DNA of 64,000 nucleotides, from positions 1 through 64,000 of the forward strand of contig NZ_VTPS01000012.1 of NCBI RefSeq assembly GCF_008274215.1, in the 5' to 3' direction. Source of the DNA: Calorimonas adulescens (GTDB lineage: Bacteria > Bacillota > Thermoanaerobacteria > Thermoanaerobacterales > UBA4877). A program made the position numbers and the translations under genes. The notes beneath the pieces are model-generated. The model made no database searches. It was not told the DNA's origin and saw only the letters and a list, made by a program, of their open reading frames with translations. Of this stretch, positions 1-64,000 are shown piece after piece. Each line of letters starts with the position of its first letter. The first letter of the stretch is position 1.

Positions 1-97
1 AGTTTTATACTCATCCGGATTATAGGATGGTGAGGTCTTATTTCTACATCAAGACTGATTTTTCCTGCTAAGTGACCTAATAAAATTTTACACTATC

Positions 98-166
98 AAA
101 AAAAGCACCTATCCAAGGCTTAAAACTGAAGATAAAAACGATCTTGTCCTTGAATTCTTAGGTGCT
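98..166 (-). terminator. Terminator overlapping the 3' end of the ABC ATPase gene
   Basis: On the minus strand, 8-base arms at 159-166 and 104-111 pair. An inner CAAGG/CCTTG pairing supports them, and a run of T follows (A-run at 98-104 on the plus strand). The downstream arm contains the stop codon of the transporter ATPase. The loop is long (about 50 bases), so the fold is plausible rather than certain. Confidence 0.5.
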
Positions 167-837
167 GTAAACACCTCCTCCGGGACACCCTCCTCTAAAA
201 GCCTGCCCTCACTCATAAATATCACCCTATCTGCCACCTCCCTGGCAAAACCCATCTCATGGGTTACAACAACCATTGTCATGCCTTCCTTCGCCAGCGT
301 CTTCATAACATTTAGTACCTCACCAACCAATTCGGGATCAAGGGCTGATGTTGGTTCGTCAAACAGCATTATTTTAGGGTTCATTGCCAGAGCCCTTGAT
401 ATTGCTACCCTCTGCTGCTGGCCTCCTGAGAGTTTGGATGGATAACAGTCCATTTTGTCCGCAAGCCCTACCTTTTTTAGAAGGTCCATGGATAGTTCTT
501 TTGCCTCCTTAACAGGCATTTTTTTGACTGTTACCGGCCCCTCCATCACATTTTGAAGGGCGGTCATATGAGGAAATAGATTAAAGTTTTGAAAGACTAT
601 ACCGACTTCAGAGGATATATTTATCTTCTTTGTATCTTTAGTTATCTCTTTATCATTTATCACTATCCTACCTGAATCAATCCTCTCCAAGTGAGAAAGG
701 CATCTTAAAAATGTGCTTTTGCCAGACCCGCTTGGACCTATGATGACAACCACATCACCATCCTGCACCTTCATAGAAACATTCTGCAGAACCTGATTAC
801 TGCCAAAATATTTGCATACATTCTCTGCTATAAGCAT
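109..837 (-). CDS. Amino-acid ABC transporter, ATP-binding subunit (GlnQ/polar amino acid type)
   Basis: Cytoplasmic ATPase that powers import of a polar amino acid (glutamine, cystine or similar). At 242 residues it has the usual length. Visible motifs: Walker [10 protein letters not shown] near residue 34, signature LSGGQQQR near 137, Walker [14 protein letters not shown] and the switch histidine in VVVTHEM. It is the last gene of a three-gene operon behind the binding protein and permease, which is normal for the PAAT family. The substrate cannot be read from the ATPase. Confidence 0.93.
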
Positions 838-849
838 CTCAAACCACCT

Positions 850-1500
850 CTATTCATATACAGATAGTCTTTTTTCAAGACGCCCAAATAGGATAGTAAA
901 CATTGTAGTCATTAAAAGATACAACACACAGGCCATGCCAAATATCTCCAGTGGCCTGAGCGTTACAGAGTATCTCTGCTGGGCTACCCTCATGAGGTCT
1001 ACCATGGCAATAGTAGATACAAGGGAAGAGTCTTTCAGGAGGGCAATGAACTCATTGCCCATTGGCGGTATAAGCCTCCTGTACGCCTGTGGCACTATGA
1101 CCCTGCGCATGGCCTGGCCATAACTCATGCCCAATGCCCTTGCCGCCTCCATCTGACCCTTAGGTATGGATTCAATGCCTGCCCTTATTATCTCAGCTAA
1201 ATACGCTCCTGAATTCACGGACAAGCCTATCACCGCAGCAGGCATGGGGTCTAACGTAATTCCCACCTGAGGCAATCCATAATATATGACAAAAAGCTGC
1301 ATCATAAGAGGCGTCCCCCTTATAAGCCAGGTATAAAGGGAGCAGAACCATTTTATATAACTGATACCTGATATTTTCCCCAGTGCTACCAGAAAACCTA
1401 TTGCAGTACCTATCACTATGCCGTATATAGTGAGCTGTACCGTCATACCTGCTCCTTTTAATAGTAAAACCAAGTTTGAAACAACAAAACTCATGTCCAT
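850..1500 (-). CDS. Amino-acid ABC transporter, permease subunit (HisM/GlnP type)
   Basis: Integral membrane subunit of the polar amino acid importer, 216 residues with about five hydrophobic spans. The EAA loop that contacts the ATPase is seen as EAARALGMSYGQAMRRVIVPQA near residue 120-140. A single permease gene implies a homodimer. It lies 12 bases from both the binding-protein gene and the ATPase gene, so the three are co-transcribed. The start is preceded by GAGGTG about seven bases upstream. Confidence 0.92.
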   Translation of the reverse strand: MDMSFVVSNLVLLLKGAGMTVQLTIYGIVIGTAIGFLVALGKISGISYIKWFCSLYTWLIRGTPLMMQLFVIYYGLPQVGITLDPMPAAVIGLSVNSGAYLAEIIRAGIESIPKGQMEAARALGMSYGQAMRRVIVPQAYRRLIPPMGNEFIALLKDSSLVSTIAMVDLMRVAQQRYSVTLRPLEIFGMACVLYLLMTTMFTILFGRLEKRLSVYE

Positions 1501-1512
1501 TTCAGAACACCT

Positions 1513-2355
1513 CTATTGTGTCATATCCACACCAAACCATTTTAGCGAAAGCTCCCTCAGCTTACCATTTTGTTTAAGTTCATTAATAACATCATTTACT
1601 GCATTCCTCAGCTCTACATCCTCTTTCCTAAAGGCTATACCTACAGGTTCTTTTACCAGTTCCTCATCCAGTATACGGTAGTTGCCAGGGTTCTTCGTAA
1701 GGAAATATCCTCCTACCATGCCATCAACTACAACGGCATCTGTGCGTCCTATGGATAGGTCAGCAAAAGCCTCCGGGTACTGGCTGTATGTCTTAATCTC
1801 CCTTATACCATCTATTTTTCTTGCAGCCTCTTCACTGGTGCTGCCCAACTGTACCCCAACAATCTTGCCTTTAAGGTCTTTGCTGCTATTTATTTCCTTA
1901 TTATCACCCCTCACAACAATCATCTGAGAACCATAAAGATATGGATCTGTAAAGTTAACAGATTTAGCTCTCTCCTCAGTTATGCTCATACTGGACAAAA
2001 TCATATCAAATTTCTTAGAGTTTAACGCTATTATTACACCATTCCAATCCGTCGGCATCCATTCCATTTTAACACCAAGGGCTTTCTCTATCTCCTTCGA
2101 CAGGTCGACATCAAAACCAACCAACTCTCCATTATCATCACGGTATTCCATTGGTGGAAAGTTGTCATCCACACCTATAACTATCTTACCTGCCTGCTTA
2201 ACCCTTTCTAACGAACCGTCCGATTCAACAGGAGTGAGTTGCTCTGATGTACTTTTTGTCTTATTTGTATCTGCGCTTTGACTGCTGCCGCATCCTGATA
2301 AAGCCATTGACATAATTAAGATACCTATAATAACAAATAAAAATCTCCTCTTCAC
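1513..2355 (-). CDS. Amino-acid ABC transporter, substrate-binding lipoprotein
   Basis: Extracytoplasmic receptor of the importer. A signal peptide ends in a lipobox (ALSGC, Cys about 22), so the protein is lipid-anchored. The rest is a family 3 solute-binding fold: GVDDNFPPMEY near 60-70, the ENGELVGFDVDLS-like segment DDNGELVGFDVDL and the conserved VGVQLGSTSEE. Start is GTG behind a GGGGGGAG site. First gene of the operon, directly downstream of the promoter at 2404-2432. A Ser-rich linker follows the lipobox. Ligand not determined. Confidence 0.92.
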   Translation of the reverse strand: MKRRFLFVIIGILIMSMALSGCGSSQSADTNKTKSTSEQLTPVESDGSLERVKQAGKIVIGVDDNFPPMEYRDDNGELVGFDVDLSKEIEKALGVKMEWMPTDWNGVIIALNSKKFDMILSSMSITEERAKSVNFTDPYLYGSQMIVVRGDNKEINSSKDLKGKIVGVQLGSTSEEAARKIDGIREIKTYSQYPEAFADLSIGRTDAVVVDGMVGGYFLTKNPGNYRILDEELVKEPVGIAFRKEDVELRNAVNDVINELKQNGKLRELSLKWFGVDMTQ

Positions 2356-2392
2356 TTATATCTCCCCCCTAAAATTTATGTCTTTATTATAA

Positions 2393-2414
2393 TTTACTAT
2401 TTTATTATAGTAAA
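2393..2414. repeat. Inverted repeat over the transporter -10 box (possible operator)
   Basis: Perfect 8-base arms (TTTACTAT and ATAGTAAA) flank six bases. The repeat covers the -10 hexamer at 2404-2409 and the likely start of transcription. This is a natural place for a repressor that senses the transported amino acid. No known operator consensus was recognised. Confidence 0.4.
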
Positions 2415-2432
2415 GTGTTATCATAGTATCAA
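2404..2432 (-). promoter_or_regulatory. Sigma-A type promoter of the ABC transporter operon
   Basis: TTGATA (2427-2432) and a perfect TATAAT (2404-2409) are separated by 17 bases, about 50 bases before the GTG start of the binding-protein gene. Confidence 0.75.
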
Positions 2433-2841
2433 AAGAAAAGGATTAAACGTTTTCCATCTCCAGCGCTTTGTTTTTCTTCTAATTGCTTATAACCATGCAT
2501 TAGATGATAAACCCTAAAAGCATCCCTTTTCCTGTTTATAGTTTTATCAGGTCCTCAACTTTTATATCGTTTTTTATTATTTCCATATACAGTGCCATAT
2601 ACTGTGTTGCCTCCGTTGTTTCGTACCCCTCTCAGATCTTTTGGCACGGCTATGCCACAGAATAGCCTTGCCGTCTTCCATAGAGACAGGATTTGACAGA
2701 TAAGTCGTGTTTAAATATAAATTGTTATGGAATTGTCCACAGATTCAATTGAGTTTGCACCAGCAGCATTGTTGTTTTTTCCAACCATCCTATAGGTTGC
2801 ATTTAACCTGTGAGATTTTCATTGCTGTATACATGGTACAT
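2433..2841. other. Intergenic stretch without a recognised gene
   Basis: No supported gene. On the minus strand around 2520-2680 short coding-like segments occur in changing frames, which may be a decayed gene that I could not identify. The stretch separates the transporter promoter from the terminator of the next operon. Confidence 0.4.
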
Positions 2842-2875
2842 AAAAAAGACAGGTTTCATGTAAAAACCTGTCTTT
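2842..2875 (-). terminator. Rho-independent terminator of the NuoEFG-like operon
   Basis: Twelve-base perfect arms (2845-2856 and 2864-2875) with a seven-base loop, followed on the minus strand by a T-run. It lies 8 bases after the stop of the large subunit. Confidence 0.85.
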
Positions 2876-2882
2876 CACATAT

Positions 2883-5800
2883 TTATCTCAGGTATATATG
2901 CTCTTCATGATCACTGCCAGTTTGCTTGATGTCTTTCTTAAAATACTCTGCCATCTTAGAAAGAGTCCTCATGCTGCATCTTCTGTCAATGGCACTTCTC
3001 AATCTCTTGATCCCATAATCGCTCTCTATGGTACCGTCCTTTTCAAGAGGAGATGTAAATGGTATCACCATATCTACATAAGGCCTCAAGTCCTTCTCTA
3101 TTGGAGTTATATCAATGAGCAGATGCAAATTGCCCATTGCAGGTTGGTTGAGTCCGTCAATATTGCCCAGAGTTATCAATCCCAGTACCTCACCCTTATT
3201 AATTTTTTCGGCCAGTTCCTCACGGGCTATTGCATTATAACCCATAGCAGTTAATCCATTTATATTAGCGCCATACCTCACGGGAATAGCTTTTAAACGA
3301 GGATTTAATCCCTCCATCTCTTTAATCTCATCGGCCAACTCTTCACGATATACCACATAGGGCCTTTTGGCCTGTTTTAGCATGTCGACATCATAACCCT
3401 CATTATAGTGTTTCCCGCCCATCTTTATGGCCTTTCTTGCCCAGTAGAACACCTGCGGACAGTCCTTTATATCCAGCCCCCTTGTGATTACCACATCGGC
3501 CATCTCAATTTCCTTTAATGATAGTGTTTCTACATTAGTGTACCTGCCTATGGTATAGAACATATTATCAGCTATAAAACCTTCAAACAGTTTCTTTGCA
3601 GCCAGGCCCTCCTCATTGGTAACGGACGGGGATGCCAGCAGGGCCAGTTTTCCATGATTGGCAGAATTGAATCTCATAACCTCTTTGACCATAGTCCTTA
3701 AGGCATTGTCCATATCTATAGTTTTCAGCCCATCTCTATCCCTTATCATGGGCTCTTCCACCACATATTTTCCGTTTACCCAGTCAAAGCCGAAACTACC
3801 CTTCCTGCACAATAAGGCCTCATCAAGACCGCTCTCCATATATGGCTTTATCCTTATCATCATGTCACCACGAGACTCAACGGTTACGGGACATGTCAGG
3901 CTGCACCCTGTACATGTGGTGACTGTCTCCTTTACCTTCACGGGTACCGGCTTTGTATTGCTGTTTACACTCATTATAGCACCCGTCGGGCATACATAGG
4001 CACACTCGCCACAGAATATACATGTGGAGTTAGCCAGTGGATTTTCAAATTCCGGCTTGGTAACAGCCTCAAACCCCCTTCTTACGTACCCCAGTGTGGC
4101 AGCGCCAGCTATCTCGTCACACACCCTGACACATAATCCGCAAAGTATGCACTTATTTGGATCTCTCAATATATTAACGCCAGAATAATCCTTCTCCCTC
4201 TTTGGCTTCACCCCAGGAAGTTTCTCAGGGTTAACGTCATATATATTGGAATACTGATACAGCTTGCAGTCAAAATAGTCAAGACAACCACACTCTAAGC
4301 ATCTGGCTCCCTCAGCCCTTGCAGATTCCTCGTCAAAGGTCTGTAGATACTCCCTGAAGTTATCCTTTCGAAGCTCAGGTTCTAAAAGCACAGGTTGATT
4401 TCTTGCTATCTTTTCTCTGCCTTCAAGGTCCTTCGTTGAGATATCATCCTGTTTTACAAGATACGGCAATTTTATCGGCTTCAACTCGCCGCTCAAATAA
4501 CTTTCTATGGCAAAGGCAGCCTCTTTTCCAGTGGCAATGGCCCTAACAGCTATATCCGGCCCTGTAACAGCATCTCCTGCAGCAAACACATATGGTATGC
4601 TGGTCCTGTATGTGCCATCCTCTATAACAATCCTGTTTCGGCTGATTGAAATCCCATCCAATCCCGTTGAGTCTATCTGCTGTCCTATTGCAGCTATGCA
4701 TGTGTCTGCCTCTATATAAAGCTCTTCCCCTGGGATTGGTACAGGAGACCTTCTGCCCGATGCGTCAGGCTCACCGAGCTGCATCTTCTGGAATTTTACT
4801 CCTGCCATCTTTCCGTCCTCTACAACCACTTCTTTGGGGCCTGCAAGGTATATAAACCTGATGCCTTCTTCCTCTGCCTCTTCTATCTCTTCTCTTCTGG
4901 CCGGCATCTCATCTTTAGTTCTTCGATAAACCACAGCTACCTCGTCAGCACCGAGCCTGAGTGCTGTCCTTGCAGCATCCATGGCTGTATTGCCTCCGCC
5001 AACAACTATGACCCTGCGTCCAAGCACTATCGGCTGGTTCAGCGCTACCCTGCGTAGAAATTCAACTCCACCTAGGACGCCCTCTGCATCTTCACCTGGT
5101 ACCCTTAGAGAAGAACTGTCCTGCGCCCCAACAGCCAATAGGACTGCGTCAAATCCCTGTGCCTTTAAAGAATCAATGGTAAAATCTCTCCCCAGGGCAG
5201 AATTTGTCCTTATATCAACACCCATCTCCTCAATTAGAGAAATTTCCTTTGCCAGCACAGACTTGGGAAGTCTGTATTCAGGTATCCCATACCTTAGCAT
5301 ACCCCCGGCCTCGGGCATCTTCTCAAAGATGGTGACGTCATAGCCATCTTTTTTCAAAAAGTATGCAGCAGATAAGCCCGCTGGTCCTGAACCTATTACG
5401 GCAACCTTCATCCCGTTTGATGGCTTTATCTCCGGCATATATGGGTTCTCTAATGCAAGGTCATAATCTCCAACAAACCTCTTCAGGTTGCATATAGAGA
5501 CAGGCTCATCTACCATACCCCTTCTACAGGCTTCTTCACAGGGATGAGGGCATATCCTGCCTACACTGGCCGGCAGAGGTACTGTCTCTTTAATAAGCTT
5601 TAACGCCTCCTCATACTGACCGTTGTTTATCAACGCAGCATAGCCCTGGGCATCACAGTGCGTGGGGCAGGCCAGCACACAGGGTGGCCTGCAGTCGCCC
5701 CTGTGCTCGGAAAGAAGAAGCTCTAAAGTAAACCGTCTCGCCTCAACCACCCTTGGGCTCTTTGTGTTTACAACCATACCGTCCGCTGCCTCTGTAGCAC

Positions 5801-5984
5801 ATGACCTCAGAAGCTTTTTACTTCCCTCAACCTCTACCACGCACATGCCGCATGACCCATACGGCTCTAATCTTTCATCAAAACATAGGGTTGGTATGTC
5901 TATACCATTCTGTCTCGCAATTTCCAAGATAGTCTGCCCTTTATAACCGTACACCTGTTTACCATCTATACTAAGCCTTATCAT
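2883..5984 (-). CDS. Large NuoG-type iron-sulfur subunit with an internal GltD-like FAD/NAD(P) module
   Basis: Multidomain redox subunit of about 1033 residues. Order: N-terminal [2Fe-2S] ferredoxin (Cys 34, 45, 48, 62); NuoG-type HxxxC cluster region near 94-103; GltD/NfnB-like flavin module with FAD motif GSGPAGLSAAYF near 197 and nucleotide motif VVGGGNTAMDAA near 330; two [4Fe-4S] motifs (CILCGLCVRVC and CIFCGECAYVC); then a molybdopterin-oxidoreductase-like region with CTGCSLTC and a degenerate C-terminal part like NuoG. No H-cluster motifs are present, so it is not a hydrogenase catalytic subunit. Last gene after the NuoE and NuoF homologues; together they should pass electrons between NAD(P)H, ferredoxin and an unknown partner, possibly by flavin-based bifurcation (inference). 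ATG start six bases after GGGGGG. Confidence 0.85.
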   Translation of the reverse strand: MIRLSIDGKQVYGYKGQTILEIARQNGIDIPTLCFDERLEPYGSCGMCVVEVEGSKKLLRSCATEAADGMVVNTKSPRVVEARRFTLELLLSEHRGDCRPPCVLACPTHCDAQGYAALINNGQYEEALKLIKETVPLPASVGRICPHPCEEACRRGMVDEPVSICNLKRFVGDYDLALENPYMPEIKPSNGMKVAVIGSGPAGLSAAYFLKKDGYDVTIFEKMPEAGGMLRYGIPEYRLPKSVLAKEISLIEEMGVDIRTNSALGRDFTIDSLKAQGFDAVLLAVGAQDSSSLRVPGEDAEGVLGGVEFLRRVALNQPIVLGRRVIVVGGGNTAMDAARTALRLGADEVAVVYRRTKDEMPARREEIEEAEEEGIRFIYLAGPKEVVVEDGKMAGVKFQKMQLGEPDASGRRSPVPIPGEELYIEADTCIAAIGQQIDSTGLDGISISRNRIVIEDGTYRTSIPYVFAAGDAVTGPDIAVRAIATGKEAAFAIESYLSGELKPIKLPYLVKQDDISTKDLEGREKIARNQPVLLEPELRKDNFREYLQTFDEESARAEGARCLECGCLDYFDCKLYQYSNIYDVNPEKLPGVKPKREKDYSGVNILRDPNKCILCGLCVRVCDEIAGAATLGYVRRGFEAVTKPEFENPLANSTCIFCGECAYVCPTGAIMSVNSNTKPVPVKVKETVTTCTGCSLTCPVTVESRGDMMIRIKPYMESGLDEALLCRKGSFGFDWVNGKYVVEEPMIRDRDGLKTIDMDNALRTMVKEVMRFNSANHGKLALLASPSVTNEEGLAAKKLFEGFIADNMFYTIGRYTNVETLSLKEIEMADVVITRGLDIKDCPQVFYWARKAIKMGGKHYNEGYDVDMLKQAKRPYVVYREELADEIKEMEGLNPRLKAIPVRYGANINGLTAMGYNAIAREELAEKINKGEVLGLITLGNIDGLNQPAMGNLHLLIDITPIEKDLRPYVDMVIPFTSPLEKDGTIESDYGIKRLRSAIDRRCSMRTLSKMAEYFKKDIKQTGSDHEEHIYLR

Positions 5985-5996
5985 CAATATCCCCCC

Positions 5997-7757
5997 TCAG
6001 CTTATGACAACAGCATCGTAGTTGCATACATCATAACATGTATGACATTTGGTGCATTTATCCGGGTCTATATGGTATGTCTTTCTGAATTCACCCGTTA
6101 TGGCATGCGACGTGCACTTCAACTCACATAACCTGCATCCTGTACACTTCTCAGGATCTATACTAAAGTGTATGAGTTCCTTACACCTACCACCAGGACA
6201 CTTTTTATCCCTTATGTGGGCCTCATACTCATCCCTGAAGTATCTTATGGTGGTGAGTACGGGGTTTGGTGCTGTCTGACCCAGTCCACAGAGGGCAGTA
6301 CTTTGCACCATATGGGCCAGATCCTCCAAAAGCTCTATGTCTCCCTCCTGGCCCTGGCCATTGCATATCCTATCCAGTATGTCCAACATGCGTCTTGTGC
6401 CAAGCCTGCATTGGGTACACTTTCCACATGATTCCTTCACTATAAAGTCCATGAAAAACCTCGCTGTATCTACCATGCAGGTGTCCTGATCCATTACAAC
6501 CATTCCGCCAGAACCTACTATGGCTCCCGTCTTTGTGAGAGACTCATAGTCTACTACTGTATCTAAAAGGCTTTCGGGTATACAGCCACCTGATGGGCCA
6601 CCTAACTGCACCGCCTTGAACTTCTTGTCTTTCTTTATGCCTCCCCCTATGTCATATATTACCTCTCTTAATGTCATGCCCATGGGTACTTCTACCAGGC
6701 CACCTCTTTTTATCTTTCCTGTGAGGGCAAACACCTTTGTACCTTTTGATGTCTCTGTACCGTAGGATGAGTACCTCTTGCCACCGTTGGTTACTATCCA
6801 CGCTATGTTAGCGAGGGTTTCCACATTATTTATCACTGTAGGCTTCCTCATATATCCTGAATAGGCAGGGTATGGTGGTTTTAGCCTTGGCATCCCCCTC
6901 TTACCCTCCAGGGATTCTATAAGTGCCGTCTCTTCTCCACAGACAAAAGCTCCAGCCCCCTGTCTTATCTTTATGTCAAAGCTGAAGTTGGTACCGTACA
7001 GATTCTGTCCTAAATATCCTCTGTCTTTAGCTTGTTTTATAGCTATTTTTAACCTTTTTACTGCTACTGGATACTCTGCCCTTACGTATATTATACCCTC
7101 CTGAGCCCCTATGGTGTATCCCGCTATCATCATTCCTTCTAAGACTGAATGGGGGTCTCCTTCCAGTACACTCCTGTCCATGAATGCTCCTGGATCTCCT
7201 TCGTCAGCATTGCATATTATATATTTTGGATTACCCGGGGCCTCTTTTGTGTTTTTCCACTTTAGCCATGTTGGGAAGCCAGCTCCCCCTCTTCCCCTCA
7301 GACCTGACTCCTTTATTTCTGCTATTATGTCATAGGGGTCCATGGTAAGTGCCTTTTGTATTGCCTTATATCCACCAACCTTGATATAGTCCTCTATATC
7401 TTCTGGATTTATCTGGCCACAGTTTCTTAAAACTATTTTTACCTGTTTATCCATATAATTGTCATATTTCTTTTCACCTTCTGTATCCCTTACTACCCAC
7501 TTGAGTAAAGGCTTACCGTCCATTATATGGCTTTTTATTATCTCTTTTATCATGCTTGGTTTCACGTTGCCATATGTCACTGTTCTTCCATCTTCATCTA
7601 TTATGTCTACCAGTGGCTCCTTATAGCACATACCTACACAGCCAGTAGGATAGACCTTTACATCCATGCCCTGGGTTTCTTTTAACAGTTCGTCATATAC
7701 TTCAAGCCCTCCTGCTGCTATACCACAGCTTCCCAAGCCTACCCTTATCTCGTACAT
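5997..7757 (-). CDS. NuoF/HydB-type NADH-binding flavoprotein subunit
   Basis: Carries FMN, binds NAD(H) and hands electrons to iron-sulfur clusters. N-terminal thioredoxin-like [2Fe-2S] domain (SCGI...TGCVGMC), Glu/Gly-rich NADH-FMN domain with GRGGAGFPTWLKW, the SLBB-like region, the [4Fe-4S] motif CGKCTQC, and a C-terminal pair of [4Fe-4S] motifs (CTGCRLCELKC and CTKCHTCYDVC). This is the long HydB/NuoF form typical of anaerobe bifurcating complexes. The start at 7757 is preferred because GGGGG lies eight bases upstream; a nearer ATG at 7763 leaves only two bases, and longer frames overlap the NuoE gene. Confidence 0.92.
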   Translation of the reverse strand: MYEIRVGLGSCGIAAGGLEVYDELLKETQGMDVKVYPTGCVGMCYKEPLVDIIDEDGRTVTYGNVKPSMIKEIIKSHIMDGKPLLKWVVRDTEGEKKYDNYMDKQVKIVLRNCGQINPEDIEDYIKVGGYKAIQKALTMDPYDIIAEIKESGLRGRGGAGFPTWLKWKNTKEAPGNPKYIICNADEGDPGAFMDRSVLEGDPHSVLEGMMIAGYTIGAQEGIIYVRAEYPVAVKRLKIAIKQAKDRGYLGQNLYGTNFSFDIKIRQGAGAFVCGEETALIESLEGKRGMPRLKPPYPAYSGYMRKPTVINNVETLANIAWIVTNGGKRYSSYGTETSKGTKVFALTGKIKRGGLVEVPMGMTLREVIYDIGGGIKKDKKFKAVQLGGPSGGCIPESLLDTVVDYESLTKTGAIVGSGGMVVMDQDTCMVDTARFFMDFIVKESCGKCTQCRLGTRRMLDILDRICNGQGQEGDIELLEDLAHMVQSTALCGLGQTAPNPVLTTIRYFRDEYEAHIRDKKCPGGRCKELIHFSIDPEKCTGCRLCELKCTSHAITGEFRKTYHIDPDKCTKCHTCYDVCNYDAVVIS

Positions 7758-7762
7758 AAACA

Positions 7763-8254
7763 TTACCCCCTTGACCTGTAATCGGCTATTATCTCTTTCA
7801 CTCTGTCTAAGGTTAACTGACCATAGGCCTGGCCATTCACCATCATCACAGGTGCCAGGCTGCAACACCCAAGACATGCAACGCTTTCAATGGTAAAGAG
7901 TTTATCATCGGTCGTCTCGCCCACCTTTATTCCCAGCTCATCCTCCAAAGCGGTAAGGATATTCTCCGAGCCGTTGACATGGCATGCAGTACCCTGACAG
8001 CACATAATAAGATATTTCCCAACAGGTCTAAATCTGAACTGAGCATAAAATGTAGCAACCCCGTACACCTGGGCCTCAGAAATTCCCATCCTTTCAGCAA
8101 TATATGTCAGTGCCTTTGCCGGCAAATAGTTATATATAGCTTGGGTTTCCTGTAAAATGGTTATCAGTGAGCCCTTATCATCCCCATACTCCTCAAGTAT
8201 AGGTTCAATCAACGAGAGGTCTATCTCATCTTCCATATTTTTAAGCTTCGACAT
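7763..8254 (-). CDS. NuoE/HydC-type [2Fe-2S] subunit
   Basis: Small thioredoxin-fold subunit that works with the NuoF homologue downstream. The four cluster cysteines are visible in CCQGTAC and ACLGC. Length about 163 residues is normal. The ATG at 8254 follows AAGGGGG at proper distance; a longer frame upstream lacks a ribosome site. First gene of the three-gene operon; the Rex-like palindrome at 8377-8394 lies in its leader. Confidence 0.92.
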   Translation of the reverse strand: MSKLKNMEDEIDLSLIEPILEEYGDDKGSLITILQETQAIYNYLPAKALTYIAERMGISEAQVYGVATFYAQFRFRPVGKYLIMCCQGTACHVNGSENILTALEDELGIKVGETTDDKLFTIESVACLGCCSLAPVMMVNGQAYGQLTLDRVKEIIADYRSRG

Positions 8255-8376
8255 AAAAATCCCCCTTTTAAGGATATATTTATAAAATAAACCAGTCATT
8301 TAAAAAATGGACATAAAAGCTGCTTTAAATGAATCGCTTGCCATAAAATGGAGCCATACAAAATAACCCATATTAA

Positions 8377-8394
8377 TTGTTAAACAATTAACAT
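8377..8394. promoter_or_regulatory. Rex-like operator upstream of the NuoE-type gene
   Basis: TTGTTAA, four bases, then TTAACAT. This agrees with the known Rex consensus (TTGTTAA-N4-TTAACAA) at all but one half-site base. Rex is the NADH/NAD+-sensing repressor of fermentative genes in Firmicutes, which fits an NADH-linked redox operon. The site lies 120 bases before the start codon and just after the ModE-like gene. No -35/-10 pair was clear beside it. Confidence 0.5.
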
Positions 8395-8405
8395 ACCTAT
8401 TAGGC

Positions 8406-8738
8406 CTACACGTCATATCCTTCCTCAAATGACCCCTCTATGTCTGCTAAAACCCGTCTTTTAAGCTCACTATATCTTTTTAAGATATCCCTGGCCTTAT
8501 CTGTAAGGGCTGCACCACCCCCTCTTTTGCCGCCAACACGTGTTTCCACAAGCTTTTTATTCAGATAACGCTCTGACTCCTTTATCTTACCCCATGCCTT
8601 TCTGTAAGACATTGAAAGACTTGCTGCAGCCTTATTTATTGAACCCAGTTCATCAATGGCTGCAAGTAGCTCATAAAGCCCATCACCCATTACATACCTG
8701 TCATTCTCCTCAATCCACAGCCTGCATCTTACATTCAT
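8406..8738 (-). CDS. ModE-type winged-helix DNA-binding protein
   Basis: About 110 residues, consisting only of the N-terminal LysR-like winged helix of ModE (GSINKAAASLSMSYRKAWGKI, then VGGKRGGGAALT in the wing). The molybdate-binding MOP domains of classical ModE are absent, as in many short clostridial members. Such proteins often stand beside genes for molybdenum or tungsten enzymes, so its position before a NuoG/formate-dehydrogenase-like complex is suggestive. Start chosen at the ATG seven bases after GGGGGT. Confidence 0.85.
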   Translation of the reverse strand: MNVRCRLWIEENDRYVMGDGLYELLAAIDELGSINKAAASLSMSYRKAWGKIKESERYLNKKLVETRVGGKRGGGAALTDKARDILKRYSELKRRVLADIEGSFEEGYDV

Positions 8739-8792
8739 ATGGACACCCCCAGTAGTCAATTATATCACAAAGTCACATCGTGGATAATGTTT

Positions 8793-10340
8793 TTAAAATC
8801 TTTCCGAGATTACCTTAGGCTGCATAAAATACTTTAAATAGTCATGGCTACCAGTCTTTGCGTCTGTACCAGAAAGTTTGAAACCACCAAACGGATGAAC
8901 GCCAACCAGTGCACCCGTGCAGCCTCTGTTAAAGTATAGATTTCCAACGTTAAATTCCTTCCTGGCCCTCTCTAAATGCTCACGAGTTTTTGAATATACA
9001 GATCCTGTGAGGCCATATACGGTATTATTGGCAATATTCAAGGCATCAGTAAAGTCCTTTGCCCTTATGATGGACAGAACCGGCCCGAAAATCTCCTCCT
9101 GGGCTATCCTGGCATCGGGGGCAACATCTTTGAAGACTGTCGGCATTATGAAATACCCATTATCCCTTGCCCTGTCTCCACCATATATCAATCTTCCCTC
9201 ATTTTTACCTATCTCTATATAACTCATTATCTTTTTATAGGCTGCATCATCTATAACAGGCCCCATATCTACAGTGAGTTTCCTGGGGTCTCCCACCTCC
9301 AGTTTCGATGTAAGCTGCACTATCCTTTCCACCATATCATCATATATGTCCTCAAGGATTATTGCCCTGGAGCAGGCAGAACATTTTTGACCCTGAAACC
9401 CAAACGCCGAAGCTACTATACCTTCTGCAGCTTTTTTAAGATCTGCCGAGCTGTCGACGATTATAGCGTCTTTGCCGCCCATCTCTATGACAGTCTTTTT
9501 CAGATGGGCCTGGCCAGGCCTTACCTTTGCTGCCTCCTGATATATATGTATCCCAACCTCCATAGAACCAGTAAAGGCAATAAAGTGTATATCGGGATGT
9601 GAGACGAGATAGTCACCAATCTCACTGCCACTACCCGGGAGGAAATTGATAACCCCGTCCGGAAAACCTGCTTCCTCCACCATCTCCATGAACTTAGCGC
9701 CAATCACAGGTGTGGCACTGGCAGGTTTTAGTATCACAGTATTCCCTGCAGCCACCGGTCCAATGGTAGTACCTGTCAAGATGGAGAGTGAAAAGTTCCA
9801 CGGTGGTATAGCAAGTCCTACGCCCAGGGGGATATATATCATCTCATTATCCTCATCAGGCAACCTCACCAGGTCCTCTCCAGCATCCATCCTTTCGGCT
9901 TCCCTGGCATAATATTCAAGAAAGTCTATGGCCTCTACCACCTCCCCATCAGCTTCAGGCCATGTCTTGCCACCCTCTATCATCATTGTAGCAACCAGCT
10001 CTACCCTTCGCTTTCTAAAAACGCTGGATAACGAGTATAGATATCTGGCCCTTTCCGTCCCAGAAAGAGAACCCCAATACTTAAAGCTCAGCTTACCCGC
10101 CATCACAGCCCTGTCTGCCAATTCCCTTGTCCCCTTAGACACATACCCTACTACCTCATGTGTATCTGAAGGATTTATCGATTTTATATAATCATCTAAG
10201 AGTATATGGTCACCGGCTATGACAATGGGATACCTAGACCCAAAGGATTCCTCCACCTTTGCAATGGCCTTCTCCAGCTCAGAAGCCATTTCCGGCTTTG
10301 AAAAATCAATTGTACACTCATTTTTAAACTCATCTCTCAC
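8793..10340 (-). CDS. rocA: L-glutamate gamma-semialdehyde (pyrroline-5-carboxylate) dehydrogenase
   Basis: NAD(P)-dependent aldehyde dehydrogenase that oxidises glutamate semialdehyde to glutamate in proline, arginine or ornithine catabolism. Catalytic cysteine is in FGFQGQKCSACSR, the general base glutamate in VIEMGGKDAI, and the cofactor loop in AFTGSMEVG. Length about 515 residues matches the RocA/PruA family. The start is probably the GTG at 10340, which lies eight bases after GGAGGGGG; an ATG 18 bases upstream overlaps that ribosome site. Stands alone, with no proline dehydrogenase beside it. Confidence 0.9.
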   Translation of the reverse strand: MRDEFKNECTIDFSKPEMASELEKAIAKVEESFGSRYPIVIAGDHILLDDYIKSINPSDTHEVVGYVSKGTRELADRAVMAGKLSFKYWGSLSGTERARYLYSLSSVFRKRRVELVATMMIEGGKTWPEADGEVVEAIDFLEYYAREAERMDAGEDLVRLPDEDNEMIYIPLGVGLAIPPWNFSLSILTGTTIGPVAAGNTVILKPASATPVIGAKFMEMVEEAGFPDGVINFLPGSGSEIGDYLVSHPDIHFIAFTGSMEVGIHIYQEAAKVRPGQAHLKKTVIEMGGKDAIIVDSSADLKKAAEGIVASAFGFQGQKCSACSRAIILEDIYDDMVERIVQLTSKLEVGDPRKLTVDMGPVIDDAAYKKIMSYIEIGKNEGRLIYGGDRARDNGYFIMPTVFKDVAPDARIAQEEIFGPVLSIIRAKDFTDALNIANNTVYGLTGSVYSKTREHLERARKEFNVGNLYFNRGCTGALVGVHPFGGFKLSGTDAKTGSHDYLKYFMQPKVISERF

Positions 10341-10649
10341 CGCAATAACCCCCTCCATCTTTATTAATTAAAATTTTTGCCAGATGCTTGACTCTACTGC
10401 AAAACCTGTCAGGTACTGCATGTAACCACCTAAATTGTCAAGCTTTACACCATGTCTGACTTAATTTATTGCTGCGTTTCCCTGCTATTAATTCATAAAC
10501 ATAACAATATTATACCATATAAAAAAGGATTAAGGCACTCTTACATAACCTCAGGTTTGAATTAAGTACCCTTAGGTTTTTAAAAACCTCATCATCATAT
10601 TTAAATTACATATCCATAAAACTGCAAAAGAGAGCAGCACAGATAAAAA
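10341..10649. other. Intergenic region before rocA
   Basis: No gene seen. It holds a minus-strand TATAAT around 10510 without a good -35 partner, and a 16-base perfect palindrome at 10574-10589 (arms AGGTTTTT/AAAAACCT) of unknown role. No T-box or other riboswitch pattern was recognised ahead of the tyrS remnant. Confidence 0.4.
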
Positions 10650-11420
10650 ATGTTTAAGATACCTTAATAAGGAAGGGGTCTTATAAAACAAACAGTCCAT
10701 GGGAGGAGATAAGAGAGCTTTTAAGCAAGGAAAAGGTCACTTTTTACATCAGATTTGACACCACAGCCAGCAAGCCGGCATGTGTGGCATTTCTTCCAGA
10801 TAAACGCCACGAGTCACACACAGAAGGCAAGCCATACATCGATAGTTCTGCTATGGATAGGCACCGCCATGGTGGGAAACCTTTCCAGGAAGGTCGAAAT
10901 GCACATAATGCACACCCCAGCACACATTAAGAGCAATGTCCGCAAACTCAACAAACAGTACAAAGAGCTGATTGACTTTTCAAACGATAAGTCCATCATT
11001 GTAAGCAAAGCCGATTGGTTGCTGGAACCAAACTATGTCGTCTTTTTGCGTGATATCAGCAGACATTTTCCAACAGACAGGGTGCCTACCCCAAATGTTA
11101 CAGGCAGTGTCTGGAAACCGGGTTGGCTTTTCTTGAATTATACTGATGCAGTCGTATAACCTTATGCAGCTTTATCGGAAATGCAAATGCAGGCTGCAAA
11201 TGAGTAGAAACGACCCGTGGGCAAATATCATCGGTGGCACTGAGTCAATAAAAAGGTGAAAGGCGCCTATGCTTACGGACTTACCTTCACTCTTCTTGCC
11301 TCCAGCAAAGGTGAAAAATAAGGTGAAAAATAAAGAAGGTAAGTACCTGAGGTTTCTGGAAGAGACTAAAATCAATAAAACGAAAGAAGCCCTATCTTTA
11401 TAGGCTTACAAAAATGATTC
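10650..11420 (+). pseudogene. tyrS: Decayed tyrosyl-tRNA synthetase gene
   Basis: Pieces of a TyrRS follow each other in the right order but in shifting frames with stops. EIRELLSKEKVTFYIRFD (about 10708) matches the N-terminal region. Next comes a frame with HVWHFFQ (the HIGH-like region) running through ADWLLEPNYVVFLRDISRHF to about 11080. AYGLTFTLLASSKGEK (about 11268-11320) matches the region leading to KMSKS. The remainder is lost. It is a dead second tyrS copy and one of the few plus-strand genes. The open frame at 10755-11159 is only the longest surviving piece. Confidence 0.85.
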
Positions 11421-11434
11421 ACGGGGAATACAAG

Positions 11435-11495
11435 ACAAAAAAGTGGAAGAGACCGCAAAGGCCCTTTTACAGCGGCTCGGACATTCCTTCCACTT
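11435..11495 (-). terminator. Terminator of the one-carbon operon after focA
   Basis: On the minus strand AAGTGGAAG (11487-11495) pairs with CTTCCACTT (11441-11449). An inner GC-rich CCGC/GCGG helix adds to the fold, and a six-T run follows (A-run at 11436-11442). It lies about 115 bases past the focA stop. Confidence 0.65.
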
Positions 11496-11608
11496 AGTTT
11501 TATTCCCACTTTCAATATCTCATTTTGCGCTTTACATTCTATTGCTGGCCTCATGTCTTTCCAAATACTGAAGATCAGATGCGAATAGTCGAAACAATAA
11601 TTTTTGGT

Positions 11609-12454
11609 CTATATTTGCATCGATTCTTTCTCCGGTAGACTGGCACGTCTTACATAACATAAATAATAGGTAAACGGCACTATCATCGCACCACCGACAA
11701 TATTCCCAAGAGTGACAGGAATTATGTTATTTATAAAGAACTGTCCCCATGTGACATCAGCACCAAGGAATTTTCCCAATGGAATAAAAAACATGTTTGC
11801 CACGCTGTGCTCGAAACCGGAAAGGACAAAGAGCATGATTGGGAACCACAGAGCCAAAATTTTCCCGGTCATGTCTTTTGAACCAGCCTGCATCCAACAG
11901 GCCAGAACTACCAGCATATTGCACAATATCCCTCTGATAAATGCCTGCATGAAGGGAAGAGATACCTTGGTAACCGCAATACTCACAGCTTTTGCCACCA
12001 AAAACTTTGAACTGTACAGGCCTGACTCTGCTAGCAACCACGCCAGAACAACGGAACCAACAAGGTTCCCTATATATACCATCGACCAGTTAAGGAGCAT
12101 CTTCCCTGAAGTTATTTTTCTATCAAGCAGTGCCAGAGTCATCAGATTGTTGCCTGTAAAAAGCTCTGCGCCTGCTATTACTACCAGCATCAGACCCACT
12201 GGGAATACCGAAGCCCCGAAAAACTTTGCCAGTCCTACATCTACATTACTCTCGAGTGTTTGCGTCACAACGATGCTGGCATTTGCGCCAAATCCTATGA
12301 ATATGCCTGCAAGTATCCCCAGTAAAAGCATCTTATCTACAGATAAATTCGCTTTCTTTCTCCCATTTTCAATCCATACGGAGGCTATCTCGGCCGGTGA
12401 AAGTATATTCATATATTTAATCGACTCCTCCCCAACACAGATAATCTTGCACAT
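11609..12454 (-). CDS. focA: Formate/nitrite transporter family channel (FocA-like)
   Basis: Pentameric membrane channel for formate or a related small anion. About 281 residues with six hydrophobic spans; family features include GFGANASIVVTQ in the first span, the AELFTGNN signature near residue 110, and VLSGFEHSVANM in the later part. It ends the operon of formyl-THF synthetase and amidohydrolase, which supports formate rather than nitrite as substrate. The ATG at 12454 follows AGAAGGG; an ATG 42 bases downstream is a possible alternative start. Confidence 0.85.
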   Translation of the reverse strand: MCKIICVGEESIKYMNILSPAEIASVWIENGRKKANLSVDKMLLLGILAGIFIGFGANASIVVTQTLESNVDVGLAKFFGASVFPVGLMLVVIAGAELFTGNNLMTLALLDRKITSGKMLLNWSMVYIGNLVGSVVLAWLLAESGLYSSKFLVAKAVSIAVTKVSLPFMQAFIRGILCNMLVVLACWMQAGSKDMTGKILALWFPIMLFVLSGFEHSVANMFFIPLGKFLGADVTWGQFFINNIIPVTLGNIVGGAMIVPFTYYLCYVRRASLPEKESMQI

Positions 12455-12552
12455 CGATCCCTTCTTGTTAATCCCTATTAATTATGAAATTTACCGGGTT
12501 CGCAAAAATTTCGTGTCAATCAGTCCTGGTTTCCAATCCACTTGTAAGGTTA

Positions 12553-12581
12553 GTGAATCAGGGGATGGTACCCTGATTCAC
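12553..12581. repeat. Eleven-base stem-loop at the stop of the amidohydrolase gene
   Basis: GTGAATCAGGG pairs perfectly with CCCTGATTCAC across a seven-base loop. The helix spans the last codons and stop of the amidohydrolase. No T-run follows on the minus strand, so it is more likely an mRNA-stability or processing hairpin between two operon genes than a terminator. Confidence 0.5.
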
Positions 12582-13460
12582 TTTAATACCCAAAGCTTTA
12601 ATGCCATTCTCAAAAGACATCTCATATATTTTGTCCTTTGATATGCCGCATTTTTGTAAGTGCATAACCTCGTCAAAAAAGCCCGTAACGTGATGGACTC
12701 TGTAAGAGCCAGCATCGCTTCCAACAGCAATTCTCACACCGATGGTCAGCGCTTTTTTTATTTTCCACAAATGTCCTTCATATATTCTTTGTATATTCGA
12801 AATCTGTCCTGAATATCTCTGGTCACAGCTTTTTATGTTGCCCAGTGGAGACAGAGTAGGCACCCACACGGTGTTTCTTTCCCTCATCAGATAAAGTTCA
12901 TCTTCGGTAATGAAATATCCGTGCTCTATTGTGTCAGCCCCAGCCAACACTGCCATTCTTACTGCCTCCGATGAATTTGCATGCACCATCACCGGCAAAT
13001 TTTTTTCTTTTGCACTCTGTATCATATAATACAGTTCATCAAAAGTGAAAAATATGCCGCCAACCTGACCGTAAGATTCAAAATCCACCAGGCCCGTCAA
13101 TATAATCTTTAAATGATCAGGCCGCACCTTCAGAAGTTCTTTGAAGCTCTCCTTGAATTCCGAAATATCTTCCACAGGCCTGCCGAGGAAACTGCCGTAA
13201 CCCCCTTTTTTATAAATCGCCCATCCTGGCGTCTTATAAATAATTCCAAGCGTTTGGGCTATATCCCTTGCTGCCAGTGACATTCCCAGATTGTCACCAC
13301 CGTCACGAAGTATTAAAATGTTGTTATCCCTGTACTGGCAGAGTATATCCTTTAAAGAATCATACTTCTTCTCTTTAAACTCTGCACGCAGTTTCCTCGA
13401 GTTTTCTCCATTCAGAGATATGTGTATGTGAGCGTCTACATATACTCGCTTATCACTCAT
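12558..13460 (-). CDS. Amidohydrolase-superfamily metal-dependent hydrolase
   Basis: About 300 residues. Metal ligands of the amidohydrolase barrel are visible: DAHIHIS near residue 9-15, MVHANSSEAVRMA, DTIEHGYFI and AVGSDAGSYR. It resembles the short imidazolonepropionase/dihydroorotase-like hydrolases that cleave cyclic or linear C-N bonds. The substrate cannot be told. Its place between fhs and focA suggests that it feeds or drains a formyl or imino one-carbon donor (inference). AGGATGAG precedes the ATG. Confidence 0.8.
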   Translation of the reverse strand: MSDKRVYVDAHIHISLNGENSRKLRAEFKEKKYDSLKDILCQYRDNNILILRDGGDNLGMSLAARDIAQTLGIIYKTPGWAIYKKGGYGSFLGRPVEDISEFKESFKELLKVRPDHLKIILTGLVDFESYGQVGGIFFTFDELYYMIQSAKEKNLPVMVHANSSEAVRMAVLAGADTIEHGYFITEDELYLMRERNTVWVPTLSPLGNIKSCDQRYSGQISNIQRIYEGHLWKIKKALTIGVRIAVGSDAGSYRVHHVTGFFDEVMHLQKCGISKDKIYEMSFENGIKALGIKVNQGTIP

Positions 13461-13489
13461 TTTTTAAACTCATCCTATATTTAGCCAAA

Positions 13490-15169
13490 TCAGAACAATC
13501 CTGAAATCACGCCATTTTCATCCACATCGATTTTTTCAGCCGCCGGCGATTTGGGAAGGCCCGGCATCTTCATTATGTCTCCTGTCAGGGCTACTAAAAA
13601 TCCTGCTCCAGCCGATACGGTCACGTCCCTTACAGTAATGTCAAAATCAGTAGGCCTACCAAGCTTTGAAGGATCATCCGTCAGAGAATACTGGGTCTTG
13701 GCCATGCATACCGGCAATTTCCCAAATCCGAATTTCTCCATATTGCTGATTTCTTTTGAGGCCTTGTCTGTAAATATTACATCCCGTGCTCCGTATATCT
13801 TCTGGGCAATAGCCCTTATCTTTTCTTTTATAGGCATGTCAAGGTCGTATGCAAATGTTACTGACTCGCTGTGGTTGTTTTCTATCAGCCGGAGCAGCTC
13901 CTGTGCCAAATCTATACCGCCTTCGCCGCCCTTGCCCCAAACTTCGGACAGCACTGCATTGACACCCAGCTCCCTGCATCTTTCCTTGACCAGTTCCAGT
14001 TCAGCTTCAGTATCCTGCGGGAACTTATTTATAGCCACCACAGCCGGCAGATGGAAGACCTGAGTGATGTTCTCCACATGCTTTAGCAGGTTAGGCAGAC
14101 CTTTTTCGAGGGCTTCCAGGTTTTCCTTGCCCAGTTCGGATTTAGGCACACCGCCGTTATATTTCAGAGCCCTTATGCTGGCTACGATGGTCACCGCATC
14201 TGGTTTTATCCCCGCGTGCCTGCACTTAATGTCGATGAATTTTTCCGCTCCAAGGTCTGCACCGAAACCGGCCTCAGTAACCACGTAATCCGCCAGGTGC
14301 ATGGCCATTTTCGTAGCAATCACAGAGTTGCACCCATGGGCGATATTTGCGAACGGACCTCCGTGTACAAAGGCTGGTGTACCTTCCAGAGTTTGCACCA
14401 GATTTGGTTTAAGCGCATCTTTGAGCAGTGCTGCCATGGCGCCGTGGGCTTTTAAATCCCCTGCAGTTACCGGGGCGCCGTCCATGTTGTACGCTACAAC
14501 TATTTTCGACAGCCTCTCTTTCAAGTCCTTTATGTCCATCGCCAAGCAGAAAACTGCCATGACTTCCGAGGCCACGCTGATGTCGAAGCCGTCTTCCCTG
14601 GGCATGCCGTTGGCTTTGCCTCCTAAGCCGTCTACAATGAATCTCAGTTGTCTGTCGTTCATGTCTATAGCCCTTCTCCAGACTACACGCCTGGGGTCTA
14701 TGTTCAGCTCATTGCCCTGGTAGATATGGTTGTCAATCATGGCTGCCAGAAGATTGGTAGCAGCAGTTATGGCATGTATATCGCCCGTAAAATGAAGATT
14801 TATGTCTTCCATGGGGATTACCTGGGAGTATCCTCCGCCAGCGGCGCCACCTTTTACTCCGAAAACAGGCCCCAGAGATGGTTCCCGTATAGCTACAATT
14901 GCTTTCTTCCCCAATCTTGACAGCGCATCAGCAACTCCGATAGTGGTGGTAGTTTTTCCTTCTCCGGCAGGAGTAGGATTTATGGCAGTGACTAAAATCA
15001 GTTTGGCCTTTTTGCCAGTACCTTTTTTGAGCAATCTGTAATCAACCTTAGCTTTATACTTGCCGTACAGTTCGATGTCCTCATCTGAAAGACCGAGTTT
15101 TGCCGCAATCTCACGGATATCTTTGGGTTTCACCGATTGGGCAATTTCAATGTCGGATTTGTAGACCAT
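13490..15169 (-). CDS. fhs: Formate-tetrahydrofolate ligase
   Basis: ATP-dependent ligation of formate to THF, giving 10-formyl-THF: entry of formate into the methyl branch of the Wood-Ljungdahl pathway, or purine synthesis. 559 residues is the family length. Seen: [14 protein letters not shown] nucleotide loop near residue 70, [35 protein letters not shown] and the C-terminal [21 protein letters not shown] lies just upstream; the start ATG overlaps the TAA of a small upstream frame (TAATG). Followed by the amidohydrolase and focA. Confidence 0.97.
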
Positions 15170-15384
15170 TATAACGCCTCCTTATACAGTTGATTTATAA
15201 AAAATTTGTAACTATTCAGCGTCACTTGCCGATGCAGTATTTTTTCGCTCATCCCAAGTTTGCACCAACAGCACTGGGGTTTTTCAAGACCGGGCTTGTG
15301 ACACTGTAAATGCAGCATTAAACTGCTATACGAACAAATATTTTTAGGTATATCTCTGATTTTTATGTGACTTTCATCTGTCAT
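15169..15384 (-). CDS. Small hypothetical protein upstream of fhs (doubtful)
   Basis: A 71-codon frame containing a CCWC motif; not recognised. Its stop overlaps the fhs start (TAATG), which suggests translational coupling. The same frame continues upstream, after one TAA near 15417, into another 30-codon coding-like piece that runs back to the stop of the methyltransferase gene at 15526. The 15170-15525 gap may therefore hold one gene broken by a stop. The ribosome site is weak. No tetrahydrofolate riboswitch pattern was seen here. Confidence 0.3.
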
Positions 15385-15525
15385 CCGTTTTATTCCGCCG
15401 CCCGGTTACCTTAACCGCTCCGGGTGCTGCTTTTGGTGTTGCACAAGTCGCTCTGCAAAAACACTTGCATCATTTTTAAATAGTGCTGATATAGTTACAA
15501 AAATTTTTACGCTAAATTTGTATCC

Positions 15526-16350
15526 TTATTTAATTGAGGGATCGTTTTCCTTTACAGGACCGATGAGACCCTTCCGATATGCATTGGAGAATTTTCTGCA
15601 AAATTTGTCCCTGCCAGCTATTGCCTCGGCAGCCATTAGCATTGTCATCATCTCTCTGTTGCATGGGTCCATTATAGCGGAATCCATCCCATTGAAAACA
15701 GCTATGATTAAGAAGTTCTGATTGATTACTTTCCTCAAGGGCATACCAAAAGAAATATTGCTGAGACCGGAAGTGATTTTTATGTCAGGATACATCTTCT
15801 TTATACCAACCATGGCTTCCACAAATTTATGCATGGATTGGGTATCCGTGGCCAGTGCAATAACCAGTGGGTCAATATAGATGCGGTCTGGCGTTATATC
15901 ATATTTTTGAGCTTTTTCCACGAGTATTTTGGCTATATCTAACCTGGTCTGAACATCCGAAGGTATGCCCCGGTTGTCACACGTCAGGCCGATGACCTGC
16001 CACGGGGTACCTTTCAGTAATGGATAAATAATTTCACATTTATTTTTTTCTTCAGATACTGAGTTGATTATGCCGGGCTTTTTTGCATACTTCAATACCT
16101 GCTCTATGACCCTTGGGTTGGGACTGTCGATACAAAGAGGTTTATCCACTGCATCCTGAACAATGTCCATCAGCCATTTTAATGTCTCCAACTCCACTTC
16201 CGGGGCAGTACCGGCACATACATCTATGTAGTCTGCCCCCGCTTCCGCCTGCCTTATCGCCAGATCACGGATGAAGTCTTCGTTTTTCTCCTCTATGGCT
16301 TTTTTGACTCTCGGTATGGTGCCGTTGATCTTTTCTCCAATGATTATCAT
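15526..16350 (-). CDS. Pterin-binding methyltransferase (AcsE/MtgA-type methyltetrahydrofolate methyltransferase)
   Basis: TIM-barrel protein of about 274 residues in the family that moves methyl groups between methyl-THF and a corrinoid protein. Seen: IIGEKINGT at the N-terminus, AGADYIDVCAG with pterin-contacting Asp, CIDSPNPRVIEQVL, and GLSNISFGMP near residue 200. First gene of the one-carbon operon, just downstream of the promoter at 16445. No corrinoid protein or CO dehydrogenase gene is adjacent, so its partner lies elsewhere. It could act in acetogenesis or in O- or N-demethylation. AAGGGGATG precedes the ATG. Confidence 0.88.
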   Translation of the reverse strand: MIIIGEKINGTIPRVKKAIEEKNEDFIRDLAIRQAEAGADYIDVCAGTAPEVELETLKWLMDIVQDAVDKPLCIDSPNPRVIEQVLKYAKKPGIINSVSEEKNKCEIIYPLLKGTPWQVIGLTCDNRGIPSDVQTRLDIAKILVEKAQKYDITPDRIYIDPLVIALATDTQSMHKFVEAMVGIKKMYPDIKITSGLSNISFGMPLRKVINQNFLIIAVFNGMDSAIMDPCNREMMTMLMAAEAIAGRDKFCRKFSNAYRKGLIGPVKENDPSIK

Positions 16351-16444
16351 TTCACATCCCCTTTTCGTTTTTATTTTATATATTTAAGTTTATCTCCAGC
16401 AAACAGCTACTTGTATATACATGTATACCTTCTACTCTGAGATA

Positions 16445-16473
16445 AATCTAACATACTTTTTTATTTTTGTCAA
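16445..16473 (-). promoter_or_regulatory. Promoter of the methyltransferase-fhs-amidohydrolase-focA operon
   Basis: TTGACA (16468-16473), 17 bases, then TAGATT (16445-16450) with a TG two bases before it (extended -10). A 12-base perfect palindrome, TATACATGTATA, at 16416-16427 sits shortly after the expected start of transcription and may be an operator. Confidence 0.65.
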
Positions 16474-16806
16474 TGCACTTGTTTGCAATTTATAGTCAAT
16501 ATTTAATCGAAATAACGGCTCAAAGGATTTTGTTTTAGCAAAATATATATTATAGGATATTATTTAATAAGTACAATTATACAAAATTTTATAAAATAAC
16601 GCTGACAAAGTGAAATTATACATGTAAAATGAAAATGGTAAGGGCAGGAAGCTATATTTCGATCGCAATCGTTTTTTGATATTTATCATTCCATTTGCAC
16701 TTTTATCTATTATTGAGTTTTTATTAATATACGGTTCATTATTCTTTAACAAGAGTATTACCTGCTGCTTGATGCTTTCGCTTGGCTATGGCGTTCTTTC
16801 TAGTTT
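16474..16806. other. AT-rich intergenic stretch
   Basis: No supported gene. A 62-codon minus frame (16564-16752) has no ribosome site and unremarkable hydrophobic sequence, so it is not called. Confidence 0.4.
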
Positions 16807-16880
16807 TAAAAGAAAATAAAAGGTGCCACGGGGCTATCTTTGTGATACACTACTCATGTATCACGAGGACAGCCCCTGTG
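16807..16880 (-). terminator. Large hairpin terminator of the greA-lysS operon
   Basis: Long arms at 16857-16880 and 16827-16849 pair (CAGGGGCT core, then TGATACA with one interior mismatch region), followed on the minus strand by CCTTTTATTTTCTTTT. It lies about 180 bases after lysS and overlaps the stop of the small frameshifted frame there. Confidence 0.75.
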
Positions 16881-17052
16881 CATTCTTTTACCTCCTTATG
16901 TTTTTCAGATGAGAGTTTTCCACCTATACCATTATTGTCTATGCTGTTTACATTTATAAGCACGTTAAATGTCTCTCCATGGATATTCAGTACCTCATGG
17001 AAAACCCCTGTGAGTTTTTTTCACAAGTTCTGTTTTTTTCCCTACCTACCAT
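16850..17052 (-). pseudogene. Small frameshifted gene directly after lysS (unrecognised)
   Basis: An ATG stands three bases after the lysS stop and opens MVGREKNRTCEKN, then runs out of frame. The neighbouring frame, entered at an A7 run near 17013-17020, gives a clean coding-like stretch (about 55 codons, including INVNSIDNNGIGGKL) that ends at the terminator hairpin. It is either a gene with a frameshift mutation, a sequencing error, or a programmed slip at the A-run. The family was not recognised. Confidence 0.45.
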
Positions 17053-17055
17053 TCC

Positions 17056-19034
<1,979 letters not shown>

Positions 19035-19090
19035 AAGCTCTCCCCTCTTCATATAATGCAATCACTTATAATATCCATATGCAATAGATT

Positions 19091-19133
19091 AACACACAAG
19101 CACTGCAAAAGGCAGTGCTTGTGTGTTATTTTT
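19091..19133. terminator. Strong 16-base hairpin between the AAR-like gene and greA
   Basis: Perfect 16-base arms (19091-19106 and 19112-19127) with a five-base loop. An ATTTTT tail follows on the plus strand, while the minus-strand side has only AAT. It lies 40 bases after the stop of the minus-strand gene at 19168, so it probably ends that operon although the T-run faces the other way. Confidence 0.6.
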
Positions 19134-19167
19134 AATGTGTTTATTATAAAACAGTGTGCTTAACATG

Positions 19168-20253
19168 TCAAGCTTGATAATTCTTTATTTTTTTAGCAGC
19201 ATTTTCCTTTATCCTCTCTATCTGCTCCCGAGTTACTTCTTTTTCAAAGCTCCTGAAACCAGCTAATTTAAATCCATGTTTTTTACATATTTCATAAATT
19301 TCCTTTACTTTATCCACAGACAGTTCCCTGCCCATAGAAAAGTTCTCTATCCTCCCCTCCATAGCTAAGGCCATAGTCTCAGCCATGCACGCATAGGAGG
19401 TCTTTGGAGGAAATCCAAAGTTAAAGTTGAAATTAACATCTCCTGGCACCTCAACCACTCCGCCTTCAATAACAAGGACATCATCTCTGACCTCCACTAC
19501 CTCCCTGGACACATCCCTCGGCCTGGCCACGTCGCAAACCACTGCACCTGGTTTTAAATCCATAGGTTCAATTACAGTATCAACCGCACTGGTGACTGTG
19601 ATTACTATGTCAGCATTCTTCAATGCTTCATGTACATCACTGGTCAATGATGCTGCAACACCTGTCTTTTCGTATAAATATCCCGCAAAGTCCCTTAGTT
19701 TTTCTACACTCCTGGATACCAGCGTAAGGCCTGATACCTGATTGGCCATAAGTTCTGCACAAACCCTGCCTATAGAGCCCGTAGCTCCTATAACGACTGC
19801 ATTGCATCCCTCAATGTCTTTGCCCATGATCTCAGCAGCTTTTTTGGTCCCCTCCAATGCTGTAGCCACAGTATAACTGTTTCCTGTAGTTACAGCTATA
19901 TTCAGGTTATTTGCTATTGTATATCCGGCATCTCCTACCACTGAGGTCATAGCCCCCAGCCCTACAATCTCAGCACCAAGCTCCTCTGCAATTTTCCCGG
20001 CCCTTATTATTTTTTTTGTCACAACATCTGCAGGAAGAGAAAGCATCTGGTCCGATACCAGCGGAACAGCTATAAACCAGCCTTCAGTCTCTCCGTATGG
20101 GCTCTTTACACCGGTTATTTTTGATACCTTCTGCGGCGGCATCAACTTCGTTATCTGCTTTATCACACCTTCAGGTATTTTATTCATAAAGGCATACTTT
20201 CTTGTGACATCCCTCGTCTCTATAGGATGAATTATAAAAGCGAATCTATGCAT
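19168..20253 (-). CDS. Acyl-ACP-reductase-like / shikimate-dehydrogenase-like oxidoreductase
   Basis: About 361 residues with a central Rossmann motif (VVIGATGSIGRVCAELM near 152-168). From memory, three segments line up with cyanobacterial long-chain acyl-ACP reductase (AAR): GLGAMTSVV, TTGNSYTVATALEG before the Rossmann fold, and ENFSMGRELSVDKVKEI near the C-terminus. A conserved Cys (SYACMAE) is also present. AAR reduces acyl-ACP to fatty aldehyde; whether this clostridial protein does so is unproven. Many databases call it a predicted amino acid dehydrogenase. The ATG at 20253 lies ten bases after AAAGGG. Grouped with a quinate-dehydrogenase-annotated gene and a helix-turn-helix gene. Confidence 0.7.
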   Translation of the reverse strand: MHRFAFIIHPIETRDVTRKYAFMNKIPEGVIKQITKLMPPQKVSKITGVKSPYGETEGWFIAVPLVSDQMLSLPADVVTKKIIRAGKIAEELGAEIVGLGAMTSVVGDAGYTIANNLNIAVTTGNSYTVATALEGTKKAAEIMGKDIEGCNAVVIGATGSIGRVCAELMANQVSGLTLVSRSVEKLRDFAGYLYEKTGVAASLTSDVHEALKNADIVITVTSAVDTVIEPMDLKPGAVVCDVARPRDVSREVVEVRDDVLVIEGGVVEVPGDVNFNFNFGFPPKTSYACMAETMALAMEGRIENFSMGRELSVDKVKEIYEICKKHGFKLAGFRSFEKEVTREQIERIKENAAKKIKNYQA

Positions 20254-20269
20254 GATAATCATTCCCTTT

Positions 20270-21178
20270 CTATACAGTTTTTAACATTTCAACCCTTGGT
20301 GTAAATCCAATCCTGTCCAACATTTCTCTATAGTCTTCAGGACTCATGTCCTCAGGCCTTTTCCCAGCCAATGTAATGAGCACGCCCTCCATTACATTTG
20401 TCCCAAAAGACCTACCATTAAGCTCCGGAGTTGTGGTCACCAGCGTCCTGATGCCTCTTTTCTTCAACTCATCCACGTCTTTTGCCGTAACGGTATTGGT
20501 GATTATCACCTTATCATTGAGATCATCCGGCATGTACCTCTTTATAAACAGGTAATCGCCTGCTATGATATCAGCCCATTGATAATATTTTTCATGTTTT
20601 GATTTTGAAAATTCCTGCTTTTCACCGGTAGGATACAGCACCTCAAAAGGTAACCTGGAAAGCACAGGCATTAATATGGAGGCAAGGAAATATAGCATCT
20701 TTAACGACCTCACCGGCATTGGAATACCCAGTGCAAATATGGCATCCCCAAGTATGAGATCGCATCCCAGCTTTTCAAAAGTCTGTGCCATACCAAACCT
20801 GTCCAATCCGCTGACCAGGAGCACATGCCTTCCTTTAAGTGGCATTACCTCTCTATCTACGTATTCTATAACCCTTCTCTCTAAAGTATCCTTAAGCCCC
20901 GAACCATCCACTATGGGTGTTATCTTGGCAGCATTTTTAAGCGGCAGAGCATCTCTTATAATGTACTTCTTTTTACCTGCTCTAAGGTAAAGGTCTATTC
21001 CTCCCATACCAAAGGCATCAACCTTACCGTCCAGCTCCCTTATCATCTCTACAGCTTTTTTTATGTCACCATCAGTACCAATGCGTTGTATCTCAAACTT
21101 TTGTCCGAGAAACTCTGTCTCTACCTTATGATCCCTCGTAGATGAACCGATACTGATACTTACAACCCTTTTCAACAT
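20270..21178 (-). CDS. Conserved protein often annotated quinate 5-dehydrogenase
   Basis: 302 residues. I see no classical Rossmann glycine motif at the N-terminus; the visible conserved pieces are SIGSSTRDH, DAFGMGGIDLYL, LLVSGLDRFGMAQ and TNTVTAKDVDELKKRG. The quinate label rests on family annotation, not on a shown activity, and no shikimate genes are nearby. AGGAGG precedes the ATG. It is flanked by the helix-turn-helix gene (8 bases) and the AAR-like gene (16 bases), so the three form one unit. Confidence 0.55.
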   Translation of the reverse strand: MLKRVVSISIGSSTRDHKVETEFLGQKFEIQRIGTDGDIKKAVEMIRELDGKVDAFGMGGIDLYLRAGKKKYIIRDALPLKNAAKITPIVDGSGLKDTLERRVIEYVDREVMPLKGRHVLLVSGLDRFGMAQTFEKLGCDLILGDAIFALGIPMPVRSLKMLYFLASILMPVLSRLPFEVLYPTGEKQEFSKSKHEKYYQWADIIAGDYLFIKRYMPDDLNDKVIITNTVTAKDVDELKKRGIRTLVTTTPELNGRSFGTNVMEGVLITLAGKRPEDMSPEDYREMLDRIGFTPRVEMLKTV

Positions 21179-21186
21179 GGTGCCTC

Positions 21187-21711
21187 CTATCCTTTTAGTG
21201 TGTTAATAACCGCCATAAACATACCAGGGTCCACATACACGTCATGGGTGATTGGTGATTCTCCAATATCTATAGTAATCACCTCATTCCCCAGTATGGC
21301 TTCCACAAGCTTTGTACGCTTATCTGAACCAAGAAAAATAACCTTATCAAAATTTCTCAACATGGCTATGATATCCAGAACTCGATTAAATAGCTGTACG
21401 CCATCCATACTGCTCACAAAGTCCAATCGTTCTTTTTCTGAAAGAAGAAATACATATTCAACCCCATTTCCCCTTGCTATGGACTCCAGCTCCTCTTTAT
21501 TTTTTACAGGAAAACCAATAAGGGCCAGGCTGCCGCCCTTCTTTATCTCTCCCAGGTTTTCAAGGCGAGAAATAAAGGTCCTGTCTATATGAAAGTGTTC
21601 TGCTACCTCCTGCTGCGAAAGTCCCCTTACTCTCATGTCCAGCATCTCGTCTATCAATCTATGTACCTTGTCGGCATCAACAGTCTTGTCACCGATGCGA
21701 ATAGGCCTCAT
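21187..21711 (-). CDS. Helix-turn-helix transcriptional regulator of the AAR-like cluster
   Basis: About 174 residues. A HTH is clear near residues 30-50 (LSQQEVAEHFHIDRTFISRLE). The C-terminal half (VIFLGSDKRTKLVEAILGNEVITIDIGESP) looks like a ligand or effector domain of unknown type. Start taken at the ATG preceded by AAGGATGG. First gene of the three-gene unit and thus a likely autoregulator of it. Confidence 0.8.
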   Translation of the reverse strand: MRPIRIGDKTVDADKVHRLIDEMLDMRVRGLSQQEVAEHFHIDRTFISRLENLGEIKKGGSLALIGFPVKNKEELESIARGNGVEYVFLLSEKERLDFVSSMDGVQLFNRVLDIIAMLRNFDKVIFLGSDKRTKLVEAILGNEVITIDIGESPITHDVYVDPGMFMAVINTLKG

Positions 21712-21897
21712 AAACACCATCCTTGTGCACATTTTGTGCTCATAATACCTGCATGTATATATTGTAAATCTTTCCTTGTGGAAAATCAAGAATGATCTTG
21801 CAGTCAGTCACTTGTGTATGCCGGCAAAATCCTGGCACCTGTGCTGCTACCAGACAACCTTATGACATAGCCATGCAGACAGGTTGCTGCATCTGAT

Positions 21898-22893
21898 TCA
21901 ATGATATATTGAAGATAGCTCCGCCTTATAATCTAGCAGCCTTTCCAGCATCTCGCTCATGGACTCAATCCTGTTTATTTCATCTCTCATGGCTCTTGCT
22001 CCATTGAGGCCTCTTATATATTCGCTAATTATTTTACGCATCTCCCTTACAGCTTTTCCTTCCCCTTTGATGGACCCTTCCAGTTTGAGATGATATACAG
22101 CCATATCAATCTTCTCAACCGGTGAAGGCAAAGGTGGCAGCATATTACTCTCCAAAAATGTGTTTACCCTTTTAAATATCCAGGGGTTCCCTATGGCTCC
22201 CCTGCCAATCATTACAGCATCGCATCCTGTATATTCCATCATTCTTAACGCATCTTCCGGTTCGGCCACGTCACCGTTTCCTATCACAGGGATCCCAACG
22301 GCCTCTTTAACTTTTTTTATTATATCCCAGTCGGCCTTCCCGGAATAGAACTGATCCCTTGTCCTTCCATGGAGAGCTACAGCCTTTACTCCACACTCCT
22401 CAGCAATAGATGCAATCTCTTCCGCATTTACATGCCACTCATCCCATCCCTTTCTTATCTTGACTGTCACAGGTTTTACAGACACGCTGACCACAGCCTT
22501 GAGTATCTCCCTGACCAGCACAGGATCTTTCATCAATGCAGTCCCATCGCCATTGCTTGTTATTTTCTTCACAGGACACCCCATGTTTATATCTATAATA
22601 CAAAATGGAGAATCATTTAGAAGTTGCACGCTTTGGGCCATTACTTCCGGCTCATGGCCAAAGATCTGTACCGCAACCATACCCTCTCTTGCATCATAGT
22701 CAAGCAGGCTTCTTGTATTTTTATGTCCATACACCAACGCCTTTGATGAAATCATTTCAGTATATTTTAAGGCGCAGCCCATCTGGTTGACTATTATTCT
22801 GTAAGCCTGGTCAGTCACGCCGGCCATGGGTGCAAGAAAAATCCTACCATTTAGTTTAACATCCCCTATTGCAAGTATATTATCATCATGCAT
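21898..22893 (-). CDS. dusB: tRNA-dihydrouridine synthase
   Basis: FMN enzyme that reduces uridines in tRNA D-loops. 331 residues: N-terminal FMN barrel with LAPMAGVTDQAYR, catalytic Cys in DINMGCPVKKI near residue 101, and phosphate-binding GNGDV and MIGRGAIGNPW. The start overlaps the birA stop by a few bases, so the two are translationally coupled. Confidence 0.95.
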   Translation of the reverse strand: MHDDNILAIGDVKLNGRIFLAPMAGVTDQAYRIIVNQMGCALKYTEMISSKALVYGHKNTRSLLDYDAREGMVAVQIFGHEPEVMAQSVQLLNDSPFCIIDINMGCPVKKITSNGDGTALMKDPVLVREILKAVVSVSVKPVTVKIRKGWDEWHVNAEEIASIAEECGVKAVALHGRTRDQFYSGKADWDIIKKVKEAVGIPVIGNGDVAEPEDALRMMEYTGCDAVMIGRGAIGNPWIFKRVNTFLESNMLPPLPSPVEKIDMAVYHLKLEGSIKGEGKAVREMRKIISEYIRGLNGARAMRDEINRIESMSEMLERLLDYKAELSSIYH

Positions 22894-23860
22894 ACCCCAT
22901 AACCCCCCTTACACTGACATCTCCTGCCTGCGCCTCAGTTAATTCACCGTCATCATGTTCTATAAGCAGCGCCCCGGATGGTAATATATCCACTGCTGTA
23001 CCCGTATATTCCATACGACCATTTATTACCCTTACCTTCCTGCCTATGGTGGCAGACATACTTTTTACTTCTGAAATAAATCCATTGTAGTCTCCACCCT
23101 TATATGCAGTATATATTATCTCTATTTCCTTCAGTATTGACGCCAGAAGCTCCGGTCTATAGAACTCTTCTCCGCTCTCTAAATACAGGGATGTGGCTAT
23201 GCTACTTATCTCTCCAGGAATACGCCTGTTATTAACATTTAAGCCAAAGCCGGTAATTACATAATGAACAGCATCCATCTCTGCAGCCATTTCTGTGAGT
23301 ATGCCGCATACCTTCTTGCCATTGACCACTATATCATTGGGCCATTTTATGAGTGGATTTATGCCCCGTTTTTGCAGGGCTCGGGCTATGCCAAGGCCAA
23401 TAAGCTGGGTAAGTTTTGGTATCTCGCTTATGGGAACAGATGGCTTTAAAATAATGCTGCAGTATATCCCTTCAAATTTAGGCGAGTACCATCCCCTGGA
23501 TATCCTTCCCCTACCTGATACCTGTTCTTCAGCCACCACTATAGTGCCCTCATCACAGTTACCTATGGCCAGGCCTTTAGCCACCTCATTGGTAGACCCT
23601 ATGGAATCATAGTATACTATTTCCCTCCCCAGTACATCGGTCTTGAGGTAAAATCCGACAAGGTCAGGCAGAAGCAGGTCTGGGGCCTGCTGCAACATAT
23701 ATCCGTTTTTTGTCTCCGCCTTTATATCAAAGCCTCTTTCCCTGAGGGCATTTATCCTCTTCCATACTGCCGTCCTGGTTATCCCGAGGATAGAACTCAA
23801 CTCTTCTCCAGAGATATATTTACCACGTTTTTCCATCAAAATCTCCAGCAGTTTATCCAT
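22886..23860 (-). CDS. birA: Biotin-[acetyl-CoA-carboxylase] ligase / biotin repressor BirA
   Basis: Attaches biotin to carrier proteins. 324 residues with an N-terminal winged helix (SGEELSSILGITRTAVWKRI), so it may also repress transcription. The ligase core has GRGRISRGWYS and KWPNDIVVNGKKVCGIL; a C-terminal SH3-like domain follows. It lies just downstream of the biotin-dependent methylmalonyl-CoA decarboxylase genes, whose carrier subunit is its evident substrate. Confidence 0.95.
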   Translation of the reverse strand: MDKLLEILMEKRGKYISGEELSSILGITRTAVWKRINALRERGFDIKAETKNGYMLQQAPDLLLPDLVGFYLKTDVLGREIVYYDSIGSTNEVAKGLAIGNCDEGTIVVAEEQVSGRGRISRGWYSPKFEGIYCSIILKPSVPISEIPKLTQLIGLGIARALQKRGINPLIKWPNDIVVNGKKVCGILTEMAAEMDAVHYVITGFGLNVNNRRIPGEISSIATSLYLESGEEFYRPELLASILKEIEIIYTAYKGGDYNGFISEVKSMSATIGRKVRVINGRMEYTGTAVDILPSGALLIEHDDGELTEAQAGDVSVRGVMGYA

Positions 23861-23870
23861 TGGATCACCT

Positions 23871-23922
23871 TTAATATATAATAATAGGGTATCTATATAG
23901 ATACCCTATTATTATATATTAA
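23871..23922. repeat. 52-base perfect palindrome between oadB and birA
   Basis: Positions 23871-23896 are the exact reverse complement of 23897-23922. The AT-rich outer part and a GGGTATC core make a very stable hairpin in RNA. It covers the stop codon of the decarboxylase beta gene and ends ten bases before the birA start. It could end or process the long upstream transcript, or serve as an operator for BirA, whose known targets are palindromic. Confidence 0.7.
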
Positions 23923-25091
23923 CCTCCATATATTGACAAGAAGACTCCTGCTGCTACCGCAGTGCCTATAACTCCTGCAACATTAGGACCCATAGCATGC
24001 ATGAGTATGAAGTTGCCCGGCCTTTCCTGCTGAGCCACCACCTGTGATACCCTTGCCGCCATTGGTACGGCTGAGACACCAGCCGAGCCTATGAGCGGGT
24101 TAATCTTACCACCAGATATATAGTTCATGACCTTTCCCAATATCACTCCACCAGCAGTGGATACCCCAAAAGCAACGAGACCCAGAACTACTATATATAA
24201 GGTACGGGTATTTAAGAAAGTCTGGGCATTGGTTGTGGCACCGACGGATGTACCAAGAAATATGACTATTATATTATTCAGCTCATTCTGTGCTGTTTTA
24301 GAAAGCCTTTCCACTACACCGCTCTCTCTGAAGAGGTTTCCAAGCATGAGCATTCCTATCAGCGGGGCAGCAGGAGGAAGAATCAAGGAAACTACTATCG
24401 TGACTACTATTGGGAAGATTATCCTTTCTGTCTTTGAAACCGGCCTGAGCTGTTTCATCATTATTTGTCTTTCCTTTTTGGTTGTAAGTGCTCGCATGAT
24501 GGGCGGCTGTATTATAGGCACTAAGGCCATATATGAGTATGCAGCAACCGCCACTGTTCCAAGAAGTTCGGGAGCCAGTTTGGTGGCTAAGTAAATGGTT
24601 GTAGGTCCATCAGCACCACCTATTATGCCAATGACGGCTGCCTGCTTTGGAGTAAAACCCAAAAGGCCTGCAGCAACATTATAGGTTATAAAAACACCCA
24701 GCTGGGCAGCAGCTCCCATCAATACCGAAAGGGGATTGGCTATCATTGGCCCAAAGTCCGTCATGGCCCCTACCCCTAAGAATATAAGTGGTGGAAATAT
24801 CCCAAGAGCATCACCCTGATACAGGTAATACAGCAGTCCTCCCGGCTGGGTCATGACCTGAGTACCATCTGCAGAGGTTTGATATACAGGCGGACTCATC
24901 AACCCTGCCAGAGGCAAATTGGCAAGAAGCATACCAAAGGCAATAGGTAAGAGCAGCAAAGGCTCGTACCTTTTTACCACTGCCAGATATATAAGGAAAC
25001 ATGCTACACCAATCATGATCAACTCGCCAATGGTCATGGCCTTGAATCCAGTACTCTCATACAGGTCTATGAATATTTTAGTTATTGACAT
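23919..25091 (-). CDS. oadB: Sodium-pumping methylmalonyl-CoA/oxaloacetate decarboxylase, beta subunit
   Basis: Membrane subunit that couples decarboxylation of carboxybiotin to Na+ export. 390 residues with about nine hydrophobic spans; the family signatures GGADGPTTIYL and NPLIGSAGVSAVPMAARV with the Na+-binding Asp and Ser/Asn are present. Last gene of the set mmdA, delta, carrier, beta. Confidence 0.95.
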   Translation of the reverse strand: MSITKIFIDLYESTGFKAMTIGELIMIGVACFLIYLAVVKRYEPLLLLPIAFGMLLANLPLAGLMSPPVYQTSADGTQVMTQPGGLLYYLYQGDALGIFPPLIFLGVGAMTDFGPMIANPLSVLMGAAAQLGVFITYNVAAGLLGFTPKQAAVIGIIGGADGPTTIYLATKLAPELLGTVAVAAYSYMALVPIIQPPIMRALTTKKERQIMMKQLRPVSKTERIIFPIVVTIVVSLILPPAAPLIGMLMLGNLFRESGVVERLSKTAQNELNNIIVIFLGTSVGATTNAQTFLNTRTLYIVVLGLVAFGVSTAGGVILGKVMNYISGGKINPLIGSAGVSAVPMAARVSQVVAQQERPGNFILMHAMGPNVAGVIGTAVAAGVFLSIYGG

Positions 25092-25102
25092 TTAAACCCC
25101 TC

Positions 25103-25504
25103 CTACGAGAGCTCAACAAGCGGATCCCCGGTATTGACGGAAGCTCCCTTTTGGACATATATCGCTTTGACTTTCCCATCGGACGGGGCTATTATCTCAT
25201 TTTCCATCTTCATGGCTTCCAGTATCATAAGCACCTGTCCTTTCTCTACCTCGTCTCCCTCTTTAATCTTAACATCCAGTATGGTTCCTGGCATTGGAGA
25301 TGCTATCGCTCCCGGCGCTGCAGCAGGTTTCGGTGACTGCGGCCTTGGCTGAGGGGCTGCAGGTTTTGGCGTAACAGGCGATGTAGGTGTTACAGCCGGT
25401 TGTGATGTAGGGACATATGACGGCTTCTCTAAATCACCTGCCAGTTCTTCCACCTCTACCTCGTATGTATTCCCATTTACGGTGACCCTGTACTTTTTCA
25501 TCAT
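25103..25504 (-). CDS. Biotin carrier (gamma) subunit of the Na+-pumping decarboxylase
   Basis: 133 residues: N-terminal conserved beta part, a Pro/Ala/Thr-rich flexible linker (about 35-70), and a biotinyl domain with the AMKM motif at 97-100 in which Lys99 carries biotin. It shuttles CO2 from the carboxyltransferase to the membrane subunit. Confidence 0.95.
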   Translation of the reverse strand: MMKKYRVTVNGNTYEVEVEELAGDLEKPSYVPTSQPAVTPTSPVTPKPAAPQPRPQSPKPAAAPGAIASPMPGTILDVKIKEGDEVEKGQVLMILEAMKMENEIIAPSDGKVKAIYVQKGASVNTGDPLVELS

Positions 25505-25506
25505 TA

Positions 25507-25839
25507 TTACCTCCCCGATATTCTATTAATCTGCTCTTGTCTTGCCATCCTTCCCCATGCAGGAGAAGTATCAGGTATCCTTACTATATTTCTCACTACA
25601 AACCTCATACCCGGATTTGAACTGGCTATAGCGGCAGCAATTACTGCGACCAGTTCTTCATCATTAGCCTTCTCTTTTTCCAGGTTATTTATCGCCGAAA
25701 CCTCCTTTACCGTTTCCTTCTCCGGTTCCTTATAAAATACATATTTAAAACCCATTATGATGAGTGCCAGAAGAATCAGTACGCCAAACACAACACCCAT
25801 ACCAACAATGGTAACCATCAGTAACTCGCTTCCCACCAT
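25507..25839 (-). CDS. oadG: Decarboxylase delta/OadG-type small membrane subunit
   Basis: 110 residues with one N-terminal membrane span (VTIVGMGVVFGVLILLALI) and a cytoplasmic tail that ends AWGRMARQEQINRISGR, as in OadG/MmdD proteins that anchor the carboxyltransferase. AAGGGGTG precedes the ATG. Sits between mmdA and the carrier gene. Confidence 0.9.
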   Translation of the reverse strand: MVGSELLMVTIVGMGVVFGVLILLALIIMGFKYVFYKEPEKETVKEVSAINNLEKEKANDEELVAVIAAAIASSNPGMRFVVRNIVRIPDTSPAWGRMARQEQINRISGR

Positions 25840-25848
25840 ATCACCCCT

Positions 25849-27399
25849 TTACACAGGCATATTGCCGTGCTTTTTGGCTGGTCTTGTCTCTCTTTTACTC
25901 CTGAGCATCTCAAGGCTCTGCGCAATATACTGCCTGGTAAACCTGGGTTCAATAACGTCATCTACATATCCTCTGGCAGCAGCTTTATACGGATTGGCAA
26001 ACTTCTCCCTGTATTCTTCTATCTTCTGTCTCCTTGTCTCTGCAGGATCTTCTGATTCCTCTATTTCCTTTTTAAATACTATGTTGGCTGCACCATCAGG
26101 TCCCATGACTGCTATCTCAGCTGTAGGCCACGCAAATACAGCATCAGCTCCCAAATGCCTTGAGCACATGGCGATATATGCTCCCCCATATGCTTTCCTG
26201 GTTATCACTGTAATCTTTGGCACAGTCGCCTCTGAATAGGCATACAGCAGTTTTGCACCATGTCTTTCTATTCCACCATATTCCTGATTTGTACCCGGCA
26301 GGTAACCCGGTACGTCAACAAAATTGACTAAAGGGATGTTAAAAGCGTCACATGTCCTTACAAACCTTGCAGCCTTATCTGATGCGTCTATGTCAAGGCT
26401 TCCGGCAAGGAAATTGGGTTGATTGGCTATTATGCCCACACTCCTGCCGCCTATCCTGGCATAGCAGGTGATTATATTTCTTGCGTAGCCAGCCATTACC
26501 TCCATGAATTCTCCGTTGTCCACCACCGCTGATATAACTTCCTTCATATCATATGCCTTGTTCGGATTATCCGGTATTATGCTGTCCAGCACCTCTGCCA
26601 CCCTGTTTACATCATCTCCTGTATTTTTCAAGGGTGCCTCTTCCAGGTTATTTGATGGCAGATAGCTGAGTAGCATCCTTATTTGATCTAAACATTCTCT
26701 GTCATCAGACGCCACAAAATGGGCAACACCGCTCTTTGAGCTGTGAGTTAAAGCTCCACCTAATTCTTCTTGTGTAACATCCTCACCCGTTACTGCTTTT
26801 ACCACTTGAGGCCCCGTTATAAATATCTGACTGGAACCATTTACCATAAACACAAAATCGGTGAGAGCAGGGGAATAAACAGCACCACCTGCGCACGGAC
26901 CCATTATAGCTGATATCTGCGGAATAACTCCTGATGCTATAGTATTCCGATAGAATATCTCTCCATAACCAGAGAGAGCGTCCACACCCTCCTGTATCCT
27001 GGCACCCCCTGAATCATTGAGGCCAACCAAAGGGGCCCCCATCTTAAGTGCCATGTCCATAACCTTACAAATCTTTTTGGCATGATACTCTCCCAATGAC
27101 CCACCCATAGCAGTAAAGTCCTGGGCAAAGACATAAACCAGCCTGCCGTCTACCGTGCCATATCCTGTAACCACGCCCTCTCCGGGGATCTCAGTCCTGT
27201 CCATATCAAACTCTGTGCTTCTGTGTTCTACAAAAGTATCTATCTCCACAAAACTGTCCTTATCAAGAAAATATTCTATCCTCTCCCTGGCTGTCATCTT
27301 TCCCTTCTTGTGCTGTGACTCTATCCTTTTCGGTCCTCCACCAAGATACACCTTTTCTCTTCTTTTCATGAGGTCATCAATAAGTTCACTTACTTTCAT
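25849..27399 (-). CDS. mmdA: Methylmalonyl-CoA decarboxylase, carboxyltransferase (alpha) subunit
   Basis: Transfers the carboxyl of (S)-methylmalonyl-CoA to biotin, giving propionyl-CoA. About 516 residues, crotonase-fold duplicated carboxyltransferase with [45 protein letters not shown] and [15 protein letters not shown]. The ATG at 27399 is seven bases after GGAGG; two nearby earlier starts are less well placed. Followed by delta, carrier and beta subunits. Confidence 0.95.
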
Positions 27400-27414
27400 C
27401 ACCATACCTCCAGT

Positions 27415-27822
27415 CTATTTTCTCTCACAGAGTTCAAGCAAAACCCCATGTGTACTTTTGGGATGCAGGAAAGCAATCTTAGCCCCACCGGCTCCCTTTC
27501 TTGGCCTTTCATCAATAAGCCTCACTCCCTTATCTCTCATCTCCTCCAGTGCCTTCTCAATATCATCGACACGCAGAGCTATATGCTGCATACCCTCTCC
27601 ATTTTTCTCAATGAACTTTGCGATAGGGCCATCCTCAGATGTTGACTCTAATAGCTCAATTTCTGAGTTGCCCAAGGGAAGAAATGCAGTTTTAACATGC
27701 TGTCCCTCTATGACCTCTGTCCCAGTGCATTTTATCCCCAGAGTATCCTCATAAAATTTAAGCACCTCATCAAGATTTTTAACCGCAATTCCTATATGGT
27801 CAATTTTCTGAATCATTTCCAT
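27415..27822 (-). CDS. mce: Methylmalonyl-CoA epimerase
   Basis: Interconverts (R)- and (S)-methylmalonyl-CoA, linking the mutase to the decarboxylase. About 135 residues of the vicinal-oxygen-chelate fold; metal ligands in [19 protein letters not shown] and [14 protein letters not shown] precedes the ATG at 27822 (a second ATG six bases later is also possible). Ten or so bases before mmdA. Confidence 0.93.
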
Positions 27823-27957
27823 ATCTCTCCTCTGATTAATATAATATGGGCATCTGTTCACAATCAGTAGAGTTTCTTGCTGGTCTTAGGAAATATACTC
27901 TGGCTTTAACCATGTTTCATTCATATTAGATGTTATAATGTCAATATATAATTACAG

Positions 27958-28902
27958 CTATCTACAGCCCCCAATCCTTGTCTGCTTTATTATATCGGTA
28001 GAGGCACTGTATGGGTCCAATTCTCTCTTTGCTACCTTATCTACAATTCCCATAAGATCCTCTTTTGACAGCCCTGACATAATTTCTGCCATAATATTTT
28101 GCGTTAAAAGTTCTAAGAGCTCATTCTTAATATTTTCTCTCCTTTTATTATCAAAAATCCCTGAGTCTTTGAGATATCGCATATGTTCATCTATTGCATA
28201 CAGGACATCTTCTATGCCCTTGTTGTCCTGTGCCACGGTCAAAATAACCCTTGGCCTCCATGAGGACCTTTCATTCAGGTCCAGCATGGCTTCAATCTCA
28301 CGGGATGTCTTTTCAGCACCTTCCCTGTCAGCCTTATTGACTACAAATATATCGCCAATCTCCATTATACCTGCTTTCATTGCCTGTATATCATCTCCAA
28401 GGCCAGGTGCCAAAACCATTACGGTGGTATCCGCAGTTCCGGCAATCTCAACCTCGGACTGTCCGACACCTACAGTTTCAATAAATATATAGTCCATACC
28501 AAATATGTCCATTGCCCGTATTGCAGCTCTTGTCCCTTTAGAAAGTCCACCAAGGTGTCCCCTTGACCCCATGCTGCGGATAAAAATATTGGGGTCGGTA
28601 AACAACTCCTGCATCCTTATACGGTCACCCAGTATTGCCCCTCCGGTATACGGACTTGTTGGATCACAGGCTACTATGCCTATCTTTTTGCCCATCTTGC
28701 TGTATGCTTTAGCCAGCTTAGCTGTCAATGTGCTTTTGCCTGCGCCAGGCAGACCGGTAATTCCTATTAAATAAGCATTGCCGGTCCTATAATACATTTC
28801 TTTAATAACCTCTGTAGCCTCTGGTCTATTATTTTCAGCCATGGTGATAAGCTTAGCCAGTGCAAGTCTGTCCCCTTCAAGTATTCTTTTTTTTATATCC
28901 AT
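27958..28902 (-). CDS. meaB: MeaB/ArgK-type GTPase chaperone of methylmalonyl-CoA mutase
   Basis: G3E-family GTPase that guards the mutase and gates cobalamin delivery. 314 residues; Walker A GLPGAGKST at 50-58, MGSRGHLGG, ETVGVGQSE and NKAD as the guanine-specificity motif. Its ATG overlaps the TAA of the mutase small-subunit gene by one base. Confidence 0.95.
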   Translation of the reverse strand: MDIKKRILEGDRLALAKLITMAENNRPEATEVIKEMYYRTGNAYLIGITGLPGAGKSTLTAKLAKAYSKMGKKIGIVACDPTSPYTGGAILGDRIRMQELFTDPNIFIRSMGSRGHLGGLSKGTRAAIRAMDIFGMDYIFIETVGVGQSEVEIAGTADTTVMVLAPGLGDDIQAMKAGIMEIGDIFVVNKADREGAEKTSREIEAMLDLNERSSWRPRVILTVAQDNKGIEDVLYAIDEHMRYLKDSGIFDNKRRENIKNELLELLTQNIMAEIMSGLSKEDLMGIVDKVAKRELDPYSASTDIIKQTRIGGCR

Positions 28903-29303
28903 TATGCCTCAACCCTGACATGAGCCTTTATGAATTCTATAGATTCAGAGGTTGGCGTACCTGGCGTAAATATCTCAGCAATACCCTGTGATTTGAGATA
29001 GGGGATATCCTCCTGCGGTATTACACCTCCACCAATAACCAGTTTGTCCCCCGCACCTCTCTCCTTCAAAAGCTGTACTACCTTGGGCAGCAGTGTATTA
29101 TGTGCACCAGATAATATACTCAGGGCAACCACATCTACATCCTCCTGAATTGCAGCCTCAACAATCTGCTCTGGAGTCTGACGCAGGCCGGTGTATATAA
29201 CCTCCATACCTGCATCCCTGAATGCCCTTGCTATGACCTTAGCACCCCTATCATGGCCGTCCAACCCTGGTTTTGCAACCAAAACCCTTATAGGCCTGTC
29301 CAT
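28902..29303 (-). CDS. Methylmalonyl-CoA mutase, cobalamin-binding small subunit
   Basis: 133 residues, a stand-alone B12 domain with the base-off DxHxxG motif (Asp15, His17, Gly20) and [14 protein letters not shown] loops. Pairs with the catalytic subunit encoded just upstream, as in the split archaeal and clostridial mutases. Confidence 0.95.
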
Positions 29304-29317
29304 GGTCTTCCCCCTCC

Positions 29318-30997
29318 TTATAATATAACTGATTCCTGATATACACCAAAGACTTCTCTTAAAACATCACATATTTCACCAAGGGTAGCATAAGACTTTA
29401 CCGCATCTATAAGGTATGGCATAATATTTTCCTCTCCTTTGGCGGCTTTTTCCACGCCGGCAAGTACTTCCTTCACCCTATTATTGTCTCTCTCTCTTCT
29501 GAGTTTGGCAAGCCTTGCCTTCTGTTTTTCTGCAACCGCCGGGTTAACCCTCAAAATGTTCTTTGGAGGTTCTTCCTCTATCTGAAATTTATTCATTCCA
29601 ACGACCACTATTTCCCCAGACTCTACAGCCTTTTGATACTCATAGGCCGCATCCTGTATCTCCCTCTGGATATATCCCTTTTCAATAGCCTTAGGCGCAC
29701 CGCCCAACTCATCAATCTTCTTTATATACTCCATAGCCTTTTTTTCTATATCATCAGTGAGAGCCTCCACATAGTATGAGCCGGCCAGTGGGTCGACTGT
29801 ATCGGCTACACCGCTCTCATAGGCTATAATCTGCTGTGTCCTTAAGGCTATCCTGACTGAATCCTCAGTAGGAAGTGACAGAGCCTCATCCCTTGAGTTG
29901 GTATGCAGCGACTGCGTGCCACCCAAGACAGCTTCTAAGGCCTGCAGGGTTACCCTTACTATATTGTTGTCAGGTTGCTGCGCAGTCAGGGTAGAACCAC
30001 CTGTCTGAGTGTGAAACCTCAGTTGCCAGGATTTTGGATTCTTTGCGTTGAATCTTTCCCTCATTATCTTGGCCCATAGTCGCCTGGCCGCTCTAAACTT
30101 AGCTACTTCCTGGAACAGGTTGTTATGGGCATTGAAGAAGAATGATAGCCGTGGAGCAAACTCGTCTACATCAAGCCCCGCCTTTATAGCTGCATCCACA
30201 TAGGCTATACCATCTGCCAGTGTAAAGGCCACCTCCTGCACTGCTGTGGCTCCAGCCTCCCTTATATGGTAACCGCTTATACTTATTGTGTTCCATTTGG
30301 GTACATTTTTCGAGCAGAATTCAAATATGTCAGTTATAAGCCTCATGGATGGGCCAGGCGGAAATATATATGTTCCTCTTGCCACGTATTCCTTCAATAT
30401 ATCATTCTGTATGGTGCCATCCAGCTTATCCATTGATACACCCTGCTTTTCTGCCACTGCTATATACATGGCTAATAATATCGCTGCAGGAGCGTTTATG
30501 GTCATAGATGTGCTTACCCTATCCAAAGGTATACCATCAAAAAGTATCTCCATATCAGCAAGAGATGATATGGCGACACCTACCCTGCCTACCTCACCTT
30601 CAGCCAAGGGATGGTCAGAGTCATATCCAATCTGCGTAGGAAGGTCAAATGCTATACTAAGTCCGGTCTGTCCTTGCGAGAGCAGGTACTTATATCGGGC
30701 ATTAGATTCTTCGGCATCACCAAAGCCAGCATACTGTCTCATTGTCCAGAATCTGCCCCTATAGAGGGTTGGCTGCACACCTCTAGTGTACGGGTATTCA
30801 CCAGGGAAGCCAAGGTCATTCATATAGTCCATGTCCTTTATGTCCTCAGGGGTGTATATCCTCTTTACCTCTATTCCTGAGTCTGTCTGAAACCTGACTT
30901 TCCTCTCGGGGAAATGGGATATGGTCTTTTGTACGAACTTTTCTTCCCATTCCTCACGGGCCTTTTTAATTTCCTTTACCTTATCCTCATCAAACAT
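29318..30997 (-). CDS. Methylmalonyl-CoA mutase, catalytic subunit
   Basis: Rearranges succinyl-CoA to (R)-methylmalonyl-CoA. 559 residues containing only the TIM-barrel part: [38 protein letters not shown] and [21 protein letters not shown] precedes the ATG. With the small subunit, epimerase and decarboxylase it makes propionyl-CoA from succinyl-CoA, or runs in reverse for propionate use. Upstream stands a broken CoA-transferase gene. Confidence 0.96.
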
Positions 30998-31010
30998 ATA
31001 TAAACCTCCC

Positions 31011-31446
31011 TTATTTTATTTTCATAGAACCCGTCTCTTGAAACCTTATGTGCCAGGATAGGGCTTTGTTCAGCAGCATTGGGGTGTGGACACCTCCGCC
31101 CTCTTTTAATGCTCTATTGACTACGCTGCCAGCGCCCGACTGTAAGGGTAACAGGTTTTCGGGTATACTTCCACGTTTCACCTCAGACGTCCACATTGAC
31201 TAAAGGTATAGGTTTCCTATATAGTTGGGCCTCAGGATATACATCATCCATACCTTCCAATGAAAGTGGTTGGCTCAGATTTATCTCTATCATGACCTTC
31301 TCTGCCATCTTTGCAAAAGTCGGGGAATTACTCAGCGAGGTGGATGAGACAATATTTCCCTCCTCTATTATGGCCACTGCTTCTATTATAGCAAAATCCA
31401 TCTTACCAAGAAAGCCATATCTCAACATTTGTGGTGCATGGCTCAA
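31011..31446 (-). pseudogene. Remnant of an acetyl-CoA hydrolase/succinate CoA-transferase gene
   Basis: Two short frames on the minus strand hold, in order, pieces of one family member. The first has LRYGFLGKMDFAIIEAVAI and MIEINLSQPLSLEG, ending YRKPIPLVNVD. The second, in another frame, has SEVKRGSIPENLLPLQSGAG, which in intact enzymes lies some 60-100 residues further on. The start, the middle (with a frameshift near 31190) and the end are missing. An intact gene would have supplied the CoA swap between succinate and propionyl-CoA for this operon. Confidence 0.85.
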
Positions 31447-31501
31447 ATGGATGTCGTGGTATGGCCTTTAGATGACCTGATGGTGTAAGACCATCTGAAA
31501 T

Positions 31502-31542
31502 AAAAAAAACGGCTTCCAAGGTTTTCACCCAGTGAAAGCCGT
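31502..31542 (-). terminator. Terminator downstream of the folP-like gene
   Basis: ACGGCTT/AAGCCGT arms (31536-31542 and 31509-31515) followed on the minus strand by eight T. It separates the folP-like/kinase unit from the methylmalonyl operon. A second small hairpin (GATGGT/ACCATC) follows at about 31480-31496. Confidence 0.75.
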
Positions 31543-31667
31543 ATATTTATCCACTTTATGAGATAAAATATCTTTTTATCTTAGTAGATAAATGGCAACA
31601 AGCTACCTTCTCTTTTGCAATGATATATATTTGACAATGTTATAAAATCCCTTCTCTATTACTTAAA

Positions 31668-32519
31668 TTATATCATAAAAAAATTTGCTCCCTTTGCACT
31701 TGCATATCCACACACAAAAGCAGAGTTTTTTAAACACCTAAGGTCAATCATTATTGGAAGCCCAAGCAGTTTTAATTCATCAATCATCTGCATTATTAAT
31801 TTGTCGTCTTCAGGATTTTTATTTATACCTATCCCCGGTGAAAACATAAGCCTGCTATGTTCAAGCCCAAGTTGATAGGCAACGTCCATAAGCTTTTCTA
31901 CATATCTTTTTATTTCTTTTATTACATCCTTAATATATCCCAAATCATAAACAACACACAGACTATCATTCTGTTTTACAATAGTCTCAATATCATTATG
32001 CTGAAACTCTGACGCCTTTATTATAAAAAGAGCATTATATATTTTTTCTACTGTTTCGTATGCGTCTTTCCCCAACACAATATCACAATCTTCTCCACCT
32101 ATGAAATAAGTCCTGTCACTTTCAAAAAATCTGTCTCCAATATAAAAGCTGCTTTTTCTCTGATACATAAACAGGAGCTTATTGATAGTTTTCAGTATAT
32201 CAGGTATATCAAAAAATGGCTGGGCATTAAGCTTCTTGACAAGCTTTTTGAACTGGCTCAATGTCCCCATGATAAGTATATCGGTCTTATCTATTATGCA
32301 GCTTACAGCACCTCTTGCCACAGCCACCTCTCCACCTGCAGAGAGCATCTCCTGCTTTATTATATTAGCGGCCGGGGCCTTTACTCCTTCAAAATACATA
32401 TTTATATGTAATGCCTTGGGGGCCATTATATTTATTGACACCCTGTCTGCGCCCAGCCCCTTTATAATCTCCTTAGCCTCATCTATGTCTTCTATTTTTA
32501 TTATGGTGCCATTTAGCAT
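31668..32519 (-). CDS. Dihydropteroate-synthase-like protein, probably degenerate
   Basis: 283 residues. The N-terminal third (SINIMAPKALH, IIKQEMLSAGGEVAVARGA, ILIMGTLSQFKKL) matches the extra domain that precedes DHPS in many clostridia. The C-terminal part keeps only SPGIGINKNPEDD followed by LLGLPIMIDLR, like the DPGIGF region of DHPS. The pterin-site NVTPDSF motif and the C-terminal SRK motif are missing, and the barrel is too short, so it should not make dihydropteroate. It may be a gene in decay or a repurposed protein. AAGGGG precedes the ATG. Confidence 0.65.
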   Translation of the reverse strand: MLNGTIIKIEDIDEAKEIIKGLGADRVSINIMAPKALHINMYFEGVKAPAANIIKQEMLSAGGEVAVARGAVSCIIDKTDILIMGTLSQFKKLVKKLNAQPFFDIPDILKTINKLLFMYQRKSSFYIGDRFFESDRTYFIGGEDCDIVLGKDAYETVEKIYNALFIIKASEFQHNDIETIVKQNDSLCVVYDLGYIKDVIKEIKRYVEKLMDVAYQLGLEHSRLMFSPGIGINKNPEDDKLIMQMIDELKLLGLPIMIDLRCLKNSAFVCGYASAKGANFFMI

Positions 32520-32531
32520 TTGACATCCCCT

Positions 32532-33539
32532 TCAATCCTCCGGAGGCAGTAACACGGTAAATATACTCCCCCTGCCTACCTTGCTTCTCACCCGTATCTT
32601 GCAGTTATATTTCCTGAGCAAGGCGTCGGTTATGGCCAGGCCATATCCCGTACCTCTTGCCTTTGTTGTGAAATTTGGCAAAAATATCTTGTCTTTAATA
32701 TCCTTAGGAATGCCACACCCGTTGTCAGCAATCCTGATGCGGATCATTCCGTTTGTGAGTTCATCAGTGTAAATATATATAATACCGGTTTTGTTCATAG
32801 CTTCTATAGCATTCTGAAGAAGGTTAAGGCAAACTCGCTGCAACACTCCAGGATCAATCATAGCCTTCTTGATATCCTTAAAACATGTTTTTATAATATG
32901 CTCCCCATTTAATATAATAGTAAGTTTTTTGGTAAGATTTGTAAGTATATCGACGACATCAGCCCATCTGATATCATCCCCTGAGAACCTATTAATCCGC
33001 ATAAAACCATTTGTAAGATTTACGGCCTTTTCCACCTCTTCCATCATGAGGTCCACGTACTCGCCTTCTCCAGTATATCTTGCCCTAAAAAGCTGAAAAA
33101 ATCCTTTGATTATCGTCAGAGAGTTTTTAATCTCGTGGGCAAGGGTATTCGCATATAGTCCCTTTACATTCAATTCCTCAATCTCCTGCATCCTCTCCAG
33201 GTTGATATTAAAAAACTCTGTACTCACAAATACAAACACATATTCACTATTAAAGGAATTATCAAGTGAGACACGTATCACCAAAAATCTCCTATCCCTG
33301 TATTCTTTATACTTAAATTGGAAGTCGTCTTTCATTAAGTCAGAGTCAGACAGCAAAAATTCTTCGATCTTGCACTTTAAACTGTCTTCTGCAGGGTCTA
33401 AATCAAACAGTTTATACAAATTGCAGGAGAAGCGTACAAATTTGCTCTCTGCATTATATATTACGTATCCTGTGTTATCGTAAAAGTGGGACACATAGAG
33501 CAGGTCCACATCATTCTTACCCAAAACTTGCACCACCAT
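32532..33539 (-). CDS. Orphan sensor histidine kinase (sporulation-kinase type)
   Basis: About 335 residues. An N-terminal PAS-like region (YVIYNAESKFVRFS) without membrane spans suggests a cytoplasmic sensor. H-box LAHEIKNSLTIIKGF, N-box NLLQNAIEAMN, G-boxes DNGCGIP and GTGYGLAI. No response regulator is adjacent. Cytoplasmic PAS kinases of this shape phosphorylate Spo0F/Spo0A in spore formers (inference). Start uncertain; 33539 lies eight bases after the thioesterase stop, a GTG at 33566 overlaps that gene. Confidence 0.85.
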   Translation of the reverse strand: MVVQVLGKNDVDLLYVSHFYDNTGYVIYNAESKFVRFSCNLYKLFDLDPAEDSLKCKIEEFLLSDSDLMKDDFQFKYKEYRDRRFLVIRVSLDNSFNSEYVFVFVSTEFFNINLERMQEIEELNVKGLYANTLAHEIKNSLTIIKGFFQLFRARYTGEGEYVDLMMEEVEKAVNLTNGFMRINRFSGDDIRWADVVDILTNLTKKLTIILNGEHIIKTCFKDIKKAMIDPGVLQRVCLNLLQNAIEAMNKTGIIYIYTDELTNGMIRIRIADNGCGIPKDIKDKIFLPNFTTKARGTGYGLAITDALLRKYNCKIRVRSKVGRGSIFTVLLPPED

Positions 33540-33546
33540 TCTATCA

Positions 33547-33945
33547 TTACAATTTTTTAGCTTCACACCTTTCGAGAAATGTTTTTAGTTCTACAATAAA
33601 CCTCTCATGGATACCTTTTGCAATAAGTTCTTTTTCATCATAGGCCTCAACTGTAAAGACCAGCCTATGCCCACTGAACTCTTCAAGTACTGCATTCACC
33701 CTTACCCTCATACCTACAGGGGTAGCCTTTAAATGCTGAATATCTATCTTTGTACCAACAGTCACATATCCTACTGGTAGATGCATGTCCACCGCAGCCA
33801 TCGCTGCATTTTCCATCAGGGCAACTACACGAGGTGTAGCTAACACCTTCACAGCCCCGCTGCCATAGTTGTCTGCAGTGTCCTTATCAGTAACCAATGT
33901 TTCAATTGTACCTTCAAGTCCTGTTTTTATGTTATTTAAATCCAC
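33547..33945 (-). CDS. Hotdog-fold thioesterase (FlK-like)
   Basis: About 132 residues. Features of the fluoroacetyl-CoA-thioesterase-like family: TVTDKDTADNYGSG-like segment, LATPRVVALMENAAM and VGYVTVGTKIDIQHLKATP. It probably hydrolyses an acyl-CoA; the true substrate is unknown. The GTG at 33945 lies five bases after AGGAGGG, and a longer frame would include that site. Confidence 0.85.
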   Translation of the reverse strand: MDLNNIKTGLEGTIETLVTDKDTADNYGSGAVKVLATPRVVALMENAAMAAVDMHLPVGYVTVGTKIDIQHLKATPVGMRVRVNAVLEEFSGHRLVFTVEAYDEKELIAKGIHERFIVELKTFLERCEAKKL

Positions 33946-34040
33946 TTTATCCCTCCTCACACATTTCTATTATATAACAAAATTTATTTATGGTATATAC
34001 AAATATTACGCAGTATTGTATTAACACAATTTCATAAAAG

Positions 34041-34071
34041 AATAAAATAAAAAACAGGGTCTCATACCCTG
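34041..34071 (-). terminator. Terminator after ftsH
   Basis: CAGGGT/ACCCTG arms (34066-34071 and 34055-34060), five-base loop, then TTTTTTATTTTATT on the minus strand, directly after the ftsH stop. Confidence 0.85.
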
Positions 34072-34073
34072 CC

Positions 34074-35873
34074 CTATGCACTGGCAAACAGCTCTTCAAA
34101 CTCATCTTTATTCAGTTTTTCTCTTTCAATTAATGCCCTGGCAACTGAGTGCAGTTTATTTATATTATCCTTTAACAGAGTTTCAGCTTTTTTGTAGCAC
34201 TCTTCAATTATTCTTCTTATTTCCCTATCTATAGAGGCAGCAACCTCTTCACTGTAGTTGCGCTGCCTGCCAAAGTCCTTGCCAATAAATACTTCATCTT
34301 TCTCTGAGCCATAGACCATCGGGCCCAGGTTCTCACTCATGCCATATTCTGTGACCATCTTCCTGACAAGAGACGTAGCCCGCTCCAGGTCATTCTCAGC
34401 TCCTGTAGATATGTCATGCAGGACAATGTTCTCTGCCACTCTTCCACCCAACAGGTGTATTACCTCATCAATCATCTCAGATTTTGACATGAAATACTTG
34501 TCCTCTTCTGGTAGTATCATGGTGTATCCACCAGCCCTGCCTCTTGGTATTATAGATACCTCATGAACCGGTGCCGTATTGGGAAGGAGTTTTGCAAGAA
34601 CTGCGTGTCCAGCCTCATGATATGCAACCAGCCTCTTATCCTTTTCACTCATCACCCTGCTCTTTTTCTCAGGTCCTGCTATAACCCTGGTCATTGCCTC
34701 TTCAAGTTCTTCCATGCCAATGGCTTTTTTGCCCCGTCTGGCCGCCAAAAGAGCGCCCTCATTCATCATATTCTCCAAATCTGCACCAGTAAAACCGGGT
34801 GTCATTCGTGCCAACGTCCCAAAGTCTACCTCAGGAACAATTGGTTTGCCTCTTGCATGAACCTTCAGTATCTGTTCCCTTCCCTTCACATCTGGAAGGC
34901 CAACAACTATCTGCCTGTCAAAGCGGCCTGGCCTCAAGAGTGCCGGGTCCAGTATGTCAGGCCTGTTAGTCGCCGCAATAACTATGATACCCTCATTGGT
35001 AGTAAAACCGTCCATCTCCACAAGCAGCTGGTTTAATGTCTGTTCTCTCTCATCATGGCCGCCGCCAAGTCCTGCACCTCTATGCCTGCCAACAGCATCT
35101 ATTTCATCAATAAAGACGATACATGGAGAGTTCTTCTTGGCTTGGTCAAAAAGGTCTCTTACCCTGGCAGCGCCAACACCTACAAACATTTCCACAAAGT
35201 CAGAACCGCTTATGCTAAAAAACGGTACCCCGGCTTCTCCGGCCACAGCCTTTGCCAGTAGAGTCTTACCCGTGCCTGGGGGACCTACAAGCAGTACACC
35301 TTTGGGTATCCTTGCCCCCAGTTCCATAAATCTGCGTGGCTGTTTTAAAAACTCCACAACCTCCTGAAGCTCCGCCTTCTCCTCATCAGCACCGGCCACG
35401 TCGTCAAAGGTTACCCTTTTCGTCTGGTCCGTCTGCATCCTGGCCCTGCTCTTACCAAAAGACATCACTCTGCTGCCTCCACCTTGAGACTGCTGCATAA
35501 TAAGAAACCAGAAGACAACAAATATCACAATCATAAATATTGTTGGGAGCATCTGAATCCACCATGGCGGATTTGTATTCTTGGGTTCAACATATTTTAT
35601 CTGACCGCTGACAATATAGGGCTGTATAAACTGATCAAAGCTCTCTTCATTTATTATATTTGACTGAAAAGAAGTACCATTTTTAAGTTCGCCACTGACC
35701 ATATTACCCGATATGGTTATACTGCTTACATTATTGCTGTTTATCTCTCTTATGAGACGAGCATAATCAAAGTTTTCAACCTGTGAAGTCTGCATACCGT
35801 ACATGCTGACTATAGCGTATATGGCAATGATAATCAATATATAAAAACTTACATCCCTAAAAATTTTATTCAA
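34074..35873 (-). CDS. ftsH: ATP-dependent zinc metalloprotease FtsH
   Basis: Membrane-bound AAA+ protease for quality control and sporulation control. About 599 residues: an N-terminal span, an external domain, a second span ([15 protein letters not shown]), then Walker A GPPGTGKT near residue 190, Walker [13 protein letters not shown] region [19 protein letters not shown], and zinc site HEAGH. TTG start preferred: GGAGG lies seven bases upstream and the protein then begins MNKIFRD, like other FtsH. The ATG six bases earlier is too close to the ribosome site. Confidence 0.96.
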
Positions 35874-36026
35874 AATCATGCCTCCTTTAAAAACCAAACT
35901 TATGGCACAACAATTAATTTTAGCACATTTAATATTAAAAAACAATAAAGCTGATTTTATTTGTCTATTCAAAGGCTGTCTTATAATATTACCTCGGTAT
36001 CAGTTGATTTAACCTTAGAGCAAAGG

Positions 36027-36566
36027 TTAAAACTTATAGACCTCAGGTTTTAATATCCCAATATAAGGCAGATTTCTGTATTTTTCAGCAAAATCCAGTC
36101 CATAGCCAACAACAAAAAGGTCATCTATAACAAAACCGGTATAATCTACCGGTACCTCCACCCTTCTCTTCTTTGGCTTGTCCAGTAGGCTGCATATACC
36201 CAAGCTGGCAGGCTTCCTATCCAGCAATACCTTTCTCAGGTAGCTCAAAGTAAGGCCACTATCGATTACATCCTCTACAATAAGTATATCCTTCCCCTCA
36301 ATACTGTAGTCCAAGTCTTTTATAATCCTTACCACTCCTGAAGATGTGGTTGACAGCCCATAACTTGACACTGCCATGAAATCCATTGATAATGGAAGCT
36401 CTATCGCTCTGGAGAGGTCTGCCAAGAACATCATAGCCCCCTTCAGTATGCAGAGCAGCATTAGATTTTTTCCCTTATAATCCCTGGTAATCTTCTGGCC
36501 AAGTTCACTCACCTTAGCCTTAATTTCATCTTCAGTTATTAATATTTTTTCTATATCCTCATGCAC
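36027..36566 (-). CDS. hpt: Hypoxanthine phosphoribosyltransferase
   Basis: Purine salvage from hypoxanthine or guanine plus PRPP. 179 residues; PRPP loop DILIVEDVIDSGLTLSYL and flexible-loop MAVSSYG are seen, with the C-terminal FVVGYGLDFAEKYRNLPYIG. GTG start behind AAAGGTG. Conserved order tilS-hpt-ftsH. Confidence 0.95.
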   Translation of the reverse strand: MHEDIEKILITEDEIKAKVSELGQKITRDYKGKNLMLLCILKGAMMFLADLSRAIELPLSMDFMAVSSYGLSTTSSGVVRIIKDLDYSIEGKDILIVEDVIDSGLTLSYLRKVLLDRKPASLGICSLLDKPKKRRVEVPVDYTGFVIDDLFVVGYGLDFAEKYRNLPYIGILKPEVYKF

Positions 36567-36630
36567 TGTAGCTCACACCTTTCTCGGCTGTTTTAGTATA
36601 CTAAGTCTGTTATAGCAAACAGATACATCC

Positions 36631-38019
36631 TTAGCCCGCCCTTATATCATTACTAAACACTATCCTCAGGACATTTTTTGTCTCTCTATCCACTTTATAT
36701 CTCTCACTTAGCCTCACCCCTGCTGCCCATACCACCTCGTCCCCATCAACAATAAGGGGGATATGGTCTCTCTTTTCCTTGGGTATCTTATTGTCAATGA
36801 AAAGCTCCTTCAGTTTTTTTGTACCTGTCATACCCAGCGGTGCTATCCTGTCTCCCGGCCTCCTGTTGCGCACGGCCAGGCCATTTTTGACCTTGTCAAA
36901 GTCAATATAGGCAGTGAGACGATTGTGTTCGAACTCAACCTCATCCCTTACCAGAAGCTCGGTCTTCAATACTGTACCAATCTCAGGGATAAAGACCTCT
37001 CGGCCGGGCTCTATCTCATAATAAAACATGCCAACCTTTTCTGTCGAACTGTTTCTGAATATTATTTTACCATAGCTGACCTCAACAACCAAACCATCAG
37101 GAAGATCCACACTGCTACCAGTTTGACATTTTAAAGCCAGCTTTACCACATCCTCAACATTTTTTAACCCTAGATTAAGATAATTACCCTTTACAAGCTT
37201 AACAGCATACCTGATAACCCTGTTTCTTATTGAAATCGGTAATCTCAAAAGATTTTGTATTTCTACAGTCACCCTGCCATCCTCATAATTTACAAAATCA
37301 TTTAAAAACTTGAGCACAATATCCTCAAAAAATTCCTCATCCTCGCGAAGCAGGGTAGCCGTCCTTGCAATAGAGTCTACCACATCAGGGTTAATCTCCT
37401 CCATAGCTGGCAAAATTCTCAATCTGACCCTGTTCCTGTCGTACACAGCCTCATAATTTGTGGCATCAATCCTCGGCTCAATACCTTGCAATGAGAGATA
37501 TTCTTCAATCTCACTTCTGCTAACCTCTATAAGCGGCCTTATAATCTTACCATTTACAGGCCTTATTCCCACAAGTCCAGTGGTACCGCTCCCCCTTATC
37601 AAATGCAGGAGAAATGTCTCCGCCAAGTCATTCTTATTATGGGCTACAGCAATTCTGTTTGCCTGTTTCTTTAAAGCTATCTCATTAAAAAACTCATATC
37701 TTACATTTCTTCCAACCAGCTCAGAGGAAAGGCCTGTCTTTTTAACAATCTCTGGCACATTGACCCTGCGCACAAAAAATGGCAGACCCAGGGTGCCGGC
37801 AATTTTCTCCACAAAAATGGCATCCTCATCCGCCTCAGTCCCCCTTATGCCATGATTAACATGAGCAACATACAGATTTAAGTCGAATGTCTCTTTAAGA
37901 CTGTACAGGATGTATAAAAGGCAAAGTGAGTCAGGACCACCTGAGACTCCCACTACAACTCCATCACCTTTTTCCAGCATATTATATTTTTTTATGGTGG
38001 CGATTACCTTGTCTTCCAT
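36631..38019 (-). CDS. tilS: tRNA(Ile)-lysidine synthetase
   Basis: Modifies C34 of tRNA-Ile(CAU) to lysidine. 462 residues: PP-loop SGGPDS at 26-31, VAHVNHGIRG, then a C-terminal TilS domain with RNRRPGDRIAPLGM and KKLKELFIDNKIPKEKRD. Same operon as the kinase upstream and hpt downstream. Confidence 0.96.
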   Translation of the reverse strand: MEDKVIATIKKYNMLEKGDGVVVGVSGGPDSLCLLYILYSLKETFDLNLYVAHVNHGIRGTEADEDAIFVEKIAGTLGLPFFVRRVNVPEIVKKTGLSSELVGRNVRYEFFNEIALKKQANRIAVAHNKNDLAETFLLHLIRGSGTTGLVGIRPVNGKIIRPLIEVSRSEIEEYLSLQGIEPRIDATNYEAVYDRNRVRLRILPAMEEINPDVVDSIARTATLLREDEEFFEDIVLKFLNDFVNYEDGRVTVEIQNLLRLPISIRNRVIRYAVKLVKGNYLNLGLKNVEDVVKLALKCQTGSSVDLPDGLVVEVSYGKIIFRNSSTEKVGMFYYEIEPGREVFIPEIGTVLKTELLVRDEVEFEHNRLTAYIDFDKVKNGLAVRNRRPGDRIAPLGMTGTKKLKELFIDNKIPKEKRDHIPLIVDGDEVVWAAGVRLSERYKVDRETKNVLRIVFSNDIRAG

Positions 38020-38031
38020 AAAAGTCAGCCC

Positions 38032-38898
38032 TCATAACACATATAATATTACACACACAAGAAAAATCAAGCTTGCCACTAAAATGATATTAATATAAAG
38101 GTCAAGGCAGTCTGCCTGAGCAACCTCAGCCAAGCCACACAGCATTGTAAGTCTTTCCCTTGTTTCGGCCAGGCCAGCATGGCCTTTAAAAACATCACTC
38201 ATAATACCATACAGTCTTGATGGGATAATACCAGATAACTTCCTCAAAATCAGGTCAATACCCCGCCTGTTAAATGAATACATATGAACCGGTATTAGAA
38301 GATTTGCTATAAACATCATTATCTCAAAAGCTGCATACCCATCGTCAGCCCGTCTGACGCCACAATCCCAGAATGCCCTGTCATAGACAGAAGTATATTC
38401 TCTCACCATACCACCAACCTCAGAAAGGCTTCCAAGGTCTATAAGGCGTAAAATACCATTTTTAGTGTCCAGCATCAGGTTTTCAGGCTTTAAGTCTGTA
38501 TATACATACCCCATCTTGAAAAACTCAGTAAAAATCTCTGCTATAAGGACGGCTATGCTGATTACAGTCCTTAAATCCAGCTTCCTTAATCTTATTATCT
38601 CAGCCAGGTTTTGCCCCTCTATATATTCTAATATTATATAGTGTTGTCTCTCATTATTCAATATAAAATCATCGATTTCATATGCTTCAGGCAAAAATTT
38701 TTTGTTTGTATTTTTAATAAATCTGTATTCCCGTGTAAGGCTTATTACATCGCTGCTGGCCTTAAGACAGTATTTCTTTTTATCCTTTAAAACAAGATAG
38801 GCAGCACCTATACCTCCCCTGCCAAGCGGTTTTATTATGGTATATGTGCTGCCACTCCAGAGCCCCGTTATCTTCTGTCCCGACCTCATAATTTCCAT
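38032..38898 (-). CDS. Membrane-anchored Ser/Thr protein kinase-like protein
   Basis: 288 residues. Kinase fold with a glycine loop (GRGGIG at 26-31), the ATP lysine (Lys46), a catalytic loop YTDLKPENLM near 135 in place of HRD, and DLGS in place of DFG. A single C-terminal membrane span (IILVASLIFLVCVILYV) anchors it with the kinase in the cytoplasm. The HRD-to-YTD change is unusual but the Asp, Lys and Asn are kept. It is six bases after the VWA gene, and both follow spoIIE. Confidence 0.85.
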   Translation of the reverse strand: MEIMRSGQKITGLWSGSTYTIIKPLGRGGIGAAYLVLKDKKKYCLKASSDVISLTREYRFIKNTNKKFLPEAYEIDDFILNNERQHYIILEYIEGQNLAEIIRLRKLDLRTVISIAVLIAEIFTEFFKMGYVYTDLKPENLMLDTKNGILRLIDLGSLSEVGGMVREYTSVYDRAFWDCGVRRADDGYAAFEIMMFIANLLIPVHMYSFNRRGIDLILRKLSGIIPSRLYGIMSDVFKGHAGLAETRERLTMLCGLAEVAQADCLDLYINIILVASLIFLVCVILYVL

Positions 38899-38904
38899 GA
38901 CTGC

Positions 38905-39606
38905 CTACACCAAACTCTCATAGGCCAGCGGTTTATCCTTAATAAGTTCTGCTGCAAACTCAATGGCTGAGGCAGTAGGTGTACCTCCACCTGTCACTAC
39001 CTCCATTACAATACTCTCCAGTTCGTCAATATCACTGGTAAAACCTTTCAACAGGTATGCCCCGTTTCTTTCTGATGGATAGCATATCACAGCAATCTGG
39101 GTCTCACCCTTCCTGGCTCCCAGTGACTTCAACAATTCTATAACTCCCCTTTTAGCTTCATCAATCTTATCTGCCATGCTTCCACTGGCGTCGATGACCA
39201 CGGCCACCTTGAGATTTGTCTCATCGGTGAGCCTGTTAATAAAGTCCACCACCTGAAATCTAAGTTCAGGATGTATCTCGTCTATGCCTTTTTTTAAGAC
39301 CTCCTTAAGTTCTCTGTCAACCACCTCGGTCAGGGTACCGGCAACAGACCTCATAGTGGCAGAGGTAAGGGTTTTCCCCAATTCGCTTATCCTTATGAGG
39401 TCATGCACTCCTCCACCTGCCCTTGCAATGCCCTTAATCTCTTTTAATGCCCTGTTGCTGCAGACGTTATCATCCACAACCCCTATGGCATTTATTATTA
39501 TCCCGTCCTTATGGACGTTTCCGGCAACTATACAGGGGTCCGGTCCAATATTGGAACACCCGTCTGTCACTATATTTATCAGTCTCATCGTCATGTTAGC
39601 AGACAT
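38905..39606 (-). CDS. von Willebrand factor A domain protein
   Basis: 233 residues. A MIDAS motif (DASGS near 143-147, preceded by KVAVVI) and GGGTPTASAI in the C-terminal part show a metal-binding VWA fold. No signal peptide, so probably cytoplasmic. AAGGAGG precedes the ATG. Found between spoIIE and the kinase, a pairing known in other clostridia, where its function is untested. Confidence 0.85.
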   Translation of the reverse strand: MSANMTMRLINIVTDGCSNIGPDPCIVAGNVHKDGIIINAIGVVDDNVCSNRALKEIKGIARAGGGVHDLIRISELGKTLTSATMRSVAGTLTEVVDRELKEVLKKGIDEIHPELRFQVVDFINRLTDETNLKVAVVIDASGSMADKIDEAKRGVIELLKSLGARKGETQIAVICYPSERNGAYLLKGFTSDIDELESIVMEVVTGGGTPTASAIEFAAELIKDKPLAYESLV

Positions 39607-39672
39607 AAAGATTCCTCCTTAATTTATGGTTTTATATCATTCATTATTTCCATAATAAGGAGGAAATATTCA

Positions 39673-42003
39673 TTATCCCCAGATTCTGGAAACCAATATG
39701 GTCATATCATCACCGGGTTTCCCTTTATTGAGCACCTGCTTCATCAGCTTCTCGGCCATTTCCTGAGGATTGCTGGTATCTATACCCTTTATAATCCCCT
39801 GTATTATGTCTTCCTTGTCTTCTCCATCTATACAGTCGATAACCCCATCTGTCATCATAACAAGCATATCCCCCTCATTTAAAATCCTCTTTACGGGCAA
39901 TATAGAAATTTCGTCCAGAGCTCCTGCTGGAAGGTTTTCATTTTTAACTGTATCTACAGAGTTTTTCCTCTTTATATAACTTACAGGAGCACCCATTTTA
40001 AAAGCCTCTACCTTCCCAGAATACCTGTCTATTATTGAAATATCCATGGTGGTATACATATCATCATGAGACTTTAAATTAAGTATAGAATTTATTGACT
40101 TTATCGTTATATCCTCTGTAAATCCAGAATTTAAAAATTTCTCTAAAAGTCCAACCGCCGTGCTGCTTATTATTCCAGCCTCTTTGCCTGTACCCATGCC
40201 GTCACCTATGGCCACGAGGTATCTGCCTCCTGAAAGTTCACTGAATATAAAGTTATCACCATTGCCGCTGTGTTCTTTTGCTATATGCGCTACACCTGTA
40301 GTGACGTTGTACCTTTCTCTTTCCACCAAGTGTATGGTACATGAGTTTTCCTTTCCGTCCAGTCTGCATACATCGTCCTTCCTCCTGTATCTCTTGCCCA
40401 TAACCCTTGATACAACAGGTTCAATTATTTTAGAACATTCGGCCTTACCAAAACAGGCCACCCTTTTTATAAAGACCTCATCGCTGCCGCTGTCGTTCTG
40501 CAGTACTATGACCTCTTCAGGAGTTATACCATCTTTATCCAATTCAACAAAAATCTCTTCCTCCAGATCCTCGCGGAAATGGTCGTGGGTCTTTATGGAG
40601 TCTGCCATGTTGCTTACAATTCGGCTTAAATCCTTCAGTTGCTCTGAAACAATCATCTGACTCTTATTAAGCCGCTTCTGCCACATGGAGTTTAACATGT
40701 AAAAATCATAGAGGTTGTTGATTTCCTTTATCATAGTATTTACGTGGATGCACCTGTTTTGTGGGACATCCTCGGCAGTAACCTCTCCCTTGAGCTCAAG
40801 AAGGGTTATCATGTCAAATATAAACTGATAGGTATAATAGAAATCCCTGCCCCAGCACTGATTACGTTTGATGCAGGACTCGCACACCTCATCTGCAGCC
40901 CGTGCTATAACCCTTGATATATCTTGTCTAACCATTACCGAGTTTCTTGCTCCGTCAAATACTGAAGCCAGCTCACTCATAACGCCAGACATGTCCTTAA
41001 GCCTGGTAAAGACAATATCCCTGGTCTTATGCATTAATTTTCTGCTGGATTTAAATCTCTCTATACTCCTGTTAAGGTACAAACTTAAGGCTTTAATCAT
41101 GCTCCGCGGTATCAAAAGACAGATGAAGCCGGAAAGCAAAAGCTCCTTTAAATAGATGGACATGACATATCCTGCTAATTTGTCCAATATAAAGTAGGAA
41201 ATAACAAGGCTGCTTACAGAACCTATTATGCCAAGGCTGCTGAATGCCCCAGCCAAGAGCCCTGCAAGCGAGAATAACAGCCCTGTTGAGGATGTCGCAG
41301 ACCCTGTGATCTGTGTGACAACTGCCATCAGCACGCCAACTGCAGCCCCTGCCCCAAGCCCGCCAGTGTAAGCTATTATGGTAAGCCCTGACATCGCCAC
41401 AATCATCCAGAGTGAAAGTCCATATACCCGGATATCCTTCAGGCTTGTAATAATAAGCCCATAGGTAATGCCTAAGGATATAATCTCCTCTTTGCTGAGA
41501 TACTTCCTTGATGTGGAGCCCTGTACTATATCCAGTGCATTGTCAAAGACAAATACCGTAGAAAACACAATTACAGATTCCAGCACCACTAATATCAGGT
41601 CATACATTATGCGTCCTGTTAAAAAATACATCACCAGGCCTACTGTAAATACCGCAGATGCGGTAATCAAGGCCCTTACATTGGCTTTTGCTACGGGCTT
41701 TAAAAAATATAAAAGGGCAGCAACGACTGCATAAGTTACTATATATCTTATGGTATTCGGAAACATGCCTGAACTGAGAAGCCCCAAAATGCAGAAGGCA
41801 GAGATGACTATGTTCGTTCTGTTCCTGCCTGTAATACTGCCTATATAGGCCAGGCCAAAGGGAAAACTTCCATAAAACACCCCGACCCTGCCTATAAAAA
41901 ATCCCATTATTGAGAGAAGCACAAATTTTTCTATAAAACTCCTAAGTTTGAATGTACCCTTCACAGTATCTGAAGCATTTCTTTCAACATTATCAGCATA
42001 CAT
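39673..42003 (-). CDS. spoIIE: Stage II sporulation protein E, PP2C phosphatase
   Basis: Dephosphorylates SpoIIAA to switch on sigma-F in the forespore, and helps place the polar septum. 776 residues: about ten N-terminal membrane spans (to about 310), a central FtsZ-interaction region, and a C-terminal PP2C domain with AIGDGMGTGKEA and MTDGVID. GGAGGG precedes the ATG. Regulation: see promoter at 42024-42056. Confidence 0.96.
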   Translation of the reverse strand: MYADNVERNASDTVKGTFKLRSFIEKFVLLSIMGFFIGRVGVFYGSFPFGLAYIGSITGRNRTNIVISAFCILGLLSSGMFPNTIRYIVTYAVVAALLYFLKPVAKANVRALITASAVFTVGLVMYFLTGRIMYDLILVVLESVIVFSTVFVFDNALDIVQGSTSRKYLSKEEIISLGITYGLIITSLKDIRVYGLSLWMIVAMSGLTIIAYTGGLGAGAAVGVLMAVVTQITGSATSSTGLLFSLAGLLAGAFSSLGIIGSVSSLVISYFILDKLAGYVMSIYLKELLLSGFICLLIPRSMIKALSLYLNRSIERFKSSRKLMHKTRDIVFTRLKDMSGVMSELASVFDGARNSVMVRQDISRVIARAADEVCESCIKRNQCWGRDFYYTYQFIFDMITLLELKGEVTAEDVPQNRCIHVNTMIKEINNLYDFYMLNSMWQKRLNKSQMIVSEQLKDLSRIVSNMADSIKTHDHFREDLEEEIFVELDKDGITPEEVIVLQNDSGSDEVFIKRVACFGKAECSKIIEPVVSRVMGKRYRRKDDVCRLDGKENSCTIHLVERERYNVTTGVAHIAKEHSGNGDNFIFSELSGGRYLVAIGDGMGTGKEAGIISSTAVGLLEKFLNSGFTEDITIKSINSILNLKSHDDMYTTMDISIIDRYSGKVEAFKMGAPVSYIKRKNSVDTVKNENLPAGALDEISILPVKRILNEGDMLVMMTDGVIDCIDGEDKEDIIQGIIKGIDTSNPQEMAEKLMKQVLNKGKPGDDMTILVSRIWG

Positions 42004-42023
42004 ACCAATCCCTCCATAGAAAG

Positions 42024-42056
42024 ATTATACCAATTTATGGAAGGATAATTTGTAAA
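42024..42056 (-). promoter_or_regulatory. spoIIE promoter with 21-base spacing (Spo0A-dependent type)
   Basis: TTTACA (42051-42056) and perfect TATAAT (42024-42029) are 21 bases apart, too far for ordinary sigma-A use. The Bacillus subtilis spoIIE promoter is known to have the same long spacing and to need Spo0A~P. A TTGTCATAAT sequence (42081-42090) resembles a 0A box and lies about 70 bases before the likely start. Confidence 0.7.
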
Positions 42057-42088
42057 TATTTGGTACAAGAATGCATATAAATTATGAC

Positions 42089-42122
42089 AAAAAAAGACAC
42101 ACCCGCATGGTGTGTCTTTTTT
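42089..42122. terminator. Bidirectional terminator after the B12 mutase-like gene
   Basis: GACACACC/GGTGTGTC arms with a five-base loop, A-run before and T-run after. It ends the minus-strand mutase-like operon six bases after its stop. Confidence 0.85.
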
Positions 42123-42127
42123 GCCGG

Positions 42128-43780
42128 TTATGCCGGCACCCTTTCAGTGCTATTGAGTATCCTGTCAAGCCTTTCCCTCTCAGCAAGGACCCTGCCATCC
42201 TTTTCGTCATAGGCATATAGAGCTCCATTGATAAGCCTTGTGGCAAGGGTACCATTGGCCATACTGTTTCCCTTAAGATGGGGGGCATCCAGGATCCCCA
42301 TTTTTATAGCCCTGGCTATCACTATAGGGTCAGCAAGAGGGTCTTTTGAGCCTTGCCCTACGGCCTTGACAGCATCAATTATTGCAAGGGCATCGGCCAC
42401 CAGTTCGTCCTTGCGCCTCATTATTTCTCCATCGGCGGTGACATCAGGAGCTCCCTGCATATGGTTCTTTACAACACCTCTCACCAGTTTTGCGCTCTCT
42501 ATCACATCCTCTGGAGTTGCAGCATGGTGAGCCTCACAAAATCCCACCACATGATAGATATGGGGTTTTATAGCCATAGCTGTATAGCATGATGCGGCAA
42601 GCTGCCCCTTGGCCATGTAAAGGTCGGTGGGGAAGCTGGCCAGGCCCGCTCTTGCCTGCCTGTAGGTTATAAAGTCATCATCATGGAGTGATTCCACCAG
42701 TTCAATAGCTGCAAGCATTTTTGCTATATCCATCCTTGGAGACTCGTTGGGAGGAAGGTTAAACATATACTGGGCAACATAGTGCCTTACACCCATCTTT
42801 TTGGCATTGTATGCCGCAAGGTATGAGGCTGCCACATATATGGCATCGTGGGCATCCCTCAAACCCCAGTGGTGGGCCTCATTAACCTCTACAGGCACTC
42901 CCCTCTCTCCATGCCATCTCATGAGCTGTTGATTTTCTGCTATAGAGGTTACAAGGTCCCTCGGTCCCCTGCCATCCAGCCGGTTATACCAGCAGAGGGG
43001 GATGGCTGCCCAGGCATTGTGTATGGTATCTAAAAGCATCTTTGCCATTTCAAATACATTATTGGTACCGCTGTAGCATCTTAATAGAGGATAGTTCCCT
43101 GTTCTTGAATTTTCATACAATGCCTTGAAATCTTCCGCAGTACGTAGGGGTGCTCCTCCTGCCCCATCAAGGTCATGGTCCATTTTTTCAGGCTCAAAGA
43201 AGTGTTCCTGGGCATTTTGGTCGGGGGCAATGGATATGACATCAACCACCTTTGACTCGGCAATCTTTCTCACACCCTCAATGGTCGCCCCAAGGTCAGG
43301 AAGCCCAAAATGGTGTCTTATTACAGGGAATGGATATTTGCTTTCTATCCTGCCTATCAGGCTTTGAGGATAAATCTCATTCTTTTCCCTGTTATCCTCT
43401 ATGCCCTTCAGATACATGATGGTATCATCCATGTCCCCCGACCCATCAAATATTTTTTCAAATATCCTGTACTGCCTTGCAACATCGGCCGTTGGCTCAG
43501 TACCTCCAAATACCCATTTTATATCCTTGAGCCTGTATCTCTCTATTCCAGAATCTATTTTATCGAGTAACGGTTTTAATGCAGATGGTGTAAGCCTGTA
43601 GCTTATGCCTACCATGTACGGGCTGTGCTCAATTGCGGCCTCAATGATCCTTTCTGGCGCCACGGCAGGCCCCATAAACATGGTATCGTAACCCTGTTCC
43701 TCGGCTAACTTCAGGAAGTTCATAATACCTGCTACATGGACGTCGTTGCCAAGTGCGGCTGCTATTATTAGCCTCTTCAT
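42128..43780 (-). CDS. B12-dependent mutase-like protein: cobalamin domain fused to a glutamate-mutase-E-like barrel
   Basis: 550 residues. The N-terminus is a cobalamin-binding domain with DVHVAG (Asp13, His15, Gly18), the base-off/His-on motif, followed by MGPAVAPERIIEAA and WVFGGTEP. From about 150 on a barrel-like region follows (GAGGAPLRTAED, CWYNRLDGRGP, WHGERGVPVEV, AHHWGLRDAHD). The last 60 residues parallel the end of methylaspartate (glutamate) mutase E in order (ARAIKMGILDAPH then NGTLATRLINGALY), from memory. Glutamate mutase has the two parts on separate chains; here they are fused and the substrate-site arginine region differs. Start overlaps the opine dehydrogenase stop (ATGA). 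Substrate unknown. Confidence 0.7.
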   Translation of the reverse strand: MKRLIIAAALGNDVHVAGIMNFLKLAEEQGYDTMFMGPAVAPERIIEAAIEHSPYMVGISYRLTPSALKPLLDKIDSGIERYRLKDIKWVFGGTEPTADVARQYRIFEKIFDGSGDMDDTIMYLKGIEDNREKNEIYPQSLIGRIESKYPFPVIRHHFGLPDLGATIEGVRKIAESKVVDVISIAPDQNAQEHFFEPEKMDHDLDGAGGAPLRTAEDFKALYENSRTGNYPLLRCYSGTNNVFEMAKMLLDTIHNAWAAIPLCWYNRLDGRGPRDLVTSIAENQQLMRWHGERGVPVEVNEAHHWGLRDAHDAIYVAASYLAAYNAKKMGVRHYVAQYMFNLPPNESPRMDIAKMLAAIELVESLHDDDFITYRQARAGLASFPTDLYMAKGQLAASCYTAMAIKPHIYHVVGFCEAHHAATPEDVIESAKLVRGVVKNHMQGAPDVTADGEIMRRKDELVADALAIIDAVKAVGQGSKDPLADPIVIARAIKMGILDAPHLKGNSMANGTLATRLINGALYAYDEKDGRVLAERERLDRILNSTERVPA

Positions 43781-44877
43781 AACGACACCTCCTTCTCATA
43801 AGCAAAGTTACCTTCAGCATATGCCAGTATCTCGTCTTTTGTTAACCCATCTAAACCCAATCTTCTGGCATTTCTTCCGTTCTCCCAGTAGTCTATGCCG
43901 TGCATACAGGATGCCAGTTGTATTACAGACTTGATTGTGGGCGTATCCACACCCACCTCATTGCCAAGAGAGGCAATAGGCACAAGGCTGTTTGGGACAT
44001 CCTCAAATATATACCTTGTGTTCACGGTTGCTGGTGCCTTTATACCCTTATAAGCCCTTGTGTTCTGGATGGCCTCATAGAGTGTCTTCCCCTTGGCTCC
44101 GTATGTCTCTTCCAACCATTTTTTTGCTGAAGGCAATTTTATGCCCAGCGCCCTTGCCACTCGAAGCCTCTCCATATCTATCCTCTCCAAAACAGTAGCC
44201 ACTGAGGGGGATACACCTTCAAGATAATATTCAAAACCGTCATTATCAGCCTCTATTCTGCCTGTATTAAGCAGTGTGGGTGCCGGGTGAAATACTGCCC
44301 CAATGTTATTAAGACTCGTCTCCAGCACATTTTTGGCAGGCACAAACTGCGGATATGCCTTATTTATCATCTTTACGGTAGGCCAGACCATAAATGAAGG
44401 TATTGTGGCAAAGAACACGATGTTTTTTACACTGTTAATCCTTATAGTCCCTGGCTCTTTCTCTCTGCAGGCATAAATAAGGGTCTCTGCCTCTCCTATA
44501 GTTACTCTTCTGTCCATGTTAAGCTGCCTTAAGATATTGTTAAACTCAAGAGCCCCTCCTGTCCTTCCCGGGTTTAATACAATCACCTGACCGTCTTTAA
44601 GGTAAGGGATTACGGCATAAGCAATATCCCTGTGCCCTGAGGCAGGCACCGTAACCATTATAATGTCTGCATCCTTTACCGCTTCCCTTATATCAGAGGT
44701 AAGGTCCGGTGTTCCAAAACCCTCTACCTCTCCCTCTAAGGTTATGCCTCCCCTTTGCCTTAACCTCTCTATCTTCTCTGGAGACCTGTTATATAGGGTT
44801 ACGTCAAAGCCCATGATAGAGAGGTGCGCAGCCATAGCCTGGCCGCCGTTTCCAGCACCAATTACTGCAAACTTCAT
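43777..44877 (-). CDS. NAD/NADP octopine/nopaline dehydrogenase family protein
   Basis: About 366 residues. N-terminal Rossmann motif GAGNGG (7-12) and a G3P-dehydrogenase-like first domain, then the opine dehydrogenase C-terminal domain with NIGAVFHPAPTLLNTGRIE (substrate His). These enzymes reductively join an amino acid to a 2-oxo acid, or act on related N-alkyl amino acids. ATG at 44877 lies six bases after GGGGAG. First gene of a two-gene operon with the B12 protein, under two ydaO-type riboswitches. Confidence 0.85.
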   Translation of the reverse strand: MKFAVIGAGNGGQAMAAHLSIMGFDVTLYNRSPEKIERLRQRGGITLEGEVEGFGTPDLTSDIREAVKDADIIMVTVPASGHRDIAYAVIPYLKDGQVIVLNPGRTGGALEFNNILRQLNMDRRVTIGEAETLIYACREKEPGTIRINSVKNIVFFATIPSFMVWPTVKMINKAYPQFVPAKNVLETSLNNIGAVFHPAPTLLNTGRIEADNDGFEYYLEGVSPSVATVLERIDMERLRVARALGIKLPSAKKWLEETYGAKGKTLYEAIQNTRAYKGIKAPATVNTRYIFEDVPNSLVPIASLGNEVGVDTPTIKSVIQLASCMHGIDYWENGRNARRLGLDGLTKDEILAYAEGNFAYEKEVSL

Positions 44878-44894
44878 AGACAACTCCCCTTTCT

Positions 44895-44996
44895 ACGCTT
44901 ACGAGGTTAGCTGACGGGTTAGGGCTGAAAGAGTTGGCCCTTCCTTACGGATTCACCCCGGATAGTTGGTTCCCCCGCTCCTTTTGGATTCAGCGT
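44895..44996 (-). ncRNA. c-di-AMP riboswitch (ydaO/yuaA type), gene-proximal copy
   Basis: Conserved blocks of the ydaO aptamer in order on the minus strand: GCTGAATCC, GGAGCGGGGGAACCA, GGGGTGAATCC, CTCTTTCAG, AACCCGTCAGCTAACCTCG, TAAGC. P1 closes with ACGCT/AGCGT. This family is known to bind cyclic di-AMP and usually turns genes off. The Shine-Dalgarno AAAGGGGAG (44884-44892) begins two bases after P1, and no terminator lies between, so this copy probably works on translation. Confidence 0.92.
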
Positions 44997-45086
44997 TAAT
45001 TTAATATTATATTTAATTTTATACTGCAGAATACGGACATTCCTCATCTGCAAAACCTATTTCTGTAGCAGAATATAAACTTTAGT

Positions 45087-45118
45087 AAAAGAAAAGCTAT
45101 GGAGAAACCATAGCTTTC
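45087..45118 (-). terminator. Terminator between the two riboswitches
   Basis: AAAGCTATGG/CCATAGCTTT arms with a five-base loop, then TCTTTT on the minus strand. It lies 24 bases after the distal aptamer, as expected for its expression platform. Confidence 0.85.
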
Positions 45119-45120
45119 AT
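45097..45120 (-). CDS. Eight-codon leader frame after the distal riboswitch (doubtful)
   Basis: MKAMVSP and stop, with GAGGAG (45130-45135) nine bases before its ATG. The frame lies inside the terminator hairpin. The arrangement aptamer, ribosome site, ATG mirrors that of the proximal copy, so it may be the relic of a duplicated gene start or a leader peptide that affects the terminator. Confidence 0.35.
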   Translation of the reverse strand: MKAMVSP

Positions 45121-45141
45121 TAGTCTACTCTCCTCTTTCAA

Positions 45142-45240
45142 TGCTTACGAGGTTAGCTGACGGGTTAGAGCTGAAAGAGTTGCTCTTCCTTACGGATTCA
45201 CCCCGGATAATTGGTTCCCCCGCTCCTTTCGGATTCAGCA
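45142..45240 (-). ncRNA. c-di-AMP riboswitch (ydaO/yuaA type), promoter-proximal copy
   Basis: Same conserved blocks as the proximal copy, differing at only a handful of positions, including compensatory changes in one helix (GAGC..GCTC here versus GGGC..GCCC there). It is followed by a Rho-independent terminator, so this copy probably acts on transcription. Two aptamers in series would sharpen the response. Confidence 0.92.
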
Positions 45241-45268
45241 GTTAATTTAATATTGAATTGGTGATTTT

Positions 45269-45297
45269 ATTTTAATATAATAGAATGGATTTGTCAA
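45269..45297 (-). promoter_or_regulatory. Promoter of the tandem-riboswitch leader
   Basis: TTGACA (45292-45297), 17 bases, TAAAAT (45269-45274), about 22 bases before the distal aptamer. Confidence 0.7.
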
Positions 45298-45375
45298 TAG
45301 AGTGATAACAAAATTTTGTTGTTATTTTTCGACATATTTATATATAATTTAATTCAATTTATTTGGAGGTTGGCA

Positions 45376-46788
45376 ATGAAAAACTATAAACAGATAATTA
45401 AAGATTCAAGAGGGAATAAGGAGCAGATGCACAGGTTTTTTGAAGAGATATCTGCTGAAATCACCTCAAACAATTACATCCTTACAATGGACTACTCTGT
45501 AAACAACATGTACAATTTTTTTAAAGCTTTCAGGTTTAACAGGTTTATAAAGTCATTCCCTTCAGAATTTACCCTGCCCGTAATTGAAGGGCTGCGATTT
45601 ATTGAGGTTAATCTACCTGAGTGCATAAATCTCTCGGAGGAAAATATTAAGGCCTTTGTACCTTTAAAAGAGAACCTGTTACAAATTCTGGAGGGGGTTT
45701 TATACGCTATTGATGATCTAAACATCCTCCTATCATTATATGAACAGGAGTTAGTGGTTAAAGATGTAACAAGTGACCTACGACCTTTATATGACAGTGA
45801 CCATCAATTTATTGACGATATGATGGGTTATCTGTATGCTGCAATAGAGAAAGACGAGAACGGAACCACTGTCAATAAAAACATTAAAAGCCTTATACTG
45901 CTCTTGCCCATGGGTTTTGTCAAAAACGAGTTCCTATCATATGTGGAAAGGGTTTTAAATGAGGCTCTTTCCAATATGTCACCCTCTGGCATTAAAGCAG
46001 TATGTCAAAATCTCGCCAGCCTCACCAACCATACGTCCAATCCATATTACCTTAAGCTTTATGAAATAGCTAAGGAATATGGACTGGATAAAAGGCCGGG
46101 CGGCCTTTCATATGAAGAGATAGTCTCAGGTATGCATTTTATAAGTTTCTTTTCCAATGCATTAAATCTCTTCAAATCAATTTTAACCTCCATTCTTTCA
46201 ATTGGAGATATCATAACAGACAGCCTGGCCGCAAACTGCATCGACATGAATAATTACTTATATTTAAGCAGTATGATTGATGACTATATAAACGGCAGAA
46301 GGATAGCGGTAAAACTATCTCCTCCTGACAGAAGCATGATGAAAGATCACCTAAAACTTCTCTCCACCTTAACCCAGTACGGCAATGAGTTTATTTCGTC
46401 AGGTATTGATACTCTGACACTCTCACAGGTAATATACAAAGGCATGGGGTTTGCTTTTTATGACACAAAGGAGGACAACCTATTATCAGAGCTATTTAAT
46501 CTTTTCGAGCATGACATGGATGAGAACCCAGCCGAAGAAGAATTTATAGATGATAACATAAAGGATATCGTAAAAATGATAGATGACGAGATAAGCCATT
46601 TTCCTGCATTCTTCAGAAAGGAAAGGATGAAATATATTATGAACATTCTACCGGTAGGGTTTAATAGCATGGATGAGTTGCATGAATATATCCATATGAG
46701 TTTGGACACATTGAGCAATGAACGGTCGTTGTATTATGTCGAGACACTGGTGGCATCGCTTATAAGCAAAAACGAGGGTCATGACTAA
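45376..46788 (+). CDS. Hypothetical protein, 470 residues, acidic and helical
   Basis: Not recognised. The ATG at 45376 has GGAGG seven bases upstream (TTTGGAGGTTGGCA), and a TATATAAT lies some 30 bases before that. No signal peptide, membrane span or known catalytic motif is seen; the protein is rich in Leu, Ile, Asn, Asp and Glu, with alternating helical stretches, and has an internal acidic segment (HDMDENPAEEEFIDDNIKD near 380-400). It is transcribed away from the riboswitch operon from the shared 45.3 kb intergenic region, and ends tail to tail with the CapA gene with a 4-base overlap. Confidence 0.75.
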   Translation: MKNYKQIIKDSRGNKEQMHRFFEEISAEITSNNYILTMDYSVNNMYNFFKAFRFNRFIKSFPSEFTLPVIEGLRFIEVNLPECINLSEENIKAFVPLKENLLQILEGVLYAIDDLNILLSLYEQELVVKDVTSDLRPLYDSDHQFIDDMMGYLYAAIEKDENGTTVNKNIKSLILLLPMGFVKNEFLSYVERVLNEALSNMSPSGIKAVCQNLASLTNHTSNPYYLKLYEIAKEYGLDKRPGGLSYEEIVSGMHFISFFSNALNLFKSILTSILSIGDIITDSLAANCIDMNNYLYLSSMIDDYINGRRIAVKLSPPDRSMMKDHLKLLSTLTQYGNEFISSGIDTLTLSQVIYKGMGFAFYDTKEDNLLSELFNLFEHDMDENPAEEEFIDDNIKDIVKMIDDEISHFPAFFRKERMKYIMNILPVGFNSMDELHEYIHMSLDTLSNERSLYYVETLVASLISKNEGHD

Positions 46789-47897
46789 TCCCGACCCTCA
46801 ATCCTTATCTTCCCTGTAGCCTTTTCAATATTTATCTGCGTATCAAATTCCTCTGAAAGGGACTTTAACATGTCCAGTATTTCTTCTCCTTTTTCACCGG
46901 TGGCCGGTGTTGGCTTTACCTTATCCTCTATTACAAAGGGACTAATAACCGCTTCACTCAATTTACCGTCATTAAAATTGAGCCCAAGGACTATACTTTC
47001 TTTATTTCTACTGTCATTCTGGTCAAAGACAAAATTCCCGAGACTGTAGGCTACAAGGCCACCCTTGTATACCTCAATACCCTGAAGTATATGCGGATGA
47101 CTCCCTATTACCACGCTGGCCCCGGCATCTATCATCTCATGGGCCATCTGCCGCTGTTCTGCAGGAACTATGGTGCTCTCCTCAACACCCCAGTGTGGCA
47201 TGACGATGACTATGTCAGCAGCTTCTCTTGCCTTCTTTATATCATCAACTATCGTCCCTATGTCCAAGGGGGCTGTCCCGCATCTGTCCTTTAGCGCCTC
47301 CATAGTCCTGCCATCCCTGCTCCATTTTACATTGTAAAACTGGTTATACCCCAGCACGGCTACCTTTATGCCATCTATGTCCTTTATATACGGTGTCCTG
47401 GACTCTGCTATGTTACTCCCGGCACCTACAGTCGATATACCATTTTTTCTTAATATGTCCACGGTATCCATAAAGGCATCCTCACCATAGTCCATGGTAT
47501 GGTTGTTGGCAAGGGAGAGGACATCAAATCCAAGGTATTTAAGCGTCTCTACTGCCTCAGGCCTGGCCCTCAGGTATATGCCTTTTCCCTCCATTTTCTC
47601 CCCTCTCTCGGATATGACACACTCCAGGTTTCCGACAGCCATATCTGACTGTATATATGGTTTAATATCCTCAAATGGTCCTGTGTATCCCTGGTTCTTA
47701 AGCCTTGTGCCAACCCCTCTTCCCAGCATGATATCCCCAACTGCGGTGATATAGGTATGCCTCGTCACTGCTCCAGGCTCTTTTGTTTCACCTCCATCAT
47801 ATGTGACCTCCCCTACAGTCCTATCAACAGCTTTGACAGTGCATCCTGATAAAAAAATCGACATAAGAATCAAAAATAAAGACAGATATTTTTTCAT
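46785..47897 (-). CDS. capA: CapA/PgsA-type metallophosphatase-fold lipoprotein
   Basis: 370 residues. Lipobox MSIFLSGC (Cys about 19) makes it an extracytoplasmic lipoprotein. Family motifs of the poly-gamma-glutamate synthesis protein CapA: GDIMLGRG, NLECVISERGE, LANNHTMDYG, PHWGVEES and GSHPHILQGIE. No pgsB/pgsC genes are nearby, so it is probably a stand-alone envelope protein of this family rather than part of a capsule operon. Confidence 0.9.
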   Translation of the reverse strand: MKKYLSLFLILMSIFLSGCTVKAVDRTVGEVTYDGGETKEPGAVTRHTYITAVGDIMLGRGVGTRLKNQGYTGPFEDIKPYIQSDMAVGNLECVISERGEKMEGKGIYLRARPEAVETLKYLGFDVLSLANNHTMDYGEDAFMDTVDILRKNGISTVGAGSNIAESRTPYIKDIDGIKVAVLGYNQFYNVKWSRDGRTMEALKDRCGTAPLDIGTIVDDIKKAREAADIVIVMPHWGVEESTIVPAEQRQMAHEMIDAGASVVIGSHPHILQGIEVYKGGLVAYSLGNFVFDQNDSRNKESIVLGLNFNDGKLSEAVISPFVIEDKVKPTPATGEKGEEILDMLKSLSEEFDTQINIEKATGKIRIEGRD

Positions 47898-47903
47898 ACC
47901 TTC

Positions 47904-47912
47904 ATTATACCA
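47904..47912 (-). promoter_or_regulatory. Extended -10 directly at the capA start (possible leaderless transcript)
   Basis: TGGTATAAT ends six bases before the capA ATG. Transcription would start at or next to the start codon, giving an mRNA with almost no leader. No good -35 is seen at 17 bases. An unseen upstream promoter is the alternative. Confidence 0.4.
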
Positions 47913-47999
47913 TTAAGGTATTGTTTCTGCGACAATAAATTGCCTTATCCTGTAATACCATCCACAGGCATTCTTGATACATACAACCAGTCTGCGTAC

Positions 48000-48028
48000 T
48001 TTACACCATTAAATTTTTGAATTAAAAT
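48000..48028 (+). promoter_or_regulatory. Promoter of the DUF2148 ferredoxin gene
   Basis: TTTACA (48000-48005), 17 bases, TAAAAT (48023-48028); the ribosome site GGGAGGG and ATG follow 20 bases later. Confidence 0.6.
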
Positions 48029-48048
48029 GTATACAGGGAGGGATACAT

Positions 48049-48576
48049 ATGGATATAATGGAAATTGTGGCAGGTCTTATGGAACTTTCTGCCAGAACAG
48101 CCCCCAAGGCGTCAGGCCAGGACTATGTGGAGTCAAAAATATTAACGGGAGACATCTTAGACCAACTTGCCGACGAAATGGCGAAATTTGGCCAAGAGGT
48201 TAAAAAGGTCAATTTCGACAGGGATGGCAATAATGTGAGGAATTCTGACGCCGTGCTCCTTCTGTCACTCAAAGAGCCAAGGGATGCCGGCCTTAACTGC
48301 GGAGCGTGTGGATATGAGGATTGTGCAAGTTACCGCAGCGCAGGCAAAAAAGAAGGCCCTGAGTTTAAGGGGCCAATATGCGCGTGGAGGCTTTTAGATT
48401 TAGGGATTGCCCTCGGCTCTGCTGTAAAGACAGCCAGCATATTAAACGCAGATAACCGCATCATGTATCGTGTGGGTGTGGTGGCACGAAAAATGGGCCT
48501 TATAGAAGGCGACATTGTTGTGGGGATACCCATCTCCGCGACAGGTAAAAGCATATATTTCGACAGAAAGAATTAA
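48049..48576 (+). CDS. Ferredoxin-domain protein of the DUF2148 family
   Basis: 175 residues. A central CGACGYEDC cluster near 84-92 plus another Cys (GPICAWR) resemble a [4Fe-4S] site of the type in the Rnf/CO dehydrogenase CxxCxxxxC proteins. The rest is conserved in anaerobes, function unknown. GGGAGGG precedes the ATG. Single gene with its own promoter and terminator. Confidence 0.85.
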   Translation: MDIMEIVAGLMELSARTAPKASGQDYVESKILTGDILDQLADEMAKFGQEVKKVNFDRDGNNVRNSDAVLLLSLKEPRDAGLNCGACGYEDCASYRSAGKKEGPEFKGPICAWRLLDLGIALGSAVKTASILNADNRIMYRVGVVARKMGLIEGDIVVGIPISATGKSIYFDRKN

Positions 48577-48605
48577 GCTGCCTATAAGCAGCTTAATTTA
48601 TTATT
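48571..48605. terminator. Bidirectional terminator between converging genes
   Basis: TTAAGCTGC/GCAGCTTAA with a six-base loop and T-rich flanks; serves the DUF2148 gene on the plus strand and overlaps the stop of the protease gene on the minus strand. Confidence 0.8.
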
Positions 48606-50020
48606 ACCGCATCTTTCCCTCCTACATTGGTAAAGAATGCAGCCATATGGGTTACACTGTACGTACCATCCTCATTTTTTTCAATTTCTTCAGTTTTAAA
48701 GGCAGATGGATACGTGCTGAATGTGTCCATGTAGTAAACCCCGCCTCCAACAGTTTTGCCTGGATACTGGGACTCTACCTCTCTTAATATTTCCCCCATC
48801 CAATTGGATATGTCCGTTTTGTGACCATTAAGCAGCGCAGAGAGCCAGTTATGATAGCTTACACCAGACCCGTCAAAGGCAGCCAGGACTATAATATTAC
48901 CCTCGTCTGATTCTGATACAGAAAACCAGTCTATCCAGATGTCAAGGTCATTGATATTTGCATATGAGTAATTGTCAGCCAGATACTGTGCAAAGTCTTC
49001 ATAGCTCATCTCTCTCCTGAGGTCATCAAATGTCATGTCAATGGCCTGGCCCTTTATCATATCTTTAACCTCATTGATAGGTATGGCAAAGTTGATGTTC
49101 TGCCCGGCTAAATATGTGGCAAACGTTATACCGATAACCTCTCCCCTGCTGTTGAAAAGCGCACCACCACTGCTCCCGAAAGAGACCGGTGCTGTAAACT
49201 GTATGTCCCCATTCCTGATGGCGCTTACTATTCCCTCTGAAACAGTATTGTCAAGGCCAAGAGGACTTCCTATAGCCACCACCTTTTCCCCTACCTCCAC
49301 ATTGTCAGAATCACCCAGAGACACAAAGGGGAAGTCCTCGCCTTCCACCTTCAAGACAGCTATATCTCTTTTCGTGTCGTAATACCTCACCACGCCCGCC
49401 TTGTACCTGTCCTCTCCCAGCACAAATTCGGCCGTATCAATTCCCTTTATCACATGATAGTTAGTAACTACAGAACCGGAGGAATCTATTAAAAATCCAC
49501 TCCCTTCGGATATCTCTTCTCCATTTCTGTTGTATCCGATGATACTGCCTACTGCCCTTTGGTTCCTGGCTATTTCCACGGTCGACAGATCTTCAGAGCT
49601 CTTTTCCCTGTAATTAACCGTTATTGTTTGGGTATCATTGTTATAGTTTACGTTGCCATCAAAAGACTCACCTATAAACCTCAATGGGACAAAGGTATAT
49701 CCGTCAATAATCCTTGCAGCCTCAGAAAGCGGCACGGCCTGGCCATTTACATAGCCATTGCTGCTGCCTATGGTAAGCTGTACAACCCTATCTCCTTTTA
49801 TTCCTGTCACCGTCCTTGTCTCATCATTCCAGTACACCTTGGCCCCCATAGCCTCAAAGAACGGGCGCATCGGCACAAGTGTAGTACCATTCTCTATAAT
49901 TGGAGCAGGATTAAATTTATGGTTCTCGCCATTTATATAAATGCTGACCCCTGCCGCATAAGCCGGCACAACAGCCAAAAGTACAGAGACCATGATGATA
50001 AAAATTATCGCCCTCTTCAT
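48593..50020 (-). CDS. HtrA-like serine protease with an N-terminal copper-amine-oxidase-like domain
   Basis: About 475 residues. Signal peptide (ends PAYAAG), then a copper-amine-oxidase N-terminal-like domain of about 110 residues (GTTLVPMRPFFEAMGA, YTFVPLRFIGESF), as used by clostridia for wall or surface attachment. The trypsin-like domain has the full triad: His in TNYHVIKG, Asp in TKRDIAVLK, Ser in SFGSSGGALF. No PDZ domain; the last 130 residues are unrecognised. Secreted quality-control protease is likely. ATG start behind AGAGGTG. Confidence 0.85.
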   Translation of the reverse strand: MKRAIIFIIMVSVLLAVVPAYAAGVSIYINGENHKFNPAPIIENGTTLVPMRPFFEAMGAKVYWNDETRTVTGIKGDRVVQLTIGSSNGYVNGQAVPLSEAARIIDGYTFVPLRFIGESFDGNVNYNNDTQTITVNYREKSSEDLSTVEIARNQRAVGSIIGYNRNGEEISEGSGFLIDSSGSVVTNYHVIKGIDTAEFVLGEDRYKAGVVRYYDTKRDIAVLKVEGEDFPFVSLGDSDNVEVGEKVVAIGSPLGLDNTVSEGIVSAIRNGDIQFTAPVSFGSSGGALFNSRGEVIGITFATYLAGQNINFAIPINEVKDMIKGQAIDMTFDDLRREMSYEDFAQYLADNYSYANINDLDIWIDWFSVSESDEGNIIVLAAFDGSGVSYHNWLSALLNGHKTDISNWMGEILREVESQYPGKTVGGGVYYMDTFSTYPSAFKTEEIEKNEDGTYSVTHMAAFFTNVGGKDAVIIN

Positions 50021-50256
50021 TTTAATCACCTCTCTCACATTATATCACATTTGCCCGACACAACCCTCCCTGACTAATATCCCTTTGTTTTAGAAAACCG
50101 TGCACTAAACCTGCGGCCATCACTGCGTTTTTACATTTAGATCCACAAATATACAGGCACACCTTGGCTCGCTATACAGTAAACTGCAGCCGTAGAGTCC
50201 CTCATCTAATCAATATAACTGATGCGTTTATATCGGTCAAATTCAGTAAGTATACC

Positions 50257-51183
50257 TTACATGCCATGTTCTATAGGTTCTGGCACTGTCAAGCCCTCTA
50301 AGTCAAAGTCAGGTACATACTCATCTGAAGAAGATTCCATTTCCTGTACATATCCGTTTTCAAGGCCAATGTTAAAGAAATAGTCTATTATAGAGTCATA
50401 CTCCTTCTCTGTAACCCTCTTATTTAACTCAGGAATGTCCTTTGCCCTGTAGAGAGGCACGTATTGTGACATTATGCTCACGTATACCCCTGCTGGCAGA
50501 TTACCCCTTATCCAGTCCAGTACCCGTTTGGAGTCCTCCAGTTGTCCCGGTATCATTAAATGCCTTATAATGAGGCCCTTTTTGATGATGCCCTCATCAT
50601 CTAAGGCCACTTCGCCAACCTGATGATACATCTCTAAGATAGCCTTAGTGGCTACATCAAAGTAGTGCGGAGCCGACGAGAGGCGGAAAGCCAACATATC
50701 GTCATTATACTTCAGGTCTGGAAGATATACATCCACCAGTCCGGTTAACATCTTTAATGCCTCGACATTTTCATAGGCATTGGTGTTATAGACCACCGGT
50801 ATGGCCAGGCCGCTTTCCTTTGCCAGCCTTATAGCCTCTGCTACCTGAGGTATATATATAGTAGGAGTCACAAGGTTTATGTTGTGGGCGCCTTTATCCT
50901 GCAGCCTTAAAAACACAGTGGCAAGTTCCCTGATGCCCACCTCTTTGCCGAAATCCTCCTGGCTTATCCTGTAATTCTGACAGAACTTACACCTCAAGTT
51001 GCAGCCAGAAAAGAACACTGTACCGGAGCCTTTTGTCCCGCTTATACAGGGTTCCTCCCACTGGTGAAGGTAGGCCTTGGCAACCTTTACCTTATCATCT
51101 GCTCTGCAGATGCCCGTCTCTCCCTTTCTCCTGTTTACCCTGCAGTCCCACGGGCACAGCCTGCATTCTTCCAGCGCCTCCAT
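50257..51183 (-). CDS. Radical SAM protein of the PflA-like family
   Basis: About 308 residues. N-terminal Cys pair region (CRLCPWDCRVNR), then the radical SAM motif CNLRCKFC near residue 61 and NTNAYENVEALKML. Annotated in related genomes as pyruvate-formate-lyase-activating-like, but no glycyl-radical enzyme is adjacent, so the target is unknown. ATG at 51183 is eight bases after GGGG. Overlaps closely with the acetyltransferase upstream. Confidence 0.85.
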   Translation of the reverse strand: MEALEECRLCPWDCRVNRRKGETGICRADDKVKVAKAYLHQWEEPCISGTKGSGTVFFSGCNLRCKFCQNYRISQEDFGKEVGIRELATVFLRLQDKGAHNINLVTPTIYIPQVAEAIRLAKESGLAIPVVYNTNAYENVEALKMLTGLVDVYLPDLKYNDDMLAFRLSSAPHYFDVATKAILEMYHQVGEVALDDEGIIKKGLIIRHLMIPGQLEDSKRVLDWIRGNLPAGVYVSIMSQYVPLYRAKDIPELNKRVTEKEYDSIIDYFFNIGLENGYVQEMESSSDEYVPDFDLEGLTVPEPIEHGM

Positions 51184-51188
51184 GCATC

Positions 51189-51728
51189 TCACCCCTTTCT
51201 GAACTCCTCCTCCAGGATACCCATAATATATTCGTTTACATACCTGCCATGCTTGTATACGGCCTCTCTTATAAGCCCTTCCTTTTTAAAGCCGCACTTC
51301 TCATAACACCTTATAGCCCTCTCATTGAAGTCGTAAACATGCAGATACACCCTGTGCATGTTCATCTCATTGAAAAGAAAATCAAGCAGGAGTCTTATGG
51401 CCTCAGCCCCAAGACCGCGGTTTCTATTCTCTTCTCTTCCTATACCTATAGCAATCTCACAGTTCCTGTTCTTCCAGTCTACATTATGATAGGATATGTT
51501 ACCAATATACTCTCTGTTCTCATTGAGTATGATTGCAAACTCACCCGACTGTCTTCTGTCCTTATCTCTTTGAGCCCTTTCCCTCACAGATTCAACAGTG
51601 GCCGGATATGGCACCCCCGGTATCTTATAATCCCTGGCATCCTCGCTGTTTCTTATCTCTACAAACTTCTCATAGTATTCCTCAGTAAAAGGCACAAGCT
51701 CTACCCTCTCACCCTTAAACATCGTCAT
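51189..51728 (-). CDS. GNAT-family N-acetyltransferase (RimJ/RimL type)
   Basis: About 179 residues. Acetyl-CoA-binding region GREENRNRGLGAEAIRLLLDF and conserved YEKCGFKKEGLIRE near 130-145. Acetylates an amine of a protein or small molecule; target unknown. GGGGGTGG precedes the ATG. Confidence 0.88.
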   Translation of the reverse strand: MTMFKGERVELVPFTEEYYEKFVEIRNSEDARDYKIPGVPYPATVESVRERAQRDKDRRQSGEFAIILNENREYIGNISYHNVDWKNRNCEIAIGIGREENRNRGLGAEAIRLLLDFLFNEMNMHRVYLHVYDFNERAIRCYEKCGFKKEGLIREAVYKHGRYVNEYIMGILEEEFRKG

Positions 51729-51847
51729 AACCACCCCCCAGAAATATTATATTGAATTATACCATGACAGAAACGGGGATACAATGTTAAAATGATATGG
51801 GGGTGTATATATGGTCTTGCCAGAACATGCGGTTGTAAAACTAAAAG

Positions 51848-52237
51848 ATGAAATTATGGATAGATGATTATGACCTCGGCCTGTTTAAGATTCAGAAAAA
51901 AGATGAGGGATTAGAGGTATACTTCAAAGACAGGATGTTTAACATTTTCAGGATAGTGCGAAATGGCTCGCTGGTTGGGTACTACATAAACATGTCCAGC
52001 CCCGTCCGTAAGTACATGAACAAACTGGAGTTTACTGATTATGCCATAGATATATGTATATCTCCTGACGGCAGATATGAAATCCTCGACATGGACGAGT
52101 ATGAGGAGTTCAAGTACAGAATAGATGATGATGAAAACAAAAAGATGCTAATGGAATTTGAGGATATTAAAAAATCCCTCGAAACAGGAGGGATTGGATA
52201 TATAAATGACCTGCTGTCTGTACTTTTAAATAATTGA
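51848..52237 (+). CDS. DUF402-like protein, possibly 5'-truncated or frameshifted
   Basis: 129 residues. The middle (GYYINMSSPVRKYMNKLEFTDYAIDICISPDGRYEILDMDEYEEF) matches the DUF402 core, from memory. No ribosome site stands before its ATG. Instead GGGGGTG leads to an ATG at 51811 in another frame, which runs 18 codons and stops inside the start of this gene. That looks like a frameshift near 51848 or a coupled leader. DUF402 proteins are nucleotide phosphatases or RNA-related; no function can be claimed. Confidence 0.65.
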   Translation: MKLWIDDYDLGLFKIQKKDEGLEVYFKDRMFNIFRIVRNGSLVGYYINMSSPVRKYMNKLEFTDYAIDICISPDGRYEILDMDEYEEFKYRIDDDENKKMLMEFEDIKKSLETGGIGYINDLLSVLLNN

Positions 52238-52350
52238 GGGTGTCATGACAATATATGCATATATGAAGCCCCTATAAGCTTGAAAACTTTATAAATGTCA
52301 GGTAGATGAGGGCAGCAGACATGCACACAGGATAAGCCCACAAATCCAAA

Positions 52351-52953
52351 TCAAATTACCTGCACCAGTATCCCCTCAACTAATCCAATGACAAGCCCAA
52401 GAATTCCGCCTATTATCTCTATCCCTCTAAGTTCTTTCCCTGCAGCATAGAGTGCAAGCTCCTCCACCTTGGAAAGCTCAAACCCGTTTATCTTATCCTC
52501 CACAATCTTCTTTATGTTTACCCTCTCTGTAAGCTGTTCTATCACCCGTCCAGAATCATTTTCTATAAAGTCGGTAACCTCCTCCATGACGGCCTTTTTC
52601 ACATAGTCTGCTATCATCCCTTTGAACATAGATGGTATATATGATGGAATCTTCTTCTTTATTATAAGGTCAAGCCTATCCTCAACTGAAGATAGTATCT
52701 TTTCCCTGTCGGCATCACCAACAAGGTTGTTTATAATATCATTTATAGAAATAAGCTCTCTCTCCACTATCTCGCCAAGGCTGCCCGCAATATCCCCACG
52801 CCTTTTTGGAATTAACCCCTGTATCTCGATATTAAGCACAGGTATTATTATTGGGTTGTACGGTCTGAAAAGCATCATTATAGCGAGATAGTTTGTAAAC
52901 CATCCTATTACAAAGCCCACTGCCGACGAAATGATTATGCTTAAAATGTTCAA
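52351..52953 (-). CDS. DUF445 membrane protein
   Basis: 200 residues. N-terminal span (IIISSAVGFVIGWFTNYLAIMMLFRP) with the DUF445 signature NYLAIMMLFRP, a long helical middle and a C-terminal hydrophobic end. TTG start after GAGGTG. Function unknown. The 52238-52350 gap upstream shows nothing. Confidence 0.85.
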   Translation of the reverse strand: MNILSIIISSAVGFVIGWFTNYLAIMMLFRPYNPIIIPVLNIEIQGLIPKRRGDIAGSLGEIVERELISINDIINNLVGDADREKILSSVEDRLDLIIKKKIPSYIPSMFKGMIADYVKKAVMEEVTDFIENDSGRVIEQLTERVNIKKIVEDKINGFELSKVEELALYAAGKELRGIEIIGGILGLVIGLVEGILVQVI

Positions 52954-52993
52954 TTGTTACACCTCATGATAAGTATATCATTTATATGAGACA

Positions 52994-53920
52994 CTATTCC
53001 ATGGAAAGATTATACACCAGTGATGCAGCGCCTACTATACCTATATCTTCCCCCAGTTTGGCCCTCACAACCTGGACAGTCTCGTAGTTTGTCGGAAGTG
53101 CCCTTTCCTCAATCACCTGTATCATCTTTTCATAGTACATGTCCCATGCCTTTGAGACACCCCCGCCTATTGCTATCATCTCTGGATTAAATGAATTTAT
53201 TACATTGGTAAGCCCAACACCGAGGTATAGTGCCTCATCATCCACCAACCTTACAGCAAGTGGATCGCCCATCTTAGCAGCCTCAAACACGTCTTCAGCC
53301 CGGATGTTTTCATATCCTGCGAGAATTGAATCACTGCATCCCTCCACGGCTTCTCTTGCAAACCTTGCCAGTGCTGTCCCAGACGCCATGACCTCGAAGC
53401 AGCCATAGTTTCCACAACCACATCTTGGCCCTTTATAGTCTATAGTGGCATGTCCCACCTCCAGTGCATTGGCGTTTTCACCTTCATAGAACCTCCCGTT
53501 TAATACAGCACCTCCACCTATCCCGGTGCTCACTGTAATGTATATAAAGTTTTGAACCCCTCTCCCTGCCCCAAAGAGCCACTCCCCTAGTGCCGCTGCA
53601 TTGGCATCATTATTTAAAAGTACATTGACACCATACCTATCTCTTAATATATCAGCTAAAGGAATATCTCTCCACTCCGGAAGGTTTGGTGGGCATACAA
53701 CCACTCCTTTTTTAGAGTCAATGGGGCCAGGCGAACCTACTCCTATCCCCTGTATATCTCTTGTGTTTTCAATTATTTTGTCTATGATACCCATCATTTC
53801 TCTTATACTCTCATCGGGCCCTTTTGTCGCAAATACTTCCCTGAAAATTATTCTGCCATCCCTATCTACAAGGCCGATAGCCGTCTTTGTCCCACCTATA
53901 TCAATTCCTATGGCATTCAC
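52994..53920 (-). CDS. ROK-family sugar kinase (glucokinase-like)
   Basis: About 308 residues. GIDIGGTKTAIG phosphate-binding loop at the N-terminus, LNNDANAAALGE catalytic Asp region and the ROK zinc motif CGCGNYGCFE. No DNA-binding domain, so a kinase, probably glucose or mannose/N-acetyl sugar. GTG start eight bases after GGAGGT. Lies just downstream of cas6. Confidence 0.9.
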   Translation of the reverse strand: MNAIGIDIGGTKTAIGLVDRDGRIIFREVFATKGPDESIREMMGIIDKIIENTRDIQGIGVGSPGPIDSKKGVVVCPPNLPEWRDIPLADILRDRYGVNVLLNNDANAAALGEWLFGAGRGVQNFIYITVSTGIGGGAVLNGRFYEGENANALEVGHATIDYKGPRCGCGNYGCFEVMASGTALARFAREAVEGCSDSILAGYENIRAEDVFEAAKMGDPLAVRLVDDEALYLGVGLTNVINSFNPEMIAIGGGVSKAWDMYYEKMIQVIEERALPTNYETVQVVRAKLGEDIGIVGAASLVYNLSME

Positions 53921-53963
53921 TATATCACACCTCCACGAAAACTCATGATACACAGTCCATTTG

Positions 53964-54719
53964 CTAAATCTTTTCGATCATACCAAACCCCAGGGAATTC
54001 TTCTCACCAAGCCCCGCATGGTATGCTATCCACATAAGGTCTTTGTCTCCTGACATGATAAACGGTGCAAGGTATCCTTTTATGTATGTACCCTTAAAGT
54101 TTATCAGCTTCCCTTTGGGGTGATTTTTGAGATATTCCTTATCAAAGTAAATATGCAAATCCTTATCTTCGGCGCTGCTCTGTACCATAAGTTCATACTT
54201 CCTCTTTAGATTTTTTATCAGATTTTCTTTGAATCCATCTTCATTGATATTCATATCCCTCGGTTTTAATTTACCATCAATCTCTCTTTTTGTACTCATT
54301 GTGATCGGCGACAGACATAGAAATCTGTTTTCACCATCTTCAAACCTTGGCTCTTGTAAGGCCTCAATCTCTTCTATCTTTAAAATGGCCTTTCCTATCC
54401 TCATCTCCCCCATATTGAGCATACTTGAGGCCAAGTCCTGCATAAACTTTACAACGGGTGAAGATATGTACAGGTCTACCTTACCCCTAAACCTCAGATA
54501 TGGGCCATTAACATCATAAAAATCCAGCATCCTCAAACCGGAATATGTAAATAACTTGAAATGTTTACCACCATACACAAAACCTTCATCATGCAATAAT
54601 CTCGAAAACTCTGCATCCTCCTCGTTCAACAGATGATATATATATGAGGTTATAAAATAGTTGTAGTTAATGTCCAGCGTCTGCATGTCATCTGTAAACA
54701 TCCTTACCCTTATTCTCAA
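53964..54719 (-). CDS. cas6: CRISPR endoribonuclease Cas6
   Basis: Cuts the pre-crRNA in the repeat. 251 residues, RAMP fold with the C-terminal glycine-rich loop GLGEKNSLGFGM and IYHLL N-terminal helix with candidate His (YHLLN). TTG start behind GAGGG. Last gene of the cas operon; its repeats are the 30-base units at the right edge. Confidence 0.9.
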   Translation of the reverse strand: MRIRVRMFTDDMQTLDINYNYFITSYIYHLLNEEDAEFSRLLHDEGFVYGGKHFKLFTYSGLRMLDFYDVNGPYLRFRGKVDLYISSPVVKFMQDLASSMLNMGEMRIGKAILKIEEIEALQEPRFEDGENRFLCLSPITMSTKREIDGKLKPRDMNINEDGFKENLIKNLKRKYELMVQSSAEDKDLHIYFDKEYLKNHPKGKLINFKGTYIKGYLAPFIMSGDKDLMWIAYHAGLGEKNSLGFGMIEKI

Positions 54720-54778
54720 TTTATATCATCCCTCTCAATGCATCTAAATTATAACAAAAAAAGATGTCAAACAACACC

Positions 54779-55042
54779 TTAAATGAGATTATCAGTAGGA
54801 TTTTTCTCAATACCCATTATGGTTTTCTCCACAAATTTATCGTCGGGCATTCTAAAGATAATCACCGAGTCTTCTTTTCCTTTTATAATTTTTGATAAAC
54901 CATTCTTCATCTTATAAAACTGACCTTCAGTAAGTTCACCTTCAAATACAGAATTCTGAATCCAGTTCAAATATGTCCTTAAAAATTTCATTACTTTACC
55001 AACCCTCTTTACATCTACATCATATACAACTATCACATACAT
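54779..55042 (-). CDS. cas2: CRISPR-associated protein Cas2
   Basis: 87 residues, ferredoxin-like: VIVVYDVD with the metal-site Asp, then LNWIQNSVFEGEL. Normally partners Cas1 for spacer uptake. No cas1 gene is found anywhere in the window, so it must be encoded elsewhere or be lost. Confidence 0.93.
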   Translation of the reverse strand: MYVIVVYDVDVKRVGKVMKFLRTYLNWIQNSVFEGELTEGQFYKMKNGLSKIIKGKEDSVIIFRMPDDKFVEKTIMGIEKNPTDNLI

Positions 55043-55054
55043 TTAACCACCACA

Positions 55055-56113
55055 TCAACCTATCTCCAGTTTGCACCAGCCCATTGTCCAGTATTTACCA
55101 CCGTCCATTATAATCCTCTTAGATACTGGAAATAGTCCCTTGTTTTTTAATTTTTTAAAAGTATTAGCAACCTTCATCCTGTTGTCGTCATTTAGCAGTT
55201 CTATAACCGTGTTGTTTTCAATACCACATCCAAAGCCCAACCTGAAGTTTGCCCCACCAGTCTTAATCTCATTAAAATAATTTGATACGCCATGAAATCT
55301 CTCTTCTTCTTTTATAAGGTTATCCTTAAAGAAACTTTGACTTTTCTCTATTGTCCCTTTAACATCCGCTATCCCTCTGACATTGAGCTTCTTTGCTGTA
55401 TACTCGTCGATGATCAGTGTACCTGCAAATGTCACATTTGGTTTTATACATTCTCTGTATATCTCATATCCAACAATTTCTCTGCTGTATCTACCAGTGC
55501 TTGTCTTGTTCACAGTATCTACCCTGTATATTGCACTTATATTCTCATCGTTACTGAACAGATCTGAGACCTTAACCGCTTTAAATATATCAGTATTTGC
55601 TGACGGAGAGTACCCATATACTGATGTCCTCAATATATTTTGCATAAAATTACTGGAATTATTTACGTCAAACCCGTTGTTCAACTTTAACCTGTTGTCG
55701 TCGTAACCCCACATTGTATTTAATATTGCAGTCCTCAGGGCCCCCTTAAGACTGGAGCCGGGTATGAACGGCCTGTTTTCCAGCATATCAATGATATTTT
55801 CTTTAATTACATTTCCCTCAGAGAAGTTGCGATAGTATGATGGGAGCACCCTCCTTGATATACTTTTTACAAAATCAATTATGTTTGCATCCAGTCTATT
55901 GCGGTTTTTATTTAAAAAATCGGAGATTGAAGGGGTACCAGCTTCACTGTATTTTTCCCACAGCCCAAGTTCATTCAGTCTGTAAGCCAGTTTATATAAA
56001 TCAATTATATACAGGTTGCCATTATTGTAAAAATAACCCGATGATGTTATCTCCTCATTGCTACCGCCAATATGCACCGGCGATAATGTTGTGAGTTTTA
56101 TATTGTAAATCAT
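55055..56113 (-). CDS. csm5: Type III-A effector subunit Csm5
   Basis: 352 residues, RAMP protein that caps the 3' end of the crRNA backbone. N-terminal LTTLSPVHIGGSNEE, glycine-rich IPGSSLKGALRTAIL near 120, and the C-terminal GWCKLEIG. The start overlaps the csm4 stop (ATGA). Confidence 0.9.
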   Translation of the reverse strand: MIYNIKLTTLSPVHIGGSNEEITSSGYFYNNGNLYIIDLYKLAYRLNELGLWEKYSEAGTPSISDFLNKNRNRLDANIIDFVKSISRRVLPSYYRNFSEGNVIKENIIDMLENRPFIPGSSLKGALRTAILNTMWGYDDNRLKLNNGFDVNNSSNFMQNILRTSVYGYSPSANTDIFKAVKVSDLFSNDENISAIYRVDTVNKTSTGRYSREIVGYEIYRECIKPNVTFAGTLIIDEYTAKKLNVRGIADVKGTIEKSQSFFKDNLIKEEERFHGVSNYFNEIKTGGANFRLGFGCGIENNTVIELLNDDNRMKVANTFKKLKNKGLFPVSKRIIMDGGKYWTMGWCKLEIG

Positions 56114-57036
56114 ATGGAAGCCTCCCTCGCCGGTATATTAAAGGCCAGGCCATATCTATAGACCTTATCTATGGACTTACCCTTTACATCAATCACAAGT
56201 ATCTTTCCGCTTATATCTTCTTTAAAGATCGCTCCCTCACCAAGCATCCTGCACATATACATCACTGCATTACCATCAGTAAAGTTGGTCCACCAGCGCC
56301 TGTCTATTATCCTGTAACTTACTGCGCTCCTTTTAAAACTCTTACTATCATCTGGGTAAATAAGAGAGAGTGACACATACCTCTCCGGTTTATCCGGTAT
56401 CTTAATCTCCACAGCATCTATAAATTCCGGTACAAACCTACCAAATCCACAACTCCTCATACCGCCCAAACCTTTATCCCCAAGGTACTTTAACAATACC
56501 TTTAAACTCTTCCAGTCATCCTCATCACAGTCAACCAAAAAGTGAAGACCGCAGTTTTTATTAAAGACAACAGCCGCCGAATAGAAAAGGCTTGATACCT
56601 TGGTTATCCTGTCCAGAGCAACCCTTGGCCTTATATATGAACTTACACTTCTGCTCTCCTTAAAATTATTACTGGAATTCATAAACAGTTCCCAGTTGAT
56701 TTTACCTCTGTTAATAAGGTCTTCAAAACAATGTTTATCAACGAATCTGGTAGATTTAATCAGTTTTCTCTTCTCCAATATTGCTTTTGCATCTGCGCCA
56801 TCAAAGTCATTGATATTTAACGGAGGTACATAAAAATAAAGTATATCACCTACAAATGGAAAAGCAGATGTGACCCTTATATCTTTAAAATCAACTCCCG
56901 TCTCTTTAGAAGATATATATATGGCGCTATATATGGTGTCTGAATGTATGTAGTCAAGGGAATTCTCCACACCTATACCCTTTTCACCTATATGCATAGG
57001 TGTGTAAAAATTCAACTTAATATCTCTTAAAAACAA
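56110..57036 (-). CDS. csm4: Type III-A effector subunit Csm4
   Basis: About 308 residues; holds the crRNA 5' handle and contacts Cas10. Seen: LNFYTPMHIGEKG, IHSDTIYSAI, KGLGGMRSCGFGRFVPEF. The TTG at 57036 has AGGAGGG ten bases upstream; a GTG at 57045 is only one base from it. Confidence 0.9.
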   Translation of the reverse strand: MFLRDIKLNFYTPMHIGEKGIGVENSLDYIHSDTIYSAIYISSKETGVDFKDIRVTSAFPFVGDILYFYVPPLNINDFDGADAKAILEKRKLIKSTRFVDKHCFEDLINRGKINWELFMNSSNNFKESRSVSSYIRPRVALDRITKVSSLFYSAAVVFNKNCGLHFLVDCDEDDWKSLKVLLKYLGDKGLGGMRSCGFGRFVPEFIDAVEIKIPDKPERYVSLSLIYPDDSKSFKRSAVSYRIIDRRWWTNFTDGNAVMYMCRMLGEGAIFKEDISGKILVIDVKGKSIDKVYRYGLAFNIPAREASI

Positions 57037-57050
57037 AGGGCTCACCCCTC

Positions 57051-57842
57051 CTATTCAAAGTACCTTATAATTTCGTCAACATCTGCTGTATCCATATCCG
57101 GAATTTCTACCTCTTTTACAGGTGTATTGCCAAAATAATAGTTGGACAACCGTACCTCTGTCTTTAATCCTTTGATCCTCAGCCTGCCATATCCCCTGGA
57201 TACACTGCCTCCCAACCCCTCGTCCTGAAGCAGCTTTAAAAGTCCTATTATTGTCTTAATGTCCTCTTTAACCTCTTCGCCATCTTCTTTCATATCCTGA
57301 TCTACAGTATATGTAATAGTAAAGCCAAACTTAGCCCCCCTTGGAACCCTTTCCATCTGCCGCGGAGTCGCTGCCGATGTTATCCTGTCTAGGGTATTTT
57401 CATATTTAATTTCCGTTAAATATCTCTCCATACTATCAAGTTCAATCTCATCCTTGTTGATTAAGAACGCATCGCTTACAGAGATCCTCGATGGCCTGCT
57501 GTTCTCCTTATCTGTAGCTCCAAAAATTCTGCAGACAATGCATTCAGGTTCCATACATTCATGCCTTCTAACCGGTCTTTTATCTGTGGCAGAATTCCTG
57601 TTAAAATACTCATCACCATTTTTCTTTGCAGCCTCACTCTGTTCCAGAAGGCTACGCATCTTGCCCTTTATTGAGCTTCCAGGAATATATGGCTCGTTGG
57701 AAATTGGGTCTCTTAATACAGGATTATCAACACCACCCACCTCTGATATATTCTCAGAACCGCCTATATGCATACCTGTAATAAGGTCTATCTCGCCTGA
57801 AAGTATAATGTTGCCATAAAACTTACCAGTCCTCATCGACAT
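57051..57842 (-). CDS. csm3: Type III-A backbone nuclease Csm3
   Basis: About 263 residues; repeated backbone subunit that cuts target RNA every six bases. The catalytic Asp is kept (VDNPVLRD, Asp39), with PGSSIKGKMRSLLE after it and the C-terminal glycine loop (GLGGSVSRGYGR). ATG at 57842 is eight bases after GGAGG. Confidence 0.92.
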   Translation of the reverse strand: MSMRTGKFYGNIILSGEIDLITGMHIGGSENISEVGGVDNPVLRDPISNEPYIPGSSIKGKMRSLLEQSEAAKKNGDEYFNRNSATDKRPVRRHECMEPECIVCRIFGATDKENSRPSRISVSDAFLINKDEIELDSMERYLTEIKYENTLDRITSAATPRQMERVPRGAKFGFTITYTVDQDMKEDGEEVKEDIKTIIGLLKLLQDEGLGGSVSRGYGRLRIKGLKTEVRLSNYYFGNTPVKEVEIPDMDTADVDEIIRYFE

Positions 57843-57859
57843 ATCCCATACCTCCATCT

Positions 57860-58573
57860 CTATTTTTCTCTTCCACCATATACCTTGTGGTAAACTATCA
57901 AAGCCTCAATCAAGCGGTCTAACTTTAAGAATTGATTAAAGCCACGAATGCCATCATCGGTTATTCTTGATATAAAGACATCTATTATGTTAACTATCTC
58001 TTTCAACTGCGTATGCCTTGTAGCAAAATAATCAAAATTGACCTTAAGAGATAGCAGATACTCCCTTCTAAACTCATCGCTTCTGTTGACATAGTTATTT
58101 CTTATTTTTTTAGTAGAATCAAGAAACCTTCGCATTTCAGTGTTTTTAGCGTCATGGGCTATAGCAATATTGGCCAGGGCTCTTCCAAGAAACACAATAT
58201 CTCTATCAGATATGTCATTTATATCTTTGCTCTTTAAAAAATCAGTTATATACTTCAGGATGGAGTCTTCTGTAACAGCCCTTCTATCAATGTACAGTAT
58301 GGAAGGGGTTATCTTCGTATTTGACTGCCTGAAGTTATGTCTGTCTCTTTGTCTTGCTTGTTCAGAATCTGAAATGCTATTAAGAAAGTTTTCATAATCC
58401 TGCCTTAACTTTTCTACCTTGCTGTCTTCTACATCACTTAAGTCAAAGTTTAGGATTTCTTCTATTTTCTCTTTATCCCTATCTTTCTTATCACCATTTT
58501 TACCTCTATTACCAATATTATCCTGAAAAATCCTGTACCTTATAGCCTCAAGCAGTATATCTTCTGTATTCAT
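57860..58573 (-). CDS. csm2: Type III-A small subunit Csm2, with an extra N-terminal part
   Basis: 237 residues; Csm2 is usually about 120-160. The last 120 residues (FLDSTKKIRNNYV through LIEALIVYHKVYGG) match the helical Csm2. The first 115 hold a charged stretch (RGKNGDKKDRDKEKIEEIL) and a second helical piece of unknown role. The start overlaps the cas10 stop (ATGA). Confidence 0.85.
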   Translation of the reverse strand: MNTEDILLEAIRYRIFQDNIGNRGKNGDKKDRDKEKIEEILNFDLSDVEDSKVEKLRQDYENFLNSISDSEQARQRDRHNFRQSNTKITPSILYIDRRAVTEDSILKYITDFLKSKDINDISDRDIVFLGRALANIAIAHDAKNTEMRRFLDSTKKIRNNYVNRSDEFRREYLLSLKVNFDYFATRHTQLKEIVNIIDVFISRITDDGIRGFNQFLKLDRLIEALIVYHKVYGGREK

Positions 58574-60780
58574 TTAATTTCCTCCTTTCTTGTGAGCAGC
58601 AATGCAACTTCCAGTGCGCAGGCAAGCAGTCTTGCTTTTTTGCTGTTTAATGCTTTATGCCTCACATCTCTCCACAAATTACTTTTAACATTATTTTTCT
58701 TTTCAACCATGTTCATGACATAGTTTATATAGACCACATTATAGTAGCTCTTACCTTTTCTATTCCTTTCAGACCCCTTTAAAACATTATAAATGTCTTG
58801 GATACTTCCTTTAGAATAGTCTGTTGCCACATAACTGTCGTTAAGGTCAGCACCTGCAAGCAGATTGTTTAGATAGGCTATAACGCTGTCTTTGTTTAAG
58901 TAAAAATCGTTCCATGAAAATACATTATTGAAGATTGAAATAGAATTTTTACTCTCATTTTCTTTTGCTCTTCTTTCCGCACCTTCAGATATTTCAGCCA
59001 GCTTATATATGGGTACATCAGGGTCTGCTAAAACTATACCCCCTGATATGTTTAAACCATTGTGAAAACCTGTGTATTTTTTAAACTCATCATAGGTAAT
59101 AATGGCTGCATCTATAACATCATCCCATGTCCCTATGAGGAACAGATCGTCACCACCTGCATAAACCAGGTTAACGTCCATAGGTCTGCCTTTGAGTATA
59201 TCTATACGCCCCGACCTAACTTTTAGCTTATCAGGTAGCCTCTCGCAGAAAAATATACTAAGCCTTTCTGATAGCTCCGCATAAGATATCAGATCCACGG
59301 GGGTCGTACTGAAAATATTTCCGAGATTATCTACATCTGCTCTAAAAACCCCAATCCTCTTATCACCGATGGCTTTTCCTGCCAGGTTATCTATGCTATC
59401 TTCCGTACTGAAACTACCATTGAAAACATATATACACCCTGTATTCTCTACATCAAAACTGTGGGTAAATTCATCCTTTGGTATGTTAAATATAAACTTA
59501 TGGTTATAAGATTCAACAGGTAGGCCAGGCCCACTATAAAGCTTATCAGCTATTTTAAACCCATGAGCACAATCTATAACACGCCCAAGCTCCATTATAT
59601 TATCGCAAAATTTACATACTTTTACCTCCATACCTGTAATGTCTTCTTCCTTAAATAAACCATGACAAACGGGACACTCTACCAATCTAGCTCCATCACC
59701 ACGTAATACTTTGACCCCGTCAAATATGTCATCAATCTGGTCAAGCCACTTCCTTGATTTCACACCATTCAGCTTATCTGCCAATGTCATCAGATAGTCC
59801 TTTGTATCCCCTTTAAGGTCATTTGCTGATACATTTAAAGTCGCCGCCGATACAAACAACGTACCCCCGAATCTGTCAAAAATAAATCTATTTAAGCTTG
59901 AAACCTCTTTATCTATAGTTTCTTTTATTTCATCTCTATTAGGAAGGAGCAAAATACCACCGCCACCAGCATTGATAACTATATTTGTTCGTGGCAGGTT
60001 GAACTTCGTAAGCAGGCTGTAAAACAAATCCTCAAGTAGAAGCTCAAGGTAAAATGATTTGGCCCTTATCGTCTTGAGAGCTCCTTTTGAAGAAACAGTA
60101 TAGATGGTATCCTGAATTCCAGAGTAATCTACTTGCAAGAGAAGATATCTCTTTTCATCATCTTTCAGTGCACCATATATGAGCTTGTCTGATAAATGCT
60201 CTGAAAAATAATACATATCACACATAGCCAGTGCAGTTATAAACTTTGAGTGAAAATAAAATGATTTTCTCAGATCAGTATGATTCAGCTGAGGCAGGTT
60301 AAGAGTATATCGCCTCAATAGATTTAAAAGATATGTGCTATCCTTTGATTTAACCTCTCTACTTAAGCTGCTGGCAATATCAAAGAGGCTCTCACCATTA
60401 CCTGCTGGTTCATCTACAAGAACAGCATTATAAGATGGTTCACTATAATATTGTCTTTCGGCCTTCCCATTTACTAACGTACATACTGACATAAGGTTGA
60501 CATCGCCAAAAGTCTCATCCTCTTTATGTCTCCTATTAAATACTTTCTCACCATTATTAACAAAACCTGCCAGGTTTCTTATAAATATGTCTGGTGCTTT
60601 ATCCGGATCCTCATGAAACAATATGATATTTGATATATCTTCATCATTAAAAATCTTTCTTGCCCATAAAGATCCACTTTCCGCATGGCCGATCTTCTTA
60701 AATTCAGGAATTAAAGACACAATACCTCCAATGTCATGGAAGAGAGAAGCAGTATAAAGTTTCTCTTGCGCACTGTTCAA
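58570..60780 (-). CDS. cas10: Type III-A signature protein Cas10/Csm1
   Basis: 736 residues. Makes cyclic oligoadenylate when target RNA binds, and may cut ssDNA. Domain order: N-terminal HD (His15-Asp16 in LFHDIGG), first palm (INAGGGGILLLPN), zinc ribbon (CPVCHGL...CKFC near 365-390), and the second palm with GGDD at about 541-544 (LVYAGGDDLFLIG). The HD domain departs from the usual HDIGK (HDIGG) and from the usual ADxxS (AGFVNNGEK), so ssDNase activity is doubtful while cyclase should be active. TTG start behind GGGGGCG. Confidence 0.95.
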   Translation of the reverse strand: MNSAQEKLYTASLFHDIGGIVSLIPEFKKIGHAESGSLWARKIFNDEDISNIILFHEDPDKAPDIFIRNLAGFVNNGEKVFNRRHKEDETFGDVNLMSVCTLVNGKAERQYYSEPSYNAVLVDEPAGNGESLFDIASSLSREVKSKDSTYLLNLLRRYTLNLPQLNHTDLRKSFYFHSKFITALAMCDMYYFSEHLSDKLIYGALKDDEKRYLLLQVDYSGIQDTIYTVSSKGALKTIRAKSFYLELLLEDLFYSLLTKFNLPRTNIVINAGGGGILLLPNRDEIKETIDKEVSSLNRFIFDRFGGTLFVSAATLNVSANDLKGDTKDYLMTLADKLNGVKSRKWLDQIDDIFDGVKVLRGDGARLVECPVCHGLFKEEDITGMEVKVCKFCDNIMELGRVIDCAHGFKIADKLYSGPGLPVESYNHKFIFNIPKDEFTHSFDVENTGCIYVFNGSFSTEDSIDNLAGKAIGDKRIGVFRADVDNLGNIFSTTPVDLISYAELSERLSIFFCERLPDKLKVRSGRIDILKGRPMDVNLVYAGGDDLFLIGTWDDVIDAAIITYDEFKKYTGFHNGLNISGGIVLADPDVPIYKLAEISEGAERRAKENESKNSISIFNNVFSWNDFYLNKDSVIAYLNNLLAGADLNDSYVATDYSKGSIQDIYNVLKGSERNRKGKSYYNVVYINYVMNMVEKKNNVKSNLWRDVRHKALNSKKARLLACALEVALLLTRKEEIK

Positions 60781-60792
60781 GCAATCGCCCCC

Positions 60793-62238
60793 TTACAGGT
60801 TTATTACTATAAACTGGAAATCATTATCCAATTGTTTAAAATCTACCTCCTCCAGCCTGCAAAACTCATTTAATATTTTAAAGACAAGATCATTAAACTT
60901 GACATACTCCGTCTCAGAAAGTATGCTGTACCCATGTGCATATACAGAGCTATTTCTGAGCTGAGATATATTAAACAGATTGCCTATGCTCAACTGCAGG
61001 CATAGCTCATCTCCAATTGCCTTTAATAAGATATAATCATTGAGCAACGATAGGTTCTCCGGCAGGACATTTATTTTTTTCATTCCCTTTTCCAATACTG
61101 AATTCATCTTCTTTAAAACTTCTTCGTTTGGTATGTCTAGTTTGCTGTAATCAGGCCTAGCCGTATCTATATCATACCTTGCAAGCCTTATCTGCCCTAT
61201 CAGCTCAAGAACCCTGTAAAGTAACAATATCGATGTGTCATATTTCCTTTCTCTGGCCCTTCTTGCAGCATTCTCATATATTGTAAACAGCAGTGACAAA
61301 TATTTATCTTTATCCTTCAAGACTGAGAAAACATTTTTATCATTTTTAAAATCCCTTAAAGGACTTATCAGTAGATATTGTTTTTTTAATGCCTCATAAT
61401 ACTGCAGTGCTTTCAGATTACCTTCAACCGGCCTCCACGAGTCCATGAGATCAAGCAGATCTTTTAATTTTACCACAGCCTCATTGAAATTAAGATTATC
61501 CCATGCCCTGTAAATATTTGAAAGAATTTTCATAAAAGTATAGTTTCTGTCCGCAGCTTTCAATTCCAGTTCATAAAAAATATCGAATGCAGAAGCAAAC
61601 TCATTGTTATTAAAAAGGCTAAGTGCCTTGTCTTTCTCCAGGTCACCTAAAACATCATAGGGATTTTTAACAAACTCAAGTCTCTCGGTACCCGGTTCTG
61701 GCTTTCTCATTTTGCTATTGTATGTACTCGCAACATATACAAGGTCCATCTTAAAATATGCCCCTGCCATCGCTATGCCTGCAGACATCGCCTTTGTCCC
61801 ACCCGTAAAATCAATAGCGGCATTTTTGGGGCTCTTCCATCTATCAACATAGATTTTTTTTATTGCACGATATATATCCACAGGGTCATCCTTGCTTATC
61901 TCCTCCACAACAAACTGAGACGGCATCAAACCCGTTTCCTTTACTACAACATCAAGGTTCTTAAGTGAATCAGGAGTATACAAAAACAATACTTTTTTGG
62001 GTTTCAAGGCCAGGATAGTCAAAACCAAAGGTTCATAGGAAAAGCCAAGAGACAGAATTAGATAATCATAATTGCTGCATCTGTTACTCCATTCATTTAT
62101 AAATTTTTTCTTAACAAGAGGAAATATCTCCGTGGAGTAAAAATCTTCTGCCTCATTGGCTGGCATGTTCTCCCATTGGTTCCTTAATTGTTTTAAGGCT
62201 TCATCAAAACCAGTATTTTCATACATAAAATTCGTCAT
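60793..62238 (-). CDS. Csm6-like CARF-HEPN ribonuclease (TIGR02710 type)
   Basis: About 481 residues. N-terminal CARF fold with the hallmark DFTGGTKAM near 150-158 and YLILSLGFSYEP; this binds cyclic oligoadenylate. The C-terminal part is helical and contains RNSSVYAHGY, a HEPN RNase motif (R, six residues, H). Together with Cas10 it should degrade RNA after target recognition. First gene of the csm operon and 12 bases from cas10. Start uncertain by a few codons. Confidence 0.85.
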   Translation of the reverse strand: MTNFMYENTGFDEALKQLRNQWENMPANEAEDFYSTEIFPLVKKKFINEWSNRCSNYDYLILSLGFSYEPLVLTILALKPKKVLFLYTPDSLKNLDVVVKETGLMPSQFVVEEISKDDPVDIYRAIKKIYVDRWKSPKNAAIDFTGGTKAMSAGIAMAGAYFKMDLVYVASTYNSKMRKPEPGTERLEFVKNPYDVLGDLEKDKALSLFNNNEFASAFDIFYELELKAADRNYTFMKILSNIYRAWDNLNFNEAVVKLKDLLDLMDSWRPVEGNLKALQYYEALKKQYLLISPLRDFKNDKNVFSVLKDKDKYLSLLFTIYENAARRARERKYDTSILLLYRVLELIGQIRLARYDIDTARPDYSKLDIPNEEVLKKMNSVLEKGMKKINVLPENLSLLNDYILLKAIGDELCLQLSIGNLFNISQLRNSSVYAHGYSILSETEYVKFNDLVFKILNEFCRLEEVDFKQLDNDFQFIVINL

Positions 62239-62310
62239 CCCCTTCCTCATACCTCATGTACAAAAAGTAATGACCGGCTGTCATGTATAGATTTAACTAA
62301 ACATGTCTAT

Positions 62311-63085
62311 TTAAGTTTCTTCCGAATTTCCCACCTCTTGAGCTCCTTGATAAATAACTTCTATTTCAGTTATAGCCTTATCTAAAAATCCCTTAAAGCT
62401 ATTATATTTATTAAAAGTTGGTCTCCAGCCAGCATGGTTAATATCATTTCTCATATTGGCAATATTATAAATCTCCTCTGCAAGTTTTGATATTGCACTA
62501 TCTTGCAATATTTCACCAACAAGCGATTTAGCTTGATCGTCCTCGGGGGTTTGAGATGTTTCTAAATTATTATTATTTTTTAATTTTTGTACAGTTATCC
62601 CATTAATCATCTTACTAATTTCTTCTCTGCCATGAACATCGCATTTGTCAACACCAATCCTGTCACACAAAAATGTTAATATACCCTCTTCCAGTATAGT
62701 CAAACCCTGCTGAATTAAATTATGTCCATTACACCATCTGACAACCTCTATCGTATTTTTAAATTCATCATCCTGTGAAAAGTTTTTAAATAAATCACTC
62801 AATATTTTAAAGAGTGGAGTCATTGGCTTTACATATGATTTTTCGGTTACTTCTATAGCCCTTTCTAACGAATCAGCTAAAGAAAGAGCAGACTCAGAAA
62901 GCAATGGCCCCCTGCATGTAGCTATATTATCAGTAAATTCTTTTAATTTTTTGCCCATATTCTCCAATACATTTTTATCCTCAACTTTTCCTTTAACCTA
63001 CATTTCCTTTCTGCCCTCATTAATAAGGTCAACTATAACTTTTGTATTTACCAGTTCCCAAAAAAGTAAAAAGTTTTACACTCAC
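62311..63085 (-). pseudogene. csx1: Csx1/TM1812-type CARF-HEPN gene with the CARF domain deleted
   Basis: A GTG (63083-63085) opens SVKLFTFLGTGKYKSYS, the typical start of the TM1812 family, but stops at TGA (63029-63031). A second fragment in another frame (LVNTKVIVDLINEGRKEM) ends at TAG near 62997. Then a long open frame from about 62967 encodes 218 residues of the C-terminal half, with the HEPN motif MRNDINHAGW (R, four residues, H). Most of the CARF domain is gone. The surviving HEPN part could be translated from the TTG at 62967, so it may not be wholly dead. It precedes the Csm6-like gene. Confidence 0.75.
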
Positions 63086-63452
63086 TTTGCATCACCTTCA
63101 GTAAATTCTATTTTAATACAATATTCTACAAAGATTTATAAATTCCTCTTAAAAAACTATTATTTTTAATAATTTTTCCAGACATAGATTTTAAAAATAC
63201 ATTGTACCGCTATATTCATTTCAATTCTGAAAACCTGTAAACTGTACATTTTCCAGCTTCAATCTATTGAAATAGCCATTCAAACGGTTTAACTTCCAAC
63301 ATCATCGCAGGTTCACAAATATGTGATGCATTGCTACTAAGTCCTTAGTCCATAAAAAAGAGTTGATTTACAACTATATTGACCCCTTATTATCATCGAA
63401 TCTTGACCCCTCAAAATAAAAAACATGCACTCTCCTTATCACAATATAGGGG
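63086..63452. other. AT-rich stretch between the Csx1 remnant and the transposase fragment
   Basis: No gene seen. One 25-base piece at 63218-63242 shares its first 11 and last five or so bases with the CRISPR repeat and could be a worn repeat. TTGACCCCT occurs twice (63379 and 63403), perhaps part of an insertion-sequence end. Confidence 0.35.
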
Positions 63453-63782
63453 ATGGACCTTTTCTTGCCAATAGAAAGGCACCATAAGCCTACAGTGGAA
63501 CTTCAGGAATTTTGCAAACGCCAGGGTATATTACACGAGCGAATACCCGTGAAATCATCGGAAAGAAATCCTAATATAGAGCGATTTTTCAGAACATTGA
63601 AGGAGGAGTTTGTCAATCTAAATAAGTTTGATGGGTATAGCTCGTTTATAAGAGGACTTGATAAGTTTATAATGGATTACAATACTATAAAGCCCCATCA
63701 AACACTGGGACATATGACGCCAAACAAATTCTACAAAGAAATTTTAAGAAATAATGCGAGTCGAAGAGTATTAGTCGTTTAA
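63453..63782 (+). mobile_element. Truncated insertion-sequence transposase (integrase-core C-terminal half)
   Basis: 109 residues. EFCKRQGILHERIPVK, then NIERFFRTLKEEFVN with the catalytic Glu of the DDE triad, and YNTIKPHQTLGHMTPNKF, the C-terminal signature of IS3-like integrase cores. The two Asp residues and the N-terminal half are missing, so it is inactive. It sits between the csx1 remnant and the CRISPR array. Confidence 0.85.
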
Positions 63783-63800
63783 GTCCAAATAATCGTGGAC

Positions 63801-64000
63801 CAGTACAGTCCGATTTGAACTCCAGATATGGAACTCTAATATTACACACATTTTATATTTCAATTCTACAATGGTCCGATTTAAACTACACGCCCGTCCG
63901 AGTGAACTATTAAATATTCCAAAATTTCAATTCTACAATGGTCCGATTTAAACCCTTGCCGATTCGCATAATCTCTTTGTACTGCTAATGATTTCAATTC
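63801..64000 (-). CRISPR. CRISPR array, trailer end, running off the right edge
   Basis: Two full 30-base repeats (63857-63886 and 63924-63953) and the start of a third (63991) are identical; spacers are 37 bases (63887-63923, 63954-63990). Read on the minus strand the repeat ends GAATTGAAAT, the usual 8-base handle of type I-B/III systems, so the crRNA strand is minus and the leader lies beyond the window. A worn last repeat (about 63801-63820, GTTCAAATCGGAC kept) closes the array after a 36-base spacer. Confidence 0.95.

Follow-up and report, generated by a model that had tools for sequence, protein, structure and literature searches.

A c-di-AMP riboswitch-linked operon for a CENDH-type opine dehydrogenase and a B12-dependent mutase-like enzyme, the proposed core of a compatible-solute pathway

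The window analysed here is the whole stretch of 64,000 nucleotides from Calorimonas adulescens (contig NZ_VTPS01000012.1). A covariance-model search with Rfam found exactly two c-di-AMP riboswitches in the window (RF00379, gathering cut-off 38 bits), and both precede an operon of two genes on the minus strand. This bears out the preliminary description of the locus, in which c-di-AMP riboswitches were said to control the gene pair. The features are given below in the order of transcription.

45269..45297, minus strand: sigma-A-like promoter, TTGACA-17-TAAAAT, with 11/12 consensus matches, the best site on the strand; aptamer 1 starts 18 nt further on
45128..45250, minus strand: c-di-AMP riboswitch aptamer 1 (RF00379), 101.5 bits, model positions 1-134 of 134
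45092..45118, minus strand: intrinsic terminator 3' of aptamer 1, an 11-pair stem with a T-rich tail behind it, folding z-score -3.5
44882..45005, minus strand: c-di-AMP riboswitch aptamer 2 (RF00379), 101.0 bits, model positions 1-134 of 134
44884..44892, minus strand: Shine-Dalgarno AAAGGGGAG, read from the sequence, within the 3' end of aptamer 2
43777..44877, minus strand: CENDH-type opine dehydrogenase, 366 aa, PF02317 (Octopine_DH) 7e-51
42128..43780, minus strand: B12-dependent mutase-like enzyme, 550 aa, PF02310 (B12-binding) 1e-11
42089..42116, minus strand: operon terminator, a stem-loop with U tract, folding z-score -6.1, no shuffle folding as well

The ATG of the mutase gene overlaps the TGA of the dehydrogenase gene (ATGA), and the succession of promoter, tandem aptamers, two overlapping genes and terminator has the make-up of a complete transcription unit. 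Promoter, riboswitches and terminators lie outside the span of the preliminary description (42128-44877). The match of aptamer 2 stops 4 nt short of the dehydrogenase start codon and no terminator of its own was found between this aptamer and the gene; the placement of the Shine-Dalgarno suggests that aptamer 2 may control translation. The same tandem-aptamer arrangement is present in a sister-genus genome (L004). As such the doublet is already known, since 77 c-di-AMP riboswitch doublets have been published, most of them with a terminator between the aptamers (PMC9481103). The window shares this inter-aptamer terminator, whereas its second aptamer ends at the Shine-Dalgarno and lacks a terminator of its own.

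The 550-residue protein is composed of two domains.

43397..43780, minus strand: cobalamin domain of the base-off/His-on type, residues 1-128, PF02310; H15 and G18 invariant
42161..43381, minus strand: glutamate-mutase-E-like TIM barrel, residues 134-540, VIA-align Z 32.1 to 6h9e_B

PF02310 scores above its cut-off in the window protein and is matched in 53/53 family members. The cobalamin domain announced in the preliminary description therefore stands, although the DxHxxG motif attributed to it is not general: the window protein has DVHVAG at residues 13-18, and among the 78 relatives His15 and Gly18 are always kept while the Asp is replaced by Cys in 67. An AlphaFold2 model of the mutase was built from a 53-member alignment (pLDDT 91), and the best PDB match of its barrel is the E chain of glutamate mutase (6h9e_B, 16% identity, rmsd 3.1 over 376 residues); lysine 5,6- and ornithine 4,5-aminomutase come next with Z 27-30, and against methylmalonyl-CoA mutase Z is about 21. 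With its invariant-His cobalamin domain and mutase TIM barrel the protein belongs to the adenosylcobalamin mutase superfamily, and a cobalamin adenosyltransferase is encoded in the same genome. The earlier assignment of a glutamate-mutase-E-like barrel holds for the fold but not at the level of sequence family, as the match to MutE (PF06368) reaches only 24.0 bits, under the curated cut-off of 26.6. Moreover, a TIGR01503 search of the window's genome gave no match, and no close characterised homologue of the protein was found in PDB, Pfam or NCBIfam.

In glutamate mutase the carboxylates of the substrate are bound by an arginine claw, R66, R100 and R149 (PMC10947579). A profile alignment places the mutase family colinearly on true MutE along 369 columns (20% identity), and in this alignment His157 falls on R66 and Tyr236 on R149, with the position of R100 ambiguous. 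An invariant arginine (Arg155 and Arg234) precedes each of the two by two residues on each strand, and E416, the counterpart of Glu330, is invariant in the family. At 20% identity it is moderately secure that the claw arginines are not kept at the aligned positions. Should this register be correct, the carboxylate site would lie one strand layer away from that of glutamate mutase, as might be expected if the substrate is not glutamate. The window mutase therefore resembles glutamate mutase (MutE/MutS; 1cb7, 6h9e) in its barrel fold, its invariant-His cobalamin domain, its colinear alignment and E416, whereas it differs in being one fused chain with the cobalamin domain at the N-terminus, in an identity of about 16-20% and in the two replaced claw residues. 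Glutamate mutase identity was ruled out by the sequence cut-offs together with these residues, though the fold is the closest. The PLP lysine of ornithine aminomutase (3kow) presumably sits in its khgg segment, and this segment is unmatched in the mutase-family alignment; a PLP-dependent aminomutase of the lysine 5,6 or ornithine 4,5 type was ruled out for this reason.

The gene of the mutase-associated ATPase MutL adjoins the mutase gene in 4 of the best 80 of 99 loci, an association that glutamate mutase shares. MutL as a universal partner was rejected because of this low count and because its best match in the window's genome is below the cut-off. A distant relative reads as a single cobalamin-barrel-MutL-like protein of 1214 aa, its MutL part recognised by eye, encoded beside another opine dehydrogenase.

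The first gene of the operon had been described as an opine-type dehydrogenase, and the PF02317 match agrees with this. CENDH (PDB 1bg6) is matched along its whole length, with 397 bits, by a profile built from 50 relatives, and the window protein is 45% identical to this Arthrobacter enzyme. The CENDH residues Lys156, His202, Tyr280, Arg292 and Tyr293 are kept in 71/71 family members, as K151, H197, Y276, R288 and Y289 in the window protein. We take His202 to be an active-site residue of CENDH and added it to the set. The others were named from the sites of a directed-evolution study (PMC6033044). Judged by homology over both domains, catalytic His and substrate-site residues, the protein is a CENDH-type opine dehydrogenase, and opine chemistry would be retained in its family. 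Three positions are changed uniformly among the 71 members: Ala111 to Arg (Arg105 in the window protein), Asn198 to Gly, and Tyr259 to Leu or Met. The same Arg is present in two distant dehydrogenase paralogues that adjoin B12 proteins. The amino-acid substrates known for CENDH are hydrophobic (PMC6033044); because the invariant Arg105 replaces Ala111, one substrate of the window enzyme is probably acidic or carries an extra carboxylate. Taken alone the dehydrogenase is an ordinary CENDH-type enzyme, and beyond these three changes it is the B12-mutase partner and the c-di-AMP control that set the window system apart. The rise of the transcript of an "octopine dehydrogenase", Teth514_2108, in an ethanol-tolerant Thermoanaerobacter mutant (PMC3751872) may be relevant to enzymes of this type, going by the annotation name.

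Relatives of the mutase are encoded in 99 stretches of a GTDB-based collection, and the mutase was found in 85/398 genomes drawn from the phylum. The dehydrogenase gene lies directly upstream in 78 of the best 80 of the 99 loci. One of the two exceptions (L031) is cut off by a contig edge within the mutase gene and the other (L011) is truly unlinked. Both the coupling of the two genes and their co-occurrence in other genomes, the latter proposed as a check in the preliminary description, are thereby confirmed across several phyla, among them Bacillota, Armatimonadota, Thermotogota, Thorarchaeota and others. A V-type-ATPase-like cluster (c3-c5, c8-c10; read by eye) near some loci was dismissed as lineage synteny, being confined to about nine MAGs.

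A third enzyme, an amide-forming ligase that is absent from the preliminary description, recurs beside the pair. In 18/80 loci the adjoining gene encodes an ATP-grasp enzyme resembling D-Ala-D-Ala ligase, and in 16 of these 18 it is co-directional with the pair and either overlaps or is separated by about 100 bp at most. Seven other loci have an Asn-synthetase-like gene instead, and both ligases together occur in 0/80; in most of the 80 the pair has no ligase beside it. Ten operon-linked Asn-synthetase-like genes, further loci included, branch together in a clade that excludes true AsnB (100/100). The glutaminase Cys is kept in some of these relatives and lost in others, so that the nucleophile could be ammonia or an amine. 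Since two interchangeable ligase types, both amide-forming, occupy the same slot, the product is likely to be amidated or peptide-like. Some ligase genes separated from the pair have a riboswitch of their own, before an ATP-grasp gene in G165, G199 and G276 (L182, L195, L196) and before an Asn-synthetase-like gene in G088 and G391 (L183, L186). In L152 the riboswitch precedes an Asn-synthetase-like gene that adjoins the operon, and in G075 (L234) riboswitch, dehydrogenase and ATP-grasp genes follow one another.

The window's genome has an unlinked orthologue of the ATP-grasp gene at C5:25258-25875(-), which shares 59% identity with the copy linked to the operon in L074 and is not the true Ddl of the genome; no riboswitch was found within the 10 kb examined around it. 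It is likely to be the pathway ligase of this organism. An Asn synthase of Thermoanaerobacterium, Tsac_2392, rose 47-fold in a strain that had been evolved at high osmolarity (PMC5577258). It could not be tied to the operon clade, since in a genome of the same order three unlinked riboswitches were examined and all drive wall-type genes.

An operon riboswitch, defined as an RF00379 match within 5.5 kb upstream of the mutase gene on the same strand, is present in 38 of the 80 mutase-bearing genomes, belonging to 16 families and 24 genera, against a chance expectation of 0.12; one of the 38 (G423) scores 35.3 bits, slightly below the cut-off. Four more genomes (G324, G403, G412, G360) have a dehydrogenase unlinked to the mutase with its own riboswitch (L187, L199, L203, L211), bringing the genomes with a dehydrogenase behind a riboswitch to 42/80, or 42 of the 62 that carry any RF00379 match. 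The pair does not always come with a riboswitch, a point that the preliminary description had proposed to check: about half of the genomes lack one nearby and 18/80 have no RF00379 match, which makes c-di-AMP control common, though not essential to the pathway.

Elsewhere in these genomes c-di-AMP riboswitches drive wall genes (NlpC/P60, LysM, RlpA-like) and transporters, namely Trk for K+, KimA-like permeases, the OpuA type for betaine, SulP-like proteins and an ABC transporter of the oligopeptide type (PF00496). PF00496 and the families that went through Pfam were named by model match, all others by inspection of the sequence. In the window's genome, which also encodes a diadenylate cyclase, the third riboswitch precedes a gene of the NlpC/P60 type. 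As wall hydrolases are likewise under these riboswitches, the messenger alone is no proof of an osmolyte role. These genomes nevertheless contain riboswitch-controlled biosynthetic genes beside other osmoregulatory targets, the pattern expected of a c-di-AMP-controlled compatible-solute pathway.

The wall genes raise the question of whether the pathway serves the cell wall. The mutase and dehydrogenase would then make an unusual amino acid or opine block that the D-Ala-D-Ala-ligase-like enzyme joins into the peptide stem, under c-di-AMP control shared with the wall hydrolases. This would agree with the riboswitches on NlpC/P60, LysM and RlpA-like genes of the same genomes and with the ATP-grasp ligase, whose closest PDB entries are D-Ala-D-Ala ligases. 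We nevertheless consider it unlikely, as an Asn-synthetase-like enzyme takes the ligase slot in other loci, most loci are without an adjoining ligase, and the pair is present on a Thorarchaeota chromosome record (L063). Archaea of this group are not known to have peptidoglycan. Between a solute and a wall precursor, both of which had been suggested, the regulon favours the solute.

The permeases of the riboswitch-controlled oligopeptide-type transporters are mostly 60-66% identical to the products of the genes that immediately precede the pair in L018, where a peptidase C26 family gene stands between transporter and pair. Such a transporter could re-import a staphylopine-like metallophore (it would be of the Opp/Nik type) after the dehydrogenase had completed the chelator, and opine dehydrogenases do make zincophores. 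Staphylopine-type clusters have in common with the window system the opine dehydrogenase and, in some relatives, the Opp-type transporter. However, known opine zincophore clusters need a nicotianamine-synthase-like enzyme (PMC7438024), and none is found among those recurrent neighbour clusters for which an identity was obtained. In addition, the dehydrogenase is CENDH-like and has a B12 mutase as its partner, and the genes co-regulated by c-di-AMP serve K+, betaine and the wall, not metals; a metallophore is highly improbable.

The peptidase gene in L018 would also suit a fermentative or catabolic role, in which the two enzymes would break down amino acids or opines, with redox balance kept by the dehydrogenase. 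The hosts are mostly anaerobes, and glutamate mutase and MutL are parts of glutamate fermentation in such organisms. Moreover, the strain that CENDH came from had been enriched on an opine (PMC6033044). Degradation is quite improbable all the same, since there are no recurrent downstream catabolic genes, the recurrent partners are ATP-consuming ligases, and the c-di-AMP control is shared with genes for K+ and betaine uptake.

The conserved linkage, the repeated riboswitch control of separated pathway genes and the presence of K+ and betaine uptake genes among the other riboswitch targets argue instead for an osmoadaptation pathway that c-di-AMP would repress. Our main reading, to which we give a probability of about 0.6, is that c-di-AMP represses the operon and that its enzymes form the biosynthetic core of a route to a compatible solute derived from an opine, the product probably being amidated or resembling a peptide. 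The direction of regulation is taken by analogy from known ydaO switches, and the substrates, order of steps, product and role are those that we infer from the enzyme families and the regulon. When turgor and K+ are sufficient, c-di-AMP would be high, transcription would be ended after aptamer 1 and aptamer 2 would probably block translation, so that the operon is off; under osmotic stress c-di-AMP would fall and the operon would be expressed. The dehydrogenase would couple an amino acid and a 2-oxo acid reductively to an N-carboxyalkyl amino acid. The second protein would be an adenosylcobalamin-dependent, PLP-free carbon-skeleton mutase, rearranging either the amino-acid precursor or the opine. 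The ATP-grasp or Asn-synthetase-like ligase would then make an amide, giving a peptide-like solute, and the oligopeptide-type ABC transporter that is c-di-AMP-controlled in relatives may import the product.

A comparable case is known from Dehalobacter, where a Na+/c-di-AMP gate acts on a precursor gene of N-epsilon-acetyl-beta-lysine and a c-di-AMP riboswitch represses production of the osmolyte precursor (PMC9337991). Osmolyte synthesis under a c-di-AMP riboswitch would be common to both systems, with repression in the present one inferred, whereas the enzymes differ, being here an opine dehydrogenase and a B12 mutase. Literature searches on this combination returned nothing relevant; an earlier mention of an octopine dehydrogenase may exist in the gene lists of Block 2010 and Nelson 2013, reportedly the first lists of ydaO-associated genes.

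More tentatively, at somewhat less than even odds, the solute may represent a widespread new class of osmolytes, a pseudo-dipeptide or amidated opine, occurring in many anaerobic bacteria and some archaea. A new family of adenosylcobalamin radical mutases would shape its carbon skeleton, and it would be the work of three enzymes, namely the dehydrogenase, the mutase and either of the two unrelated ligases. Its synthesis would be controlled by c-di-AMP, and possibly so would its uptake through the peptide-type ABC transporter.

If the proposed pathway is true, a large group of anaerobic bacteria would make a protective metabolite by B12 radical chemistry under an essential second messenger. This is directly testable, as several of the hosts are cultivated (Thermoanaerobacter, Thermoanaerobacterium, Caldanaerobacter). 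It would add a new mutase family and provide a natural physiological role for CENDH-type opine dehydrogenases. Moreover, it would link c-di-AMP homeostasis to cobalamin supply.

Among the c-di-AMP riboswitches compared, nine loci (L178, L181, L188, L192, L194, L218, L220, L223 and L224) carry an oligopeptide-type ABC transporter behind the riboswitch. In locus L018 the dehydrogenase-mutase pair is immediately preceded by genes for permeases closely related to those of this transporter. The target of the third riboswitch in the window's own genome (G000) is a predicted wall hydrolase of 224 residues, with SH3 and NlpC/P60-type domains.

G000:C7:36276-36411, minus strand; L088 4600-5274: third c-di-AMP riboswitch and its target gene

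SulP-like anion transporters appear to follow the riboswitch in L204, L207 and L208, and genome G405 has two riboswitches (L202, L210), each upstream of a putative DapB-like (dihydrodipicolinate-reductase family) gene. To our knowledge DapB-like genes are not usual targets of this riboswitch.

Downstream of the window operon lies a cluster whose genes, on a reading of the sequence only, resemble those for a spoIIE-like phosphatase, a VWA-like protein, a kinase-like protein, tilS and hpt.

Window 36027-42003, minus strand: gene cluster downstream of the operon

A divergent opine dehydrogenase also adjoins a protein of 1214 residues in locus L121 (genome G161, contig C59), and this arrangement is, as read, a second and more distant version of the pairing. 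Another divergent pair is present in L123.

L121 1739-5383: 1214-residue protein, apparently cobalamin domain, MutE-like barrel and MutL-like ATPase

In L152 (genome G391) two riboswitches are separated by about 2.4 kb, one 5' of the Asn-synthetase-like gene and the other 5' of the pair. The N-terminal glutaminase cysteine has been lost from the operon- or riboswitch-linked Asn-synthetase-like enzymes of L008, L049, L067, L079, L183 and L186, and is retained in relatives. This loss suggests that the nucleophile may be an amine rather than glutamine-derived ammonia.
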